From assembly GCA_011525845.1 (NCBI GenBank), contig WYBP01000011.1, forward strand, positions 62,001 to 126,000: a DNA stretch of 64,000 nucleotides, written 5' to 3'. The DNA is from Gemmatimonadaceae bacterium. Lineage in GTDB: Bacteria; Gemmatimonadota; Gemmatimonadetes; Gemmatimonadales; Gemmatimonadaceae. The position numbers and the translations under genes were made by a program. Under the pieces are notes generated by a model that ran no database searches, had not been told where the DNA came from, and was given only the letters and a program-made list of their open reading frames with translations. Positions 1 through 64,000 of the stretch are shown piece by piece; the stretch's first letter is position 1, and each line of letters starts with the position of its first letter.

Positions 1-1
1 C

Positions 2-559
2 CACGATCGCCACGGCGCGCCGATGAGCGCGCTCCCCGAACCCGAACGTCGGTGGCTGCAGCGATGGCGCCGGACCCTCGAGCGGCGCACCGACGCGCGG
101 CACGCGGCGTGGTGGAGCCTGTTCCGCACGGAGGCGGCGCGCCGCGACCTCCCGCGTGTCGTCTGGGCGGACATCGGACGCCGCCCCCGGGCGAGCGTGC
201 TCCCCCTCGGCAATCCCACGGTGCCGCTCAACAGCTGCTACGTCGCGCGCGTCCCGCTCGACGAGGACGCGCACGCGCTCGCCGTGCTTCTCAACGCGCC
301 GTTGGGTGCCGCCTGGCTGCGCACGCTCGCCGAGCCCGCCCGCGGCGGGTATCGCCGCTTCCTGGGCTGGACCTGTGCGCGGTTCCCGATCCCCGCGGAT
401 TGGGAGCGGGTGCGCGCGCCGCTCGCGGAGATCGGCAGGGCGGCGGCTCGGGCGCCGATCCCGGACGACGGCACGCTCCTCGCGGCGGCCTGCCGCGCCT
501 ATGGTGTTCGCGCCGCCGACGTCGCCGCGCTCATCGACTGGGAGTCCGACGCGCCGTGA
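2..559 (+). CDS. C-terminal part of an adenine-specific DNA methyltransferase (partial, 5' end outside window)
   Basis: The frame is open to the left edge of the window, so the first ATG (base 23) is probably internal and the true start lies upstream. The visible ~180 residues resemble the C-terminal target-recognition region of TaqI/Eco57I-type N6-adenine methyltransferases: LGNPTVPLNSCYVARVP is followed by a segment ending in GWTCARFPIP, the usual DNA-contacting tail. The catalytic NPPY motif is not in the window. The stop codon overlaps the GTG start of the downstream helicase (GTGA), so the two are translationally coupled. It may belong to a restriction-modification or phage-defence pair. 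Family assignment is moderate; the complete domain plan cannot be seen. Confidence 0.6.
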   Translation, partial: HDRHGAPMSALPEPERRWLQRWRRTLERRTDARHAAWWSLFRTEAARRDLPRVVWADIGRRPRASVLPLGNPTVPLNSCYVARVPLDEDAHALAVLLNAPLGAAWLRTLAEPARGGYRRFLGWTCARFPIPADWERVRAPLAEIGRAAARAPIPDDGTLLAAACRAYGVRAADVAALIDWESDAP

Positions 560-2814
560 ACCGGGATCGGGCCGACCGGGTGCGCCGCGAGATCGCGCGC
601 GCGGCGCTCGGCGACGGCATCCGGGACGGTCCGTTGGGCGAGTTCACGCTCCTCGCGGGCCAGCGCGAGAGCGCCGCGCGCGTGCGGGCGGCGATCGCCG
701 AGTTCGGAGGAGCGCTGCTCGCGGACGCGCCGGGCACGGGCAAGACCGTCGTCGCGCTGGCGGTCGCGCGATCGTACGAGGGCGTGGTCGTCGTGCTGCC
801 GGCGGCGGTCAGGGACCAGTGGACGCGAGCGCTCGCGCGCGCCGGCCGCTCCGCGCGGATCGTGACACTCGAGGCCCTGAGCCGCGGAGCGTGCGACGCC
901 CGTGCACCGCTGGTGATCGTCGACGAGGCACACCAGGCGCGTACGCCGGGCGCGCGGCGCTACGCTGCCCTGGCGCGCCTCTGCACGGGAGCGCACGTGC
1001 TCCTCCTCTCCGCGACGCCGGTGGTCAACCGCCGCAGCGATCGCGACGCGCTGCTCGCCCTCTTCCTCGGCGCGCGGGCATCGGCGCTCACGCGGCAGGA
1101 GAGCGCGCGGGTGATCGTGCGGGGCGTGCCCGATGCGCGTCTCCGTCCCGCGGTCGAGCGGGGCGAGCCGCTCGGTGGCGCTCCCGACGTCCCGGGGATC
1201 GCCGCGGCGCTGCGGGCGCTGCCGTCGGCCTTTCCCGCGCGCGACGGAGCTCCCGCGCACGCGCTGGTCAGGATCACGCTCGCGCTCGCGTGGTGTTCGA
1301 GCCTCGCTGCACTCGACGGCGCGCTCCGCCGGCGCCTCCAGCGCGGCGAGGCGCTCGGGGAGGCCCTAGGCGAGGGCCGTTGGCCCGACCGCGCCGCCCT
1401 GCGCGCGTGGATCGTCGGCGAGGACGGCACGCAGCTGGCGTTCACCTCGCTCCTCGCCGGGCTGCCGGTGCCGGACGCGGACCTGCACGCGGCGCGGTCG
1501 GTGCTGGAGGCGCACCTGGGCGCCGTGCGCGAGCTGCGCCGACTGATCGGCGCGCACGTCGACGCCGACACCCGACGCCGGGCGGGGGCGATCCGGGATG
1601 TCCTGCGGTCGCGGCCGTCGGAGCGCGCGGTGGTGTTCGCACGGCACGCGGACACGGTCCGTGCGCTCTTCCGTGCCCTCCGCGCGGCGCCGGGTGTCGC
1701 CGCCATCGTGGGCGCGCGGGTGTACGCGGCCGCCGGCCGGTGGACCCGTCGCGAGGTCCTCGCCGCGCTCACGGCCGCTGGGAGCGCCCCCTCCGCGACC
1801 GACCCGCGCGCCGTGCGGCTCCTGCTCACGACGGACCTGCTCTCCGAGGGCGTGGACCTCGCCGCCGTCCGCACGGTGGTGCACGCCGACCTGCCCTGGA
1901 CACCGGCACGCCTCGAGCAGCGACTCGGACGGATCACGCGCGTGAGCAGCGCCTCGGGAACGGTGCGCGAGCTCCGGTTCCGGCTCCCGCGCGGCGCGCG
2001 ACCGTTCGTGCGCCTCGCCGAGCGCCTGCGCGACAAGCGGGAGGTCCGGCGGGTCTCACTCGAGGCTCCGACCGCCCTCGGGGAGCTGCGACGCCTCCTG
2101 GGGGAGTGGTGCGGGCTCCATCCGGAGGGGATCGGCGAGGGCGAAGCGGTCGCCGCGGTGGAGGGCGGTCGCGCCGGATTCCTCGCGTCCGTGCTGGTGG
2201 GAGGGCCTCAGGGCGATCGCGTGCGGCTGCTGGGGGGCGTGCTCGTCGGCACGACCGTTCGCGTGTCGAGCGACCCGCGACGACTGCTGCGCCTCGCGCG
2301 GGACGCCGGGGGGCGAGGCGTCCGTGTCCCGCGACGGGCGGAGGCAGCGGTCCGGGATGCGATCGCGCAGTGGCTCGCATCGCGCGGCGCGCGCGCGCTG
2401 GTGGGCCGGCTGCGGAGTCCCGCGCGGCGGCGGTCGCGCGCCGGAACGCTGGAGGCCGCGCTCGCCGGGCGCTTCGCCCGCATGCTCGCCGCGGCGCCGA
2501 TGGTCGCACGCGCGCCCATCGCGGAGCTCGACCGGGTCCTGCGCCGCACGCTCGAGGAGGGCGTGGGGGTCGCGACCGAGACCGCCCTCTGGTCCGCGCT
2601 CCGGACGTCCGGGAGCGACGGAGAACTGCTCGAGCGCGTGCGTGGCGCGCTGCACCCGCGCGCGTCCGGTCCGCGCGACGACCCCCCACCCGCGCGGATG
2701 GCACCCCGGCACCCGGGCGGGGATGGCCGCATCCTCGCCCTCCTCCTCGTCACCCGCGCGGCGGATCCCCCGAGGCGAGCGCCGACTGGCGCTCCGCCAT
2801 CAGCTTCGCGGTGA
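556..2814 (+). CDS. SF2/SNF2-type helicase, partner of the upstream methyltransferase
   Basis: A superfamily 2 ATPase of 752 residues from GTG 556, chosen because it overlaps the upstream stop (GTGA) and places the Walker motif near the N terminus; the frame opens much further upstream but that part lies inside the methyltransferase gene. Walker A APGTGKT is at about residues 58-64, DEAH at 123-126, motif III SAT at 152-154, and the C-terminal helicase lobe ends in QRLGRITR near residue 455. The last ~290 residues match no domain I recognise, and no nuclease motif is visible. The coding frame runs 65 bases into the convergent gene at 2750, so the extreme C terminus could be read-through or a slipped end. 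It probably remodels or translocates on DNA for the methyltransferase partner. Confidence 0.7.
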   Translation: MNRDRADRVRREIARAALGDGIRDGPLGEFTLLAGQRESAARVRAAIAEFGGALLADAPGTGKTVVALAVARSYEGVVVVLPAAVRDQWTRALARAGRSARIVTLEALSRGACDARAPLVIVDEAHQARTPGARRYAALARLCTGAHVLLLSATPVVNRRSDRDALLALFLGARASALTRQESARVIVRGVPDARLRPAVERGEPLGGAPDVPGIAAALRALPSAFPARDGAPAHALVRITLALAWCSSLAALDGALRRRLQRGEALGEALGEGRWPDRAALRAWIVGEDGTQLAFTSLLAGLPVPDADLHAARSVLEAHLGAVRELRRLIGAHVDADTRRRAGAIRDVLRSRPSERAVVFARHADTVRALFRALRAAPGVAAIVGARVYAAAGRWTRREVLAALTAAGSAPSATDPRAVRLLLTTDLLSEGVDLAAVRTVVHADLPWTPARLEQRLGRITRVSSASGTVRELRFRLPRGARPFVRLAERLRDKREVRRVSLEAPTALGELRRLLGEWCGLHPEGIGEGEAVAAVEGGRAGFLASVLVGGPQGDRVRLLGGVLVGTTVRVSSDPRRLLRLARDAGGRGVRVPRRAEAAVRDAIAQWLASRGARALVGRLRSPARRRSRAGTLEAALAGRFARMLAAAPMVARAPIAELDRVLRRTLEEGVGVATETALWSALRTSGSDGELLERVRGALHPRASGPRDDPPPARMAPRHPGGDGRILALLLVTRAADPPRRAPTGAPPSASR

Positions 2815-3313
2815 ACCGCTGGGCCTCGCTGATCCGCTCGAGTTCGATCGCCATGGTGTCCACGCTCGCCTGGAGCTGCTGCAGCTGCGGCGCCACGTCG
2901 GTCGCGCGCACGAGCCCCGCCGTCCCCCGCTTCTCGATCACCCGGCCGATCGCGCGCGCGATCGGATACCCCACGACCATCGCGACCACGAGGCCGAGGG
3001 ACATCCCCACGAGCGGGATCACCTCGCGCGGGATCTCGTTCTGGCGATAGGGTGGCGGCACCGTGATCACCGGCTCTCCCGGCTGCACGGTGGTCTGGAT
3101 GGTCGTGCGCACGGCGTCACGGATCGCGTCACGCGTCTCCTGCGCGGTGTTCTGGGCCGAGGTGGCCGCATCCTGTGCCGCGGACGCCGCTCCCTGCGCG
3201 CTCGCCGCGCCCGCCTGGGCACCCGTGGGCGCGCCCGGTCTCGCCGGGAGCACCGGGATCGGCGGACCCTGCTGTGCGGCCTGTGCGGCCTGCCCTGGTG
3301 CGGCGATGTTCAT
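2750..3313 (-). CDS. Single-pass membrane protein with Ala/Gln-rich and coiled-coil regions, function unknown
   Basis: A 187-residue protein without a recognisable catalytic domain. Residues 1-75 are low-complexity, rich in Ala, Gln and Pro. A hydrophobic segment follows (IPLVGMSLGLVVAMVVGYPI, near residues 98-117). A C-terminal helical stretch has heptad-like spacing (LQQLQASVDTMAIELERI) and is probably a coiled coil. No cleavable signal peptide is apparent. It is convergent with and overlaps the helicase by 65 bases, and it is divergent from the ECF sigma gene across about 180 bases. Topology and the short cytoplasmic or periplasmic coil are inference. Confidence 0.6.
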   Translation of the reverse strand: MNIAAPGQAAQAAQQGPPIPVLPARPGAPTGAQAGAASAQGAASAAQDAATSAQNTAQETRDAIRDAVRTTIQTTVQPGEPVITVPPPYRQNEIPREVIPLVGMSLGLVVAMVVGYPIARAIGRVIEKRGTAGLVRATDVAPQLQQLQASVDTMAIELERISEAQRFTAKLMAERQSALASGDPPRG

Positions 3314-3495
3314 CTACCGTCTCCGGATCGTTGAGGACTGCCCCCTCCATACGCACCACTCAGGGCAGAGTGTCAAGGGGCATCCGTGGCACGGAAGCCG
3401 GGGCCGTCGCGTACGGTGCGGGAGGACCGGCGACCTCCGTTCAAACCTTTCGTCGGTCCGCCCCATCTTAACTGGCGCATGTTCCACGGTACCGG

Positions 3496-4062
3496 ATGAC
3501 CCCTTCGCTGTCACTGGCCACTCGTGCCACGGCTGACCCGAACGAGGATGCGCGGCTCGCCGCAGCTGGCGACCGTCGCGCCTTCGAACGGCTCTACCGG
3601 AGCCACGTCGACCGGATCTTCTCGGTCTGCGTGCGGATGGTGGGCGACCGCGGCCGGGCCGAGGAGCTCACGCAGGACGTCTTCGTCCGGGCGTGGGAGA
3701 AGCTGGAGACGTTCCGCGGCGACGCGGCGTTCAGTACCTGGCTCCACCGGCTCGCGGTGAACGTGGTGCTGAACGAGCGGCAGTCGGAGAGCCGGCGGCG
3801 GCAGCGCGAGGATGATGGCGCGGAGGACATGGATGCGTTCGCGTCGCACGCGGTGCGGCCGCTCCCCGTCCCCGGGCTCTCGCTGGACCTCGAGCGGGCG
3901 ATCGCCACGCTGCCCCCGGGTGCCAGGAAGGTGTTCGTGCTTCACGATGTCGAGGGATACACGCACGAGGAGATCAGCGGGATGCTCGGCGTCACCGCCG
4001 GCGGATGCAAGGCGCAACTGCACCGGGCTCGCATGCTGTTGAGGAGGGTGTTGACCAGATGA
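3496..4062 (+). CDS. ECF-family RNA polymerase sigma factor
   Basis: 188 residues, the normal size for an ECF sigma factor. Region sigma-2 spans about residues 20-90, with DRRAFERLYRSHVDRIF and ELTQDVFVRAWEKL. Region sigma-4 spans about 130-185, with a helix-turn-helix ending GGCKAQLHRARMLLRRVL. The stop overlaps the start of the next gene (ATGA), which encodes a membrane protein with a zinc-anti-sigma-like HxxxCxxC motif. That arrangement is the classic sigma/anti-sigma pair. Three DUF4097 envelope proteins follow on the same strand, so the regulon probably includes this operon. A weak ECF-like promoter may lie in the leader (AACCTTT near 3444-3450, TCTTA near 3466-3470). Confidence 0.93.
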   Translation: MTPSLSLATRATADPNEDARLAAAGDRRAFERLYRSHVDRIFSVCVRMVGDRGRAEELTQDVFVRAWEKLETFRGDAAFSTWLHRLAVNVVLNERQSESRRRQREDDGAEDMDAFASHAVRPLPVPGLSLDLERAIATLPPGARKVFVLHDVEGYTHEEISGMLGVTAGGCKAQLHRARMLLRRVLTR

Positions 4063-4718
4063 TCGAACACGATGAGACGGACGAACTGCACCGGACGGCG
4101 TGCGCGGAGTGCCGCGGCGTCTGGGCAGACCTGGAACGGATCAGCGCCGAGGCGCGGGCCCTGCCCACGCTCACCCCCTCCCGCGACCTCTGGGCGGGGA
4201 TCGAGTCCCGCCTCGGCCGCGCGGCCGGCGCGTCGAGCGCACGTCCGGAGCGGGCACGCAACCACTGGATGCCGCGCGCCTGGCTCGGGGTTCCCGCGCT
4301 GAGGCTCGCCACCGCCGCTTCCCTGCTGGTGGCCGCGACCGCGTCCCTCACCTGGTGGGCCACGACCCGCGGCGAGGGTGCGCCGAGCCCCGTCGCCGCC
4401 ATCGGCGGCCCGGCGGATCCCGGTCCCGCAGCGACCGCTCCAGCCACGCCCGTCTCCCTCGCGGGCGACTTCGGACAGATGGACCGCGAGATCGCCGAGC
4501 TGCAGCGGATGGTCGCGGAGCGGCGCGCCGAGCTCGACCCCGCCACCCTGGCCGTGCTGGAGCGGAACCTCGCGCTGATCGATCAGGCGATCGCCGAGAG
4601 CCGCACCGCGCTCGCCGGCGACCCCGCCAGCCGGTTCCTTGTGACACAGCTCGCGCGCAGCTACGGCAGCAAGCTCACACTCCTGCGGGGCATCGCCACC
4701 CTCCCCGCGGGCACCTGA
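4059..4718 (+). CDS. Membrane-anchored anti-sigma factor (zinc-finger type)
   Basis: The start at ATG 4059 overlaps the sigma factor stop and is preceded by GAGGAGG at 4041-4047, giving 219 residues. The N terminus carries HRTACAEC at residues 11-18, the HxxxCxxC signature of zinc-binding anti-sigma domains. A hydrophobic segment around residues 83-103 (ATAASLLVAATASLTWW) is the single transmembrane helix. The C-terminal part is a predicted periplasmic helical region (QMDREIAELQRMVAERRAEL) that may sense envelope state. It is expected to sequester the sigma factor encoded immediately upstream. The function is inferred from motif plus position; the periplasmic part matches no sensor domain I know. 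Confidence 0.85.
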   Translation: MIEHDETDELHRTACAECRGVWADLERISAEARALPTLTPSRDLWAGIESRLGRAAGASSARPERARNHWMPRAWLGVPALRLATAASLLVAATASLTWWATTRGEGAPSPVAAIGGPADPGPAATAPATPVSLAGDFGQMDREIAELQRMVAERRAELDPATLAVLERNLALIDQAIAESRTALAGDPASRFLVTQLARSYGSKLTLLRGIATLPAGT

Positions 4719-4733
4719 ACAAAGGACGTACGG

Positions 4734-5651
4734 ATGCGACTTCTCGACTTGATGACACTCGGCGCGGCCGCCGCGCTCGCACTACCACTCACGCCCGCCG
4801 CCGGATCCGCACAGGACGTCCGCCAGCGGATCGACACCACCCTCGCGTTCGATCGCGGCGGGAGCGTGGTGGTCGGCATCGTCTCCGGCGACGTGCGCGT
4901 CGTCACCGGTGCCGCGAACGAGATCCGGATCTCCGCGACCATCGAGCGCGGCCGGTTCGAGACCTCCTTCAGCCGCAGCCGCGTCTCCATCCAGGCCCGC
5001 TCGATCAACAACCGGATGGGGGACACGCGCGTGGAGCTCACCGTGCCCGTGGGGACGAGCGTCCGCGCGAGCTCGGTGTCCGGCGACGTGACGGTCCTCG
5101 GCACGCAGGCGGAGGTGGAGGCCAGCACCACCAGCGGCGACGTCACGGTATCCGATGCCGCGACGGTCGCACGGGTCGGGACGGTCTCCGGCACCGTCGA
5201 GGTCACGCGGGCGAGCGGCCGAGTGGAACTCTCGACCGTGAGCGGGAGCGTGCGCGTGTCGGAGGTCAGCGGCGACCTCGGCGTGGAGGCGGTCAGCGCG
5301 CGCGTCACCATCCAGGGCTCGCGGGTGCGCACGCTGCGCGTGTCGACCGTCTCGGGCGAGGTGACGTTCGACGGGCCCGTGGAGCGGACCGGCGACTACC
5401 GGGTCAGCTCGCACTCGGGGCGCGTGCTGCTGGTGCTCCCCTCCAACGCGGCGGCGACGCTCGACCTCGAGACCTTCAGCGGCCGGATCACGAGCGACTT
5501 CCCCATCACGCTGCAACCCGGCGAGAACGTCGGCCGGCACGGCCGGCGCATGCATCTCACCCTCGGCGGCGGCGGTGCCCGCGTCTCCGCCGAGTCGTTC
5601 AGTGGCAGCATCACCATCCGTCGCGCGGGCTCGCGCGACCAACAGGAGTGA
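4734..5651 (+). CDS. DUF4097 beta-repeat envelope protein (SG-type)
   Basis: 305 residues with an N-terminal signal peptide ending near AGSAQ (residue ~26). The mature part is a run of short beta strands, each closed by Ser-Gly turns (VSGDV, TSGDV, VSGTV, VSGSV, VSGEV, HSGRV, FSGRI, FSGSI) at roughly 17-20 residue spacing. This is typical of DUF4097/DUF4098 proteins that fold as a right-handed parallel beta structure related to bactofilin-like coats. It is the first of three DUF4097 genes behind the sigma/anti-sigma pair and follows the anti-sigma gene by 15 bases. No enzymatic residues are evident; an exported structural or surface role is inferred. Confidence 0.8.
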   Translation: MRLLDLMTLGAAAALALPLTPAAGSAQDVRQRIDTTLAFDRGGSVVVGIVSGDVRVVTGAANEIRISATIERGRFETSFSRSRVSIQARSINNRMGDTRVELTVPVGTSVRASSVSGDVTVLGTQAEVEASTTSGDVTVSDAATVARVGTVSGTVEVTRASGRVELSTVSGSVRVSEVSGDLGVEAVSARVTIQGSRVRTLRVSTVSGEVTFDGPVERTGDYRVSSHSGRVLLVLPSNAAATLDLETFSGRITSDFPITLQPGENVGRHGRRMHLTLGGGGARVSAESFSGSITIRRAGSRDQQE

Positions 5652-5656
5652 CCCAC

Positions 5657-6469
5657 ATGCGGATCGTACACGCCATCACCCGCGGCGCGCTCGTCGGCGC
5701 CTGCCTCGCCGGCACGGCCGCGCTCGCGCTCGCGCAGGGCAGCACCACCTGGAACTGGAGCGGCCAGCTCGGGGAGGGGCGCACCGTCTTCCTCCGGAAC
5801 GTCAACGGCGACGTCCGGATCGAGCAGGGAACCGGCAATACCGTGGAGGTCACCGCAGAGAAGCGCTGGCGCCGGGGGAACCCGGACGATGTGCGGATCG
5901 AGGCGCGCGCGGCCGGCTCCGGGTCGGGCGACGTGATCATCTGCGCCCTCTTCACGGAGCGCGCCACCTGCGACGAGCGCGGGTACCGGAACGACGGGGA
6001 CCGCGACCGGGACCGCTGGAGGAAGGACGACGACGTCTCCGTCAGCTTCGTGGTGAAGGTCCCCCGCAACGCGCGCGTCGACGCCTCGACCGTGAACGGG
6101 GGCCTCGTGGTCGACGGCACCAGCGGCGACATCCTGGCGCGCACCGTGAACGGGGGCATCGAGGCGCGCTCCACCGCGGGTCGCGTGGAGGCGAACACGG
6201 TGAACGGGGACATCCTGGTGCGCACCGCCGTCCCGCGCGCGAACGGCGTGGAGTACGGCACGGTGAACGGCTCGATCACGATCGAGCTCGAGGCGAACAC
6301 CGCCGCCGAGGTCGACCTGTCGACCGTCAACGGGCGCATCTCGTCGGACTTCCCGATGACGCTCGACGGCACGATCAATCCACGGCGGATCCGCGCGACG
6401 ATCGGCGCCGGCGGACCCAGCATCCGGGCCCGGACCGTGAACGGGAGCATCCGCATCCGGAAACTCTGA
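5657..6469 (+). CDS. DUF4097 beta-repeat envelope protein (NG-type, with cysteines)
   Basis: ATG 5657 lies five bases after the previous stop, with AGGAG overlapping that stop, and gives 270 residues. A signal peptide ends near ALALAQG. The repeats carry Asn-Gly turns (NVNGDV, TVNGGL, TVNGGI, TVNGDI, TVNGSI, TVNGRI, TVNGSI) where the upstream paralogue has Ser-Gly. Before the repeats are RWRRGNPDD and two cysteines (VIICALFTERATCDERGY) that are matched in the next gene and could form a disulfide in the periplasm. An Asp/Arg-rich stretch (about residues 115-125) separates this from the repeats. Envelope structural role inferred. Confidence 0.8.
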   Translation: MRIVHAITRGALVGACLAGTAALALAQGSTTWNWSGQLGEGRTVFLRNVNGDVRIEQGTGNTVEVTAEKRWRRGNPDDVRIEARAAGSGSGDVIICALFTERATCDERGYRNDGDRDRDRWRKDDDVSVSFVVKVPRNARVDASTVNGGLVVDGTSGDILARTVNGGIEARSTAGRVEANTVNGDILVRTAVPRANGVEYGTVNGSITIELEANTAAEVDLSTVNGRISSDFPMTLDGTINPRRIRATIGAGGPSIRARTVNGSIRIRKL

Positions 6470-6515
6470 GCGCGCCGGGCGCGTACGCATGGGCGACCCA
6501 GTCCCCGAGTCGCCC

Positions 6516-7343
6516 ATGCGCGGAACGCCCCGCCTGATCTTCGCAGCAGTCGTCGCCACCCTCGCCGTCACCGGTTGTGACGACGAGAACCTCCCGCTCC
6601 AGGAGCGCGCGAACGCGTTCGTCTGGTCGGACCACGTGCCCGCCGGGGCGACCGTCGTGGTGCGGAACATGAACGGCGAGATCGAGGTCTCGGCCTCCTC
6701 GGACGACACGGTGCGGGTGACGGCGAGCCTGGCCTGGCGCCGCGGGAACCCCGACGAGTCGCTGCGCCTCTCCGGCGCGCGGGACGGGACGGACGCGGTC
6801 ATCTGCGCCGTCTGGGGGAAGGGGCGGTGCGACCGGGAGCGCTACAGCTCCGACTTCAGCTTCTCCGGCAGCGGCACGGACGCGCGCGTGCACTTCCGGA
6901 TCGAGGTGCCGGCGGGAGTTCGGCTGGACCTCGCCGGCATGAACACCGGCATCCGTGCCGTGGCGAGCGCCCCGGTCGAGGCACGCACGTTGAACGGCGA
7001 CGTGCTGGTGGCCACCGCCGTCGGTCCGGTGCGCGGCATCTCGAAGAACGGGAGCGTGGACGTCCGCATGACCTCCCTCAGCGGGACCGACTCGGTCATC
7101 GCCGAGACGCTGAACGGCGACGCGTTCGTGTACCTCCCGGAGGGCGTCGACGCGACCCTGGACCTGTCGGTGACGAACGGTTCGGTGGCCAGCGAGTTCG
7201 CGGTGCCGATCTCGGCCTCCACCAGCCGCCGTTCGCTCCGCGCGACCCTCGGCGCCGGGACCCGGGCCGTCCGGATCCGTTCGATCAACGGGAGCGTCGC
7301 GTTGCGCAAGCTGGACGCGGCCGGCAGGTCCTACGAACCCTAG
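6516..7343 (+). CDS. DUF4097 family lipoprotein
   Basis: The start at ATG 6516 is preferred over ATG 6489 because it gives a compact lipoprotein signal peptide with lipobox AVTGC at about residues 17-21; length 275 residues. The body repeats the plan of the upstream protein: RRGNPDES, a cysteine pair (VICAVWGKGRCDRERY) and Asn-Gly turns (NMNGEI, TLNGDV, SKNGSV, TLNGDA, VTNGSV, SINGSV). It therefore looks like a duplicate that acquired a lipid anchor. It is the last gene of the ECF operon, 46 bases after the second DUF4097 gene. The membrane to which it sorts cannot be told from sequence. Confidence 0.78.
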   Translation: MRGTPRLIFAAVVATLAVTGCDDENLPLQERANAFVWSDHVPAGATVVVRNMNGEIEVSASSDDTVRVTASLAWRRGNPDESLRLSGARDGTDAVICAVWGKGRCDRERYSSDFSFSGSGTDARVHFRIEVPAGVRLDLAGMNTGIRAVASAPVEARTLNGDVLVATAVGPVRGISKNGSVDVRMTSLSGTDSVIAETLNGDAFVYLPEGVDATLDLSVTNGSVASEFAVPISASTSRRSLRATLGAGTRAVRIRSINGSVALRKLDAAGRSYEP

Positions 7344-7355
7344 GGATCCGCGGGG

Positions 7356-7361
7356 TATATT
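7356..7361 (+). promoter_or_regulatory. Candidate -10 element (TATATT)
   Basis: TATATT lies 21 bases before ATG 7383 in an otherwise GC-rich leader. No clear -35 element is seen 16-18 bases upstream, so the call rests on base composition and position alone. Confidence 0.35.
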
Positions 7362-7382
7362 CCGGGGTCCTCACCCACACCC

Positions 7383-8057
7383 ATGAACTACTCGATTCCC
7401 GCCGAAGGCCTCATCGTCCGTACCGGCGCCGAGCGCGCGACGCTCGTGCGCCGCACCTACCTCCTCGTCCTCGCCGGGGTGTTCCTCACCGTGGCGGGCA
7501 CGGCGTTCGCCTTCACGCAGCCGGCGCTCCTGGCGGCCGTGGCGCGGCACCCGTTCATCACCTTCCTCTGCACCTTCGCGCCCCTGCTGCTGGCCACCCG
7601 CGCACGTGCGGCGTTCCCGGCCAACATCATGCTGGTCCTGCTCTTCACGTTCACGGTGGGCGTCTGGATCAGCCCGCTGATGTTGTACTACACGCAGACG
7701 CAGCCGCAGCTGCTGCCGCAGGCGGGGCTCCTCACGCTCACCACGTTCAGCGTCCTGACCGGGTACGCATGGGTCTCGAAGCGCGACTTCAGCGCGTTCG
7801 GGAGCTTCTTCGTGGTGGGGCTCTGGGTGCTGATCGCGACCTCGCTCCTCAACCTCTTCTTCCAGAACGAGACCGCCGCCCTCTGGCTCTCGGCGGGGAC
7901 CCTGCTGGTGTTCAGCGGCCTGTTGATCTACGACACCTGGCGGCTCCGGAACGTCTATGGACCGGACCAGTACGTGCTCGCGGCGGTGCAGATCTACCTG
8001 GACCTCCTGAACATGTTCCTGGCGATCCTGCACCTGCTCGGCGGACGTCGGGACTAG
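7383..8057 (+). CDS. Bax inhibitor-1/YccA family membrane protein
   Basis: 224 residues with about seven hydrophobic helices and a C-terminal DLLNMFLAILHLLGGRRD, the typical ending of bacterial BI-1 (YbhL/YccA/TMBIM) proteins. LLVFSGLLIYDTWRLR carries the conserved Asp of the pore/di-aspartyl region. Members of the family are inner-membrane pH- or calcium-sensitive leak channels, or partners of FtsH; the exact role here is not determinable. It is monocistronic by spacing and is followed by a GC palindrome and the convergent phhB-like gene. Confidence 0.88.
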   Translation: MNYSIPAEGLIVRTGAERATLVRRTYLLVLAGVFLTVAGTAFAFTQPALLAAVARHPFITFLCTFAPLLLATRARAAFPANIMLVLLFTFTVGVWISPLMLYYTQTQPQLLPQAGLLTLTTFSVLTGYAWVSKRDFSAFGSFFVVGLWVLIATSLLNLFFQNETAALWLSAGTLLVFSGLLIYDTWRLRNVYGPDQYVLAAVQIYLDLLNMFLAILHLLGGRRD

Positions 8058-8074
8058 CGCCGCGCGCGCGGCGC
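8057..8074. terminator. GC-only palindrome between convergent genes
   Basis: An 18-base perfect palindrome, all G and C, lies between the stop of the BI-1 gene and the stop of the convergent pterin dehydratase gene. It could form a 7-bp hairpin and act as a bidirectional terminator, but it lacks a T-tract and the surrounding sequence is also alternating GC. Confidence 0.35.
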
Positions 8075-8081
8075 GCGCACG

Positions 8082-8402
8082 TCAGGCGCCCGGTGGCCGC
8101 GCGCCCGGCAGCCCCGCCGCAGCCGCGTCGAGCCGGGCCGCGAGGATGACGTCGTTCTCCGTGACGCCCCCGGAGTCGTGCGTGGAGAGGGTGACGATCA
8201 CGCGGTTGTAGCGGACGTCGAGATCGGGGTGGTGATTCATCTCCTCGGCCGGACCCTCGGTGCGTTGCACGAACGCCACGGAGTCGGGGAATCCCCGGAA
8301 GGAGAACGTGCGTGTGATCGCATTCCCCTTCCGGCTCCAGCCCGGGAGCGCGCCGAGTCGGCGCTGCAGGTCGATGTCCGAGAGGACGGGTAGCTTTCCC
8401 AC
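8082..8402 (-). CDS. phhB: Pterin-4a-carbinolamine dehydratase
   Basis: 106 residues, the usual length. The active-site signature EEMNHHPDLDV (His57, His58) and a third His at 75 (STHDSGG) match the PCD/DCoH family, which dehydrates 4a-hydroxytetrahydrobiopterin during aromatic amino acid hydroxylation and can also act in pterin/molybdopterin metabolism. No phenylalanine hydroxylase gene is in the window, so the physiological partner is unknown. It is convergent with the BI-1 gene and divergent from the next membrane protein. Confidence 0.9.
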   Translation of the reverse strand: MGKLPVLSDIDLQRRLGALPGWSRKGNAITRTFSFRGFPDSVAFVQRTEGPAEEMNHHPDLDVRYNRVIVTLSTHDSGGVTENDVILAARLDAAAAGLPGARPPGA

Positions 8403-8472
8403 GAGTACGCTCCGGTCGATGGGGCCGGCATCGGGAACGCGCCGGTGGGGTGAAGATGCGGCCCGTTTGTCG

Positions 8473-8478
8473 TACGTT
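8473..8478 (+). promoter_or_regulatory. Candidate -10 element close to the start codon
   Basis: TACGTT ends seven bases before GTG 8486. The spacing fits a leaderless transcript starting at the GTG. A -35 match is poor (GTGAAG at 8450), so the call is tentative. Confidence 0.35.
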
Positions 8479-8485
8479 CAATGCC

Positions 8486-8926
8486 GTGACCACCGCCGAC
8501 ACGCTCACCCTGCTCCGCCGTGGCCTCCTCGCGCTCCTGGCGATCGGGTTCGTGGGGATGCTGGCCGACCTCATCCTGCTGGAGCACTACGACGACGCGC
8601 CGCAGTGGATCCCGATCGGACTCCTCTCCGCCGCGGTCCTCGTGACCCTCTGGCACTGGCTCGACGGTCGCAAGGCGAGCCTCCGCGCGTTCCAGACGCT
8701 CATGCTGCTGTTCATCGTGGCGGGCCTCGTCGGTATCTTCCTGCACACCAAGGGGAACGTGGAGTTCGAGCGGGAGCTAAGTCCGGACCTCACGGGCCTC
8801 GCCTTCTGGTGGGAGGTCCTGCGCGGGGCGACCCCGACGCTCGCGCCGGGCACGCTCGCACAGGCCGGGCTGCTGGGCCTCCTCTACGGCTACCGTCACC
8901 CCGCACTCACTTCCAAGGACACCTGA
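8486..8926 (+). CDS. Small integral membrane protein, function unknown
   Basis: From GTG 8486 the protein has 146 residues with four probable transmembrane helices (LALLAIGFVGMLADLILL, IGLLSAAVLVTLWHWL, FQTLMLLFIVAGLVGIFL, LAQAGLLGLLYGYRH). An alternative GTG at 8450 adds 12 residues that look non-structured; the later start is preferred because a -10-like hexamer sits directly before it. It ends one base before the start of the helix-hairpin-helix gene and is probably co-transcribed with it. No family is recognised. Confidence 0.65.
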   Translation: MTTADTLTLLRRGLLALLAIGFVGMLADLILLEHYDDAPQWIPIGLLSAAVLVTLWHWLDGRKASLRAFQTLMLLFIVAGLVGIFLHTKGNVEFERELSPDLTGLAFWWEVLRGATPTLAPGTLAQAGLLGLLYGYRHPALTSKDT

Positions 8927-8927
8927 C

Positions 8928-9566
8928 ATGCGCACCATCGCCGCTCGCGCGCTCGCCGCGCTCCTCATCCTCCTCACGGGCAGCGCGCTCCAGGCACAGG
9001 TCGGCAAGTCGGTCACCGCCAAGGACGCCAACACCACGTCCGAGGCGGAGATCGCGACCCTGCCGCACATGAACGCCGCGCTCGCGAAGGAACTGGTGGC
9101 GGCCCGTCCGTTCCTCACGACGGCGGCCTACGACGCCTTCCTGGCGACCAAGCTCAGCAAGGAGCAGCGCACGGAGCTCTACCCGCGCCTCTTCGTCCAC
9201 ATCAACCTGAACACGGCGTCGCGCGAGGAGATCATGCTCGTGCCCGGCATGGGCCCCCGCTTCCTGCGCGAGTTCCTCGAGTACCGGCCCTACCGGTCGC
9301 TGGCGCAGTTCCGCCGCGAGATGGGCAAGTACACGAACGCCGAGGAGGTGGCGCGCATGGAGCAGTACGTCCTCGTGCCGATGGACCTGAACACGGCGGC
9401 GGATGACGACCTCATGACGATCCCCGGCTTCGGCCCGCGGATGCTCCGCGAGTTCAAGGAGTACCGCCCGTACAAGGCGATCGAGCAGTTCCGGCGCGAG
9501 ATCGGGAAGTACGTGAACGAGAAGGAAGTGGCGCGGCTCGAGCGCTACGTCGTCATCGTCCCGTAG
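8928..9566 (+). CDS. Secreted protein with ComEA-like helix-hairpin-helix repeats
   Basis: 212 residues. A signal peptide ends at LQAQ (residue ~24). Three ~60-residue units follow: a weak one at 31-90 and two near-identical ones at 92-150 and 152-212. Each begins LNTA and contains PGMGPRFLREF or PGFGPRMLREF, the GxGPxxA-like hairpin of ComEA/HhH motifs that bind DNA backbone. ComEA proteins bind incoming DNA in the periplasm during transformation. Here there is no transmembrane anchor and no competence gene nearby, so DNA binding is inferred from the motif only. It is coupled to the upstream membrane protein by a one-base gap. Confidence 0.75.
   Translation: MRTIAARALAALLILLTGSALQAQVGKSVTAKDANTTSEAEIATLPHMNAALAKELVAARPFLTTAAYDAFLATKLSKEQRTELYPRLFVHINLNTASREEIMLVPGMGPRFLREFLEYRPYRSLAQFRREMGKYTNAEEVARMEQYVLVPMDLNTAADDDLMTIPGFGPRMLREFKEYRPYKAIEQFRREIGKYVNEKEVARLERYVVIVP
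9201..9560 (+). repeat. Two tandem 180-base coding repeats
   Basis: Residues 92-151 and 152-212 of the HhH protein are encoded by two adjacent 180-base units with the same order of motifs (LNTA, PGxGPR, REFxEYRPY, QFRREMGKY or QFRREIGKY). They represent an internal duplication. Confidence 0.75.
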
Positions 9567-9584
9567 GCGTCATCGCAGGGCGGG

Positions 9585-9619
9585 GGCCGGGGCGTTCCGC
9601 GTGGCGGGGCGCCCCGGCC
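9585..9619. terminator. Hairpin between convergent genes
   Basis: A perfect 10-bp inverted repeat (GGCCGGGGCG at 9585-9594 with CGCCCCGGCC at 9610-9619) encloses a 15-base loop. It lies between the HhH gene and the convergent gene ending at 9620. There is no T-tract, so its action as a bidirectional terminator is inferred. Confidence 0.5.
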
Positions 9620-10006
9620 TCACTTCTTGGCGCAGAGGTGCTCGAGCGCGACGTGCGCGAAGGTGCTCGTGAGGGCGGGCCCGAAGCCGGGGACCTTGGG
9701 CGCGCTCCGGCGGTACACCGTGCCCTTCTGCTCGTCGTGCCAGATGATGTTCTCCTTCACCGCCACCGTGCGGTTGGCGCAGTCGAACATCGCGACCGAG
9801 CGCGATCCCGTGATCGGCCCCTGTGGCGTCGCCACCGCCTCCTGGTAGACCACCCGCACGGTGGCCGTGATGATGCCGTCCTTGGTCGACACGCTGCGCG
9901 GGTCGAGGAAGACGCTGTTCCCGGTGGAGGTGGTGCCGATCGCCTGCCACCGGGGCTGGACCGGCGCCGCGAGCAGGAGCAGCAGGGCGATCGCGGGGGC
10001 GCGCAT
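9620..10006 (-). CDS. Small secreted protein resembling surface-adhesin E
   Basis: 128 residues from ATG 10006, chosen because it begins a signal peptide (MRAPAIALLLLLAAPVQP) and overlaps the upstream stop as TGATG. The mature domain has a FDC...C pairing (SVAMFDCANRTVAVKEN and a C-terminal LCAKK) and the strand pattern of the surface-adhesin protein E (PF16747-like) family. Members are small secreted proteins of poorly known role. It is translationally coupled to the zinc-ribbon gene upstream. Confidence 0.55.
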   Translation of the reverse strand: MRAPAIALLLLLAAPVQPRWQAIGTTSTGNSVFLDPRSVSTKDGIITATVRVVYQEAVATPQGPITGSRSVAMFDCANRTVAVKENIIWHDEQKGTVYRRSAPKVPGFGPALTSTFAHVALEHLCAKK

Positions 10007-10215
10007 CAGTCGAGCTGGATGAGGCGCACCACCCGCCCGCCGCAGGTGCCGCACTTGCCGATCAGGGCCAGTTCCTTGTCGCGGATCTCCCCCTGGACGA
10101 GCTCGAAGTGGCGCTTGTGCAGGCAGCGCGTGCAGAAGCCGTCGTCGAGCAGCTTGGTGCGCGTCGCGTCCGGCACGCGGTCCCAGACGGCCTGCGCTTC
10201 TGGCGTGAACGTCAT
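10006..10215 (-). CDS. Small zinc-ribbon protein
   Basis: 69 residues from ATG 10215, preferred over an upstream in-frame ATG (10245) because GGAG lies nine bases before it. Two Cys pairs (CTRC and CGTCGG, about 37 residues apart) form a probable zinc ribbon. The rest is charged and helical (AVWDRVPDATRTKLLDDGF). Its stop overlaps the start of the secreted gene (TGATG). No specific family is recognised; nucleic-acid or protein binding is possible. Confidence 0.65.
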   Translation of the reverse strand: MTFTPEAQAVWDRVPDATRTKLLDDGFCTRCLHKRHFELVQGEIRDKELALIGKCGTCGGRVVRLIQLD

Positions 10216-10318
10216 CTCGGTCTCCGCGGAGTGGGCACCGGGCATCTTCGTGCCCCGAAACGATGGTGGCGGTGCAGCGCGTGCGCCAGTCAGGCGTCCG
10301 CCGGTCGGGCGTCCGCGG

Positions 10319-11434
10319 TCAGGCGTCCACCTCGCCGCTCACCTCGCGCTCCACCGCGGCGCGCAGGATGCTCATGAAGTCCTGCGCGTTGGTCACGACA
10401 CCCACCGCCTGGTGCGTCCCGCGGTCCTTGAGCTTGCTCACGAGGAACTCGCTCGCGTCCACGCAGATCGTCGGGAGCTCCACCATCCCGCGCTGCGGGT
10501 CCTCGTAGTACGAGGGGAGCATGTTCCCCACGGCGATCGAGTGCAGCGCCGTGGCGATCATCACCGCCATCGTCGCCTTCACCGCGTGCACGCGCATCGC
10601 CTCCTGCGCCGCGACGTTGTCGGTCAGCACGTCCGGGAGCGGCCCGTCGTCGCGGATCGAGCCGCCCAGCACGTAGGGGATCTCCTCCACCACGCAGGCG
10701 TGCATGATGCCCTCGCCGATGATGCCCTGCTCGACGGCCGCGCGGATCGAGCCGGCGCGGCGGACGGCGTTGATCGCCCGCATGTGCGCCGCGTGGCCGC
10801 CGGCGGTGGGATCGCCCTCGCTCGTCATCCCCAGCGTCGTGCCGACCACGGCCGCCTCGATGTCGTGCACCGCCACCGCGTTCCCCGCGAGCAGCGCCTG
10901 CACGAAGCCGTTCCGGATGAACCAGACCATGTTGTCGCGGGCGCGCGAGTGCACGAGTGCGGGGCCGGTCACCCAGAGCACGTATCCGCCGCGCCGCTTC
11001 TCGTCCACCAGCATCCGGGCGATCATCCGGTAGTCGATCGGCTTCTCGCGCGAGACCTGGCTCGACATGAAGTGGAACTCGCCATGCGCGTCCGGCCCAC
11101 CGGAGAACCCGCTGGCGTGCACGAGCACGCCCTCCCGGCCGTCCTCGTGGGTGCCCACGACGATCAGGTCCCCCTTCCGCACCCGGCGACCCTCGCGGAC
11201 CCACCAGACCCCGTCGGGGTCGCGGACGAGCACGCCGTCCATGCGCGGCTCGCGCGGCATCGTCCACCGGCCGTCGTCCCCCTTCACGTAGGTCGGGAGG
11301 TTCGTCGTCGCGAAGAACCCCTCCGGCAGCACACCATCGCGCTCCGCCGGCACGGTGCGGGCCGGCGGCGCGTCGGCGAGCGCGGGGATGGAGAAGTCCG
11401 GCGGGACGTAGGCCGGGGGAGGGATCGGACTCAT
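10319..11434 (-). CDS. Ornithine cyclodeaminase, archaeal-type (TIGR00300/LOR-SDH-like family)
   Basis: 371 residues. GEFHFMSSQVSREKPIDYRM, HACVVEEIPYVLGGSIRDDG and LPDVLTDN match the family first named LOR/SDH-like and later shown in methanogens to convert ornithine to proline and ammonia. This family is unrelated to the classical mu-crystallin cyclodeaminase. The gene lies 28 bases after arginase on the same strand. Together they would convert arginine to urea, ornithine, then proline. The enzymatic assignment is by family and context; the distinction from arginine dihydrolase fusions (AgrE/ArgZ) is made by the absence of an N-terminal dihydrolase domain. Confidence 0.78.
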   Translation of the reverse strand: MSPIPPPAYVPPDFSIPALADAPPARTVPAERDGVLPEGFFATTNLPTYVKGDDGRWTMPREPRMDGVLVRDPDGVWWVREGRRVRKGDLIVVGTHEDGREGVLVHASGFSGGPDAHGEFHFMSSQVSREKPIDYRMIARMLVDEKRRGGYVLWVTGPALVHSRARDNMVWFIRNGFVQALLAGNAVAVHDIEAAVVGTTLGMTSEGDPTAGGHAAHMRAINAVRRAGSIRAAVEQGIIGEGIMHACVVEEIPYVLGGSIRDDGPLPDVLTDNVAAQEAMRVHAVKATMAVMIATALHSIAVGNMLPSYYEDPQRGMVELPTICVDASEFLVSKLKDRGTHQAVGVVTNAQDFMSILRAAVEREVSGEVDA

Positions 11435-11462
11435 CGTGTGTGCACCTGGCGGGTGGGTCGGC

Positions 11463-12374
11463 TCACAGGATCCGCTTTCCGAGCGCGCTGAGGATCAACT
11501 CGCACGCGATCTCGGCCGTGCGGTTGCGCTCGTCGAGCACGGGGTTCACCTCGACCACGTCGAGCCCCACGAGCTTCCCCGTGTCGGCGAGGAGCTCCAT
11601 CGCGAGGTGCGCCTCCCGGTACGTCATGCCGCCGGGCACCGCCGTGCCGACACCGGACGCCTCGGAGGGGTCGATCACGTCCATGTCGAAGGAGACCCAG
11701 ATCCCGGCCGTCCCGCGCGTCGCGACGGTGATCGCCTCCTCCATCACCGCGCGCACCCCGCGCTCGTCGAGCGCGCGCATGGTGAACGCGGAGAGGCCCC
11801 ACTTCCGGATGTGGTTCCGCTCCGGCTTGTCGAGGTCTCGCAGTCCGACGAGCGCCACATCGCTGGTCTTGAGCGCCGCGCCCTCCCCGGCGATGCCCAC
11901 CATCGCCTTGTCACCATGCCCCAGCAGCGCGGCGAGGGGCATGCCGTGCACGTTCCCCGAGCTCGACGTCGCGGGCGTGTTGAGGTCGCCGTGCGCGTCC
12001 ACCCAGACGAGCCCGAGCCGCTCCCCCTGCTCGGCCAGGTGCGCGGCGGCCCCCGCGACGGAACCGGCCGCGAGCGCATGGTCGCCGCCCAGCACGACGG
12101 GGACCTGGCCGGCGGCGAGCGCGGCCTTCGTGCGCCGCGCGACCTCCACGCAGACATCGGTGATCGCGCCGAGGTAGCGGGCGCCGCGCTGGGCGCCGCG
12201 CGCGGCATCCTCGCGGAAGGGCACCTCGACGTTCCCCGCGTCGACGACGGTGTGGCCCAGCTTCTCCAGCCGGGCGCGCAGGTCGGTGTAGCGGACGGCG
12301 GAGGGACCCATGTCCACGCCGCGGCGGCTCGCGCCCAGGTCCATCGGGACGCCGATCAGGTTCACGTTGCTCAT
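11463..12374 (-). CDS. rocF: Arginase
   Basis: 303 residues, the normal arginase length. The three metal-binding motifs are present: GGDHA (96-100), DAHGD (126-130) and SFDMDVIDP (228-236), all as in Mn-dependent ureohydrolases. The substrate loop ([18 protein letters not shown]) fits arginase rather than agmatinase. It hydrolyses arginine to ornithine and urea in the cytoplasm. It is first in a two-gene unit with the ornithine cyclodeaminase. No urease is present in the window, so the fate of urea is unknown. Confidence 0.93.
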
Positions 12375-12481
12375 GGTGCGTGGAGGCTAGCGCTCGCGCA
12401 CCGAAGCGGAAGCCTCGCGCATGGGCATGCACGGGATGCCGTCGGTATGCGTGCGCGGCCGAATATCCAGCCAGCGCGCGG

Positions 12482-14158
12482 TCAGGCGCGCGCGCACACT
12501 CCGGTGCTCAGCAGCAGTCCGGTCGCGACGACGGCGACGGCACCGATCACGTTGTGCCAGAGGAAGGCGACCTGCGGTGCCCATATGCTCACCGCCGCCA
12601 CGGTGCCCATCCCGGCGAGCAGGCCCACGAAGGCGCCCGTCGCCCGGACGCGCGGGATCATCGCGCAGAGGAAGACGCCGAGGATCGATCCATAGAAGAA
12701 CGAGCCGAACCGGTTCACGACCTCGATCAGGGAGCCGAGCGTCGCGGCGTACGTGGCGACGAAGCAGGCGAACACGCCCCAGAGCGCCGTGGAGATCTTG
12801 GAGACGCGCAGGAAGTGCGCGTCGCTCCCCTCGCGCCGGAACCAGCGCTGGTAGAAGTCCACGACCGTGGCCGTCGAGAGCGAGTTCAGTTCCGCGGCGA
12901 TGCTCGACATCGCCGCCGCGAGCACGGCGGCCAGGAAGAGCCCCGCGAAGCCGAGCGGGAGGTGGTCCAGGACGAAGCGCGGCATGATGTAGTTCACGTC
13001 GCGCGAGGACTGCCCCGTGGCGGCCGCGGCGGCAGCCAGCGCCTCGGTGCGGATCGCCCCGACCTCCGCCTCGCGGGTCCGGTAGGCATCGAGGGCGGTG
13101 CGCGTCGCGGCCGCATCCCCCATCTCCTTGGTCGCGACCGCGGCGCGGGCCGCCACCTCCCGGCCAGCGATCGCGTCCGCATAGCGCGACTCCAGCGCGG
13201 CGTACGCCGCCGGGTCGGCCGAGCGCGTCTGCGCCTCGTGCGCGGGGTTGTAGAGCAGCGGCGCCGGCTGGAACAGGAAGAAGAGGAAGACCAGGACGCC
13301 CACCAGGAGGATCAGCGCCTGGAGCGGGATCTTCCAGTACGCGCTCATGAGGAGGGAACTGCGGGCCTCGTCCACCGAGCGGGCGGTGAGGTAGCGCTGC
13401 ACCTGGCTCTGGTCCGTGCCGAAGTACGAGAGCATCAGGAAGGTCCCGCCGATGATCCCGGACCAGAACGTGTACGTCTCGGTGAGGGTCACGGAGAAGT
13501 CGAACACGCGGAGCCGCCCCGTCGCGCCCGCCAGCGTGAGCGCGTCGTCGAGCGGCACGGGCATCTTCACGAGGAGCACGATCACGATCGCCGTGAGCGC
13601 GCCGACGATCATGAACATCTGCTTGACGTCCGCCCAGGTGACGGCCTGCACGCCGCCAACCACCGTGTAGAGCACCGTCGGCACGCCGATCAGCGCCACG
13701 CTCCAGATGAGGTCCACGCCGAAGATCGCCGAGAGCACCACGGCGGGCGCGCTGATGATCGCGCCGCAGGACATCCCGCGGGAGAGCAGGAAGAGGAGGC
13801 TCGTCAGGGAGCGCGTCCTGGCGTCGAACCGGCGCTCGAGGTACTCGTATGCCGTGTAGACCTTGGCCCCGTGCAGGAACGGCACGAGCGTGACGCCGAG
13901 GATCACCATCGCGATCGGCAGGCCGAAGTAGAACTGGACGAAGCGGAGGCCGTCCGTCGCCCCCTGGCCCGTGGTGCCGATGAGCGTGATCGCGGAGAGC
14001 TGCGTCGCCATCACGGAGAGCCCCACCGCCCACCACGGGAGGCTCCGGTTCGCGAGGAAGTACCCCTCGATGTTCGTCGTGCCCTTCGTGCGCCGGAGCC
14101 CGTCCCAGACGACGTACGCGATGTAGACGGCGACGATCGCCCAATTGATCCAGTGCAC
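12482..14158 (-). CDS. Sodium:solute symporter (SSS family)
   Basis: 558 residues with about 13-14 hydrophobic helices. The N-terminal TTNIEGYFLANRSLPWWAVG and SVMATQLSAITLIGTTGQG are characteristic of the SSS (SLC5) family. A ~110-residue hydrophilic, Ala/Arg-rich stretch between helices (about residues 300-405, including HEAQTRSADPAAYAALESRY) is unusual and probably extramembrane. The substrate cannot be read from sequence; relatives carry sugars, amino acids or carboxylates. A 34-residue membrane microprotein gene ends six bases upstream. Confidence 0.9.
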   Translation of the reverse strand: MHWINWAIVAVYIAYVVWDGLRRTKGTTNIEGYFLANRSLPWWAVGLSVMATQLSAITLIGTTGQGATDGLRFVQFYFGLPIAMVILGVTLVPFLHGAKVYTAYEYLERRFDARTRSLTSLLFLLSRGMSCGAIISAPAVVLSAIFGVDLIWSVALIGVPTVLYTVVGGVQAVTWADVKQMFMIVGALTAIVIVLLVKMPVPLDDALTLAGATGRLRVFDFSVTLTETYTFWSGIIGGTFLMLSYFGTDQSQVQRYLTARSVDEARSSLLMSAYWKIPLQALILLVGVLVFLFFLFQPAPLLYNPAHEAQTRSADPAAYAALESRYADAIAGREVAARAAVATKEMGDAAATRTALDAYRTREAEVGAIRTEALAAAAAATGQSSRDVNYIMPRFVLDHLPLGFAGLFLAAVLAAAMSSIAAELNSLSTATVVDFYQRWFRREGSDAHFLRVSKISTALWGVFACFVATYAATLGSLIEVVNRFGSFFYGSILGVFLCAMIPRVRATGAFVGLLAGMGTVAAVSIWAPQVAFLWHNVIGAVAVVATGLLLSTGVCARA

Positions 14159-14164
14159 GCGCGC

Positions 14165-14269
14165 TCAGCCCGTGTAGCGCTGCTGGAGCAGCCAGAGGAG
14201 GATCAGCGCGACGACCTGCACCGCCATCACGCGGAGGAGGTTCGTGCGGAAGCTCGAGGGGGACGGCAT
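14165..14269 (-). CDS. 34-residue single-helix membrane microprotein upstream of the symporter
   Basis: ATG 14269 to TGA at 14165 encodes MPSPSSFRTNLLRVMAVQVV followed by ALILLWLLQQRYTG: a positively charged N terminus, one hydrophobic helix of about 17 residues and a short polar tail. It ends six bases before the symporter ATG, on the same strand. Small one-helix partners are known beside some sodium/solute symporters (DUF4212-type subunits are larger), so an accessory subunit or leader-like regulator is plausible. Too short for homology to be certain. Confidence 0.6.
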   Translation of the reverse strand: MPSPSSFRTNLLRVMAVQVVALILLWLLQQRYTG

Positions 14270-14347
14270 GGACCAATACTACTGGCCGGCCGCCGAGGGC
14301 GTGAGCGCCGGCGCAACCTTCGCGACCCCGCGGCCGTAGGTGGGGAC

Positions 14348-14839
14348 ATGATCCTCGCCCTCCTGATCCTCGGCGCGCTCCTCTCCCTCCCGCTCACGGC
14401 GGTCGGGCTTCCCGGCTCCTGGCTCTTCATCGCGGGCGTCGCGATCTGGAAGTCCTTCGCGGCCGACGCCGGGGTGGGGTGGGTCGCGATCGGCATCGCA
14501 TTCGCGCTCGCCCTCCTCGGCGAAGTGCTCGAGTGGAGCCTCAGCTCCAAGTACACGGACAAGTACGGGGGCTCGCGCCGCGCGGCGTGGGGCGCCATCA
14601 TCGGCGGCCTCGTCGGCGCGGTGGTCGGCGTGCCGATCCCGGTGCTCGGGTCGATCATTGGCTCGTTCCTGGGCGCGTTCCTCGGGGCGCTGGTCGCGGA
14701 GTACTCGGTGCACCGGGGCACCGAGCGCGCCGGGCGGGTCGCGTGGGGCGCGCTCGTCGGGCGGGTGATCGCCGCGGCGGCCAAGGTCGGGCTCGGCGTG
14801 GTGCTCGCGGTCGTGATCCTCGCGTCGGCGATCTTCTAG
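14348..14839 (+). CDS. DUF456 family membrane protein
   Basis: 163 residues from ATG 14348, preceded by GGTGGGG; the open frame extends far upstream only as antisense to the symporter. The sequence has four to five hydrophobic helices with Gly-rich helices (GAIIGGLVGAVVGVPIPVLG, GSFLGAFLGALVAEY), typical of DUF456. The N-terminal PLTAVGLPGSWLFIAG is the family signature. Function unknown. It is divergent from the microprotein/symporter pair and convergent with cardiolipin synthase. Confidence 0.85.
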   Translation: MILALLILGALLSLPLTAVGLPGSWLFIAGVAIWKSFAADAGVGWVAIGIAFALALLGEVLEWSLSSKYTDKYGGSRRAAWGAIIGGLVGAVVGVPIPVLGSIIGSFLGAFLGALVAEYSVHRGTERAGRVAWGALVGRVIAAAAKVGLGVVLAVVILASAIF

Positions 14840-14858
14840 GCGAGGGCGGAGGAGCGGC

Positions 14859-14877
14859 CGCGGACGGCTCGTCCGCG
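14859..14877. terminator. Short hairpin between convergent genes
   Basis: CGCGGAC at 14859-14865 pairs with GTCCGCG at 14871-14877 around a five-base loop. It lies between the DUF456 stop and the cardiolipin synthase stop. No T-tract. Confidence 0.4.
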
Positions 14878-14887
14878 CGGGCGTCCC

Positions 14888-16336
14888 CTAGAGGTACGGC
14901 GAGAACAGCCGCGCGATCCCGTCGCGCAACTTGATCGGCAGCGGGCGGGCGTCCACCTCGGCCAGCGACAGCTCGCGCGCGATCGCGATCCGCTGGTCCA
15001 CCAGCGCCCCGATCCGTGCGGCGAGCGCCGTGCAATAGCTCTCGATGTCGAGCTCGAAGTTCAGCCGGAGGCTGCGCGGATCCCAGTTGGTGGAGCCGAA
15101 GAGCGACCAGCGACCGTCCACCACCACCATCTTCGCGTGGTCGAAGGGGAGCGGGGTGAGGTAGACCCGGCATCCCGGGCGGAGCACCTGCCAGAGCTGC
15201 GCGGCCGCGGCCCACTGCACCATCGGGATGTTCACGTGCTCCGGCAGCACGATCTCCACCTGCACCCCGCGCAGGGCCGCCACGCTGAGCGCGGCGACCA
15301 TCGCCTGGTCGGGGAGGAAGTAGGGCGTCACGATCCGCACCGAATGGCGGGCGTTCGCGAGCGCTCCGAGGAGCACGGTGCGGAGCACCTCGAGGTCCCC
15401 GTCGGGTCCGTCCGTGATGACTCGCGCCGTCGTCTCCCCCGCATCGTCGAGTGTCGGGAACCAGGCGGGGCCGTCGAGCACCTCGCGCGTCGCGAACGCC
15501 CAGTCCTCGGCGAACGCCTCCTGCACCTGCCCCACGATGGGGCCGTCCAGCCGGAAGTGGACGTCGCGGACCAGGCGCGGCGGCCGGTCCGCGTGGATGT
15601 TGCGGGCCTGGATGTTCATGCCCCCGGCGAACGCGATGCGGCCGTCCACGGTGAGCACCTTGCGGTGGTTCCGCAGGTTGAAGAAGGCGAGCCCCGCCTG
15701 GGTGAACTTCGGCAGGAAGAGCTCCGCGCGGACGCCGGAGCGCCGGAGCGCCTTGTGGACCGGGGGGCGGGTGTACCGGACGCCCACCCCGTCGATCAGC
15801 ACCCGGACCTCGACGCCGCGCGCCCGCGCCGCACCCAGGGCGTCGACGAACGGGCGCCCCGCGCGGTCGTCCCCGAAGATGAAGCTCGCGAGGGCGACCG
15901 AGTGCCGGGCGCCGTCGATCGCCTCGAGCATCGCGGGGTAGGCCTCGTCGCCATTCTGGAGGATCGTGACGTGGTTCCGGGTGAGGAGGGGGCGGCCCGA
16001 GACGATCTCCCCGAGCCGGGCCTGGGGCAGCGACTCGTCCGCGACCGCCGACGGCGTGCCCGGGCGGGCGATCCGGAGGGCGCCGGGGGTCGAGAGACTG
16101 AGTTTGCGGCGGTCCCGGTGGAGCTGCGTGGCGCGCCGGCGGATGCGGTTCAGGCCGAGGAGCGCGTACAGGAACGCCCCGAGCCCGGGCACGAGCCAGA
16201 TGAGGCCCACCCAGCCGATCGCGGCCCGGACGTCGCGCTTTCGGACGACGACGTGGGCGCTCGCGACGAGGCTGACGGCGCCGACGAGGGCGCCGGCGGC
16301 GTAGGGCCACCAGGGGGGGACTGCGATCGGCAGCAC
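14888..16336 (-). CDS. cls: Cardiolipin synthase (phospholipase D superfamily)
   Basis: 482 residues. Two N-terminal hydrophobic helices (about 8-65) are followed by two HKD catalytic motifs: HRK...D at residues 224-231 (NHRKVLTVDG) and HAK...D at 400-407 (DHAKMVVVDG), each followed by a GG-N or GSTN segment. It joins two phosphatidylglycerols to cardiolipin and glycerol in the inner membrane. Length and architecture match ClsA-type enzymes. Monocistronic; convergent with DUF456. Confidence 0.93.
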   Translation of the reverse strand: MLPIAVPPWWPYAAGALVGAVSLVASAHVVVRKRDVRAAIGWVGLIWLVPGLGAFLYALLGLNRIRRRATQLHRDRRKLSLSTPGALRIARPGTPSAVADESLPQARLGEIVSGRPLLTRNHVTILQNGDEAYPAMLEAIDGARHSVALASFIFGDDRAGRPFVDALGAARARGVEVRVLIDGVGVRYTRPPVHKALRRSGVRAELFLPKFTQAGLAFFNLRNHRKVLTVDGRIAFAGGMNIQARNIHADRPPRLVRDVHFRLDGPIVGQVQEAFAEDWAFATREVLDGPAWFPTLDDAGETTARVITDGPDGDLEVLRTVLLGALANARHSVRIVTPYFLPDQAMVAALSVAALRGVQVEIVLPEHVNIPMVQWAAAAQLWQVLRPGCRVYLTPLPFDHAKMVVVDGRWSLFGSTNWDPRSLRLNFELDIESYCTALAARIGALVDQRIAIARELSLAEVDARPLPIKLRDGIARLFSPYL

Positions 16337-16535
16337 GGTCCTCGAATCATAGCGTCGAGGCGCCCGCGACCGGAGGGGGCTGCCGACGACCGTCGATGCA
16401 GGACCCCCCGCTCGGCCGACCCGGAGAACCGGTGCCTACCCGATTTGCGGTCGGGGCTGCCGTTCGTGACCTTTACGGGTGGTCGATGCGAGACTCCGAC
16501 ACCGACGTCGCCAACCACCCAACTTCGTTCCCGCC

Positions 16536-17036
16536 ATGCGACTTCAATCCCGCCCAGTGCGCATCCTCGTCGTCGGACTCGTGGCCGCGCTGGCGGCATG
16601 CGATGGCGGGTCGGTCACCCCGCCCGACGGGGTGGACCTCGCGCCCTCTCCGCTCTCGATCGGAACCTGGTACCTGCACGCCGCGAACGACTCGGTGATC
16701 CCGGCGACGATCTCGAGTCGATTCATCGGCGTCACGCCCGAGGAGACGATCGTCGACTCCGCGCGGCTGATCGTGCGCGTGGACCAGTACTATGAGCAGC
16801 GCGTCTGGATGCGCGTGTTCCTGAACGGGACGCTTGACCGCACGGAGATCATGGTGGACGAAGGCATCTGGACCCCGACTCCCGTGGACTACCAGTTCAC
16901 GTCGAGCATCCGCCCACGCATCTTCAGCGTCACGGCGACCAGTGGCGGCGTCGTCAACTCGCTCGAGCGCATGGTGTTCTTCGCGAACGCTCCCGTGACG
17001 AGCGGCCGCTACCGGATGACGCGCCCCCTGCCCTAG
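16536..17036 (+). CDS. Lipoprotein of unknown function
   Basis: The start at ATG 16536 gives a signal peptide with lipobox AALAAC (Cys at about residue 22) and 166 residues in total; an upstream in-frame GTG at 16479 would add 19 charged residues and is less likely. The mature part is predominantly beta, with TWYLHAANDSVIPATISSRF and a repeated strand pattern that suggests a small beta-sandwich. No catalytic motif is seen. Stands alone upstream of the molybdenum hydroxylase cassette. Confidence 0.65.
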   Translation: MRLQSRPVRILVVGLVAALAACDGGSVTPPDGVDLAPSPLSIGTWYLHAANDSVIPATISSRFIGVTPEETIVDSARLIVRVDQYYEQRVWMRVFLNGTLDRTEIMVDEGIWTPTPVDYQFTSSIRPRIFSVTATSGGVVNSLERMVFFANAPVTSGRYRMTRPLP

Positions 17037-17198
17037 ACGGGCGGTGCGCGACTTCCGGGAGCGCGAGGCGGTCGACCCGGCAGGGCAACGCCGCGCACGC
17101 CGGGGACGTAGCAGGGATGCGACCGGTCCTCGCGTTGCGCCTGTCCGTCCAAGCGACGAGTATCCAGTGCGTACCTTCCTCATCCGGAGAGCTCCGTC

Positions 17199-17672
17199 AT
17201 GAAGGTCACCTTCTCCGTCAACGGGACCTCCCGCACGGTCGACGTCCCCGCCGACATGCCCCTGCTCTGGATCCTCAGGGACATGCTCGACCTCAAAGGC
17301 ACCAAGTACGGCTGCGGCATCGCCCAGTGCGGCGCCTGCACGGTGCACGTCAACGGACGCGCCGACCGCGCCTGCCAGATCCCGGCCAGCGCCCTCCAGG
17401 GCCGCAGGGTCACCACCATCGAAGGCCTCTCCGCCGACGCGTCGCACCCGCTGCAGCGCGCCTGGCAGGAGCTCGACGTGCCGCAGTGCGGATACTGCCA
17501 GGCCGGCCAGATCATGCAGGCCGCCGAGCTCCTCGCGAACACGCCGAAGCCCACGGATGAGGACATCGACGCGGCGATGTACGGCAACCTCTGCCGCTGC
17601 GCGACCTACGTCCGCATCCGCGAGGGCATCCACCGCGCGGCCGTGATCGCCGCCGCCGGACAGGAGGGATGA
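17199..17672 (+). CDS. iorA: Molybdenum hydroxylase small subunit, two [2Fe-2S] clusters (isoquinoline oxidoreductase alpha type)
   Basis: 157 residues. The plant-type [2Fe-2S] ligands are Cys39, 44, 47 and 59 ([16 protein letters not shown]), and the second cluster uses Cys97, 100, 132 and 134 ([17 protein letters not shown]). This is the electron-transfer subunit of a xanthine oxidase-family enzyme. GGAGAG lies 11 bases before the ATG. Its stop overlaps the start of the large subunit (ATGATG). There is no FAD subunit gene, as in IorAB-type enzymes that pass electrons to cytochromes or another carrier. Confidence 0.9.
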
Positions 17673-19912
17673 TGGACGCCACGCGCACCACGCCAGACGC
17701 GCCGGGAACGCCGACGCGCTTCGACCGCCGCGACTTCCTCCGCGTCACCTCCCTCGCGGGCGGCGGCCTCCTCCTCGGGACCTGGCTCGACTTCGGCGCG
17801 GTCGGGGCCCTCGGAGCCGCGGAGGTCGCGGACGAGTTCATGCCCAACGCCTTCATCAGGATCGCCCCCAACGGCGCGATCACGATCATGGCGAAGAACC
17901 CCGAGGTGGGGCAGGGCGTGAAGACGATGCTCCCGATGCTCATCGCGGAGGAGCTCGACGTGCCCTGGGAGAGCATCACGATCGAGCAGGCGATGAGCGA
18001 CGAGAGCAAGTACGGGCGGCAGGTGGCGGGCGGCAGCACGGCCACGCCGACGAACTGGGAACCGCTCCGGCGCGCCGGCGCCGCCGGTCGCGCGATGATG
18101 GTCGCCGCCGCGGCGCAGACGCTCGGCGTGCCCGAAGCCGAGCTGACCACCGACGGGGGCGCGGTACACCACCATGCCTCCAGGCGCCGCCTCACCTACG
18201 GCGAGCTCGCGGCCAAGGCGGCCACCCTCACGCCGCCCAACCTCGCGAACGTCACGCTGAAGGACCCCAAGACCTTCAAGATCATCGGGAAGTCCAAGTC
18301 GGGCGTCGACAACCGCAAGATCGTCACCGGCCAGCCGCTCTACGGGATCGACGTCACCGTCCCGGGGATGCTCTACGCCGTGTTCGAGAAGGCCCCGGTC
18401 TTCGGCGCCAAGGTCGCCAGTGCGAACGTCGACGAGGTCGGCCGGCTCCCGGGCGTGAAGAAGGCATTCGTGGTGCAGGGTGGCACGGAACTGAGCGGGC
18501 TCCTCGGCGGCGTCGCGATCGTCGCCGACACCTGGTGGGCCGCCCGTTCGGCGCGCCGCCGCCTGCGCGTCACCTGGGCCGAGCACCCCACGAGCGCGCA
18601 GTCGAGTGCCGCCTTCGCGGCTCGCGCCAAGGAGTTGATGGCCGGCGCGCCCCAGCAGACCGTGCGCAACGATGGGGACGTGAACGCCGCCTTCGCCGCC
18701 GCCGCGGCGGTGGTCGAGGCCGAGTACGACTACCCGTTCCTCGCGCACGCCTCGCTCGAGCCGCAGAACTGCACGGCGCACTTCGCCAACGGGAAGATGG
18801 AGATCTGGGCGCCCACGCAGAATCCGCAGCCCGGACGCCAGCTCGTGGCGAGCACGCTGGGCATCGACGCGAAGGACATCGCGATCCACATCGTCCGCGG
18901 CGGCGGCGGGTTCGGGCGCCGCCTCAACAACGACTACATGGTCGAGGCCGCCTGGATCGCCCGTGAGGCGGGCGCGCCCGTCAAGCTCGTCTGGACGCGC
19001 GAGGACGACACCCAGCACGACTTCTACCGCCCTGCGGGCTTCCACAAGCTCAAGGGCGCGGTCAACGCGGCCGGGAAGCTCACCGCGTGGCAGAACCACT
19101 TCGTGACCTTCGGCGAGGGGCAGCGCTTCGCGCCCGCGGCCTCCATCGGCCCCACGGAGTTCCCGTACGCGTACATCCCGAACTTCTCGTTCGGCGTCTC
19201 CACCATGCCGCTCGGCGTGCCGACCGGGTTCCTGCGCGCACCCACCAGCAACGCGATCGCGTTCGTCTTCCAGTCCTTCATCGACGAGCTCGCACACGCG
19301 GCCCGCCGGGACCCCGTGCAGTTCCGGCTGGACCTGCTCGCGCAGGTGAGCACCGAGCCGGCGACTCCTGAGCGTGCCGCGACGCCGGTTGTCGCGGAGC
19401 GGATGCGTGGCGTGCTCGAACTCGTGGCCGAGAAGTCAGGGTGGGGGAAGCGGACGCTCCCCCCCGGCACGGGGATGGGAGTGGGCATGCACTATAGCCA
19501 CCGCGGCTACTTCGCCGAGGTGGTCGAGGCGACCGTGAGCAAGTCCGGCGAGGTGAAGGTCACGAAGGTCTGGGTCGCCGGCGACGTCGGGAGCCAGATC
19601 ATCAACCCCACGGGCGCGATCCAGCAGGTGCAGGGTTCCGTGCTCGACGGCCTCGGGAACGCGTTGCGCCAGGAGATCACGATCGAGGGCGGCCGCACGG
19701 TGGAGAGCAACTTCGACGAGTTCGAGCTCCTCCGGATCACTGAGGCGCCGCCCGTCGAGGTGCACTTCCGCATCACCGACCACCCGCCCACGGGGATGGG
19801 GGAGCCCGCGCTCCCGCCCGTGATCCCCGCGCTCACCAACGCGATCTTCGCCGTCACCGGCAAGCGCGTCCGCTCGCTCCCGCTCAGCCGACACGACCTG
19901 AGCTGGGGCTAG
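17669..19912 (+). CDS. iorB: Molybdenum hydroxylase large subunit, molybdopterin-binding (isoquinoline oxidoreductase beta type)
   Basis: 747 residues, the length of IorB-type subunits. A twin-arginine signal is at about residues 16-36 ([18 protein letters not shown]), so the complex is exported folded, with the Fe-S subunit carried along. [14 protein letters not shown] and the C-terminal [20 protein letters not shown] are molybdopterin-binding regions; the Glu of GEPALPP is the family's catalytic base. Substrate is unknown; relatives oxidise N-heterocycles or aldehydes. It overlaps iorA and precedes xdhC by three bases. Confidence 0.9.
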
Positions 19913-19915
19913 CGC

Positions 19916-20956
19916 ATGAAGCTCTGGCTCGAGACCCGCCAGGTCCTCGACCAGCTCGGCGCGCTGCACCGGGAGGGGCGGCGCGCCGCCCTCGCGACGG
20001 TCGTGCGCGTCCGAGGCTCCGCGTACCGGCACGAGGGCGCGAAGCTCCTCGTGCCCGAGTCGGGCGAGGTGACGGGCAACGTGAGCGGCGGGTGCCTCGA
20101 GGAGGACGTGCGCGAGGTCGCGCAGCGCGTGATCCGATCCGGCATCCCGGAACGCCGCAGCTACTGCGGCGGCGCCAACGAGATCGCGGCGTGGGACCTC
20201 GGCGTCGGGTGCGAGGGTGAGGTCGAGATCCTGATCGAGCCCTGCACCACCGACCGGACCGCCGAGCGTGCACTCATCGCCGCGGAGGAGGCGTTCGTCG
20301 TGGTCACGCGCGCCGACGCGACGGACGCGCCGGGCGAGCCCGAGCGCCGCGTGCTGAGCGGGGCCGATGCGGAGCCCTGGCGGGCGACGGGGAAGAGCGG
20401 ACTCCAGCGCCACGACGGTCACGAGTACTTCGTCGACGTGCTCGAGCCGCCGCCGCGGCTGTTGATCGTGAGCGCCGGGGACGATGCCCGGCACCTGGCG
20501 CGCATCGCGACCGACGTCGGCTTCCGCGTGGTGGTGGCCGACCGGCGCCCGGGGCTCCTCGCGCGCGACCGCTTCCCCGCCTCTGTCCGCCTGGTGGAGA
20601 GCGACGCCGCCCGGCTCACCGAGCGGCTGGTGCTCGACCCGGACAGCTTCGCGGTGGTGATGACCCACCACTTCGCCGACGACACGGCCTACCTGCGCGC
20701 GTTGCTGCCGAGCCCGGTCCGCTACCTCGGCGTGCTCGGTCCGCGGCAGCGCACGGAGCGCATCCTCGGGATCCTCCGGCAGGACGGCCCGGTGGACGAG
20801 TCGCGGATCTTCGGGCCGGTCGGGCTCGACATCGGCACCGACGGCGCCGAGCAGGTCGCGCTGGCCGTGATCGCCGAGATCCTCGCGGTGCGCAGTGGCC
20901 GCCGCCCGCGCTCGCTGCGGGAGCGCCGCGCGCCGATCCATGCCCACGCCGAGTGA
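19916..20956 (+). CDS. xdhC: XdhC/CoxI family molybdenum enzyme maturation factor
   Basis: 346 residues. The N-terminal XdhC/CoxI domain shows ATVVRVRGSAYRHEGAKLLV and GNVSGGCLEEDV with its conserved Cys. The C-terminal Rossmann domain contains MTHHFADDTAYLRALL and YLGVLGPRQRTERIL. XdhC binds molybdopterin cofactor and supports its sulfuration before insertion into the large subunit. The position three bases after iorB supports a role as dedicated chaperone. It overlaps the next gene by 17 bases. Confidence 0.9.
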   Translation: MKLWLETRQVLDQLGALHREGRRAALATVVRVRGSAYRHEGAKLLVPESGEVTGNVSGGCLEEDVREVAQRVIRSGIPERRSYCGGANEIAAWDLGVGCEGEVEILIEPCTTDRTAERALIAAEEAFVVVTRADATDAPGEPERRVLSGADAEPWRATGKSGLQRHDGHEYFVDVLEPPPRLLIVSAGDDARHLARIATDVGFRVVVADRRPGLLARDRFPASVRLVESDAARLTERLVLDPDSFAVVMTHHFADDTAYLRALLPSPVRYLGVLGPRQRTERILGILRQDGPVDESRIFGPVGLDIGTDGAEQVALAVIAEILAVRSGRRPRSLRERRAPIHAHAE

Positions 20957-21560
20957 GCGGGGCGCGATCGGGGCGGTGATCCTCGCGGCGGGCGCGTCGC
21001 GACGGATGGGGACGAACAAGATGCTGCTGCCGGTGGAGGGCGAGCCGATGGTGCGCCGCACCGTGCGCACCGCCATCGAGGCGGGCCTCGACCCGGTGGT
21101 GGTCGTTGTCGGCCACGAGCCGGAGCGGGTGCGCGAGGCCCTCGCCGGCCTGGCCTGCACATTCGCCACGAGTGACGACCACACGGGGCCGACGAGCGCC
21201 TCGCTGCACGCGGGGCTGCGCACGCTGGAGGAGGCGCACGCAGCGGACGGTGCGCGCGTCGGCGCGGCCACGGTGCTGCTCGGCGACATGGTCCACGTCA
21301 CGGCACCGATGCTCCGTGCGCTCGCCGACTCCGCGCGCGCTGGCACGGCCCCGCTCGAGGTCTCGCGCTACGGCGACGTCCTCGCCCCTCCCCTGCTCTT
21401 CCAGCGCGAGCTCTGGCCGGAACTCCTGGCCTGGACCGGTGAAGGATGTGGGAAGGCGGTCGTGCGCGCCCATGAAGCCGAGGCCACCATGCACGATTGG
21501 CCGGCCGATCGGCTGCGCGACGTCGATACTCCGGCCGACTACGAGGGACTCACCCGATGA
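20940..21560 (+). CDS. MobA-like nucleotidyltransferase (MocA type) for molybdopterin cofactor
   Basis: 206 residues from ATG 20940, inside the end of xdhC. The N terminus carries LAAGASRRMGTNKMLLP, the nucleotide-binding signature of MobA/GlmU-like transferases, and LLGDMVHVTAPMLRALA has the metal-binding Asp. MocA-type enzymes attach CMP (or GMP) to molybdopterin to make MCD/MGD for xanthine oxidase-family enzymes. Placement in the ior-xdhC unit supports MCD synthesis. The stop overlaps the next start (ATGA). Confidence 0.85.
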   Translation: MPTPSERGAIGAVILAAGASRRMGTNKMLLPVEGEPMVRRTVRTAIEAGLDPVVVVVGHEPERVREALAGLACTFATSDDHTGPTSASLHAGLRTLEEAHAADGARVGAATVLLGDMVHVTAPMLRALADSARAGTAPLEVSRYGDVLAPPLLFQRELWPELLAWTGEGCGKAVVRAHEAEATMHDWPADRLRDVDTPADYEGLTR

Positions 21561-22684
21561 CGCAGCTCCTCCGGCTCCTCGCGGCGGTCGCCGCCCTCTC
21601 CGCCACGGGCGCGCAGCCGCGCGCACCGCGCGAGCTCCCGGCGCGCTTCGAGGATGCGGCGTTCTGGCAGATGGTGAACGACCTCTCCGAGCCCGGTGGC
21701 TACTTCCGCTCGGACAACTTCATCTCCAATGAGGGCGAGCTGCAGTACGTGATCAACGAGCTGCAGGCCTCGGTCCCGCGCGGGCGCGCGTACGTGGGCG
21801 TCGGGCCCGAGCAGAACTTCACCTACATCGCCGCGCTCGAGCCGGGCATCGCGTTCATCGTGGACATCCGGCGGCAGAACATGGTCCAGCACCTCCTGGT
21901 GAAGGCGCTGATGGAGACCTCGGCGGACCGCGCGGAGTTCCTCTCGCGGCTCTTCTCGCGTCCGCGACCGGCGGGGCTCGACTCCACCACGGACGTCACG
22001 TCGCTCTTCGAGGCCTTCGCCGTCGTCGCGGCCGACACGGGGATGTTCCTCCACACCCTCGACGCCGTACGCGCCTTCCTGGTCGACGAGAACGGGTTCG
22101 CGCTCGGTGCGGCGGATCTCGAGTCGCTCCGCTACGTGCTCAGCGCGTTCGGGGAGGCGGGGCCCGACATCTCGTACTCGTTCGGACAGATGGGAGGCCG
22201 GGGTGGCGGGCGCTTCGGCAGCTGGATGCCGACGCTGGCGCAGGTGATGACCGAGACGGACGAGGACGGCCGCCAGCGCTCGTACCTCGCGGCCGAGGCG
22301 AGCTATCGCCGGCTCCAGGAGCTGCAGCGCCGGAACCTCATCATCCCGGTGGTCGGCGACTTCGGCGGCCCGGATGCGCTGCGCAACGTCGCGCGCTGGC
22401 TCAAGGCGCACGACGCCACGGTCGGCGTGTTCTACGCCTCGAACGTGGAGCAGTACCTGTTCCAGCAGGGCGACGCGGCCGCGAAGTTCTACGCGAACCT
22501 CGCCACCTTCCCCCTCGACTCCTCGAGCACCTTCGTGCGCTCGGCGTCGAACCGGGGGTGGGTGCCGATGCGGAACCCGCGCTCGCGGATGGCGCAGCTC
22601 ACCATGCGCATCGAGCCGATGCTCGCCGCGATCCGCGGCGGGCGCGTGGCGAACTACGGCGACCTGATCCTGCTGCGGCCCTAG
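21557..22684 (+). CDS. Secreted protein with a methyltransferase-like segment, function unknown
   Basis: ATG 21557 overlaps the upstream stop and begins a signal peptide (LLRLLAAVAALSATGAQP); 375 residues. The mature protein starts FEDAAFWQMVNDLSEPGGYF, followed by a Rossmann-like glycine-containing segment (YVGVGPEQNFTYIAALEP, then AFIVDIRRQN) that resembles the SAM-binding start of methyltransferases. Export would be odd for a SAM-dependent enzyme, so this may be a fold without that activity. No family is named with confidence. Coupling to the molybdenum cassette may be coincidental. Confidence 0.6.
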   Translation: MTQLLRLLAAVAALSATGAQPRAPRELPARFEDAAFWQMVNDLSEPGGYFRSDNFISNEGELQYVINELQASVPRGRAYVGVGPEQNFTYIAALEPGIAFIVDIRRQNMVQHLLVKALMETSADRAEFLSRLFSRPRPAGLDSTTDVTSLFEAFAVVAADTGMFLHTLDAVRAFLVDENGFALGAADLESLRYVLSAFGEAGPDISYSFGQMGGRGGGRFGSWMPTLAQVMTETDEDGRQRSYLAAEASYRRLQELQRRNLIIPVVGDFGGPDALRNVARWLKAHDATVGVFYASNVEQYLFQQGDAAAKFYANLATFPLDSSSTFVRSASNRGWVPMRNPRSRMAQLTMRIEPMLAAIRGGRVANYGDLILLRP

Positions 22685-22690
22685 CCCGGC

Positions 22691-24292
22691 TCAGGGGCGC
22701 CCGGAGAACTTCCCGAACTGCGCCATCGCGTTCCGGATCGCCGGGTCGAGCCGCGCCTCGGCCTGGTAGAGTCCGGCGCTCCCCCACTTCGCCGCGGCCA
22801 CGGTCCGCACGAGGAGCAGGCGCAGCACCTCGTCATGCGGCGCACCGGACGGGACGTCCACGCCGCGCGATGAGGCGAAGGTGCGGAACTCGGCCAGCGC
22901 CGCGTCGGGAAGCGAGGGCGCCTTGGCGAAGTCGTCGAGCGTGCCGAGCGCAGCGCCCTTCTCGGTGACGTAGCCGCCGGCCCAGGTGAGCGGCAACTCG
23001 AGCTCGTTCACGCGCGCGTGCCAGCTCGGCGGGTCCTCGTCGCGGGGCACGCGGATGTCGGGATAGATGCCGCCACCGCCGTAGAGCGTCCGCCCGCTCG
23101 CCGTCTTGCAGGTGGGACGCCCGATCGTGTCGCGCTCGGCGCGTGAGGCGCGGTAGTAGTCTCGACTGCTGAGCGACCGGTACTCGCGCTGCACCACGCG
23201 CCCGCAGGGCGTGCGGATCTGGCCCACGACGAGCACGATCACCGAGCCGTCCGAGAGCGGGAAGCCGCGCATCATGAGCGACTTGCCGAAACTCGGCTGC
23301 CCCACGATCACGGCACGGTCGTGGTCCTGCAGCGCACCCGCCACGAGCTCGGAGGCGCTGGCGCTCCCGTCGTCGATCATGACCACGAGCGGGTATGGCC
23401 GCTCGCTCCTCCAGAAGGAGCGCTTCACGCGTCCCGTGTCCACCGAGACGTTGCGCCGGCCCTCTGAGGTGTAGATGATCGCTCCCGAAGGCAGGAACTC
23501 CCCCGCGACCGCCGCGGCCTCGTCCACGCTTCCGCCACCGTTCTGGCGCAGGTCCAGGACGAGGCGCTGCATCCCCTGCTTGTCGAGCCGCTCGACGGCG
23601 GAGCGGAGGTCGCTCGCCACCTTCTCGCCCACGAAGGTGGTGATGCGGATGTATCCCGTGGTGCCGTCGAGCATGACCGCGGCCGGTACCGCCGTCTCCT
23701 CGCTGAAGCGCTCGCGCTTGACCTTGCGCGTGAGCGTCGCGTAGCTGCCGTCGGATCGCCGGCGCTCGAACGCCAGCGTCACCGTGGATCCCTTCGGGCC
23801 CGCGAGCTGGATCTCGAGTTCGATCGCGCTCTCCGCCCGCACGGGCTCCCCGTCCACGGCGACCAGCTCATCCCCGGCGAGGATGTCCTGGCGGCTGGCC
23901 TCGGTGCCGGCGGCGACGCCGCTGACGATCGGCGTGCCGCCGACGAAGTAGAACGCGACGGGCAGTGGGTGCAGTTTCCCGGTCCGCAGCTGCTCCTCCT
24001 TCCCCGGTACGAGGCGCACCGCCGGGATGACGTAGGAGTGCGGGTCGGTGGCCTGCACCATGGCCTGGATGGCGGCCATGAAAAGGCGGTGCGAGTCGAG
24101 CGAATCGGGGTGGTTCACCCGGATCTGGTTGAACACCTGGCTGAAGAGCTGCAGGTCCTCGGCCGCGGTCCTGGCACGCGTGACGGGAGCGGCCGGCTTG
24201 GCCGGCGCCGCCTGTGCCGCCGCCTCAGCGGCCCAGCCCGTGACAGCGAGACCGACGAGAAGCACCGCGAGCGTCCCGCGTCGCGTCCTCAT
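22691..24292 (-). CDS. S41 family serine protease with PDZ domain (C-terminal-processing type)
   Basis: 533 residues. A signal peptide ends at about AAEAAAQ (27). A PDZ domain follows (about 120-190, GVAAGTEASRQDILAGDELVAVDGEP), then the peptidase domain. The Ser-Lys dyad is Ser312 (GSASASE) and Lys337 (SFGKS), 25 residues apart as in Tsp. It cleaves proteins near C termini in the periplasm. It follows the TPR gene with an ATGA overlap, so the TPR protein may be a periplasmic partner, as NlpI is for Prc in E. coli. Confidence 0.9.
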   Translation of the reverse strand: MRTRRGTLAVLLVGLAVTGWAAEAAAQAAPAKPAAPVTRARTAAEDLQLFSQVFNQIRVNHPDSLDSHRLFMAAIQAMVQATDPHSYVIPAVRLVPGKEEQLRTGKLHPLPVAFYFVGGTPIVSGVAAGTEASRQDILAGDELVAVDGEPVRAESAIELEIQLAGPKGSTVTLAFERRRSDGSYATLTRKVKRERFSEETAVPAAVMLDGTTGYIRITTFVGEKVASDLRSAVERLDKQGMQRLVLDLRQNGGGSVDEAAAVAGEFLPSGAIIYTSEGRRNVSVDTGRVKRSFWRSERPYPLVVMIDDGSASASELVAGALQDHDRAVIVGQPSFGKSLMMRGFPLSDGSVIVLVVGQIRTPCGRVVQREYRSLSSRDYYRASRAERDTIGRPTCKTASGRTLYGGGGIYPDIRVPRDEDPPSWHARVNELELPLTWAGGYVTEKGAALGTLDDFAKAPSLPDAALAEFRTFASSRGVDVPSGAPHDEVLRLLLVRTVAAAKWGSAGLYQAEARLDPAIRNAMAQFGKFSGRP

Positions 24293-25488
24293 GGCGCCGA
24301 CTTGGACAGCGCCTCCACGCGCCGCGTCGCGGCGTCGCGGCGGGTGTCGCGCCGCGAGGCGAGCGCCAGGAAGCGATCGTACGCCGCGCGCGCGCCGGCC
24401 GCATCGCCGCTCTTCTCGAGCGCCTGGCCCAGGGCGAACTGCGGCGACGCGAAGAAGGGCTCGAGGTCGATGGCCTTCTTGAGTGGCGCGACCGCCTCCT
24501 CGTGCTGCCCCGCCGCGACCAGCGTGCTCCCCTGCAGGTAGTGCACGTACGGTTCATCGGTCGCGAGCTCGGCGGCCAGCCCGAGTGCGCTCACGGCTGC
24601 GGCGGTGTCCTTCTCCGCCAGCGCGATCATGCCGAGCTCGACGTGGGCCGCGAAGTACGAGAGGTCCTCGGCGATCGCGCGCCCGAGCGCCGCCTTGGCC
24701 GAGTCCGCCTGGCCCAGCTTGGCGAAGAGCACGCCCATGCTGTGCTCCACCATCGCCTTCGAGTTGTAGAACACCACGTTCTCGTCCTTCTTGTCCTCGT
24801 CCTTGCGCAGGTCCTCGAGCGCGAGGCGGAACTCCGCGATGGCCGGCGGAAGGGTGCCGCGCAGCGCGAGGATGCGCCCGCGCTCCACGCGCAGCCCGCC
24901 CTTGTACTTCGCGGTCCTGAGCGCCATGTCGTAGTTCTCGAGCGCTCCCGGCATGTCGCCGCGGCTGTAGGCGAGCCAGCCGCGCATGTAGGGAGAGCCC
25001 CGCTCGAGGTAGTCCGTGATCGCGAGGTTGATCTCATGGTCGCCGGCCGTGGGGTAGGCCCGGCGCATCGCGGTGCGGTAGTAGGTCATGAGCATCGTCC
25101 CGTCGTTCTTCCGGTAGTAGAACGGATCGAGACGGCTCGCCCGGAGCTGCAGGGAGTCGATCGACTTGAACTCCTTGGACTCCCGCGCCTTCCGGCCACC
25201 CTCCATGTAGTTCTTGAGCGTGATCGGCTTCCGCATGAGGAGCGCGGCGCGCAGGCCGTCGAGGGCGTCGGCAGAACTCGGATCGAGGCGCGCGGCCCAA
25301 TGGAACCCCGCCGCCGCGGCGTCCGGCTTGTCCTGCAGGCTCCGCATGGCGAACACCAGGTAGGCGTTCGCGTCGTTGGTGTCCGCGCCGGCCGCGAGCT
25401 TGGGACGCTTCTCCTCCGAGCCCAGTCGTTGGGCCGCGAGCGGGGCCGACGAGAGGAAGAGGCAGGAGAGCAGCAGGAAGGCGCGCAT
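24289..25488 (-). CDS. Secreted TPR protein, coupled to the S41 protease
   Basis: 399 residues. A signal peptide ends at PLAAQ (residue ~19). The rest is helical with several tetratricopeptide units, clearest in the C-terminal half (MGVLFAKLGQADSAKAALGR, VELGMIALAEKDTAAAVSAL, LVAAGQHEEAVAPLKKAIDL, FALGQALEKSGDAAGARAAY). TPRs are protein-binding scaffolds. It is first in a two-gene unit behind a good sigma-70-type promoter and overlaps the protease start. It is a paralogue of the TPR protein at 30190-31341. Confidence 0.82.
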   Translation of the reverse strand: MRAFLLLSCLFLSSAPLAAQRLGSEEKRPKLAAGADTNDANAYLVFAMRSLQDKPDAAAAGFHWAARLDPSSADALDGLRAALLMRKPITLKNYMEGGRKARESKEFKSIDSLQLRASRLDPFYYRKNDGTMLMTYYRTAMRRAYPTAGDHEINLAITDYLERGSPYMRGWLAYSRGDMPGALENYDMALRTAKYKGGLRVERGRILALRGTLPPAIAEFRLALEDLRKDEDKKDENVVFYNSKAMVEHSMGVLFAKLGQADSAKAALGRAIAEDLSYFAAHVELGMIALAEKDTAAAVSALGLAAELATDEPYVHYLQGSTLVAAGQHEEAVAPLKKAIDLEPFFASPQFALGQALEKSGDAAGARAAYDRFLALASRRDTRRDAATRRVEALSKSAP

Positions 25489-25529
25489 CGGGGCCTCGCT
25501 GGGGGGGGTGGGATCGAATGCCGTCCGCG

Positions 25530-25558
25530 AGTATTGTGCCCGCCCCGCTGGCCGTCAA
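25530..25558 (-). promoter_or_regulatory. Sigma-70-type promoter for the TPR/protease pair
   Basis: On the minus strand, TTGACG (25558-25553) and AATACT (25535-25530) are separated by 17 bases. They lie 42-70 bases before the TPR start. Hexamer matches are 5/6 and 4/6 to consensus with optimal spacing. Confidence 0.6.
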
Positions 25559-25601
25559 GACAGCGGTTTGTGCCACCGCCCCAGCGCTCCGCCCCGGCCC
25601 C

Positions 25602-26033
25602 TCAGTCGAGGGCCCGCGAACGCTCCTCGGCGCTGAACACGACGCAGGCCGGCGCACGCCCCGCCAGCCGTCGCCGGAAGCGCGCGATCAGGCCGTACGC
25701 CAGGTCCCGCACCGGGCGCGGGACCAGCCGGCCCAGCCACGCCAGCACGCGCCAGGGTCCCCCGAGGTACTCGGCGATCGCGAGCACCGCGTCCGCCCGG
25801 ATCCGGGTCACCTCCGTCTCGCCCGCCCCGTCGACCCAGACCATCGAGTCGACCGAGGCCAGCTCCGGATGCCGCACCCGCACGGCGCGCCCCGCGACCC
25901 CATCCCGCGCCGCGAAGCGGAGCGTGCGCTGCCGGCGATCGTGACGGAGCACGAACTGCACGGAGCGGGCACAGAACGCGCAGTCGCCGTCGTACACGAG
26001 GAGGGAGGGCGGACGTCCGGCGGTGGCGTTCAC
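25602..26033 (-). CDS. DCC family thiol-disulfide oxidoreductase-like protein (DUF393)
   Basis: 143 residues. The N-terminal YDGDCAFC is the family signature (DxDCxFC), a CxxC-like redox centre, and the rest follows the DUF393 pattern with WLGRLVPRPVRDLAYGLIA. Members are predicted to be thioredoxin-like oxidoreductases; substrates are unknown. The start overlaps the stop of the upstream alpha/beta hydrolase (ATGA), so both are made from one message. Confidence 0.88.
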   Translation of the reverse strand: MNATAGRPPSLLVYDGDCAFCARSVQFVLRHDRRQRTLRFAARDGVAGRAVRVRHPELASVDSMVWVDGAGETEVTRIRADAVLAIAEYLGGPWRVLAWLGRLVPRPVRDLAYGLIARFRRRLAGRAPACVVFSAEERSRALD

Positions 26034-26776
26034 GGCTCGGGGACCGGGGAGCCGGTGTTCGCGAAGGTCCCCGACCGCAGGAACTCCCGCGTCCGCTCGA
26101 TCACGTCGGGGCGCCGCATGATGAAGGTGTGCCCTCCGCCGACCATGATGTGCGCCGACTCCTCATCGAGGTGCGTCTCCATCACGCGGACCGTGCGATC
26201 GTCCCGCGCGGCGATGATGCCGATCTCGACGCCGCGCACCGGCGGCAGCTGCCGCACGGTGGAGGAGGAATCCGTCCGTAGTCCGTCCATCGGTCGCAGC
26301 AGCCACCCGGCGAGACCCGCGTACCGGTCCGCGCTCGCCGCACCCTGGTTCGGCGGCGCCAGCATGACCACGCGACCGACGTGGGGCGGGAGCGTGTCGC
26401 GGGTGAGCAGCCACCGCACGAGGATCCCCCCCAGGCTGTGCGCGACGAAGTGCACGGCGCCGATGTCCCCGGTGATGCGGGCGTCCACCGCCGCGCGCAG
26501 CCGCGACCCGAGCTCGGGGATCCCGCAGCAGTAGCTCGAGTACCCGAAGCTCAGCACCTCGTATCCGTCGTCCTCGAGTGCCTTCGCGAGCGGCCGCATC
26601 GAGAACGAGGAGCGGCCCATGCCGTGGACCAGCACCACCAGCTCGTGCCGCGCCGCCGTGTCGCGGGCCACCGGCGCCGCCGCGGTCCGCGCGGCCTGCG
26701 ACGGCAGCCCACCGCCGTGCGCCGGCGAGAGGAGCAGCGCCGCGACAACGAGGACGACGGAACGCGCACGCCGCAT
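26030..26776 (-). CDS. Exported alpha/beta hydrolase (triacylglycerol lipase-like)
   Basis: 248 residues from ATG 26776, the ATG before a signal peptide-like hydrophobic segment (VVLVVAALLLSP). The oxyanion region LVHGMGRSS and the nucleophile elbow AHSLGG (Ser114) are clear, and a His-containing loop (GGGHTFIMRR) supplies the catalytic His. The family covers lipases and carboxylesterases. It partly resembles PGAP1-like or lecithin-acyltransferase-type folds with a YSSYCCG loop. Substrate unknown. Co-transcribed with the DCC gene. Confidence 0.83.
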   Translation of the reverse strand: MRRARSVVLVVAALLLSPAHGGGLPSQAARTAAAPVARDTAARHELVVLVHGMGRSSFSMRPLAKALEDDGYEVLSFGYSSYCCGIPELGSRLRAAVDARITGDIGAVHFVAHSLGGILVRWLLTRDTLPPHVGRVVMLAPPNQGAASADRYAGLAGWLLRPMDGLRTDSSSTVRQLPPVRGVEIGIIAARDDRTVRVMETHLDEESAHIMVGGGHTFIMRRPDVIERTREFLRSGTFANTGSPVPEP

Positions 26777-26784
26777 CGCGGGGC

Positions 26785-27084
26785 TCAGTGCGGCCAGCGG
26801 CTCAGCGTGCTCCACACCTCGCGCTCGAGCGTGACGCCCTCGGGGAAGTGCGCGAGGAAGTCGGCACGCAGGCGCGTGGCGTGCGTCGAGAGGTAGCGGT
26901 CCAGGGCGGACCGGTCCTCGAACTCGAGGCAGGCGCGGAAGCGACCCTCCGCCGCGCGATCGAAGTGCGCGCCGACGGCGAGCCCCGTCGCCAGCACGTC
27001 GGGGATGTGTCGGTCGCGCATGAACACCTCGTAGCGCGTCCGGAGTTCGTCGCGCACCTCGGCGACCACCTCGTAGCTGATCAT
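26785..27084 (-). CDS. DUF4286 family protein
   Basis: 99 residues. YEVFMRDRHIPDVLATG is the hallmark of the DUF4286 family, small ferredoxin-fold (dimeric alpha-beta barrel-like) proteins of unknown role. It is upstream of the hydrolase gene by eight bases and may be in the same unit. Confidence 0.8.
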   Translation of the reverse strand: MISYEVVAEVRDELRTRYEVFMRDRHIPDVLATGLAVGAHFDRAAEGRFRACLEFEDRSALDRYLSTHATRLRADFLAHFPEGVTLEREVWSTLSRWPH

Positions 27085-27152
27085 ATGCCCACCGGTCGGT
27101 CATGGGACGGGCCGGGCGGACGATGCCAGCGAGAGGTATCGTTCCCCGACCC

Positions 27153-28010
27153 ATGAACAATACGCTCCCAACCGCCGAAACGGTTCCCGCGCCCGATGGT
27201 ACACCGCTCGCGGTCCGTTGGTGGTCCGCCGCTGCCCCGCGTGGACATGTCGTCATCGTCCATGGGCTTGGCGAGCACGCCGGGCGGTATGCGCACGTCG
27301 CCGCACGGGTGGTCGCGGCGGGGTGGCGAGTGAGTGCCTTCGACCTGCGGGGACATGGGCGATCGGGCGGACCGCGTGGCGGCGTCCGCCGCGCCGACGA
27401 CCACCTGCGCGACCTGGCCACGGTGCTCGATCACCTGCACCCGGCACCACCCGGGGGAGCCGGGCGCGCAGGTCCCCTCGTCCTGCTGGGGCACAGCATG
27501 GGAGGCCAGGTCGCCGCCCTGTTCGTGGCGCGCGCGGTCCGTCCCGTCGACGGCCTCGTGCTCTCGTCGCCGGCGCTCGACGCGGGGCTCTCCTGGTTCC
27601 AGCGATTCCAGGTGGCGGTCGGTCACGCCCTCGCACCGGACCTCGCCCAGTCGAACCGCCTCGACGTCGACCGGATCTCGCACGACCCCCAGGTCGTGCG
27701 GGCGTACCGCGACGACCCGCTGGTGCACGACCGGGTGACGGCCCGGACGGCCCGCGCGATCCTCGACGGCGGCGCCGAGGTCCTCGCGAGCGCGCCGGCG
27801 TGGCGCGTGCCCACCCTCCTGCTCTGGGCGGGCGCGGATGCGCTCGTCTCGCCGGCGGGGAGCGCGAAGTTCGCGGCGACGGCCCCGGCATCGGTCGTGC
27901 GGGCGCGATGCTTCGATGCGCTCTATCACGAGATCCTCAACGAGCGGGACGCGGAACCGGTCTTCGCCGAGCTGCTGGCGTGGCTCGAGGCGCGCGCCGC
28001 AGGCGCCTGA
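27153..28010 (+). CDS. Alpha/beta hydrolase, monoacylglycerol lipase-like
   Basis: 285 residues from ATG 27153; an in-frame ATG at 27102 would add 17 Arg/Pro-rich residues and is less likely. VIVHGLGEHAGRYAHVA is the hallmark of the monoglyceride lipase/lysophospholipase group, the nucleophile elbow is GHSMGG (Ser115), and the catalytic Asp (LLWAGADALVSP) and His (DALYHEILNE) follow. It lacks a signal peptide, so it is probably cytoplasmic. A -10-like TATCGT lies ten bases before the start. Confidence 0.88.
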   Translation: MNNTLPTAETVPAPDGTPLAVRWWSAAAPRGHVVIVHGLGEHAGRYAHVAARVVAAGWRVSAFDLRGHGRSGGPRGGVRRADDHLRDLATVLDHLHPAPPGGAGRAGPLVLLGHSMGGQVAALFVARAVRPVDGLVLSSPALDAGLSWFQRFQVAVGHALAPDLAQSNRLDVDRISHDPQVVRAYRDDPLVHDRVTARTARAILDGGAEVLASAPAWRVPTLLLWAGADALVSPAGSAKFAATAPASVVRARCFDALYHEILNERDAEPVFAELLAWLEARAAGA

Positions 28011-28766
28011 TCAGCCCCGCGGACCGAGGATCGCACGCGCGAGCGCGCGAAGCGCCCGACCGACCGTGGGCTGCTCGACGGCGGCACGCAGCCGCTCGCG
28101 CTCTCCCTCGAGCCACCGCACCTTGCCCTCGAACGCCTCCGGATGCACCAAGTCCCGGGGAGGCGGCGGCAGCGGCAGCGCACTGACGCGGGTGTGCGCG
28201 GCCGAGCCGCGCTTGGCGAACAGCAGGGCGTTCTGCCGATACCACCACGCGACATCCGCGCGGTCCCAGATCGCGCCGCGCAGCAGGTCGAAGCAGTGGT
28301 ACCCCTCGGCATCGAATCGCGCGACCCAGGCGGATGCGCGCGCCTCGTGCACATGGTCGGTGCCTCCCTGGAGGGGCACGGCCGCGCTGAAGAGCACGAG
28401 GTCAGCGGCGGCACAGAGGGTCCGCACGAAGCCGTCCGCACTCGACGCCGGCAGGTGCTCGGCCACCTCGACTGAGATGCACAGGTCGCGCCGGCGGTCG
28501 ATCGCCACCGGCCCGGTCAGGTCCGTCGCCCGGAAGTCGATGCGCGGGCTGCGGAGCGCGCCCCGGTCCACCCAGTCCCCGTCGAGACCGGTCAGGTCCG
28601 TGGCACCGAGTTCCTCGGCCACCGCCAGCCACGCACCCTGGCCGCAGCCGACATCGATGACGCTCGTCGGCCGCCCCGCCGCGAAGACCAGCGGCAGCAC
28701 GGCCCGTGCCGAGCGCGCCGAGTCCTCGACCTGGTCGGCATAGAACTGGGCGTCGTAGACGGTCAT
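28011..28766 (-). CDS. Class I SAM-dependent methyltransferase
   Basis: 251 residues from ATG 28766. Motif I is VIDVGCGQGAWLAVAEELGA, with LDGDWV supplying the acidic residue that binds the SAM ribose. The middle part has SVEVAEHLP and the aromatic-rich AWWYRQNALLFAKRG, as in sugar or cell-surface glycan methyltransferases. The substrate is unknown. It is convergent with the lipase gene, the two ending on adjacent bases (28010 and 28011). Confidence 0.83.
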   Translation of the reverse strand: MTVYDAQFYADQVEDSARSARAVLPLVFAAGRPTSVIDVGCGQGAWLAVAEELGATDLTGLDGDWVDRGALRSPRIDFRATDLTGPVAIDRRRDLCISVEVAEHLPASSADGFVRTLCAAADLVLFSAAVPLQGGTDHVHEARASAWVARFDAEGYHCFDLLRGAIWDRADVAWWYRQNALLFAKRGSAAHTRVSALPLPPPPRDLVHPEAFEGKVRWLEGERERLRAAVEQPTVGRALRALARAILGPRG

Positions 28767-28935
28767 CGTTGGCGGGGACGGCGTGAGCGAGCAGTGGAGG
28801 TGAACAGCCGGCGTCGCCCGGACCATACTCGCGCGGAGGGGTCGCCGCCACGGCCCGGGCGTCTCGCGCACCACTGTCGGGTCCGGGCACGCGCTGGCAT
28901 CTTCCTGCCGCACCGCCAAACCCGAGGATCTGACC

Positions 28936-30186
28936 GTGGAAGACGCGCCGCGCCGCGACGAGCTCTCCCCCGCTCCACCGGACGCACCGGACGACGCCGT
29001 GCGCCTCGCGTCGCACATCGTTCAGCTCGGCCCCATCGAGGCGGCGGAGGAACTCGAGGAGTACTCCGATGCCGTGGTGTCGGACGTGCTCCAGCGGATC
29101 AACCCCGCGGTGGTCGGCGACATCCTGCCCGAGCTCGACGACGCGCGCCGCGACTCGCTCTTCGCCAAGACGCCCGCGTACGTCACGCAGCAGTGGTCGA
29201 CGAACCTCTCGTTCGACGAGGACGCGATCGGCCGCCTGATGGAGACGCCGCCGGCGACGTTCCGGCCCACCGAAACGGTGCGCCAGGCCACGCAGCGCAT
29301 CCGCGGGCTCTCCGCGGCCGGCCGCCTCACCTACCTCTTCGTCCTCGACGACCAGGAACGCCTCGTCGGGATCGCGACCATGCGCGACCTCCTCGTCGCC
29401 GAGGAGGAGCAGGCGCTGGGTGAGCTCATGCTCCGCGACGTGTTCTTCCTGACCCCCACGACCGATCTCTCGGAGGCCATGAAGCTCGTCGTGCACCGTC
29501 ACTACCCGGTCTATCCGGTCTGCGACGCGTCGCGTCGGCTCATCGGGCAGGTGCGCGGGAGCGCGATGTTCGAGGAACAGGCCTTCGAGATCAGCGCGCA
29601 ACCCGGACGCATGGTCGGCGTGGCGGAGGAGGAGCGACTGCTCACCCCCTGGCCGCGCAGCCTGCGCTTCCGCCACCCCTGGCTCCAGCTCAACCTCGTC
29701 ACGGCCTTCGTCGCGGCCGCGGTCGTCGGCGTCTTCCAGGACACGCTCGATCGCATGGTGATCCTGGCGCTCTTCCTGCCGGTGCTCGCCGGCCAGTCGG
29801 GCAACACCGGCTGCCAGGCGCTGGCCGTGACGCTCCGCGGGCTCACCCTCGGCGAGCTGCGCGCCGGATCCGAGCGCGCACTCGTCGCGAAGGAGGCCCT
29901 GCTCGGCCTCCTGAACGGGGCCTTCGTGGGCATCACCGCGGGCGCGGGCATGTTCATCGTGGCGCGCATGCAGGGGAACGCGGAGGCCCTCGCGCTCGCG
30001 GGGATCGTCGCACTCGCGATGGTCGGGAGCTGCGTGGTGAGCGGGATCGCCGGCGCGCTGATCCCGCTCACGCTGCGGCGCGTCGGGGCGGACCCCGCGA
30101 CGGCCTCGAGCATCTTCCTCACCACCGCGACCGACGTGGCGAGCATGGGACTCTTCCTGGGGCTCGCGACGCTCCTGCTCGCCTGA
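28936..30186 (+). CDS. mgtE: Magnesium transporter MgtE
   Basis: 416 residues from GTG 28936, preceded by CGAGGA. The short N-terminal MgtE_N domain (about 25-95), two CBS domains (about 100-215) and five transmembrane helices (about 240-416) appear in family order. LAGQSGNTGCQALAVTLRGL is the conserved pore signature with its Asn-Thr-Gly. CBS domains gate the channel by cytoplasmic Mg2+. The N-domain is slightly shorter than in the Thermus protein. No M-box riboswitch is apparent in the 169-base leader. Confidence 0.93.
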   Translation: MEDAPRRDELSPAPPDAPDDAVRLASHIVQLGPIEAAEELEEYSDAVVSDVLQRINPAVVGDILPELDDARRDSLFAKTPAYVTQQWSTNLSFDEDAIGRLMETPPATFRPTETVRQATQRIRGLSAAGRLTYLFVLDDQERLVGIATMRDLLVAEEEQALGELMLRDVFFLTPTTDLSEAMKLVVHRHYPVYPVCDASRRLIGQVRGSAMFEEQAFEISAQPGRMVGVAEEERLLTPWPRSLRFRHPWLQLNLVTAFVAAAVVGVFQDTLDRMVILALFLPVLAGQSGNTGCQALAVTLRGLTLGELRAGSERALVAKEALLGLLNGAFVGITAGAGMFIVARMQGNAEALALAGIVALAMVGSCVVSGIAGALIPLTLRRVGADPATASSIFLTTATDVASMGLFLGLATLLLA

Positions 30187-30189
30187 GGA

Positions 30190-31341
30190 TCAGGGCGACC
30201 CGGGCGGGCGCGCCGCGAGCCGCGCCCGGATGGCGCGCGCCTGCGTGTTCGAGGCCTGCGCGAGCGAGACGAACGCCTCGTAGCACTTGAATGCGCCGGC
30301 CGTGTCCGCCTGCGACTCGAGGACCCGCCCGAGGAGATGCCGGGGCGCGGCGTAGTAGGGCTCGAGACGGATCGCCTCGCGCAGCTGCGCCGCGGCACCC
30401 GTCGGCTGCCGGAGGCCGAACAGCACCTCCGCGTACTGGAACTTGAGCACCCCGTCCGCCGGGGCGAGCCCGACGGCGGTCGCGAAGTGGTCGGCCGCCG
30501 CGGCCGGCTGCCGCTGCTGGCGGGCGATCGTCCCGAGCTCCGCGCTGGCATACGCGAAGCCCGCGTTCTCCACCAGCGCCTCGCCGAACGCGGTGCGCGC
30601 GGTCGGCACGTTCCGCATCTCGCGCTGGATCATGCCGATCATGTAGAGCAGGAGGTGCTTGGACCGATAGAACGTGACCGCCTCCTTCTCATCCTGCGCC
30701 CGGAGTTCCGACACGAGGGTCGTGAGGTCGGAGAGGGCGAGCGGGAGGTCGCCGGCCATCACCGCCGCCGTCGCCCGGTCGTAGCGCAGCCAGAGCGAGT
30801 TCTTACCCTTGCGGTCGATGCTGAGCGTGAGCAGCTGGATCGCCCGGGCGAAGTCCCCGTTCCCGTAGGCGATCCACGCGCGCGTGTCGCGGTCCTCCGC
30901 GAACCGGCCCGGGAGTCCGTCGAAGTAGCTGACCTCCAGTCCGCGGTGCACGAACGGGTTCCGCACCAGCGCGAGATCGCGCAGCGAATCGGCCTCCACG
31001 AACGTCGGCTGGCGCGTCGTGCTCGCGTCCCCGCGCAGGTACGCGCCGACCAGTTCGTGCTTCGTGCGCTGGAGGATCGTGGCCCAGCGCGCGAAGTAGG
31101 GCTCGGCGCGGGTGGGATCGATGCGCGACGCCCAGTAGAAGGCGGCCGCCGCGACCTCGGCGTCCTTCCGGAACACCTGCACGCCCAGGTCGAAGTACGC
31201 CTGCCAGTCGTTCGGGTCGGCGCCCGCGGGCAACGCGGGACGATCCGGGACCGAGGACGGCTGGGCTTCCGCGTGCCCCGTGAGCGCGATCGCGCACCCG
31301 AGCGCGATCAGCGGAACGCGCCATCGGGCGCGCACCCTCAC
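30190..31341 (-). CDS. Secreted TPR protein
   Basis: 383 residues from GTG 31341, chosen because it overlaps the upstream stop (GTGA) and begins a signal peptide (VPLIALGCAIALTGHAEAQ). TPR units include VQVFRKDAEVAAAAFYWASR, AELGTIARQQRQPAAAADHF and AEVLFGLRQPTGAAAQLREA. The same AAAAFYWASRIDP/AAAAGFHWAARLDP and end-of-repeat patterns occur in the TPR protein at 24289, so they are paralogues. It follows a PQQ-type sugar dehydrogenase. A scaffold role is inferred. Confidence 0.75.
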   Translation of the reverse strand: MRVRARWRVPLIALGCAIALTGHAEAQPSSVPDRPALPAGADPNDWQAYFDLGVQVFRKDAEVAAAAFYWASRIDPTRAEPYFARWATILQRTKHELVGAYLRGDASTTRQPTFVEADSLRDLALVRNPFVHRGLEVSYFDGLPGRFAEDRDTRAWIAYGNGDFARAIQLLTLSIDRKGKNSLWLRYDRATAAVMAGDLPLALSDLTTLVSELRAQDEKEAVTFYRSKHLLLYMIGMIQREMRNVPTARTAFGEALVENAGFAYASAELGTIARQQRQPAAAADHFATAVGLAPADGVLKFQYAEVLFGLRQPTGAAAQLREAIRLEPYYAAPRHLLGRVLESQADTAGAFKCYEAFVSLAQASNTQARAIRARLAARPPGSP

Positions 31342-32489
31342 GGCCCCCCGGCGGGACGGATCCGCAGCACCCGCCCGTTCGGGCTGTCCGTCACGACGTA
31401 CACCAGGCCGTCCGGGCCCTGCTGCACGTCGCGGAACCGCTCGCGCAGGTCGCCGAGGTACCGCTCCTCCTTCGTGACGCGCCCGTCGCGCATCTCGAGG
31501 CGCACGAGCCCGCCGGGGGAGAGCGAGCCGATGAGGATGCTCCCCTTCCACCCCGGGATCGCGTCCCCCGTGTAGAACGTGAGCCCCGACGGCGCGATCA
31601 CGGGATCCCAGTAGTAGACGGGCTGCTCCATCCCCTCGCGCGCGCTCCCGACGCCGATGCGGGCTCCGGAGTAGTCGCGCCCGTAGGTGATCACGGGCCA
31701 GCCATAGTTCTTCCCCGCCTCAGGATGGTTGAGCTCGTCGCCGCCGCGCGCGCCGTGCTCGATGGTCCAGAGCCGGCCGGTGGCGGGATCGATGTCCGCC
31801 CCCTGCACGTTGCGGTGTCCGTACGACCAGGTCTCCGGCTGCGCGCCGGCGCGTGCGACGAAGGGGTTGTCCGCCGGGATGCTCCCGTCCGCCTCGATGC
31901 GCACGATCTTCCCCATCCCCTGCGACAGGTCCTGCGCCCGGTCGCGGAAGTTCTGCCGGTCCCCCTGCGTGATGAAGAGCCGGCCATCGGGCGCGAAGAC
32001 GATCCGCGACCCGAAGTGCCCGCTCCCCGAGACCTTCGGGCGCTGCTGGTGGATCACGCGCACGTCCTCGAGACCGCCTGCGCCAAGCCTCGCGCGTGCG
32101 ACCGCCGTGCCAGCGCCCCCGCTCCCGGGCTCGGCGTACGAGAGGTAGATCGTGCGATTGGACGCGAATGCGGGGTCGACCGCGACGTCGAGGAGTCCGC
32201 CCTGCCCCGACGCCTGCACCGCGGGCACGCCGGCCACCGGCGCGGACACGGTGCCATCGGTGGACACGATGCGCAGGCGCCCCGGACGCTCCGTCACGAG
32301 CAGCCGTCCGTCCGGCAGGAAGGCGAGCGCCCACGGGTGCTCCAGGCCGCTCGCGAAGGTCTCGGCCCGTACGACGGTCTCGATCGACGCCGGGGTCGGG
32401 GAGCGGGGCGCGTCGCCCTGGGCTCCTGCGGGGTCGCCGCAGCCGAGCGCGGCGGCGAGGATGAGTATCGTGATCGGGGGCGTGCGCAC
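31338..32489 (-). CDS. PQQ-type aldose sugar dehydrogenase (YliI-like), lipoprotein
   Basis: 383 residues. An N-terminal lipobox AAALGC (Cys17) suggests a lipid anchor. The beta-propeller glucose/sorbosone dehydrogenase motifs follow: LEHPWALAFLPDGRLLVTER, GQGGLLDVAVDP, GSGHFGSRIVFAPDGRLF (catalytic His), SYGHRNVQG and EHGARGGDELN. It would oxidise aldoses in the periplasm with PQQ; no PQQ biosynthesis gene is in the window. Its stop overlaps the start of the TPR gene. Confidence 0.88.
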   Translation of the reverse strand: MRTPPITILILAAALGCGDPAGAQGDAPRSPTPASIETVVRAETFASGLEHPWALAFLPDGRLLVTERPGRLRIVSTDGTVSAPVAGVPAVQASGQGGLLDVAVDPAFASNRTIYLSYAEPGSGGAGTAVARARLGAGGLEDVRVIHQQRPKVSGSGHFGSRIVFAPDGRLFITQGDRQNFRDRAQDLSQGMGKIVRIEADGSIPADNPFVARAGAQPETWSYGHRNVQGADIDPATGRLWTIEHGARGGDELNHPEAGKNYGWPVITYGRDYSGARIGVGSAREGMEQPVYYWDPVIAPSGLTFYTGDAIPGWKGSILIGSLSPGGLVRLEMRDGRVTKEERYLGDLRERFRDVQQGPDGLVYVVTDSPNGRVLRIRPAGGP

Positions 32490-32565
32490 GTGCGGCCTCG
32501 CGGCTGGTGACCCCCTCAGTGTAGCGGACGGCGCGCCAACGCGGAACGCGGGCGGTCGCGACAGC

Positions 32566-33087
32566 TCAGGGCCGGATGGTCACCGGGAGGGTGGCCCAGA
32601 ACTCGGGGACGAGCGCGTGTCGCACGCGGAGCACGTACGCGCCGGGCGCGCTGGCGACCCGCATGAGGTCGGTCACCACCACCGAGTCGCCGGCGGCGAG
32701 CGTGACGGTGGAGCTGTAGGCGGCACACTTGAGCACCCCGGGGACCTCCACGAGCTCGAGCGAGCCCGAGTAGTCCAGTCCGCAGATCCGGCTGACGAGG
32801 GTCACCGGTGCCGCGGCGGTGTTCGTGATGACCGACCGCACCTCGACGTCGTTCCCGCCGAGCAGGGCCGCCCGCCGGAAGGAGACGCTCTGCACCAGTC
32901 CCGGCGCGACGGACTCCTCCGACCGGCCGTCGACCGTCAGGTCGCCGCCGAGCACGCGCGCTCCGTCGCAGGCGGCGAGGAGCAGCAGCGCGACCAGCGC
33001 CGGGACCGCCGCGCGGCGGGTCCGGGGCCGGGAACGCGAGGAGATCGCCCGAATGGGCGTGGGCACTGCAGCTTCGTGGGTGGACAT
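32566..33087 (-). CDS. Lipoprotein with a beta-sandwich-like domain, function unknown
   Basis: 173 residues. A long Arg-rich n-region precedes a lipobox LLLAAC (about residue 40), so the true start may be an internal codon. The mature domain has alternating short strands with VEVRSVITNTAAAPVTLVSR, AAGDSVVVTDLM and YVLRVRHAL, similar to BsuPI-type (intracellular protease inhibitor) or DUF11-like beta-sandwiches. No catalytic residues. It lies between the sugar dehydrogenase and the PagL-like gene on the same strand. Confidence 0.6.
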   Translation of the reverse strand: MSTHEAAVPTPIRAISSRSRPRTRRAAVPALVALLLLAACDGARVLGGDLTVDGRSEESVAPGLVQSVSFRRAALLGGNDVEVRSVITNTAAAPVTLVSRICGLDYSGSLELVEVPGVLKCAAYSSTVTLAAGDSVVVTDLMRVASAPGAYVLRVRHALVPEFWATLPVTIRP

Positions 33088-33157
33088 GTGCCGTGCCCTA
33101 CCCGACGTGCACCCGCGTCGTCACCGCGCCATCACGAACTGCGACGAACGCGCCGGC

Positions 33158-33868
33158 TCAGCGGCGGAACCGCAGCCCCGCCGTGAACAGGTGCGAGGCG
33201 ACACCGGGGTTCTCCGGCGACGTGCCCGCGTTGGAGAGGTGGTGGAAACGGTACATGAGCGTGATCCCCTGCCGGTCCGGCGGACCGATCCGCACGCCGA
33301 ACTCGGCGGAGGCGGTGAAGTTGAACCGGGTGGCGCGCGTGGTCGGCACCGCGCGGTCGAAGAGGAGTCCCCCGACCACCACGCCGACGCTCGGCGAGAC
33401 GGCACGATCACCGCGGAACCGGGCGGTGACTCCGGCAGGATTGAACCCGAGCCCGAAGCTCGATCCCGACGGGAAGAGCCGTCCCGAACTGTCGGTCTGC
33501 GGCAGCACGCAGAGACTCGCGTTCGGGCAGCTGAGCCCCGTGCCCCGCGCGCTGCGGTACGGCGTCGAGAGCATCGCGACCGGGATGAGGTCCACCATGA
33601 ACTCGAACGTCGGGGCCCCGGCACGCTGCGGACGCGGGCCCACCGGACGGACGAAGCGCACGGCGAGCAGCCCGAAGTTCATCTCGGGCGAAGCGCCGAG
33701 CAGTCCCCAGCGCGGCGAGTTGGAGGCGAGCCCGCCCCAGACCTCCACCGCACGCCACGCGCCCCGTTCGGCCGCGGACGTGTCCGCGGGTTTCTGCGCG
33801 ACGAGCGGAACGGCGGCAGTGGAGACCACCAGCAGGAGCGGCAGTCCGATCCGTGGAACCAGCTGCAT
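33158..33868 (-). CDS. Acyloxyacyl hydrolase (PagL-like lipid A 3-O-deacylase)
   Basis: 236 residues from ATG 33868, which starts a signal peptide (IGLPLLLVVSTAAVPLVAQ). The remainder is an outer-membrane beta-barrel-like sequence ending in GLRFRR. Near the C terminus RFHHLSNAGTSPENPG carries the HxSNAG motif of the PagL catalytic His-Ser pair, with a Glu about ten residues on. The enzyme would remove the 3-O-acyl chain of lipid A. The protein is longer than PagL (~150 residues mature) but matches the wider acyloxyacyl hydrolase family. Activity is inferred. Confidence 0.7.
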   Translation of the reverse strand: MQLVPRIGLPLLLVVSTAAVPLVAQKPADTSAAERGAWRAVEVWGGLASNSPRWGLLGASPEMNFGLLAVRFVRPVGPRPQRAGAPTFEFMVDLIPVAMLSTPYRSARGTGLSCPNASLCVLPQTDSSGRLFPSGSSFGLGFNPAGVTARFRGDRAVSPSVGVVVGGLLFDRAVPTTRATRFNFTASAEFGVRIGPPDRQGITLMYRFHHLSNAGTSPENPGVASHLFTAGLRFRR

Positions 33869-33915
33869 GCCTCGTGTACCCCGAGCGAACCCGACCGGTC
33901 GTGGGCGCCGGTCCA

Positions 33916-35589
33916 TCAGGTCTTGGTGATGTCGATGTCCTTGGTCTCCCGCAGGAAGATCGCCCCGATGACGAGCGTCAGGACCGCGATCGCGACGGGA
34001 TACCAGAGCCCCGCATAGATGTCACCCTTGGCGGCGACGATGGCGAAGGCCGTGGTCGGCAGGAACCCGCCGAACCAGCCGTTGCCGATGTGGTACGGGA
34101 GCGACATCGACGTGTAGCGGATCTTCGACGGGAAGAGCTCCACCAGCATCGCCGCGATCGGCCCGTACACCATCGTGACGTACAGCACGAGCACGAAGAG
34201 CACCAGCACGACCATCGTCTTGTTGATGCGCGCGGGGTCCGCCTGCGCGGGGTAGCCCGCGACGGCGAGCGCCGCGTTGAGCTCGGACTCGAAGCTCGCG
34301 CGGCTCGCCTGGGCGTCGGGGGCCGCACCGTCGAACGAGCGGATGCGCGTCGCGCCGACCGTGATCTCCGCTCCCCCGCTCACCGGCGAGTCGGCGTTCG
34401 TGTACGGCACGCCGCGGGCCACGAGCGCGGACTTCGCCACGTCGCAGGGCGAGGTGAACTTGCTGGTGCCGACGGGATTGAACTGCACCGAGCAGCCGCT
34501 CACGTCGGCGATCACCACGACGGGCGCCGTCTCCTGCGCCTGCGCGAGGGCCGGGTTCGCGAAGAGCGTCAGCGCGCGGAAGAGGGGGAAGTACGTCGCC
34601 GCCGCGAGCGCGCACCCGGCGAGGATGATCGGTTTCCGGCCGATCCGGTCCGAGAGCGCGCCGAACACGATGAAGAAGGGGGTGCCGAGGAGGAGCGAGG
34701 CGGCCACCAGCAGGTTCGCCGTCTGCGAGTCCACCTTCAGCGTCTGCGTGAGGAAGAAGAGCGAGTAGAACTGCCCCGTGTACCAGACCACCGCCTGCCC
34801 CGCGGTGAGCCCGAAGAGCGCGAGCAGCACGATCTTCAGGTTCCCCCACTCGGCGAACGACTCGCGCAGCGGCGCCTTGGAGCGCTTCCCGTCGCGCTTC
34901 ATCGCCTGGAACACCGGGGACTCGTCGAGGGCCAGCCGGATCCAGACGGAGATGCCGAGGAGCACGGCCGAGAGGAGGAAGGGGATGCGCCACCCCCAGC
35001 TCTCGAACGCCTCGCTCCCCAGCAGGACGCGCACGCCGAGGATGATCAGGAGCGAGAGGAAGAGCCCCATCGTCGCCGTGGTCTGGATCCAGGCGGTGTA
35101 CTGCCCGCGCTTCCCGTGCGGCGCGTACTCGGCGACGTAGGTGGCGGCGCCGCCGTACTCGCCGCCGAGCGCGAGCCCCTGCAGGAGCCGCAGCACGATC
35201 AGGAGCACCGGCGCCACGATCCCGATCTGCGCATACGAGGGGAGCAGCCCGACGACGAAGGTCGACGCCCCCATGATCACGATGGTGACCAGGAAGGTGT
35301 GCTTGCGGCCGATGAGGTCGCCGAGGCGGCCGAACACCAGGGCGCCGAACGGGCGGACCGCGAACCCGGCGGCGAACGCCAGGAGCGCGAAGATGAACCC
35401 CGCCGTCGGGTTGACGCCCGAGAAGAACTGCCGGCTGATGATCGCCGCGAGCGAGCCGTAGAGGTAGAAGTCGTACCACTCGAACACCGTGCCGAGGGAC
35501 GACGCCAGGATCACCTTGCGGATCGCCTGGACGGTGGGCGGCGCGGAGGGGTAGACCGGTTCCGCTGGGGCACTGCTCGTGGAGGTCAT
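33916..35589 (-). CDS. MFS transporter, metabolite:H+ symporter (MHS) family
   Basis: 557 residues, 12 helices. The N-terminal SSLGTVFEWYDFYLYG is the MHS family signature; FGRLGDLIGRKHTF is the conserved inter-helix loop; FGALSDRIGRKPIIL is the second. Between helices ~9 and 10 is an insertion of about 110 residues containing SGCSVQF and SPCDVA cysteines, outside the membrane by hydropathy. MHS proteins import carboxylates, betaines or aromatic acids. No neighbouring catabolic gene fixes its substrate. It starts 28 bases after the DUF5916 gene's end. Confidence 0.88.
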   Translation of the reverse strand: MTSTSSAPAEPVYPSAPPTVQAIRKVILASSLGTVFEWYDFYLYGSLAAIISRQFFSGVNPTAGFIFALLAFAAGFAVRPFGALVFGRLGDLIGRKHTFLVTIVIMGASTFVVGLLPSYAQIGIVAPVLLIVLRLLQGLALGGEYGGAATYVAEYAPHGKRGQYTAWIQTTATMGLFLSLLIILGVRVLLGSEAFESWGWRIPFLLSAVLLGISVWIRLALDESPVFQAMKRDGKRSKAPLRESFAEWGNLKIVLLALFGLTAGQAVVWYTGQFYSLFFLTQTLKVDSQTANLLVAASLLLGTPFFIVFGALSDRIGRKPIILAGCALAAATYFPLFRALTLFANPALAQAQETAPVVVIADVSGCSVQFNPVGTSKFTSPCDVAKSALVARGVPYTNADSPVSGGAEITVGATRIRSFDGAAPDAQASRASFESELNAALAVAGYPAQADPARINKTMVVLVLFVLVLYVTMVYGPIAAMLVELFPSKIRYTSMSLPYHIGNGWFGGFLPTTAFAIVAAKGDIYAGLWYPVAIAVLTLVIGAIFLRETKDIDITKT

Positions 35590-35617
35590 GGCGGGGAATA
35601 TGGTGCGCGAGGGCCCG

Positions 35618-38167
35618 TCAGGGATTGAACCAGTACGAGAGCTTCACGAGGAGGGTGTTGTCGGGCCGCGCGTCGAAGAGGCTGCGCAGGTCGCGGCCAT
35701 AGTCGAAGCTCCCCGGATCACGCGGGTCGAACCGCCCCTGCTGCCAGACCAGGAAGAGAGCGGACCCCGGCCGGTACTCCCAGCGGAGCACGGCGTTCGA
35801 GTTGAACTGCTTGCTGTTGAAGCCGGCGGGCACCGCCCCGCCGCCATAGGGCGCGTAGCGGTCGTCGTGGCGCGCGGCCCCCGCGTCCACGAGCTCGCGC
35901 CAGTCCCCGTACACGCCGGTGGCGATGAAGGGTTGGGCGTAGAGCTGCACGCTCAGGGCGGGCGTGAGCGTGACGTTGGCCCGCGCCGTGACGGCGAGGA
36001 TGTTCTGGTCGAGCCGCGCGAAGGTGTAGTGCACCGTGTCGCTGAAGAGCACGCCGCGGTTCGCGACCCACTGCGCGTCGTCGACGCGGCGCGTGTAGCT
36101 CCCGCCCAGCTCCACGGAGGTGCGCGTGCCGATGCGCCCCTCGAGGCCGGCGCCGAGCGACCGCGACCAGGAGTTCCCCTCGTCCGCGGCGGTCACGGCG
36201 AACTCGAACTCCGGCTTGAGCGCCCGTCGCGCGTCGCCGTTGAGCGTGAGGGAGAGCCGCTGCGCCGGCGAGACGCGGACCGCCGGCCCGCCGCGCGCGC
36301 AGGAGACGCAGTGCGTCGCGCCGAGCTGGGAGACGTTCCAGGTGAAGGACGCCCCCCAGAAGTTCGCGAGCTCGGCCGCCGCGTGCGCCTGCGTGGTGAA
36401 GCCGGTCGGCAGGCCACCGGTGGTCCAGTGGTTCTCGGTGCTGAACACCGCGTTCGCGCGCCGGTACCAGCTGGTCGGGATCAGCGAGGAGTAGACGAGC
36501 TGGTTCCGGAGCATCATGTCGTTCACGAGCACCACGAAACCCAGGTCGTTGAGTTCGGTGCCCGGCTCGGCGTAGCGCGTGGTGGTCTCCCAGCGCACGC
36601 GGCCCGCGAAGCGCCGGATGCTCACCGAGCTGACCCCACCCGTCAGGCTGGTGCGCGTGGGGTCGTACGCCAGGTCGCTCCCCGGCCGCTGCAGGTAGTG
36701 CACGCTCGCGAGCTGCGTGCGCGCGATGGACGCCGCGCTCCCGCGCGCGGTGGACCGCCCGGTGTAGCCCGAGAACTCCCAGCGGTCGGCGAAGCGGTGG
36801 TACCCCTGGAGGAGCAGCGTGTAGGCGTCGCGGCGCAGCAGGGGCTCCGTGCCGGGGTCGAGGTCGCGGATCAGTCCCGTGACCATCGTGCCGAGCTGCG
36901 AGCGCCCGCCGCGGAAGTCCTGGACGAGCCGCCCCACCAGCGTGGTGGTCTGCGGCTCGATGGTCTGCCCCGAGACGCCCTCCTCCCGCGCGGAGGAGAC
37001 CGCGACGAGCCCGAACTGCGCGCCCCCCTCGAAGCGGCCGGTGAGCTTCGCCGCCGCCTGGATGGTCGTCGACGTCGGGTCGCGCGGATCGGAGCGGAGC
37101 TGCGGCGCGCGCCCCACGCGCCGCGTGTAGAAGATCCCCTCGCAGGGGCCGTTGCAGCGGAAGAGGTTCCCCCCTTCCTGGAAGAAGGGGCGGCGCTCGT
37201 CGAACCGCACCTCGAAGGCGCTGAGGTTGAGGACCGCGGGGTCGGCCTCGACCTGGCCGAAGTCCGGGTTCACGGTCGCATCCAGCGTGATGTTGCTGGT
37301 GAGCCCGAGCTTGAGGTCGACGCCCGCGCTCTGCTGCTGCGGATGGTCCCACCCGTTCGGCGGCGCGGGGACCGAGACGTTCTTGCTCACCACGTACGGC
37401 ATCACCTCCAGCCGCCGGTTCCGCCCGACCCCCTCGATACCGACGAGGTCCCCCAGCTGCGAGGCGAAGGTCTGCCGCGACGGGCGGTAGACGGGCCAGG
37501 CGTCGCGCTCACCGTAGCGCGCGATGTCGCGCCAGACGCCGAAGCCGAACACGAGCGACTCCCCGGGGTTGTAGCGCAGCTGGCTGAATGGGATCGCGTA
37601 CTCCGCGGTCCAGCCGAGTGAGTCGACCTGCGTGGCGACGTCCCAGACACCGTCCCAGGCGCCATCCTCCTGCACGTCGGAGAATATCGTCGCGTCGCGC
37701 TTCACGCCGGCCGGGTTCACCATGAACTGGAGCCCGTTGCGCCGGTCGTGGAAGCCGTCGATCACGACCTTGATCCACTCGGAGGGCGTGCGCACGTCGC
37801 GCCGGCTGAGGAGCGAGACGAGGGAGTCGGGACGCGGGTCGTAGGCGCGGACGAAGACGTAGAGCGTCCGGTCGTCGTAGGCGACCTGGAACGCCGTGCG
37901 GAATCGTGCGGGGACGGCCTCGCCCGGGGTGAACTGGCGGAAGTCGTCGGTCACCGGGGCGCTCGCCCAGACGGCGTCGTCCGCGCGGCCGTCGAGCTCG
38001 ATCGGCCCGGTGGTGCGCACGGCGCGCGCGGTGGGCGTGCCGGCGGCGGTCGCGATGGCGGGGGACGGGGCCGGCGCGCCCTGGGCGCCGGCGATCGCCG
38101 CGGTCGCGGCAGTGGCGAGCGCGCCGATGAGGAGCGCGCGTCGCTGGGCGGTTCGGAAGTCGGCCAC
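35618..38167 (-). CDS. DUF5916/CBM9-like outer-membrane protein
   Basis: 849 residues with a signal peptide (ALLIGALATAATAAIAGAQ). A carbohydrate-binding family 9-like domain (about 50-220) contains IELDGRADDAVWASAPVTDD and VFVRAYDP; the large C-terminal part matches DUF5916 (NPDFGQVEADPAVLNLSAFE, RFDERRPFFQEGGNLF) and continues as alternating strands ending in SYWFNP, a typical outer-membrane barrel end. Such proteins are common in Bacteroidota and Gemmatimonadota; role unknown, possibly an uptake or proteolysis-linked barrel. A single CxGxC-like pair (RCNGPCEGIF) is present. Confidence 0.85.
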   Translation of the reverse strand: MADFRTAQRRALLIGALATAATAAIAGAQGAPAPSPAIATAAGTPTARAVRTTGPIELDGRADDAVWASAPVTDDFRQFTPGEAVPARFRTAFQVAYDDRTLYVFVRAYDPRPDSLVSLLSRRDVRTPSEWIKVVIDGFHDRRNGLQFMVNPAGVKRDATIFSDVQEDGAWDGVWDVATQVDSLGWTAEYAIPFSQLRYNPGESLVFGFGVWRDIARYGERDAWPVYRPSRQTFASQLGDLVGIEGVGRNRRLEVMPYVVSKNVSVPAPPNGWDHPQQQSAGVDLKLGLTSNITLDATVNPDFGQVEADPAVLNLSAFEVRFDERRPFFQEGGNLFRCNGPCEGIFYTRRVGRAPQLRSDPRDPTSTTIQAAAKLTGRFEGGAQFGLVAVSSAREEGVSGQTIEPQTTTLVGRLVQDFRGGRSQLGTMVTGLIRDLDPGTEPLLRRDAYTLLLQGYHRFADRWEFSGYTGRSTARGSAASIARTQLASVHYLQRPGSDLAYDPTRTSLTGGVSSVSIRRFAGRVRWETTTRYAEPGTELNDLGFVVLVNDMMLRNQLVYSSLIPTSWYRRANAVFSTENHWTTGGLPTGFTTQAHAAAELANFWGASFTWNVSQLGATHCVSCARGGPAVRVSPAQRLSLTLNGDARRALKPEFEFAVTAADEGNSWSRSLGAGLEGRIGTRTSVELGGSYTRRVDDAQWVANRGVLFSDTVHYTFARLDQNILAVTARANVTLTPALSVQLYAQPFIATGVYGDWRELVDAGAARHDDRYAPYGGGAVPAGFNSKQFNSNAVLRWEYRPGSALFLVWQQGRFDPRDPGSFDYGRDLRSLFDARPDNTLLVKLSYWFNP

Positions 38168-38213
38168 GAAGTCCGTTACGTGTGGGAGGGTCGAACTGTT
38201 CGCGCCGGGCGGA

Positions 38214-39347
38214 TCACCAGCCGCGATGGATCGCCCAGCGGTCGACCACGGCGCGTCCGTCGTGCACCACGTACTCGCCGTGCTGCGCCGCCGTGAGGCA
38301 CGAGTGGTTGACGAGGATGCGCACCCGCGTGCCGACCGTCAGCGCGGCGAGCGCGGCGAGCTGCGTGTCGTCCGCGGCGCGCACCACCCCGTGCTCCTGC
38401 GAGAGCGCGGTGAGCGTGAGGCCGAGGTCGGTGCCGTCGAGGTCCACGAGCCGGCCATACCCCGCGTCGGGCACGAACTCCACCGGCCCGCGGTCCTTGC
38501 TCATCGCGATCGCCCCGGCGTCGAGCACCACCTGCCGGCGCGCGAGGTCGCGATGCACCACCGAGGCGAGCACCGAGAGCACGGTGTCGTCCGGGGTGCA
38601 GTTGCCGAGCGCGGCCTGCGTGAGGTCGAAGAAGACGTAGTTCCCCGCGCGCACCTCGTCGACGCCGCGCAGGTGGTCCACGTGCACCGCGGTGGGCGTC
38701 GAGCCCACGCTCACGGCCGGCACCTCGATGCCGGCGGCGCGCAGGCGCGCGGCCGCGGCGCACATCACGTCGCGCTCCTCGCGCGCCACCGCGCTGATCG
38801 CCGCCGCGCCGCGGGCATGGTAGGAGTGGCCGGCGTGCGTGAGGATCCCCGCGAAGCGCAGGCTCGACCGCTCGCCGATGCGCTGCGCGAGCTCCACCAG
38901 CGCGTGCCCCTTCGGGCCGACACCGCAGCGGTGATAGCCGCAGTCCACCTTGATGAACACCTCGAGCGTGACGCCCGCGCGCCGTGCGGCCTCGGCCAGC
39001 GGACCGGGCACGCCCGCGTCGTCCGTGATGAGGGCGAGCCGCACCCCCGACGCCACGAGCGCCACCACCGCGGCGAACTTCCCGGGTTCGATGGGGACGG
39101 CGTAGGTGATGTCGCGGAACCCGTGCGCGGCGAAGGCGCGCGCCTCCGCGAGCGTGGAGACCGTGATGCCGCCGCCATGGCCCGCCGTCTGGAGGCGCGC
39201 CACCTCGATGCACTTGTGCGTCTTGATGTGCGGCCGGAGCCGCGCGCCCAGGGTGCGCACGCGCTCGCCGATGCGCGCCGCGTTCCGCTCCGCCCGCGGG
39301 CGGTCGAGGAGCAGGCTCGGCGTGGGGAGCGCGCCGAGCTCAGTCAC
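38214..39347 (-). CDS. PLP-dependent D-serine dehydratase-like enzyme (DSD1/D-threonine aldolase family)
   Basis: 377 residues, fold type III. The PLP lysine lies in LRPHIKTHKC (about residue 42). The C-terminal VNHSCL gives the His-x-Cys zinc ligands seen in eukaryotic-type D-serine dehydratase, rather than the His-x-Asp of D-threonine aldolase. It overlaps the RidA gene by eight bases on the same strand; dehydration of D-serine gives an unstable enamine that RidA proteins hydrolyse. D-threonine is an alternative substrate. Confidence 0.8.
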   Translation of the reverse strand: MTELGALPTPSLLLDRPRAERNAARIGERVRTLGARLRPHIKTHKCIEVARLQTAGHGGGITVSTLAEARAFAAHGFRDITYAVPIEPGKFAAVVALVASGVRLALITDDAGVPGPLAEAARRAGVTLEVFIKVDCGYHRCGVGPKGHALVELAQRIGERSSLRFAGILTHAGHSYHARGAAAISAVAREERDVMCAAAARLRAAGIEVPAVSVGSTPTAVHVDHLRGVDEVRAGNYVFFDLTQAALGNCTPDDTVLSVLASVVHRDLARRQVVLDAGAIAMSKDRGPVEFVPDAGYGRLVDLDGTDLGLTLTALSQEHGVVRAADDTQLAALAALTVGTRVRILVNHSCLTAAQHGEYVVHDGRAVVDRWAIHRGW

Positions 39348-39729
39348 GGACGGCGGCGACGGCCTCGATCTCGACCAGGAAGCCGTGGTGCAGGTCCTTC
39401 GTCGGCACCACGGCGCGCGCCGGACGGTGCTCGCCGAGCATCCGCGCGTACACCGTGTTCACGGCGCCCCAGAGCGCGATGTCGGAGACGTAGACCGTCA
39501 TCTTCAGGACGTGGGCGAAGTCGCTCCCGGCCGCCTCGAGGATCGCCTGCACGTTCAGGAGCGTGCGCTCCGTCTGCTCCTCGATCGAGCCGAGCTTCCG
39601 ATCCCCGGTCGCGGGGTCGATCGCGAGCTGGCCGGCGACGTAGACCACGCCGTCGTGCACGACCGCCTGCGAGTAGTGACCGGCCGGTGTGGGCGCGCCC
39701 TTGGTCTGAATGCGGCGGATGGCGGGCAT
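39340..39729 (-). CDS. ridA: RidA family enamine/imine deaminase
   Basis: 129 residues, typical length. GHYSQAVVHDGVVYVAGQLA, TLLNVQAILEAAGSDFAHVLKM in part and the Arg of HRPARAVVP (substrate-carboxylate ligand) are conserved, as is the Glu of FLVEIEAVA. RidA removes reactive 2-aminoacrylate and related imines. It lies immediately 5' of the D-serine dehydratase-like gene in the same operon, which would produce such enamines, and three bases after the HNH gene. Confidence 0.9.
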   Translation of the reverse strand: MPAIRRIQTKGAPTPAGHYSQAVVHDGVVYVAGQLAIDPATGDRKLGSIEEQTERTLLNVQAILEAAGSDFAHVLKMTVYVSDIALWGAVNTVYARMLGEHRPARAVVPTKDLHHGFLVEIEAVAAVRD

Positions 39730-39732
39730 CGG

Positions 39733-40263
39733 TCAACCGTCGAGGTAGGGGGAGGCGCCGCCCTCGTCGCGGCCGAAGAGCTCGGACGAGCTCTTCCGGC
39801 GCGGCTTCCCCTTGGCGTTCCGCAGGGGAGGCAGGGGCGGGCGCTCGTGCTCGGGCAGGAGGTCCTTCACCATCTCCACCAGCTGGTGGCTGAGGTGCTG
39901 CCCGTACTTGTAGAGGGCGACCACGCGCTTGCGGCTGCCGAGCAGGAAGGCGAGCAGGGGCTTGTCGGCCTTGGTGGCGTTGCAGGTCTTGCAGCAGAGC
40001 ACGAGGTTGTCGCGCCGGTCGTAGGCGGTCTGCCCACGGCGCGGGGTGACGTGGTCCAGCGTGATCGTGCGGTCGGTCACGCGGCGCTCGCAGTACGCGC
40101 AGACCGGGCCGTGCCGGTCGAGCAGCCAGAGCCGCGTCTCGGTGTACGCGGCGCGGCCGGTGGGGACGGAGGTGAGCGAGGGGACGAGCCGTGGTGCCTT
40201 CGCGGACTTCTTCTTCTTGCGCCCGCCGCGTCGGCGGGGCGCGCGCCGTGGGGTCGACGCCAT
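39733..40263 (-). CDS. HNH endonuclease
   Basis: 176 residues. CAYC and CKTC form the zinc-binding pairs of an HNH domain, with [18 protein letters not shown] giving the catalytic His and Asn. A very basic N terminus ([14 protein letters not shown]) could bind DNA. It is the first gene of the minus-strand unit and divergent from the anthranilate cluster (128-base gap). Relatives are stand-alone HNH nucleases of unknown biological role; no adjacent methylase is present. Confidence 0.85.
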
Positions 40264-40330
40264 ACTTACGTGTGGTTCCCGGGGTGCAGTGGCATCCGCG
40301 CAAGATAGCGACCCACCCCGGCCGCCGCGC

Positions 40331-40366
40331 CATTTACTTGATATTTGAAATAAATGGTCGTACCCT
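40331..40366 (+). promoter_or_regulatory. Promoter with overlapping palindrome, probable MarR operator of the anthranilate cluster
   Basis: Bases 40331-40356 form an AT-rich 26-base imperfect palindrome (CATTTA ... TAAATG, 10 of 13 pairs matching). TTGATA (40338-40343) and TACCCT (40361-40366) are 17 bases apart, so the palindrome covers the -35 region. The downstream operon encodes a MarR repressor, and occluding the -35 is how MarR proteins usually act. This is the lowest-GC patch seen in the window. Confidence 0.6.
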
Positions 40367-40391
40367 GAGGCACCTCACTGGGAGCGTGGCC

Positions 40392-42755
40392 GTGCGCGTG
40401 CTGGTCGTGGGCGGGGGTCCGGGCGGTCTCTATGCGGCGCTGCTCCTCAAGCGGCGCCACCCGGAGGCGCAGGTCGTCCTGCACGAGCGGAACCGCGCCG
40501 AGGACACCTTCGGGTGGGGCGTCGTCCTCTCGGACCAGACCGTCGCCAACCTCCACGCGGCCGACCCCGCGAGCGCCGCCGCGATCGCCGGCGCGCTCCA
40601 CCACTGGGACGACATCGAGGTGCACTTCCGTGGCGCGACCGTGCGCTCCGGCGGGCACGGGTTCAGCGGGATCGGCCGCCAGCGGCTCCTCGGGATCCTG
40701 CAGGCGCGGTGCCGCGAGCTCGGCGTCGAGCTCCACTTCCAGACCGAGACGCCCGCCGCTCTCGAGGCGCTGGTGCGCGAGCGCGGCTTCGACCTTGTGA
40801 TCGCGGCCGACGGCGTGAACAGCAGGATCCGGGAGCGTCACGCCTCGACCTTCCGCCCGGACGCGGACGTGCGCCGCTGCCGCTACATCTGGCTCGGCAC
40901 GCCGCGACGGTTCGACGCCTTCACCTTCGCCTTCGCCGAGACGCCGCACGGATGGTTCCAGGCGCACGCGTACCAGTTCGACGAGGCGATGAGCACCTTC
41001 ATCGTCGAGACGCCCTGGGAGAACTGGGAGCGCGCGGGACTGGACCGGATGGACGACGCGGCGGGCCGCCGCTACTGCGAGGAGCTGTTCGCGTCCGTCC
41101 TCGAGGGCGCCCCGCTGCTGAGCAACGCGCCGCACCTCCCCGGACCCGCACAGTGGATCCGCTTCCCGCGCATCGTCTGCGAGCGCTGGGTGCACTGGCT
41201 CGACGGCGCGGGCGGCCGCGTGCCGCTGGTGCTGCTCGGTGACGCCGCGCACACGGCGCACTTCTCCATCGGCTCCGGGAGCAAGCTCGCGCTGGAGGAT
41301 GCGATCGCGCTCGACGCCACGCTCGCGGCACGACCCGCCGACGTGGCGGGTGCGCTCGCCGCCTACCAGGCGGAGCGGAGCGTGGAGGTGCTCAAGCTGC
41401 AGAACGCGGCGCGCAACTCCACCGAGTGGTTCGAGCACGTGGACCGCTATGCCAGGCTCGCACCGGAGCAGTTCGCCTACTCGCTCCTCACGCGCTCGCA
41501 GCGCATCTCGCACGAGAACCTGCGGGAGCGCGACGCGGCGTACGTGGCCGCCTTCGAGCGGTGGTTCGCGGAGCGCGCCGGCGCGCCGCCGACCGCGCGC
41601 CCCCCCCTCCTCACGCCCTTCACCGTGCGCGGCGTGACGCTCGCGAACCGGGTGGTGGTCTCGCCGATGGCGCAGTACTCCGCGCTGGAGGACGGGATGC
41701 CGACCGACTGGCACCTCGTGCACCTGGGCGCGCGGGCGGCCGGGGGCGCGGGGCTCGTGATGACCGAGATGACCTGCGTCGCACCCGACGCGCGGATCAC
41801 CCCCGCCTGCACCGGGCTCTGGAACGAGGCGCACCGCGACGCCTGGGCGCGCATCGTGCGCTTCGCCCACGAGCACACGGGAGCGAAGGTCGGGCTCCAG
41901 TTGGGGCACGCCGGCGCCAAGGGTGCCACGAAGAAGATGTGGGAAGGGGTGGACGAGCCCCTCCCCGAGGGGGAGTGGCCGCTGATCGCCGCCTCCGAGA
42001 CGCGCTACCTCGCGGACGTCTCGCAGGTGGCGCGCGCGATGACGCGGGCCGACATGGACCGCGTGCGGGACGAGTTCGTGCGCGCCACGCGACTCGGAGC
42101 CGCCGCCGGGTTCGACTGGCTCGAGCTCCACGCCGCGCACGGGTACCTGCTCTCGGGGTTCCTCTCCCCGCTCACGAACCGACGCACGGATGCCTACGGC
42201 GGGTCGCTCGAGGCGCGCGCCGCCTACCCGCTGGAGGTGTTCCGGGCGATGCGGGCCGCGTGGCCGGCGGAGAAGCCGATCTCCGTGCGCATCTCGGCGC
42301 ACGACTGGAGCGAGGGTGGGAACACCGGCGACGATGCGGTGGCGATCGCACGGCTCTTCCGCGAGGCCGGCGCCGACCTGATCGACGTCTCCGCCGGCCA
42401 GGTGGTGAAGGAGGAGCGGCCGGTGTACGGACGGATGTGGCAGACCCCGTTCGCGGACCGCGTGCGGCAGGAGGCGGGGATCGCCACCATCGCCGTCGGC
42501 GCGATCAGCGACGCGGACCAGGCCAACGGGATCGTCGCCTCCGGCCGCGCCGACCTGGTCGCGGTCGGCCGTCCGCACCTCGTGAACCCCGCCTGGCTGC
42601 TGGCCGAGAGCTCGCGACTCGGCTATCCCGACACCGAGGCGCTCTGGCCGGTGCAGTACCTCGCCGGGAAGCGACAGCTCGACCGGCTCGCGGAACGCGA
42701 GCGCGCCTTGCAGGCGGCCACCGCGCCGCGACCACCACGGGGAGAACTCGTCTGA
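40392..42755 (+). CDS. abmA: 2-aminobenzoyl-CoA monooxygenase/reductase (bifunctional)
   Basis: 787 residues from GTG 40392 (GGGAG at 40380-40384). Residues 1-400 are an FAD aromatic hydroxylase (GGGPGG at 7-12; [20 protein letters not shown] at the FAD pyrophosphate site). Residues ~405-770 are an old-yellow-enzyme/NADH:flavin oxidoreductase ([29 protein letters not shown]). This fusion is diagnostic of anthraniloyl-CoA monooxygenase (EC 1.14.13.40), which hydroxylates and reduces the ring to 2-amino-5-oxocyclohex-1-enecarbonyl-CoA; a related fusion is annotated as salicylyl-CoA 5-hydroxylase. The adjacent CoA ligase and RidA favour aminobenzoate. Confidence 0.85.
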
Positions 42756-43561
42756 TGCGGCTCAAGGGAGAACACGCGCTGGTCACCGGCGCGAATCGCG
42801 GCATCGGCGCGGCCATCGCGCGCGCACTCGCCGCCGAGGGCGCGGATGTCTCGCTCCTCGTGCGGGACGCGGCGGGTGCCGAGCCCGTGGCGGCGGAGCT
42901 CCGCGCCACGGGAGTGCGCGCGGGGATCGTCACCGCGGACGTGACCGACCGTGCGGCCCTCCTCCGCGCCTGTGCCGCGGCGGCGGAGGCACGGGGGCCG
43001 GTGACGCTGCTCGTGAACAATGCCGGGACGGTGCAGACCGTCCCCTTCCTCAAGGTGGACGACGCCGAGTTCGCGCGGATGTACGCCGTGCACCTGATGG
43101 CGCCGGTGCACGCGGCGCAGGCGGTGCTCCCGGCGATGCTCGAGCGCGGCGGGGGCGCCATCGTGAACGTGGCGAGCATCGCCGGGCTCGTGGGCGCGCC
43201 CTACGTGGCGGCCTACGTCGCGGCGAAGCACGCGATGGTCGGGCTCACGCGGGCACTCGCGGTCGAGTTCCAGGCGAAGGGGATCCGCGTGAACGCCGTC
43301 TGCCCCGGCTACACCGACACGGCGCTGGTGAGCGACGCCATGACGCGCATCGTGAAGAAGACGGGACGATCCGAGGCCGAAGCGATGGCGCTGATCCTCG
43401 CCGACGCGGGGCAGACGCGGCTCGTGACGCCGGAGGAAGTGGCCGAGGCGGTCGTGCGGCTCTGCGACCCCACGTCCTCCGCGAACGGCACGGCGCTGCC
43501 CCTGCTCGGGGCGGAGGCCGGCGCGGGGCCGTCGGCGCGCGGGGGCAGGGAGCGTCCGTGA
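42755..43561 (+). CDS. SDR family dehydrogenase in the anthranilate cluster
   Basis: 268 residues from ATG 42755, overlapping the upstream stop as TGATG. TGANRGIG (11-18) binds NAD(P), NNAG is present, and the catalytic YVAAK (Tyr-x3-Lys) is intact. The position suggests it oxidises or reduces the hydroxyacyl/oxo intermediate after ring attack. Its stop overlaps the MarR start (GTGA). The C-terminal ~20 residues (Gly/Ala/Arg-rich) look like an uncommon tail. Confidence 0.85.
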   Translation: MRLKGEHALVTGANRGIGAAIARALAAEGADVSLLVRDAAGAEPVAAELRATGVRAGIVTADVTDRAALLRACAAAAEARGPVTLLVNNAGTVQTVPFLKVDDAEFARMYAVHLMAPVHAAQAVLPAMLERGGGAIVNVASIAGLVGAPYVAAYVAAKHAMVGLTRALAVEFQAKGIRVNAVCPGYTDTALVSDAMTRIVKKTGRSEAEAMALILADAGQTRLVTPEEVAEAVVRLCDPTSSANGTALPLLGAEAGAGPSARGGRERP

Positions 43562-44049
43562 TCCTGCCGGCCGCGATCGACCCCGAGACCCGCCTCCAGG
43601 GGGAGGACCATGACGCGCTCCGTCTCTGGCTGCGCCTCTTCACCTGTACCACCATGGTGGAGCGGAAGGTGGACGGGATGCTCAAGCGGGAGTGCGGCTC
43701 CTCGCTCCCGCGCTTCGACCTGCTGGCCCAGCTCTACCGCGCGGAGGACGGCCTGCGGATGGGGGAGCTCTCCGAGCGGATCCTCACGACGAACGGCAAC
43801 GTCACCTGGCTCGTGGCGGCGCTCGAGCGCGAGGGGCTGGTGCGGCGGCGCACGGCACCCCACGACCGGCGGGCGGTGGTCGTTCGCCTCACGGCCGCCG
43901 GACGGCGACAATTCACCGCGATGGCGCGCGCCCACGAGGCGCTCATCATCAAGCTCTTCGCAGGACTCACGGCCACCGAGCGACATTCCTTGCACGCGCT
44001 GCTGGGCACGGCCAAGCAGCACCTGCGCCACCTGAGGGATACCCCATGA
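43558..44049 (+). CDS. MarR family transcriptional regulator
   Basis: 163 residues from GTG 43558, coupled to the SDR. The winged helix-turn-helix (about 65-115) includes [20 protein letters not shown] (recognition helix) and the wing [19 protein letters not shown], diagnostic of MarR proteins. It likely represses this operon and is relieved by the CoA thioester or free acid, as in the BadR/HcaR-type MarR regulators. The palindrome at 40331-40356 is its probable target. Confidence 0.9.
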
Positions 44050-44894
44050 CTCCCCCCGATCCGATGGCCGCGATGCGCCGGCCCTTCGCCACGCGCACCT
44101 TCCGGCACTTCGGCTGGGAGACCACGCCGGACGGCCGCGTGGGCGTCATCACGCTCGACCGTCCCGAGCGGAAGAACCCCCTCACCTTCGACTCGTACGC
44201 CGAGCTCCGCGACCTCTTCCGCGACCTCGTCTACGCCTCCGGCCTGCGCTCCATCGTGCTCACGGGCGCGGGGGGCAACTTCTGCTCCGGCGGCGACGTG
44301 TTCGAGATCATCGACCCGCTGACGAAGATGGCGGTGCCGGAGCTGCTCGCCTTCACCCGGATGACCGGCGACCTGGTGAAGGCGATGCGCGGCTGTCCGC
44401 AGCCGATCATCGCGGCGGTGGACGGGGTGGCCGCGGGAGGCGGGGCGATCCTCGCGATGGCCGCGGACATCCGGCTCGCCACGCCCCGCGCGAAGACGGC
44501 CTTCCTCTTCACGCGCGTCGGGCTCGCCGGGTGCGACATGGGGGCGTGTGCGATCCTCCCGCGGATCATCGGCCAGGGGCGCGCCGGCGAGCTGCTCTAC
44601 ACCGGGCGGGTGATGACGGCCGAGGAGGGGGAGCGCTGGGGTTTCTACAACGCGCTGGTGCCCGAGGCCACGCTGCTCGCCGAGGCGAAGGAGCGCGCGG
44701 CGGCGCTCGCGAACGGACCGGCCTTCGCCCACGCGATGACCAAGACGATGCTGCAGCAGGAGTGGAGCGTGAGCGTGGACCAGGCGCTGGAGATGGAAGC
44801 GCAGGCGCAGGCGCTCTGCATGGGCACGCAGGACTTCCGCCGCGCCTTCGAGGCGTTCGCGGCCAGGACGACTCCCGCCTTCGAGGGGAACTGA
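44046..44894 (+). CDS. Crotonase-fold enzyme (enoyl-CoA hydratase family) lacking the usual Glu pair
   Basis: 282 residues, coupled by ATGA. Oxyanion-hole segments are conserved (FCSGGDVFE about 80-87; [18 protein letters not shown] about 128-145). By comparison with rat mitochondrial hydratase, the two catalytic glutamates (Glu144, Glu164) correspond to Ile135 and Phe155, so simple hydration is doubtful. In this pathway the fold could catalyse ring-opening hydrolysis or isomerisation, as crotonase-fold hydrolases such as BadI do in other aromatic pathways. The alignment is by eye. Confidence 0.8.
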
Positions 44895-44895
44895 C

Positions 44896-46071
44896 GTGCC
44901 CACCGCGCCCGTGCCGCCCACCACGCACTACGACTGGCCCTTCTTCGTCGAGGGGCACCGCACGCTCGCCACGGGCACCGCGGCATGGGCCGCCTCGCAG
45001 CAGGTGGAGCGGCGTGACCCGGACGCCGCCTGCCGCCAGTGGGTCCGGCGGCTCGGCGCCGCGGGCTTCCTGAAGTACACCGTGCCCAAGGCGTGGGGCG
45101 GGGCGCTGGAACGTCTCGACTCGCGTGCGCTCTGCGTGCTTCGGGAGACCCTCGCCCAGCACGACGCCCTCGCCGATTTCGCCTTCGCGATGCAGGGACT
45201 CGGCTCCGGTGCGATCGCGCTCGCCGGGTCGGACGCGCTGCGGCAGGTCTGGCTCCCGCAGGTCGCCTCGGGCGGCGCGATCGCGGCCTTCGCGCTCTCG
45301 GAGCCGGGCGCGGGATCCGACGTCGCCGCGCTCACCACCCGTGCCACGCGCGTGGCCGGCGGGTGGCGGCTCGACGGGGAGAAGACCTGGATCTCCAACG
45401 GCGGCATCGCGGACTTCTACTGCGTGTTCGCGCGCAGCGACGCCGGGAGCAGCGGGTCCAAGGGGATCACCGCGTTCTGCGTGCCGGCCGCCACGCCGGG
45501 CCTCACGGTCACCGAGCGCATCGCCGTGATCTCGCCGCACCCGCTCGCGACCATCCGGCTCGCCAACTGCGTGGTGGCGGACGCGCAGGTCCTCGGCGAG
45601 CCCGGCACCGGCTTCTCGCTCGCGATGCGGACGCTGGACATCTTCCGCGTCTCGGTCGCGGCGGCGGCGGTGGGGTTCGCGCGGCGGGCGCTCGCGGAGA
45701 CGGTGCGGCACGCCAGAGCGCGCGCGATGTTCGGGAGCACGCTGGGCGCGCAGCCGCTGGCGCAGGCGATCATCGGCGACATGGCCACCGACCTCGACGC
45801 CGCCGCGCTCCTCACCTACCGCGCCGCCTGGCAGCGCGACACCCGCCAGGGCCGCACGACCACCGTCGCGGCGATGGCCAAGCTCGGCGCCACGGAGATG
45901 GCCCAGTCGATCATCGACCGGGCGGTGCAGCTGCACGGCGGTACCGGCGTGCGCGTGGGGAGCGTGGTGGAGCAGCTCTACCGCGACGTGCGCGCACTGC
46001 GGATCTACGAGGGGGCCACCGAGGTGCAGCGGCTCCTGATCGGCCGCGAGCTGCTGAAGGAGTCCCGGTGA
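44896..46071 (+). CDS. Acyl-CoA dehydrogenase in the anthranilate cluster
   Basis: 391 residues from GTG 44896, one base after the upstream stop. FALSEPGAGSDVAAL and TWISNGGIADFYCVFA are FAD-binding signatures, and IYEGATEVQRLLIGRELL carries the catalytic Glu (YEG). It would dehydrogenate a saturated acyl-CoA with electron transfer flavoprotein as acceptor. Its likely role is in the beta-oxidation-like steps after the monooxygenase/reductase. The stop overlaps the ligase start (GTGA). Confidence 0.9.
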   Translation: MPTAPVPPTTHYDWPFFVEGHRTLATGTAAWAASQQVERRDPDAACRQWVRRLGAAGFLKYTVPKAWGGALERLDSRALCVLRETLAQHDALADFAFAMQGLGSGAIALAGSDALRQVWLPQVASGGAIAAFALSEPGAGSDVAALTTRATRVAGGWRLDGEKTWISNGGIADFYCVFARSDAGSSGSKGITAFCVPAATPGLTVTERIAVISPHPLATIRLANCVVADAQVLGEPGTGFSLAMRTLDIFRVSVAAAAVGFARRALAETVRHARARAMFGSTLGAQPLAQAIIGDMATDLDAAALLTYRAAWQRDTRQGRTTTVAAMAKLGATEMAQSIIDRAVQLHGGTGVRVGSVVEQLYRDVRALRIYEGATEVQRLLIGRELLKESR

Positions 46072-47750
46072 GCCCTCGCCGGTCGTCCGCCGCCGACCCC
46101 GGCACGCACGGGCTCCACCCGAGCGCGCATGTCGACGGCTGGGCGCGGCGCCAGCTCCCGCCACGCGAGGAGTGGCCCATGATCTCGTCGGCGCCGCCCT
46201 ACGACTACCCGCCGCGGCTGAACGCGGCCGTGCGGCTCCTGGACGATGCGATCGCGGAGGGCCACGGGTCGCGCGTCGCGCTCGTCACGCCGGGACGCGA
46301 CGGCGCATGGGACGAGACGACGTACGCGGCGCTCGCCGCCGACGTGGACGCGCTCGCCCACGTGCTGGTGCAGGAGCTCGGCCTGGTCCCCGGCAACCGC
46401 GTGCTCCTCCGCGGATTCAACGGCCGGTGGATGACGGTCGCCTGGCTCGCCGTGATCAAGGCCGGGCTCGTGGCGGTGACGACGATGCCGCTCCTGCGCG
46501 CGAAGGAACTGCGCGTGGTGATCGAGCGCGCACAGTGCGTCGCGGCGCTCTGCGACCAGCGGATCGTCGGCGAGCTCGAGGGGGCGGTGGGCGACCCGAC
46601 ACCGCTCCGGGCGCTGCGGACCTGGGGGAGCGAAGGTCCCGACGCACTCGAGGCACTCATGGCGGCGCATCGCACCCCCTTCGCCGCCTGCGCGACCTCG
46701 AGCGACGACGTCTGCCTGATCGCGTTCACGTCCGGCTCCACGGGCGTCCCCAAGGGGTGCATGCACTTCCATCGGGACGTGATGGCGATGTGCGACGGCT
46801 TCTCCGCGCAGGTGCTCGGCCTCCGCGCCGACGACCGGTGCATCGGCACGCCCCCGATCGCCTTCACCTTCGGGCTGGGCGGACTGGTCTGCTTCCCGCT
46901 CCGCGCGCGCGCCTGCGCGGTGCTCGTGGAGAAGGCGAGCCCCGAGCAGATGCTCACGCACATCGCCGCCACGCGCGCCACGGTCACCTTCACCGCCCCC
47001 ACGTTCTATCGGATGATGGCGCTGGAGATCGGCAAGGACCGCGCGCGATTCGACGTGGGCTCGCTCCGCGAGTGCGTCTCGGCGGGCGAGGCGCTGCCGG
47101 ACGCCACCCGCACCCTATGGCGCGAGGCGACCGGCGTGGAGCTCCTCGACGGGATCGGCGCCACGGAGCTGATCCACATCTTCATCGCCGCGGCCGGCGC
47201 CGACGTCCGCCCCGGCACGATCGGCCGCGCCGTGCCCGGCTACGAGGTCGCGATCCTCGACGACGGGCTGAAGCCGGTGCCGGCGGGGACGGTCGGGCGC
47301 CTCGCGGTGCGCGGGCCCACGGGGTGCCGCTACCTCGCGGACCCGCGGCAGCGCAGCTACGTGCAGGAGGGCTGGAACCTCACCGGCGACGCCTGCTCCA
47401 TGGACGAGGACGGCTACGTGTCCTTCAAGGCGCGCACCGACGACATCATCCTCTCCGCGGGCTACAACATCGGCGCGCCCGAGGTGGAGTCGGCGGTGCT
47501 CGAGCACGAGGCGGTGCTCGAGTGCGCCGTGGTGGGCGTCCCCGACCCGGAGCGCGGGCAGGCGGTGCAGGCGTTCGTCGTGCTCCGCCCCGGCGTCGCC
47601 GGCGACGATGCGCTCGCCAAGGCCATCCAGGACCACGTGAAGTCCACGATCGCTCCCTACAAGTACCCGCGGCGCGTCGTGTTCGTCGACGCGCTCCCCA
47701 AGACCGACACCGGCAAGCTCCAGCGCTTCCGCCTCAAGGAGGGTTCGTGA
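46068..47750 (+). CDS. abmG: 2-aminobenzoate-CoA ligase (AMP-forming, benzoate-CoA ligase family)
   Basis: 560 residues from GTG 46068. The AMP-binding P-loop is FTSGSTGVPKGCMHFHRD, with YVQEGWNLTGDACSMDEDGY, the conserved ARTDDIILSAGYNIGAPEVE region and the C-terminal Lys of LPKTDTGKLQRFRL. The N-terminal ~50 residues (PSAHVDGWARRQLPPREEWP) match benzoate/aminobenzoate-CoA ligases. It activates the aromatic acid to its CoA thioester, the first step of the route whose second enzyme is encoded at 40392. Specificity for 2-aminobenzoate comes from context. Coupled to the RidA gene by GTGA. Confidence 0.82.
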   Translation: MSPRRSSAADPGTHGLHPSAHVDGWARRQLPPREEWPMISSAPPYDYPPRLNAAVRLLDDAIAEGHGSRVALVTPGRDGAWDETTYAALAADVDALAHVLVQELGLVPGNRVLLRGFNGRWMTVAWLAVIKAGLVAVTTMPLLRAKELRVVIERAQCVAALCDQRIVGELEGAVGDPTPLRALRTWGSEGPDALEALMAAHRTPFAACATSSDDVCLIAFTSGSTGVPKGCMHFHRDVMAMCDGFSAQVLGLRADDRCIGTPPIAFTFGLGGLVCFPLRARACAVLVEKASPEQMLTHIAATRATVTFTAPTFYRMMALEIGKDRARFDVGSLRECVSAGEALPDATRTLWREATGVELLDGIGATELIHIFIAAAGADVRPGTIGRAVPGYEVAILDDGLKPVPAGTVGRLAVRGPTGCRYLADPRQRSYVQEGWNLTGDACSMDEDGYVSFKARTDDIILSAGYNIGAPEVESAVLEHEAVLECAVVGVPDPERGQAVQAFVVLRPGVAGDDALAKAIQDHVKSTIAPYKYPRRVVFVDALPKTDTGKLQRFRLKEGS

Positions 47751-48142
47751 CCGCCCGCATCCTGCAGCCGAAGGGCTGGACGCCCCCGCGCGGCTATTCC
47801 AATGGCGTCTCCGCCTCCGGCCGATTGATCTTCGTCTCGGGGATGATCGGGTGGGACGCGAGCGCGACGCTCGTCGCCCGCGACCTCGTGGGCCAGGCCG
47901 CGCAGGCACTGCGGAACATCGTCGCCGTGCTCGCGGAGGACGGCGCGCGGCCGGAGCACGTGGTGCGGCTCACCTGGTACGTCACCGACCGTGCCGCGTA
48001 CCTGCAGGGCGCGGAGGCGCTCGGCGCCGCCTATCGCGAGGTGATGGGCCGGCACTTCCCGGCGATGTCGGTGGTGGAGGTCTCGGCGCTCATGGAGCGC
48101 GATGCGCTGGTGGAGATCGAGGCGACGGCGGTGGTGCCCTAG
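47747..48142 (+). CDS. RidA family protein of the anthranilate cluster
   Basis: 131 residues from GTG 47747. Diagnostic segments are PPRGYSNGVSASGRLIFVSG and a C-terminal EVSALMERDALVEIEATAVV; the substrate-site Arg seen at the end of HRPAR in the RidA at 39340 is replaced around GRHFPAMSV, so it is a distinct subgroup. The 2-amino-5-oxocyclohexene-CoA made by the monooxygenase/reductase is an enamine, and a RidA-type hydrolase would release ammonia. It is the last gene and shares its TAG with the convergent kinase stop (CTAG). Confidence 0.8.
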   Translation: MTARILQPKGWTPPRGYSNGVSASGRLIFVSGMIGWDASATLVARDLVGQAAQALRNIVAVLAEDGARPEHVVRLTWYVTDRAAYLQGAEALGAAYREVMGRHFPAMSVVEVSALMERDALVEIEATAVVP

Positions 48143-49614
48143 GTCGCCTGTGGCGCCGGCGGGAGGAGGATGCGCAGCAGCGCGCCCCCGCCCCGCACGT
48201 TCTCGAGCTGCAGCGTGCCGCCATGGGCGTGCACGATGCCGCGCACGACGAACAGCCCGAGCCCGCTCCCCCCGACGGTGGCGCGCGTCGTGACGAAGGG
48301 CTCGCCGAGGCGCGGCAGGAGGTCGTTCGGGAACCCGGGACCGTTGTCGCGCACCTCGATCGCCGCGTCGCCGCTCGGCGCGGTGAACGTCCGCACCTCG
48401 ATGGTCGGCGCGCGACCGGCCGAGCGCTCGAGCGCGATCGCCGAGTTGGTCACGGCGTTCCCGATCGCCTGCACGAGCTTCTCCGGATCGCCCATCACGA
48501 GCGGCACGGCCTCCAGCCCCTCGCGCACGGCGGGGAGGGGATCGAGGCGGACCGTCGTCTCGCGCAGCGCCGTGCGGACGAGCTCCCGCGGGTCGAGTGG
48601 CGCGAAGTGCGGCACCGTGGTGCGCGCGTACGCGCGCATCCCGTCGACGATCCTCCGGATGCGCTCCGCCGCGTGGAACGACTGCTCGAGCGCCTCGGCG
48701 GCCTCCCCCGCCTCGCTCGCCAGGTGCCGGTCGCGCAGCTCCTCCAGGTTCAGCGTCAGGTACTGCAGCGGGTTGTTGATCTCGTGGCCCACGCTGCTCG
48801 CGATGCGGCCGAGCGCCGCGAAGCGCTCCTGCGCCAGGAACTCGTCGCGCGCGATGTCGCGCTCCCCTTCGACCGTCTGCACTTCGGCGCTGAGCCGTTC
48901 CGAGAGCTGGGCCAGCTGGCGGGCATCCTCGGTGAAGCGGCGGAGGAGCTGCAGCGTCACGGGGACGATGAGCGCGAGGTAGCCGAGTTCGCCGAGGTAG
49001 ATGAAGTCGAGCCACCCCGCCGCGACGACGAGCTCCTCCAGGCCGCACGCGGCGAACACCGCGAAGCCGGCGACGATCGCGCGCGCACCCGGCACGCCGC
49101 GGCGTGCCAGCACGGCCTGCTCCCGCAGCACGATCACGAGCATCGCCACGAGGAGGGCCGCCGCCACGATCCCCACCGGGGAGAGGATCGGATGGACGAA
49201 CGAGACACCGAGCCAGGGAACATCGACGGAGACCAGCACCCCGGGCACCAGCATCAGCCCGAGCCCTGAGCCGGCGGCGATGGATCCCACCACGCCGTAG
49301 GCCACGCGACGCGCCCAGGCCGGCAGGCTCCGCCAGGCGCCCGTGTCGTCCGCGGTCGTGTACCAGAGCCACCCGGAGAGATGCAGCGCGCCGACCACCA
49401 GGTTCGTGCTCGTGAGCATCGGCGAGAACGCCTCGCGGGGGGTCGCGACCTCCCCGATGAGCCGCACGACGCTGTAGGCCACCGCGGTGAGCGCGATGAG
49501 TCCCATCACGCGGACACGGCGCCACCCCGGCGCCCGGGCGATGGTGAACGCGGTGATCACCGCCCCGGTCTGGAGCGCGATGTTCACGATCGAGAGCGCG
49601 ATGATGACGTTCAT
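48139..49614 (-). CDS. Membrane sensor histidine kinase (orphan, tandem copy 1)
   Basis: 491 residues. The N-terminal half has about seven hydrophobic helices (to residue ~235), a coiled linker follows, then the DHp box VGHEINNPLQYLTLNLEEL and the HATPase region with EKLVQAIGNAVTNSAIAL (N box), EVRDNGPGF and VGGSGLGLFVV. Architecture and sequence match the adjacent kinase at 49625 (11-base gap). No response regulator is nearby, so the partner is unknown. Confidence 0.88.
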   Translation of the reverse strand: MNVIIALSIVNIALQTGAVITAFTIARAPGWRRVRVMGLIALTAVAYSVVRLIGEVATPREAFSPMLTSTNLVVGALHLSGWLWYTTADDTGAWRSLPAWARRVAYGVVGSIAAGSGLGLMLVPGVLVSVDVPWLGVSFVHPILSPVGIVAAALLVAMLVIVLREQAVLARRGVPGARAIVAGFAVFAACGLEELVVAAGWLDFIYLGELGYLALIVPVTLQLLRRFTEDARQLAQLSERLSAEVQTVEGERDIARDEFLAQERFAALGRIASSVGHEINNPLQYLTLNLEELRDRHLASEAGEAAEALEQSFHAAERIRRIVDGMRAYARTTVPHFAPLDPRELVRTALRETTVRLDPLPAVREGLEAVPLVMGDPEKLVQAIGNAVTNSAIALERSAGRAPTIEVRTFTAPSGDAAIEVRDNGPGFPNDLLPRLGEPFVTTRATVGGSGLGLFVVRGIVHAHGGTLQLENVRGGGALLRILLPPAPQAT

Positions 49615-49624
49615 CGTCCGGCCC

Positions 49625-51112
49625 TCATCGTGCGCCGCCCGGCGCGCGGGCCGCCGCGGGGAGCCGCATCCGGAGGATGGCGCCGCCGCCGCGGGCGTTC
49701 TCCAGTTCCAGGACGCCGCCGTGCGCGTCGACGATGCCCCGGATCACGAAGAGCCCGAGACCGGTCCCCCCCGTGGTGACCCGCGTGCTCACGAAGGGCT
49801 CGCCGAGCCGGGGCAGGAGGTCGCGGGGGAATCCGGGGCCGTTGTCCCGCACCTCGATCACGGCGTCCCCCGCCGGCGCAGTGTAGGTCCGCACGTCGAT
49901 CTCGGCCGCCGACGGCTGCGCCTTGCCGACCGCGATCGACGCGTTCACGAGGGCGTTCACGAGCGCCTGCACGAGCTTGCCCTCGTCGGCGAGCACGCGC
50001 GGCACGGGGTCGAACCGCGGGCGGACTGCGGGCAGGTGGCGCAGCCGCGGCCCCGCCACGCGCAGCGACGAGAGGACCACGTCGCGCGGGTCGACGACCT
50101 CCAGGCGGGGGGCCGTCGACGGTGCGTACGCCCGCAGTCCGTCCACGATGCGACGGATGCGGTCGGACGCCTCGAACGCGTGCTGGATCGCCTCGGTGGC
50201 TGCCGGCGGGGCGTTCGCGAGGTGGCGGTCGCGCAGGTCCTCGAGATTCAGCGAGAGGTACTGCAGCGGGTTGTTGATCTCGTGCCCGACGCCTCCCGCG
50301 ATCCGCCCCAGCGCCGCGAAGCGCTCCTGCGCGGCGAGCGCCTCCCGCGCCGCGTCCCGCTCATGCGTCGCCGTCCGCACCTCCGCGCTGAGGCGCGACG
50401 AGAGGTCGGCGAGGCGATGCGCGTCCTCGATGAAGCGGCGCAGCTGCTGCGCGGTGACGGGCACCACGAGGCCGAGGAATCCCACCTCGGCCAGGAAGAT
50501 GAACGGCACGACACCCGCGGCGACGAGCGCCTCCTCCACGCCGCAGATCGCGAAGAAGACGAACCCGGCGACGATCCAGCGGGCGCCGGGGACGCCACGC
50601 CGTGCCTGCCGGACCTGCTCGACGAGGCAGACGCCCAGCGCCGAGAGCATGACCGCCACCGCGATGCCGCCCGCCGCCGAGAGCGGCGCGTTCGAGAACG
50701 AGACGCCGAGCCAGTCGATCCGCACCTCGCTGGACCGCCCCCAGAGCACCGCCTGCCCCGAGAGCGACACGATCGCCGCCAGGGCCACGTTCCCGGCGGC
50801 GACGTGACGCACCCAGCGCGGGAGCCGGCGCCACGACCCCAGTTCGTCCGCGAAGCTGTACCAGAGCCAGGAGGAGATGTGCGCCGCGGCCAGGATCAGG
50901 TTGATGCTGGTGATCACCCCGCTCGAGTCGGAGCTCCTCGGGAGGAGTCCCCCGGCGAGGTCCACCAGGCTGTACATCCCGGCCGTGAGCGCGAGCGCCG
51001 CGAGGATGCGCGCGCGCTGCCACCCCGGCGCCCGCGCGATCGCGAGCGCCGTCACGAAGGCGCCGACCTGCAGGGTCAGCGTGAAGAGGGAGATCCAGAG
51101 GACGAGGTTCAT
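49625..51112 (-). CDS. Membrane sensor histidine kinase (orphan, tandem copy 2)
   Basis: 495 residues. About seven N-terminal helices, then VGHEINNPLQYLSLNLEDL, the N box GKLVQALVNALVNASIAV, EVRDNGPGFPRDLLPRLGEP and TGGTGLGLFVIRG. It is a paralogue of the kinase at 48139, diverged mainly in the sensor half and in the stretch between DHp and ATPase domains (RLEVVDPRDVVLSSLR versus HFAPLDPRELVRTALR). Probably arose by tandem duplication. It is first in the unit; no response regulator gene is in the window. Confidence 0.88.
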   Translation of the reverse strand: MNLVLWISLFTLTLQVGAFVTALAIARAPGWQRARILAALALTAGMYSLVDLAGGLLPRSSDSSGVITSINLILAAAHISSWLWYSFADELGSWRRLPRWVRHVAAGNVALAAIVSLSGQAVLWGRSSEVRIDWLGVSFSNAPLSAAGGIAVAVMLSALGVCLVEQVRQARRGVPGARWIVAGFVFFAICGVEEALVAAGVVPFIFLAEVGFLGLVVPVTAQQLRRFIEDAHRLADLSSRLSAEVRTATHERDAAREALAAQERFAALGRIAGGVGHEINNPLQYLSLNLEDLRDRHLANAPPAATEAIQHAFEASDRIRRIVDGLRAYAPSTAPRLEVVDPRDVVLSSLRVAGPRLRHLPAVRPRFDPVPRVLADEGKLVQALVNALVNASIAVGKAQPSAAEIDVRTYTAPAGDAVIEVRDNGPGFPRDLLPRLGEPFVSTRVTTGGTGLGLFVIRGIVDAHGGVLELENARGGGAILRMRLPAAARAPGGAR

Positions 51113-51181
51113 CGGACCGGAGGCACGGCCACCATAGAGTCTGGAGTATCGGCGGAGCCCCGCACGGACTTCAGGCCACGG

Positions 51182-51209
51182 TTGCGCCGCGCGCCCGCGG
51201 CCCCATCTT
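51182..51209 (+). promoter_or_regulatory. Candidate promoter of the FabH gene, close to the start codon
   Basis: TTGCGC (51182-51187), 16 bases, then CATCTT (51204-51209), which ends seven bases before ATG 51217. The geometry predicts a leaderless or near-leaderless transcript. Hexamer matches are weak. Confidence 0.3.
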
Positions 51210-51216
51210 CCCGTGC

Positions 51217-52347
51217 ATGACCTATGCTGCCATCACCGGCTGGGGCGCGTGCATGCCGCCCGCCGTGCTCACGAACGACGATCTCTCCACCTTCCTCGAC
51301 ACGAGCGACGAGTGGATCACGTCGCGCACGGGGATGTCGGAACGCCGTGTCTCCCACGTCTCGGCGATCGAGATGTCGACCATCGCCTCGAAGCGCGCGC
51401 TCGCCTGCGCGGGGCTCGACGCGGCGGACGTGGACCTGGTGATCTACGGCGGCGTGAGCAACGACGAGCTCTGCCCGAACAGCGCCTCCGGGGTGCAGCT
51501 CGCGCTCGGCGCGACCCGCGCCGCCGCGATCGACCTGAACACCGCCTGCACGAGCTTCTGCTACGGCCTGGCGACCGCCACGGCGATGATCCGCACGGGG
51601 ATGATCCGGAACGCCGTGGTGATCGGGGTGGAGCTGATCAGCCGGTACATGGACTGGAGCAACCGCAACGTCGCGGTGCTCTTCGGCGATGGGGCGGCCG
51701 CGGTCGTCCTGCAGGCCTCGGAGCGCGCCGAGGGGGTGATCGGCAGCGTCATCGGCTGCGATGCCGAGGCGCGCCAGACCCTCCGCGTCCGCGGCTTCGG
51801 CTGCGGATACGCCGGCCAGGGCATCACCTTCGGGGACACCATCTGGGATTTCGACGGCCAGGTGATCTTCAAGCGCGCCGTGAAGGCGATGTCGGAGGCC
51901 TCCACCCGCGTGCTCGCCGAGCACGGCGTCGCGGCGGAGGAGGTGAGCCTCGTGATCCCGCATCAGGCCAACCTGCGGATCATCGAGAGCGTCGCGAAGC
52001 ATGCCGGCATCCCGATGGAGAAGGTGATCGTCACGGTGCAGAAGTACGGCAACATGAGTGCCGCGACCGTTCCGGTGGCCCTTGTCGAGGCGCTCGAGGC
52101 CGGTCGCGTCTCGCCCGGCAGCTGGGTGCTGATGCCGGCGTTCGGTGGCGGACTCACCTACTGCTCACTGCTCGTGAAGTGGGGGGAACGGGTGACGCCG
52201 CTCGGCACCAGCGACGCCGCGCTCCCGCCGTGTGAGAAGACCGCGCTGGAGATGGTGAACGCGATCCGTGCGGGGCAGGATCCGCACGGGCGCTCGCGCG
52301 AGGGACTGATGGCGCCGCGCTTCGTGGAGGAGCGGCTCGCGGGCTGA
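51217..52347 (+). CDS. fabH: Beta-ketoacyl-ACP synthase III (FabH family)
   Basis: 376 residues, about 50 longer than E. coli FabH. The triad is Cys111 (NTACTSF), His249 (IPHQANLRI) and Asn279 (YGNMSAATVP). The extra length is a C-terminal tail of about 45 residues (from about 332) with CEKTALEMVNAIRAG. It condenses an acyl-CoA starter with malonyl-ACP. It stands alone, away from other fab genes, so it may be the housekeeping FabH or a starter-specific paralogue. Confidence 0.88.
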   Translation: MTYAAITGWGACMPPAVLTNDDLSTFLDTSDEWITSRTGMSERRVSHVSAIEMSTIASKRALACAGLDAADVDLVIYGGVSNDELCPNSASGVQLALGATRAAAIDLNTACTSFCYGLATATAMIRTGMIRNAVVIGVELISRYMDWSNRNVAVLFGDGAAAVVLQASERAEGVIGSVIGCDAEARQTLRVRGFGCGYAGQGITFGDTIWDFDGQVIFKRAVKAMSEASTRVLAEHGVAAEEVSLVIPHQANLRIIESVAKHAGIPMEKVIVTVQKYGNMSAATVPVALVEALEAGRVSPGSWVLMPAFGGGLTYCSLLVKWGERVTPLGTSDAALPPCEKTALEMVNAIRAGQDPHGRSREGLMAPRFVEERLAG

Positions 52348-52479
52348 GGATCGACGCGGGCGGCCGCACGCGCACGGGCCGCACGCCGGGGGTGAGATGG
52401 GTCGCGGAGCACGCGCGACCGGGTGGCGTGGCCGAGGGGTCCGCTGCCGTGTCCCCCCACGTGCGTTCTGGAGCAAGGT

Positions 52480-53160
52480 ATGACGACATCGCGAAGGGAG
52501 TTCCTCGACCGCCTCGCCACCGGAGGCCTCGCGCTGGGTGCGCTTCCGCTCGCCCTGACCGCGATCCCCGATGCACTCGAGGCGCAGCCGCCCGCACAGG
52601 GGACCTGGGACACCACGTGGCCCGCGAAACTCACCGGCAAGGTGCGCGCCGTGTACGACCTCCCCGAGGTGGACAGTGGCTACGGCATCTGGCGCTCCTC
52701 GGTCTGGGCAGCGCAGTACGCCGAGACCATGCGTGTGCCGGTGCAGGAGACCTCGACCGCGATGGTGCTGCGGCACAACGGGATCGTGCTCGCGATGCAG
52801 CAGGCGTTCTGGGACAGGTACGACATCGGCAAGGTGCACGGGGTGATGCACCCGCTCACCGGCCAGCCGACGAACCGGAACCCGGCGCTGATGGGAGAGG
52901 CGGACGGCGTGCCGGAACCGTTCGCATCGTTCGCCCTCCCGCACTTCATGGCGCGCGGGGGCATCGCACTCGCCTGCAACCTCGCCCTGCAGCTGGACGT
53001 GGCGGCGCTCATCCAGCGGACGGACGGCGTCAGCGAGGCGGAGGCCACGCGCCAGGCGCGCGCGATGATGATCCCGGGCGTGATCCTCCAGCCCTCGGGG
53101 GTGTTCGCCGCGATCCTCGCGCAGCACGCGGGCGCCGCGCGGTACGTGCACTCGAACTAG
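52480..53160 (+). CDS. Tat-exported protein of unknown function
   Basis: 226 residues from ATG 52480 (GAGCAAGG just before). A twin-arginine signal is at the N terminus (SRREFLDRLATGGLALGALP). The mature part has no cofactor-binding motif I recognise; it contains short conserved-looking runs (VRAVYDLPEVDSGYGIWRSS, LVLRHNGIVLAMQ-like, and ALPHFMARGGIALACNLALQ). Proteins with such Tat signals in these phyla are often small secreted domains of unknown role. Monocistronic by spacing. Confidence 0.6.
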   Translation: MTTSRREFLDRLATGGLALGALPLALTAIPDALEAQPPAQGTWDTTWPAKLTGKVRAVYDLPEVDSGYGIWRSSVWAAQYAETMRVPVQETSTAMVLRHNGIVLAMQQAFWDRYDIGKVHGVMHPLTGQPTNRNPALMGEADGVPEPFASFALPHFMARGGIALACNLALQLDVAALIQRTDGVSEAEATRQARAMMIPGVILQPSGVFAAILAQHAGAARYVHSN

Positions 53161-53183
53161 CGCGCGGAAGGGAGCAGGGACGG

Positions 53184-53213
53184 CGCCCGGATCCCGTGGT
53201 CGAGGTCCGGGCG
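53184..53213. terminator. Hairpin between convergent genes
   Basis: CGCCCGGA at 53184-53191 pairs with TCCGGGCG at 53206-53213 over a 14-base loop. It lies between the Tat protein stop and the creatininase-family stop. No T-tract. Confidence 0.4.
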
Positions 53214-53220
53214 TCGGCCC

Positions 53221-54045
53221 TCAGGGGGTCGTCTGGCGCCGCAGCGCCTCGATCTCCGCGAGGATCTCCGTCACGATCGCCTCGACCACGACGCGCCCCT
53301 TCTCGCGCGTCGCGAGGGTCGCGTCGCCCCAGACGCCGCTCGGGGAGTACGTCTTCTCGTTCCCGCGCACGCGCGTCAGCCCGCCGGTGCCCTGCGGGCT
53401 GTCGTCCTTCACGGCCTTGGACATGTCCACGCGGTCCGGCCGCATGTAGAGCATCATCGAGGTCTCGATCTCGTCGGCGTGCGTGCCGCGCACCTGCTGC
53501 CTCACGCGCTCCTCCGCGGCACTGCCCACGGCGAGGACGTTCGTGAACGCGAAGAGGATCCCCTCGGCCCGGAGCTGCTCGGCGGCCGCCGCGAGCGGAC
53601 GCGCGGTGGAGACACCCGTGTTCAGCACGTAGAAGCGGCGCGGCCCGTACCCCGCGAGGCTGCGCACGATGTCCACGATCATGTTCTTCGCGGTCTCGAA
53701 CTGGAGGTGCGTGGAGCCGGGGTACTCGAGGAACGACGGATAGAAGTGGTAGTTCACCGTCGGCGCCACGATGACCGCGGACGCGGCGAGCACGCGGCCA
53801 CGGTAGTACTCGGCGAGCTGGAAGTCGTTGTCGAGGCGGAGGTGCGGGCCATGCTCCTTCGCCTGCGCCCCCAGCGGGATCACGATCACCGCGTCGGGAG
53901 TGAGCACGCGCTCGGCCTCCTGCCAGGTGAGGTCGGCCAGCACGATGCCCCGGGGGGCGGGGGGCGGCGCCTGCGCCACGAGCAGGACCGGGAGCAGGGC
54001 CGCGCCGGGGAGGAGGGCCAGGGATCGGAGTGAGGGGAGTCGCAT
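53221..54045 (-). CDS. Exported creatininase-family protein with altered metal site
   Basis: 274 residues from ATG 54045, which begins a signal peptide (LALLPGAALLPVLLVAQ). The family pattern KEHGPHLRLDND is present (His65, Asp74), as are YPGSTHLQFE and THADEIETSMMLYMRP. However, the usual NGHGGN motif, whose His binds metal, reads NTGVST, and the preceding Glu of the EQHG motif is shifted to KEHG. It is therefore a divergent subgroup; activity on creatinine or other amidohydrolase substrates is not assured. Confidence 0.75.
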   Translation of the reverse strand: MRLPSLRSLALLPGAALLPVLLVAQAPPPAPRGIVLADLTWQEAERVLTPDAVIVIPLGAQAKEHGPHLRLDNDFQLAEYYRGRVLAASAVIVAPTVNYHFYPSFLEYPGSTHLQFETAKNMIVDIVRSLAGYGPRRFYVLNTGVSTARPLAAAAEQLRAEGILFAFTNVLAVGSAAEERVRQQVRGTHADEIETSMMLYMRPDRVDMSKAVKDDSPQGTGGLTRVRGNEKTYSPSGVWGDATLATREKGRVVVEAIVTEILAEIEALRRQTTP

Positions 54046-54143
54046 GCGAACCTCGGAGTGCGGTACGGGAGACGCGCCCGAAGTTGCCGCCCGACAAGCC
54101 CTTCCGCCATCTTTCCCGCGCACCCCAGCCCCCGACCCCCTCC

Positions 54144-55070
54144 ATGTCCCTCGGCCGCTCGATCCTCCTCGCCGCCGCCCGCAGCGACCGGCTCAACAGC
54201 TTCGCGACGAAGAGCCGGATCGTGAAGCGCGCGACCAGGGCCTTCATGCCCGGCGAGCGACCGGAGGACGCGCTCGATGCCGGCGCGAAGCTTGCGGCCG
54301 ACGGACGGCTGCTCATCTACACCAAGCTCGGCGAGGCCCTCACCGCCCTCAAGGACGCCGACGAGGTCCGCGACCACTATTTCTGGATGTTCGACGAGAT
54401 CCGCGGCCGGAAGCTGCCGGCGACCGTGAGCATCAAGCCCACGCAGCTCGGGCTCGACCAGTCGGAATCCAGCTGCATGTCGCACTGTTTCGCGCTGGCG
54501 TCGAAGGCCGAGTCGACGGGGTCGGCACTCTGGATCGACATGGAGGACTCGACCTACGTCGACCGGACGCTCGCGCTCTACGAGGCGGTGAAGGCCAAGT
54601 ACCCGAGGACCGGCCTCGCCCTGCAGTCGTACCTCTACCGCACGCCGAAGGACGTGGAGCGCCTCCGTCCGCTGAAGCCGGTGATCCGCCTGGTGAAGGG
54701 GGCCTACGCCGAGCCGGCCGCGGTCGCCTTCCCCAAGAAGGCGGACACGGACGCGGCCTACGAGCAGATCGCGGCCACCATGCTGCAGATGGCACTGACG
54801 GGCGAGTGCCACCCGATCTTCGGCACGCACGACCTGCCGCTCATCGCGCGGATCGGCGCGCGCGCGGAGGAGATCGGCCTCGCGAAGGGGAAGTACGAGT
54901 TCCACATGCTGTACGGCATCCGCGAGCGCGCACAGCAGCAGCTGCGCAGCGAGGGCCACGGCGTGGCCACGCTCATCAGCTACGGCGACGCCTGGTACCG
55001 GTGGTACATGCGGCGGCTCGCGGAGCGACCGGCGAACGTGCTCTTCGTCGCCAGGTCCATCTTCGGGTGA
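54144..55070 (+). CDS. Proline dehydrogenase
   Basis: 308 residues from ATG 54144. The flavin barrel motifs are clear: TVSIKPTQLGLDQS, ALWIDMEDSTY, LALQSYLYRTPKDVERL, IRLVKGAYAEP, FGTHDLPLIARI and FHMLYGIRERAQQQL (proline ligands Arg). It is a stand-alone PutB-type enzyme oxidising proline to P5C with quinone as acceptor; no P5C dehydrogenase is adjacent. It could use the proline made by the arginase/ornithine cyclodeaminase pair at 10.3-12.4 kb. Convergent neighbour is absent; next gene starts 29 bases downstream. Confidence 0.9.
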   Translation: MSLGRSILLAAARSDRLNSFATKSRIVKRATRAFMPGERPEDALDAGAKLAADGRLLIYTKLGEALTALKDADEVRDHYFWMFDEIRGRKLPATVSIKPTQLGLDQSESSCMSHCFALASKAESTGSALWIDMEDSTYVDRTLALYEAVKAKYPRTGLALQSYLYRTPKDVERLRPLKPVIRLVKGAYAEPAAVAFPKKADTDAAYEQIAATMLQMALTGECHPIFGTHDLPLIARIGARAEEIGLAKGKYEFHMLYGIRERAQQQLRSEGHGVATLISYGDAWYRWYMRRLAERPANVLFVARSIFG

Positions 55071-55099
55071 GGGGGCGCACGTGAGGGCCCGCGCGTGAC

Positions 55100-56773
55100 G
55101 TGCCTCCGCTGAGGCACGGGCTCCGCCGGCTCCACGCGCTGCGCGGGACCTTCGGCGGGGACGCCGCGCGCGAACGATCCGCCCTGCTGCGCGCGCTCCG
55201 GCGCGCGCGCTGGACGGGCTCCGCGGACCTGCGGGCGTACCATGATGAGCTGCTCTACATCGCGGCGTTCCCGGACACCGGGGCGCTGCACCGCGCCGCC
55301 CGGCGTGAACTCGCGCGCACGGGACGCCGGGTCCGCGCGCTCAGCGCCGCCGCGCGCGCGCGCCTCGACGACAGCGCACTCGCCGGCAGCACCACGGCGC
55401 ACACCTTCATGTACGGGGTCGCGCGGTGGCTCGCCGCCAAGGGCGAGCGCGTGGGGATCGACCGGCACTCTCCGGCGCACCTGGAGCGCCTCGACCCCTT
55501 CCTGCGCCAGTCACTCACGCCGGCCGAGTCGGATCGGTTCGACTCCGGCGAGGTGGGCACGGCGGAGTGGCTGGCGGACGCGAGCCGCGATTGCCGGCAA
55601 GGCGCCTTCGGCTGGTTGCTCGGCCAGCGGCGGGAGACGCCTGAGCCGGAACGGATGCTCTACGACGACGCGGAGGTCCCGCTGCGCTGGGAGCTCGCGG
55701 AGTCCCCGCTCAGCGCGTCGCGCAACCGGATCGCACTCGGGCAGGTCGTGCCCCGCAGGAGCGCCCGCGTGCTCCCGGCGGACGTCGCCGCGCACCTGCG
55801 CCGGCCGCTGAAGGGCATCACGCGACTGCGCGGCGACGCCGCGCGCCGCTGGCACGACGTCGCGCTCGCCGCGCTCGCCGCTCGCACGCGCGAGGTGTTC
55901 CCCACCATCTACGCCAACCACGACGAGATCTACCGCTGCCCGCTCGGCGAAGGGACCGACCTCTGCGTGCTCGGCGTCACGCCCGGTGACCGCTCGGCCC
56001 TCGAGGCCAACTACGGATACGTGATGTTCTCCAACGGGATCCCGGTGGGCTATGGCGGTGTCACGACGCTGGGGGCGCAGGCCAACACCGGGGCGAACCT
56101 CTTCGAGAGCTTCCGGCGCAGCGAGGCCGCGTTCCTCTTCGCGCAGTCGCTGCGCGCGTTCCGGACGCTCTTCGGCGTCACCCGGTTCGTCGTGAACCCC
56201 TACCAGTTCGGGCGCGGGAACGAGGAGGCGATCACCTCAGGCGCCTACTGGTTCTACGACCGGCTGGGCTTCCGGCCGACCTCGCGGCCACTCGCCGCGC
56301 TCGCGTCGCGCGAGCGATCGCGGATCGCGGCGGACAGGACGCACCGCTCGTCGCGGCGCACGCTGCAGCGCCTCGCGGGCGGCGACCTCGTGCTCCCCGT
56401 GGCCGCGGACGACGGCTCGCTCCTGCCGGAGCGGATGCTGCTGCAGGTCGGCGCCGGCGTCGCACGCGAGCTCTCGGGTGTGCCCGCAGGCGGGCGCGAG
56501 GCGTTCCTCGCGCGCGCCGCCGAGCGCCAGCTGCGCCTCTGTACCGGGGAGCGGCGGCGGTTGCGACCGTCGGAGCAGCTGGGGGCACGCTTCCTGGCGC
56601 CGGTGATCCGCCTCATCGAGCCCACCGTGCGCGGCTGGTCACGGGAGGAGCGGCAGCGACTCTGGCGGCTCGTGCAGCTGAAGGGCGCACGACAGGAGCG
56701 CGGCTACGCCCGGGCGGCCGCCGGGATGCCGGTGTTCTGGGAGACGCTGCGCCGGATCGTTAACGATCCGTAA
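55100..56773 (+). CDS. 557-residue protein with a GNAT-like segment, function unknown
   Basis: GTG 55100 starts a 557-residue, Arg-rich protein with no signal peptide. Residues about 300-395 contain YGYVMFSNGIPVGYGGVTTL and a final AYWFYDRLGFRPTSRP, the strand-loop and FYxKxGF-like features of GNAT acetyltransferases, with the acetyl-CoA loop less clear. The flanking helical regions are unknown. It is 29 bases after proline dehydrogenase on the same strand, hence probably co-transcribed. Confidence 0.55.
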   Translation: MPPLRHGLRRLHALRGTFGGDAARERSALLRALRRARWTGSADLRAYHDELLYIAAFPDTGALHRAARRELARTGRRVRALSAAARARLDDSALAGSTTAHTFMYGVARWLAAKGERVGIDRHSPAHLERLDPFLRQSLTPAESDRFDSGEVGTAEWLADASRDCRQGAFGWLLGQRRETPEPERMLYDDAEVPLRWELAESPLSASRNRIALGQVVPRRSARVLPADVAAHLRRPLKGITRLRGDAARRWHDVALAALAARTREVFPTIYANHDEIYRCPLGEGTDLCVLGVTPGDRSALEANYGYVMFSNGIPVGYGGVTTLGAQANTGANLFESFRRSEAAFLFAQSLRAFRTLFGVTRFVVNPYQFGRGNEEAITSGAYWFYDRLGFRPTSRPLAALASRERSRIAADRTHRSSRRTLQRLAGGDLVLPVAADDGSLLPERMLLQVGAGVARELSGVPAGGREAFLARAAERQLRLCTGERRRLRPSEQLGARFLAPVIRLIEPTVRGWSREERQRLWRLVQLKGARQERGYARAAAGMPVFWETLRRIVNDP

Positions 56774-56829
56774 TCCGGGTCTCACGCGGACTTCATCGCG
56801 CCGTCATCGGTGCGGCATGGTGCCGGCGG

Positions 56830-56835
56830 TATGAT
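56830..56835 (+). promoter_or_regulatory. Candidate -10 element (TATGAT) for the TonB gene
   Basis: TATGAT lies 58 bases before ATG 56894. No good -35 is seen 17 bases upstream. Confidence 0.35.
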
Positions 56836-56893
56836 CGGCTGAGGACCCGCCGCGCACCTCGTGCGGCGACCACCGCAGCCGGAGGACCGGTCG

Positions 56894-57601
56894 ATGCTCG
56901 CCACGCTCCTCGAGTCCCGCCCCGTGCGCGATCGTTCGCGCTCAGCCGCCACCGTTTCGCTCATCGCCCACACGGCGGTGATCACCGTCGCCGTCTTCGC
57001 GACGGCGGTCGCCACCACGCCTGAACCCCTGTCCGATCCCCCCGAGGCGCTGGTCTACGTGACGCCTGCAGCGCCACCCCCTCCGGCGGCGTCCGTCGCG
57101 ACTCCCGAGCCCGCGGCACCCCCCACCGGTCCGGTGCCCGAGATCCCGGTCCCGGCGATCCCCACGCCCAGCGTCGTCCCCTCGGGACTTCCGGACGTTC
57201 CACTCTCGTCGCTCGCCATCGAACCCGTGACCCGCATCGGTCCCGCGACCGGCAGCTCGACGCCCGGCCTGCCCGGCGCCACCGGCCCGGCCGCCGGAGC
57301 GCCCTGGTCCGAGCTGATGGTCGACCGCACCGCACGACTCGTCCGGAACACGAGCAGGCCGAGCTACCCCGACCTGCTCCGCCGCGACCGCATCGAGGGT
57401 TCGGTGCTCGCGACCTACGTCGTGGACACCCTCGGGCGCGTCGAACCGGGGAGCTTCGCGGTGCTCGAGTCCACGCACCCCCTCTTCGAGCGCTCCGTGC
57501 GCGACGCCCTCGCGGCGATGCGGTTCGTCCCGGCCGAGGCGGGGGGGCGGCGGGTGCGCCAGCTGGTGCAGCAGAGCTTCCTGTTCACGCTGCGCCGATG
57601 A
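56894..57601 (+). CDS. Energy transducer TonB-family protein
   Basis: 235 residues from ATG 56894 (GGAGG at 56881-56885). One N-terminal transmembrane helix (LIAHTAVITVAVFATAVA), a Pro-rich periplasmic spacer (about 60-140, TPAAPPPPAASV, PVPAIPTPSVVPS) and a C-terminal TonB domain (about 155-235, PSYPDLLRRDRIEGSVLATY, FVPAEAGGRRV). It would couple the proton-motive force to TonB-dependent receptors. No ExbB/ExbD or receptor is in the window. Confidence 0.88.
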   Translation: MLATLLESRPVRDRSRSAATVSLIAHTAVITVAVFATAVATTPEPLSDPPEALVYVTPAAPPPPAASVATPEPAAPPTGPVPEIPVPAIPTPSVVPSGLPDVPLSSLAIEPVTRIGPATGSSTPGLPGATGPAAGAPWSELMVDRTARLVRNTSRPSYPDLLRRDRIEGSVLATYVVDTLGRVEPGSFAVLESTHPLFERSVRDALAAMRFVPAEAGGRRVRQLVQQSFLFTLRR

Positions 57602-57612
57602 GGGCGTAGATT
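57584..57612 (+). promoter_or_regulatory. Promoter of the cupin gene, leaderless geometry
   Basis: TTCACG (57584-57589), 17 bases, TAGATT (57607-57612), then six bases to ATG 57619. A transcript would begin at or next to the start codon. It lies in the end of the tonB-like gene. Confidence 0.5.
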
Positions 57613-57618
57613 CGGCGC

Positions 57619-57999
57619 ATGCCTACCTCCAAGACCGCCGTCACCTTCCACCGCTGGGCCGACATGCCCAAGGAGAAGGTCACCGACCAGATCTCGCGCC
57701 GCCTCGTCACCGGCCAGCAGATGATGCTCGCGCACGTCTACCTCGCCAAGGGCGCGGTGGTGCCGAAGCACCAGCACCACAACGAGCAGCTCACGTACAT
57801 CCTCGAGGGCGCGCTGCGCTTCTGGATCGGCGAGGATGGCGCGGAGACGATGGACGTGCACGCCGGCGAGGTGCTGCACATCCCGTCGAACGTCTGGCAC
57901 AAGGCGGAGGCGCTCGAGGACACGCTCGACGTGGACGTCTTCTCGCCGCCCCGTGAGGACTGGCTCAACCACACGGACGCCTACTTCCACAAGAAGTAG
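57619..57999 (+). CDS. Cupin domain protein
   Basis: 126 residues, single cupin_2 domain. Metal ligands HQHHNEQ (first His motif, with Glu) and HAGEVLHIPSNVWHKAEA (second His) are present. Small cupins of this type act as metal-dependent oxygenases, isomerases or ligand-binding proteins; the substrate is not inferable. It precedes an SDR gene by two bases. Confidence 0.88.
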   Translation: MPTSKTAVTFHRWADMPKEKVTDQISRRLVTGQQMMLAHVYLAKGAVVPKHQHHNEQLTYILEGALRFWIGEDGAETMDVHAGEVLHIPSNVWHKAEALEDTLDVDVFSPPREDWLNHTDAYFHKK

Positions 58000-58001
58000 C
58001 C

Positions 58002-58790
58002 GTGGACCTCGGCCTCAAGGGACGCGTCGCGTTCGTCGCGGCCGCGAGCCGCGGGCTCGGGAGAGCGATCGCCGAGGCCCTCGCGGCGGAGGGCGCGCGC
58101 GTGGCGGTGTGCGCGCGGGGCGCGGGGATCACGGAGGTGGCCGCGGAGATCGGCCGCTCGCACGGCGTCGAGACCTTCGGCGTGGTCGCCGACGTCTCCG
58201 TGCCGGCGGACGTCGAGCGCGCGGTGCGCGCGGTCACTGCGCACTTCGGCAGCATCGACATCCTGGTGACCAACGCGGGCGGCCCACCGCCGGGACCGTT
58301 CGAGAGCCACACGGCCGACGCGTGGCGCCGGGCCGTCGAGCTCAACCTCGACAGCGTGGTGAACCTGACGCGGGCCGTGCTCCCCGGGATGAAGGAGCGG
58401 CGCTGGGGACGGATCCTCAACGTCACGTCCATCGCGGTGAAGCAGCCGGTGGACGGACTGATCCTCTCGAACAGCGTGCGCGCGGCCGTGACGGGGTTCG
58501 CACGCACGCTCGCGAACGAGGTCGCACCCTTCGGCATCACCGTGAACAACCTGCTCCCGGGCTACACGCGCACCGAGCGGCTCGAACAGCTCGCCGGCGC
58601 GAATGCCAAGGCCAAGGGGACCACGCCCGAGGCGGCGTTCGCCGCCTGGGAGCAGCAGATCCCGATGGGGCGCGTCGGGGAACCGCACGAGTTCGCGGCG
58701 CTCGCCGCCTTCCTCGCCTCGGAGCGGGCGAGCTACATCACCGCACAGAGTGTCGCGGTGGACGGGGGTTGGATCCGGAGCCTCGTCTAG
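58002..58790 (+). CDS. SDR family protein lacking the catalytic Tyr-Lys pair
   Basis: 262 residues from GTG 58002. The nucleotide-binding motif is AASRGLG and NAGG is at 91-94. In place of YxxxK the sequence reads SNSVR, with Ser156 and Arg160 at the Tyr and Lys positions, so the catalytic mechanism must differ or the protein may bind nucleotide without standard chemistry. It follows the cupin by two bases and shares its TAG with the convergent DinB gene in CTAG. Subgroups of SDR with LSNSxR are known from genome annotation but not, to my knowledge, well characterised. Confidence 0.8.
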   Translation: MDLGLKGRVAFVAAASRGLGRAIAEALAAEGARVAVCARGAGITEVAAEIGRSHGVETFGVVADVSVPADVERAVRAVTAHFGSIDILVTNAGGPPPGPFESHTADAWRRAVELNLDSVVNLTRAVLPGMKERRWGRILNVTSIAVKQPVDGLILSNSVRAAVTGFARTLANEVAPFGITVNNLLPGYTRTERLEQLAGANAKAKGTTPEAAFAAWEQQIPMGRVGEPHEFAALAAFLASERASYITAQSVAVDGGWIRSLV

Positions 58791-59311
58791 GGCGCGGGGG
58801 TCGGCATCGGCGCGCCGCGGGCGGCGCGTGCGAGGCGCTTGAGCAGTGCGACCTGTGCCGTGTGGTAGATGTCGTGCTCGGCCAGCGAGCTGATCATCAC
58901 GCGATGGCTCACCCCGGTACCGAGCGGCGCGTCGCGGGTGGCGCCGACCTTCTGCGCGAAGCGAGCCGTGGGCAGCGAGCGGACGGTCGCGAGCAGCTCC
59001 TCGTGGGCGGCGTCGAGGGAGGCGAGTGCTTCGCGCCACGCCTCCTCGGAGGTGTCGGGGACCGGTGGCCAGTCGCCATCCTCGGGTGCCGCGGGCGCGC
59101 CACCCAGTGCGCGTCGCGTCACCTCGCGCGTCCAGCTGCGCATGTGCAGCACCGTCTCCCAGATGCTGTGGGCGCCGCCTCCCGGCTCCCATCGCGCGTC
59201 CTCGGCGGTGACGTCCGCCAGCGTCGCGGCGCGTGAGGGTCCGTGCCAGGGGTCGCCATCGTGGGCGCGGCGGAGTGCGGCGATCAGCCGATCGGCGTCG
59301 GGGAGGGCCAT
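58787..59311 (-). CDS. DinB family protein
   Basis: 174 residues, four-helix bundle. The three metal-binding His are in SIWETVLHMRSW and EHDIYHTAQV. Members include thiol-dependent S-transferases (bacillithiol or mycothiol type) and stress-induced proteins. No further function can be assigned. It is convergent with the SDR gene. Confidence 0.85.
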   Translation of the reverse strand: MALPDADRLIAALRRAHDGDPWHGPSRAATLADVTAEDARWEPGGGAHSIWETVLHMRSWTREVTRRALGGAPAAPEDGDWPPVPDTSEEAWREALASLDAAHEELLATVRSLPTARFAQKVGATRDAPLGTGVSHRVMISSLAEHDIYHTAQVALLKRLARAARGAPMPTPAP

Positions 59312-59460
59312 GATCTAAAGGTGCAGCCGGAGCGTGGGTGCGTCGAGCGACTCTCGGGATGCCCCTCACTGGTCAAGGAAACCCGTACGCTCCATGTTTG
59401 CGCGATGCGCGGCCGGACCGCGTTCGCGCGCCGCACCCCTCCTCGCACCCGGAGCCCCCG

Positions 59461-59859
59461 ATGCCCGAAGTCTCCCTGATCGCCACCGTCGTCGGCGCCC
59501 TCGCCGGATTCATGCTCGGCGGGATCTGGTACGGCCCGCTCTTCGCCAAGGCCTGGATGGCGGAGAACGGCTTCACCATGGAGGACGTCCAGAAGGACTT
59601 CAATCCCGCGAAGACCTATGGCCTGATGTTCGTGATGAGCCTGATCGCGGCCTATGTCTTCGGGATGTTCCTCGGGCCGAATCCTGGCGTGGGCTTCGCC
59701 ACCGGCGCCGGGTTCGCGGCGGGGTTCTTCTGGGTCGCCTTCTCGATCGGCACCAACTACCTCTTCGAGCGGAGCAGCATGCGGCTCTGGCTGATCAATG
59801 GCGGCTACCATACCGTTCGCTTCACGCTGATCGGTCTCGCGTTCGGTTTGCTGGGGTGA
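59461..59859 (+). CDS. DUF1761 family membrane protein
   Basis: 132 residues from ATG 59461. Four hydrophobic helices with GFMLGGIWYGPLFAKAWMAE (family signature) and LFGLLG-like C terminus. Function unknown. An upstream in-frame frame opening (from 59338) is non-coding by composition. Confidence 0.83.
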   Translation: MPEVSLIATVVGALAGFMLGGIWYGPLFAKAWMAENGFTMEDVQKDFNPAKTYGLMFVMSLIAAYVFGMFLGPNPGVGFATGAGFAAGFFWVAFSIGTNYLFERSSMRLWLINGGYHTVRFTLIGLAFGLLG

Positions 59860-59964
59860 GACTGGCTTGTCGATCCTTTCGGCGCCGCCGGGGTATGAGG
59901 GGAGTTGCCCCCGTCCAGCGGGATCCGACCACGCTGCACTGACCGCACCAACACGGAGAACTCG

Positions 59965-60648
59965 ATGAAGCACCGTTCGCTCCTCACCCTCGCCGCCCTC
60001 GCCTTCGGGGCGACGTTCGCCCTCCCCGCCCACGCGCAGGACGCCGACCGCTCCGTCAAGGATGGCGGCATCAAGGTCGAAGGCTGGAAGGGTCGCGTCG
60101 ACCGCCGCCCGGCCTCGCAGGGCAAGACCGTGAATGACTCGAAGCTCGTGATGGAAGGGCGCACCATGCGCCTCTCCGTCGGCCCCGCGGGGAACTTCTG
60201 GAACCCGGCGAACACGCTGAGCGGGAACTACGAGGTGATGGCGACGTTCAAGGAGCACAAGATGGCGGCGTCGCACCCGCACTCGTACGGCATGTTCATC
60301 GGTGGCAAGGACCTCGAGTCGGACAACGAGACGCTGATGTACTGCATCGTCTACGGCACCGGTGTCTTCTCGATCAAGACCTTCCACGGCGCCAAGGTGA
60401 CGACGCTGGTGGACCAGGAGGCCCACGCCGCCCTCAAGAAGGCGGATGCCAATGGTGAGGCCACCAACACCATCGGCTGGCGCGTGAAGGACGGCGCCGC
60501 GTCCTGCGTGGTGAACGGCACGGTCGTCAAGACGCTCGACAAGGCCACGTACGCCGGGGCGGACAAGCTCACGTCGACGGATGGCATCTATGGACTCCGC
60601 GTGAGCCACAACCTGGAGCTCTCGGTCAGCAACATGATGAAGCACTAG
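59965..60648 (+). CDS. Secreted protein, function unknown
   Basis: 227 residues from ATG 59965 (CGGAGAA before it). A signal peptide ends near AHAQ. The mature protein resembles a concanavalin-like/3-keto-disaccharide hydrolase-type fold (ATFKEHKMAASHPHSYGMFI, TFHGAKVTTLVDQ, GIYGLRVSHNLELSVSNM), but catalytic residues are not recognised. It is followed by a strong hairpin. Confidence 0.65.
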   Translation: MKHRSLLTLAALAFGATFALPAHAQDADRSVKDGGIKVEGWKGRVDRRPASQGKTVNDSKLVMEGRTMRLSVGPAGNFWNPANTLSGNYEVMATFKEHKMAASHPHSYGMFIGGKDLESDNETLMYCIVYGTGVFSIKTFHGAKVTTLVDQEAHAALKKADANGEATNTIGWRVKDGAASCVVNGTVVKTLDKATYAGADKLTSTDGIYGLRVSHNLELSVSNMMKH

Positions 60649-60665
60649 TTCGCGGCATCGCACGT

Positions 60666-60704
60666 ACGACGGGGGCGGGACCGGAGAGGTCCCGCCCCCG
60701 TCGT
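60666..60704. terminator. Perfect 17-bp hairpin between convergent genes
   Basis: Bases 60666-60682 and 60688-60704 are perfectly complementary with a five-base loop. It lies between the secreted-protein stop (60648) and the Asp-box gene stop (60720). It is the best terminator-like structure in the window, although no T-tract follows. Confidence 0.65.
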
Positions 60705-60719
60705 GCGTCCGGCGATCCG

Positions 60720-61787
60720 CTAGAAGCCGGAGAGCTTCGTGATGCGCCCCTGCGTCCCCACCGCCCACCCCGCGCGCGGCGACGCGAAGGCGACGGACCA
60801 GTAGTTCAAGGTGTCGATCGGCACCCAGGATGCACCCTCGTCGCGCGAGTAGACGCTTCCGTTGGGTCCGACGGCGACGACGGTCGGCACGGCGGCGCCC
60901 GGCACCCAGCTGCCGCCCCAGGCGCCGACCTTGAGCGCGGGGGTGGTGCGCGAGCTCCAGGTGGCGCCGCCGTCGGCCGTCGTCGCGATCAGCAGGTCGC
61001 CGGGCACGGTCGCGTAGCCGCCGCCGAGGACCATGCCGTGCGATGCGTCGCGGAAGATGACGGACTGCGCGCCGCTCCCCTCATGCGAACTGATCGGGAG
61101 CGAGTCGACGCGCCAGGTCGCGCCGAAATCCGTGGTGCGGAGCAGTCGCGACCGCGCCGGCGTGCTCATCACGATCCACGCGAGGCCCCCGGGCCCGGTC
61201 TCCACGCAGGTGCCGCTCGCGGCGAAGCTCCCCTCCCCTGCGGCGGCCGCGGGAAGCGCGGCCGCCGCGATTCGTGTCCAGTGCGCGCCGCCATCGGAGG
61301 TGGTGAGGACCGCCATCTCCGTCCCGATGGCATCCCCGATCGCGATGCCGCGCTCCGCGTCCCAGAAGTCGAAGCAGTCGTAGAACCCGGCCGGGTCGGC
61401 GTTCCGGAACTGCTCCGCCCAGGAGGCGCCGCCGTCCACCGTCTTGTAGATCCGCGACTGCGCCCCGTTCCCGATGCTGAGCAGGTAGGCGGTGTGCGCG
61501 TCCACCGCGTGCACGTCCCGGAACTGCAGCGAGTCGGCACCGGGCACGCGACCCGACGTCCACGTGGTGCCGCCGTCGATGGTCCGCACCCAGGTGCCCT
61601 GCGAGCCGCTCGCCCACGCGACCTGGTCGTCCACCGGGTTCACGGCGATCAGGAGCGCGCGCGTGCCACTCGACTGCTCCGCGCGCTGGATCGCGGGCTG
61701 GGGCTCCAGTGGGTGCGAGCGCTGCCCGGCCGGCGCTGCCGCCGCGAGTACGATCGCACCGCACAGTACGACACCCGACGGCCGCAT
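60720..61787 (-). CDS. Secreted Asp-box (BNR/YCF48-like) beta-propeller protein
   Basis: 355 residues with a signal peptide (GVVLCGAIVLAAAAPAG). Six Asp-box motifs are spread along the protein: DGGTTW, DGGASW, DGGAHW, DFGATW, DGGATW and DEGASW. YCF48/HCF136-like propellers of this type bind proteins in periplasm or thylakoid lumen; in non-photosynthetic bacteria they are of unknown function. Sialidase activity is unlikely without the Arg triad. Confidence 0.85.
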   Translation of the reverse strand: MRPSGVVLCGAIVLAAAAPAGQRSHPLEPQPAIQRAEQSSGTRALLIAVNPVDDQVAWASGSQGTWVRTIDGGTTWTSGRVPGADSLQFRDVHAVDAHTAYLLSIGNGAQSRIYKTVDGGASWAEQFRNADPAGFYDCFDFWDAERGIAIGDAIGTEMAVLTTSDGGAHWTRIAAAALPAAAAGEGSFAASGTCVETGPGGLAWIVMSTPARSRLLRTTDFGATWRVDSLPISSHEGSGAQSVIFRDASHGMVLGGGYATVPGDLLIATTADGGATWSSRTTPALKVGAWGGSWVPGAAVPTVVAVGPNGSVYSRDEGASWVPIDTLNYWSVAFASPRAGWAVGTQGRITKLSGF

Positions 61788-61816
61788 GACACGCCTCCGC
61801 TAGAAGTGAGCGGAAG

Positions 61817-64000
61817 CTACTCGCTGCGCATCGCGTCCGACGGGTCGACGCGCGCCGCGCGTCGTGCGGGGATCAGGCAGGCCAATGCCCCGGTCGCCGC
61901 CAGCACCAGCGCCACGCCGCCGAAGACCACCGGGTCCAGCGGCTTCACGTCGAACAGGATCACGGTCATCACGCGCGCGATCGCCGCCGCGAGCAGGAGG
62001 CCGAGCACGAGCCCGATCGCGAGCTGGCGCACGCCGCCGTTCAGGATCAGCCGCAGCACATGCGCGGCGCTGGCGCCGAGCGCCATCCGGATCCCCACCT
62101 CGCGCTCCCGGCGGCTCACGGAGAACGACATCACGGCGTAGAGGCCGATCGAGGCGAGGAAGAGCGCGACGAAGCCGAAGGCCATGAACATCGTGCCGAA
62201 CACCCGGACGAACCAGAGCGGTTCAGCGATGGCCTGGTCGAGCGTCATCGGCCAGTAGGTCGGAAGGTCGGGGTTGAGGGCGTTCACCTCGCTGCGGATC
62301 GGATCCGCCAGCGCCATCGGGGATCCGGTGGCGCGCGCGGCGACGTAGACGAACCGCGACGGCTCCTGCGCGAGCGGCCGGAACACGATCGGTGGCCGTG
62401 GGTCCTCCGGGTCGCCGGCGAAGAGGTCGGGCACCACCCCGACCACGGTGGCCCAGGGCGCGGTGCTCCGCGAGTCGCCGAACCGGATGCGGCGGCCCAG
62501 CGGGTCCACGCCGGGGAAGTGCTGCCGGGCGAACCGCTCGTTCACCACCGCGACGGGGAGCCCGTCGCCGCGGTCGCTCGCGGCGAGGAAGCGGCCGCTG
62601 CGCAGCGGGATGTCGAGCGTCTCGAAGAACCCCGGCGTCACCGCCACCCAGCGCGTGTCGGGGTACTCGCGGTCCTCGGTGTAGGTCGCGCCCTCGAGCG
62701 CGAAGCGGGTGCCGTTCAGGCCCTGCTGGGCACCCGGCAGGCCCGAGGCGAGTGCCGCCGCATGCACCCCGGGGAGCGACCCGACGCGCGCGTCCAGCTG
62801 CTCGAAGAAGAGGCGCTGCGCCGTGGTGTCGGTGTACGACGACGGGAACCCGATGCGCGTGGTGTAGACGCTGGCCGTCTCGAAGCCGGTGTCCCGCGTG
62901 CGCGCGTTCGCGACGCTCTTGATCATGAGACCCGCGGCCACCAGCAGCCCGCAGGAGAGCGCGATCTCGAACACCACGAGCGCCTTGCTGATGCGCCCGA
63001 TCTTGAGGCTCGACGCGCCGCGCGACTCGTCCTTGAGCACCTCGGCGATGTCGGAGCGCGAGGCCTGGTAGGCGGGGATCAGCCCCGAGAGGAGCGTCGC
63101 GAGCAGCGCGACCCCGATCGCGAACACCAGCACCGGCGGGTAGATGCCGATGTCGATGAAGAACGGAGGCTGCGACGACGCGATCGCGCAGTTGAACGCC
63201 CCGACGCTCGCGTAGGCGACGATCACGCCGAGCACGGTGCCCGCCGCCGCGAGCACGAGCGCCTCGGCGAGGAAGATGCGCACGATCGCGCCCCGCGTCG
63301 CGCCGAGCGCGGTCCGCACGCCGACCTCCTTGGTGCGGTGCGCGGCGCGGTCGAGCAGCAGGTTCGCGACGTTGGTGCAGGCGATCAGCAGCACGAAGAA
63401 GACGGCGCCGAGCATGGTGTAGAGGAGCTGGCGCGGTTCGGGCCCGATGGCGGCCTCGGTGAACTCCATCACGATGCCCGAGAAGCCGGCATTCGTCTCG
63501 GGATACTCGGCACCCAGCCGCTGCATGATGGTCGTGACGTCGGCCGCGGCCTGCTCGTGCGTGAGGCCGGGATTGAGCTTGCCCACGGCGGTCACGTAGA
63601 GCCCGTCGCCTCGCGTCCCCACGAGCGGGTCCGTCTGCATCGGGAGCCAGAGCTCGTCCCCCTGCGGGAACCCGAACCCATCGGGCATCACGCCGATCAC
63701 CTCGAAGGGCTCGCCATTCACCCGGATGCTCGTCCCGATCACCGACTCGGCACCGCCGAACCGCGTCTGCCACATGTCGTAGCCGAGCACCGCCACGCGT
63801 GCGCCCTGCGGGGTGTCCTCGCCGGGCCTGAAGTCGCGTCCCAGGAGGGGCTGCACCCCCGTCATCGCGAAGAGCTGCTGCGTGACCCAGGACCCGGAAT
63901 AGCGCTCGGCGCGCAGGTCGCCGCTCACGTTCATCGTGCCACTGGTGTACGCGCCGAACTGGGCGAAGCTCCGCTGCTGCGCCGCGACGTCCACGTAGTC
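61817..64000 (-). CDS. MacB/FtsX-like ABC transporter permease (ADOP type), 5' end outside window
   Basis: The frame is open to the right edge; codons reach 64000 (DYVDVAAQQRSFAQFG), so GTG at 63994 is internal. More than 725 residues. A MacB periplasmic core domain (VIGVMPDGFGFPQGDELWLP) is followed by an FtsX domain with NVANLLLDRAAHRTKEVGVR, a second periplasmic domain and a second FtsX domain near the C terminus (VMSFSVSRREREVGIRMALG). The duplicated arrangement is the orphan-permease type common in Acidobacteriota and Gemmatimonadota. No ATPase is visible in the window. Confidence 0.88.
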   Translation of the reverse strand, partial: DYVDVAAQQRSFAQFGAYTSGTMNVSGDLRAERYSGSWVTQQLFAMTGVQPLLGRDFRPGEDTPQGARVAVLGYDMWQTRFGGAESVIGTSIRVNGEPFEVIGVMPDGFGFPQGDELWLPMQTDPLVGTRGDGLYVTAVGKLNPGLTHEQAAADVTTIMQRLGAEYPETNAGFSGIVMEFTEAAIGPEPRQLLYTMLGAVFFVLLIACTNVANLLLDRAAHRTKEVGVRTALGATRGAIVRIFLAEALVLAAAGTVLGVIVAYASVGAFNCAIASSQPPFFIDIGIYPPVLVFAIGVALLATLLSGLIPAYQASRSDIAEVLKDESRGASSLKIGRISKALVVFEIALSCGLLVAAGLMIKSVANARTRDTGFETASVYTTRIGFPSSYTDTTAQRLFFEQLDARVGSLPGVHAAALASGLPGAQQGLNGTRFALEGATYTEDREYPDTRWVAVTPGFFETLDIPLRSGRFLAASDRGDGLPVAVVNERFARQHFPGVDPLGRRIRFGDSRSTAPWATVVGVVPDLFAGDPEDPRPPIVFRPLAQEPSRFVYVAARATGSPMALADPIRSEVNALNPDLPTYWPMTLDQAIAEPLWFVRVFGTMFMAFGFVALFLASIGLYAVMSFSVSRREREVGIRMALGASAAHVLRLILNGGVRQLAIGLVLGLLLAAAIARVMTVILFDVKPLDPVVFGGVALVLAATGALACLIPARRAARVDPSDAMRSE

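Follow-up and report, generated by a model that had tools for sequence, protein, structure and literature searches.

A predicted ECF sigma factor operon for exported Toastrack (DUF4097) proteins in Gemmatimonadota

The genes described here lie on contig C6 of a Gemmatimonadaceae genome of 3.58 Mb. A stretch of 64,000 nucleotides of this contig, referred to as the window, was analysed. It contains an ECF sigma factor gene (SIG), a gene for a membrane anti-sigma factor (ANTI) and three genes for DUF4097 proteins (A, B and C), all on the same strand (Table 1). This composition and order had been predicted from the DNA letters and was confirmed by Pfam, by the HxxxCxxC motif of ANTI and, for C, by a profile of B relatives. 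SIG and ANTI overlap by 4 bp (ATGA). The gaps between ANTI and A and between A and B are 15 and 5 bp, the gap between B and C is larger, and no terminator-like site was seen within the gaps of the operon. For C a start at 6516 is more probable than one at 6489.

Table 1 Features of the operon (positions in the window)
Feature	Position	Strand	Evidence
Predicted autoregulatory ECF promoter	3439-3471	+	conservation upstream of SIG
SIG, ECF sigma factor	3496-4062	+	Pfam regions 2 and 4
ANTI, membrane anti-sigma factor	4059-4718	+	HxxxCxxC, TM segment, alignment of relatives
A, secreted Toastrack/DUF4097 protein, Ser-Gly type	4734-5651	+	PF13349 (1.4e-15), AF2 model, 3LYC
B, secreted Toastrack/DUF4097 protein, Asn-Gly type, Cys pair, WRRGNPD	5657-6469	+	PF13349 (6.7e-10), AF2 model, 4QRK
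Perfect 12-bp inverted repeat	6486-6520	+	arms 6486-6497 and 6509-6520; fold z -2.57
C, B-family lipoprotein, Asn-Gly type	6516 (or 6489)-7343	+	profile of B relatives, lipobox

Two further genes adjoin the operon. A membrane protein of the Bax1-I/YccA family (7383-8057) starts 39 bp 3' of C and is found next to the operon in about 15 loci; it could have its own promoter or be co-transcribed with the operon. A small predicted membrane protein without Pfam family (2750-3313, minus strand) is divergent from SIG and kept in 14 loci.

SIG matched Sigma70_r2 with residues 33-101 (4.8e-18) and Sigma70_r4_2 with residues 130-181 (4.4e-17). No match to region 3 was found, and with regions 2 and 4 only SIG belongs to the ECF (group 4) sigma factors. 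ANTI gave no Pfam match above the cut-off. Its Zn motif HRTACAEC (H11-x3-C15-x2-C18) is conserved in the alignment of relatives, with H11 and C15 invariant and C18 present in at least 90%. A single hydrophobic segment at about residues 80-103 reads as a transmembrane segment. The helical tail predicted to lie outside the cytoplasm is kept in relatives as well (LDxxTxxxLxxNLxxIDxAIxExRxALxxDP). With this motif and a membrane segment beside a sigma factor gene, ANTI is classified as a putative Zn-type class I anti-sigma factor. The same genome has a paralogous SIG2-ANTI2-DUF4097 operon (locus L113, G000:C9:120000-131000, positions 3872-5945), of which ANTI2 has retained the helical tail and lacks HxxxCxxC.

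The three DUF4097 proteins scored 57.8 (A), 39.2 (B) and 21.7 bits (C) with PF13349 (cut-off 22.9), so that C falls just short; with the profile of B relatives C reached 219 bits. The predicted Ser-Gly and Asn-Gly types were found as [S/D]G turns in A and TVNG-type turns in B. Likewise, the motif reported as RRGNPD and the Cys pair are indeed common to B and C, the former as WRRGNPD. The Cys pair is retained in nearly all orthologues of B, which fits an oxidising, extracytoplasmic site. Signal peptides in A and B and a lipobox in C (AVTG-C, followed by DD) predict export of all three proteins. The predicted lipid anchor of one protein is thus supported; it is assigned to C only, whose orthologues carry a lipobox, too.

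AF2 models of mature A and B had pLDDT values of 89.6 and 92.4. By Z score, the top fold match of A was 3LYC (Z 18.2, rmsd 3.0, 217 aligned), and 3JX8, 3LJY and 4OPW matched, too (Z 16-18 including 3LYC). For B it was 4QRK (Z 13.7, rmsd 3.6, 199 aligned). As modelled, A and B have the Toastrack beta-helix fold. The modelling of the single proteins suggested earlier led to solved DUF4097/DUF2807 structures from Bacteroidetes (3LYC, 3LJY, 3JX8, 4OPW, 3PET, 4QRK), which are alike in fold but share only about 10% sequence identity with A and B. According to the original prediction, no function was described for such a set. The domain itself has been described, though: DUF4097 is the Toastrack domain known from LiaG and from PSP contexts (PMC11237479) and linked to envelope-stress systems; this identity of the domain had been missed.

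Upstream of SIG, a -35 element TTCAAACCTT (3440-3449) and a -10 element ATCTTA (3465-3470) were found. The consensus of the loci is TTCAAACCTT-N15/16-[AG]TC[CT]NA, and nearly every locus has this motif with the -35 form TTC[AC]AACCTT. A site scoring at least 12 precedes SIG in 57 of 64 loci, and the strict motif was present in 38 of 63 SIG loci compared to none in shuffles. Pattern searches of the own genome detected the strict form only once, 26 nt upstream of SIG. Congeners with the operon likewise have it before SIG, while none was seen in three sampled small-genome congeners without SIG; in genome G010 it occurs at two sites only, both elsewhere. Such a conserved ECF-type motif before SIG indicates autoregulation, and SIG is predicted to recognise a distinct bipartite promoter and thereby to transcribe its own operon.

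The survey of genomes for the same gene order, proposed earlier, was carried out. SIG-ANTI-A-B was the arrangement in most loci of 61 genomes from the taxonomic order, some of them with additional copies of B or with C. In 30 phylum-wide (class-wide) loci, chosen by A alone, SIG was located upstream and B downstream of A in all cases, with ANTI detected between them in 28. This order is far beyond chance. With a threshold of E<=0.001, matches to A were obtained in 221 of the 249 genomes sampled from the phylum; weak ones among them may be other DUF4097 proteins. The arrangement is kept across most of Gemmatimonadota. Outside the phylum, a few loci have SIG-ANTI-A(-B), among them that of an Acidobacteria MAG (L078), and SIG was found with A in a Thalassolituus MAG (L091) in which the match to ANTI is weak (24 bits). 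C is limited mainly to the genus. The original prediction was to be given up if the DUF4097 genes were not conserved beside the sigma factor or not co-transcribed. For A and B it can be kept: both stand beside SIG in relatives, and the predicted autoregulatory promoter, the short gaps and the lack of terminator-like sites in them point to co-transcription. C is a weaker member of the operon, being mainly confined to the genus and separated by the larger gap, with a second ECF-type promoter before it in congeners.

Losses within the operon affect SIG, ANTI and A jointly. Six congeners with genomes of 1.8-2.3 Mb have B alone, flanked by the same neighbours, and lack ANTI and true A. According to the tree of B, SIG was lost twice, on separate branches of the genus that otherwise carries it. 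True ANTI was absent in 21 of 23 genomes without true A, the two exceptions being fragmented assemblies, and B persists in nine of these 23. Conversely, five members of the order or family have SIG-ANTI-A and no full-length B, and in the loci L147-L150 of order members SIG-ANTI-A is retained without B nearby. The joint loss together with the members lacking B marks SIG, ANTI and A as the constant unit. That these three disappear together and B survives alone suggests that A is part of the sensing unit, whereas B and C are effectors.

Furthermore, DUF4097 genes outside the operon were examined regarding the SIG-type promoter. A position model trained on 32 SIG promoters only was used to score the 380 nt before 38 such genes. 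A score of at least 12 was reached before 24 of 34 truly unlinked genes, including 10/10 in the genus; since these orphan genes are orthologues, the ten sites are not independent. None of four DUF4097 genes that are part of a paralogous SIG2-ANTI2-DUF4097 operon had a site. With SIG promoters masked, random 400-nt windows reach 12 at P=0.0026, and 0/61 control regions upstream of gene families that neighbour the operon (Bax1-I, pterin dehydratase, HHH and UP) did so. The distance from the sites in the genus to plausible start codons is 30-125 nt, and the encoded proteins have signal peptides; the start in the own genome is uncertain. In two genomes in which B is located about 2 kb away from SIG-ANTI-A (L142, L143), the site before B is of the same kind and scores lower (12-13.5). 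On this basis, SIG was assigned four of the five DUF4097 genes of the own genome, and the fifth lies inside the SIG2 operon. The occurrence of the same motif before unlinked DUF4097 genes makes SIG look like a switch reserved for Toastrack proteins, whether encoded in cis or in trans. This reach beyond the operon had not been foreseen. The target genes are related by descent, and sites in trans often end with TGTC where SIG promoters have CATC; hence another ECF sigma factor of near specificity could use them.

A regulon restricted to the operon was dropped as an interpretation after the model with variable last base had found an unlinked DUF4097 gene on contig C3. A site before a pyrR-like gene on the same contig looks like chance (control count 1). 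In one congener, a SIG-type promoter precedes a predicted exported S41 peptidase (L177 from 1501, G005:C1:2609092), a possible extra member of the regulon. SIG-type promoters were also seen before DUF4097 genes of a Lysobacterales MAG (L084, about 34 nt before 5980) and a Sulfomarinibacter MAG (L090, about 34 nt before 5899), hinting that the predicted link between SIG and DUF4097 extends beyond the phylum.

In the gap between B and C of seven congeners a second ECF-type promoter before C, GAAACC-N16-CGTAGATT, was found, which is of the sigma-W type (TGAAAC-N16-CGTA). The lone B is preceded by GAAACC-N16-CGTA in five of the six small-genome congeners, and the same was observed in one genome of another family. 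Whole-genome counts of GAAACC-N15..17-CGTA versus a reversed control were 13:0 (own genome), 27:3, 21:3 and 30:6. An excess over the control was seen in every large congener; examples are G000:C1:4969 and G000:C6:19550. These sites probably represent a second, larger ECF-type regulon. As B and C are found under either promoter type, they seem able to switch between two ECF regulons. In the window no GAAACC-type site is present before C, and the gap has the 12-bp inverted repeat instead, with an ATG in each arm corresponding to the two possible starts of C. It was ruled out as a terminator, because a T-run is missing. Congeners have different strong hairpins in this gap.

We interpret the locus, with a probability of roughly 0.6, as a self-amplifying envelope switch, made up of sigma and anti-sigma factor, that is reserved for exported Toastrack proteins. 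ANTI would tether SIG to the inner membrane, and a signal from the envelope would release SIG. Once free, SIG would transcribe the operon to which it belongs from TTCAAACC-N-ATCTTA, as well as genes of further secreted Toastrack proteins in trans. The exported protein A, whose gene follows directly on that of ANTI, would most likely act as co-sensor or feedback partner of the extracytoplasmic part of ANTI, an RseB-like role taken by another family. B and the lipoprotein C would be effectors, possibly as extracytoplasmic beta-helix scaffolds that bind and protect components of the envelope. The regulatory layout is well supported on the level of sequence. The co-sensor role of A is a proposal drawn from gene position and joint loss, and an envelope function is deduced from the type of regulator, from export and from the parallels to LiaG. 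A wider version is tentative and in our view rather doubtful: a sigma-dedicated extracytoplasmic stress regulon throughout the phylum, in which A gates the anti-sigma factor, and B, C and the unlinked proteins are interchangeable scaffolds that can move between two ECF regulons.

The co-sensor role has to be weighed against the possibility that all Toastrack proteins, including A, are effectors only. ANTI alone would then be the sensor, the joint loss would be that of one transcription unit, and B would have survived by gaining another promoter. A and B are alike in fold and export, and the GAAACC-N16-CGTA sites before B in the small-genome congeners would explain its survival alone. However, A is the only Toastrack gene that always stays beside SIG-ANTI, even without B nearby as in L147-L150, and where ANTI is missing A is missing. 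We regard effectors only as conceivable but not probable. A regulated surface coat or adhesin layer built from the three proteins, as the earlier idea of an envelope coat implied, is very improbable. Beta-helix folds, several secreted paralogues and one lipoprotein would suit such a layer, and PDB matches are titled 'putative adhesin', but these titles are predictions. No sign of surface assembly was found: an outer-membrane export system, polymerisation repeats or a cell-wall anchor were not seen, and the lipid anchor is confined to C. Moreover, C has Asp-Asp after the lipid Cys, which favours inner-membrane retention in E. coli.

It is also unlikely, if somewhat less so than a coat, that the operon serves the phylum as its LiaG/PSP-type membrane-stress system, with PspA/LiaH-like partners and the ECF pair replacing LiaRS or PadR. 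Among named models, LiaG of NCBIfam fits A (E 3e-14) and C best. In B. subtilis, LiaI and LiaH are interaction partners of LiaG (PMC9239133), and one line of PMC11237479 refers to Toastrack in a sigma-linked context. The Lia/PSP contexts (PMC11237479, PMC9239133) also resemble the operon in the Toastrack domain, a stress-type regulator nearby and a small multi-gene layout. On the other hand, the LiaG scores amount to 53 bits at best (A 52.8, C 31.2, B 25.4) compared to the curated cut-off of 285 bits of the equivalog NF049997. Among the nine genes around the operon no PspA/LiaH, PspC or LiaI-LiaF was recognised by Pfam. Lia/PSP systems are controlled by LiaRS or PadR, contain PspA/LiaH and have Toastrack domains fused to PspC or LiaI-LiaF membrane domains. 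Here, the regulator is an ECF sigma factor with a Zn anti-sigma factor, the predicted regulon consists of the Toastrack genes themselves, and A, B and C are free Sec-exported proteins or lipoproteins without TM fusions.

The switch proposed here also resembles in layout the systems of the SigE-RseA-RseB type, in which an ECF sigma factor gene overlaps with that of a membrane anti-sigma factor, an exported protein is encoded next and the promoter is autoregulated. The overlap, the exported product of the next gene and the predicted autoregulated promoter are shared. According to sequence and model, however, A is a Toastrack beta-helix protein and not of the RseB fold, and the predicted SIG regulon is small and comprises Toastrack proteins only.

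Gemmatimonadota are not mentioned in the main text of PMC11237479 and PMC9239133. No description of the operon, promoter or regulon was found in the literature searched, which left most subscription journals outside. New are the predicted autoregulatory ECF-type promoter, the putative Toastrack targets in trans and the finding that SIG, ANTI and A disappear as a set with B surviving. LiaG, the best-known Toastrack protein, has no known function (PMC9239133). Its domain was called extracellular in that study, whereas the Toastrack domain was predicted to be intracellular/cytoplasmic in 2024 (PMC11237479). The predicted exported forms in Gemmatimonadota bear on this disagreement. Toastrack proteins are widespread, and a dedicated regulator with a promoter that is recognisable in the sequence would make it possible to test which signal induces them, which genes belong to the regulon and where the proteins act.
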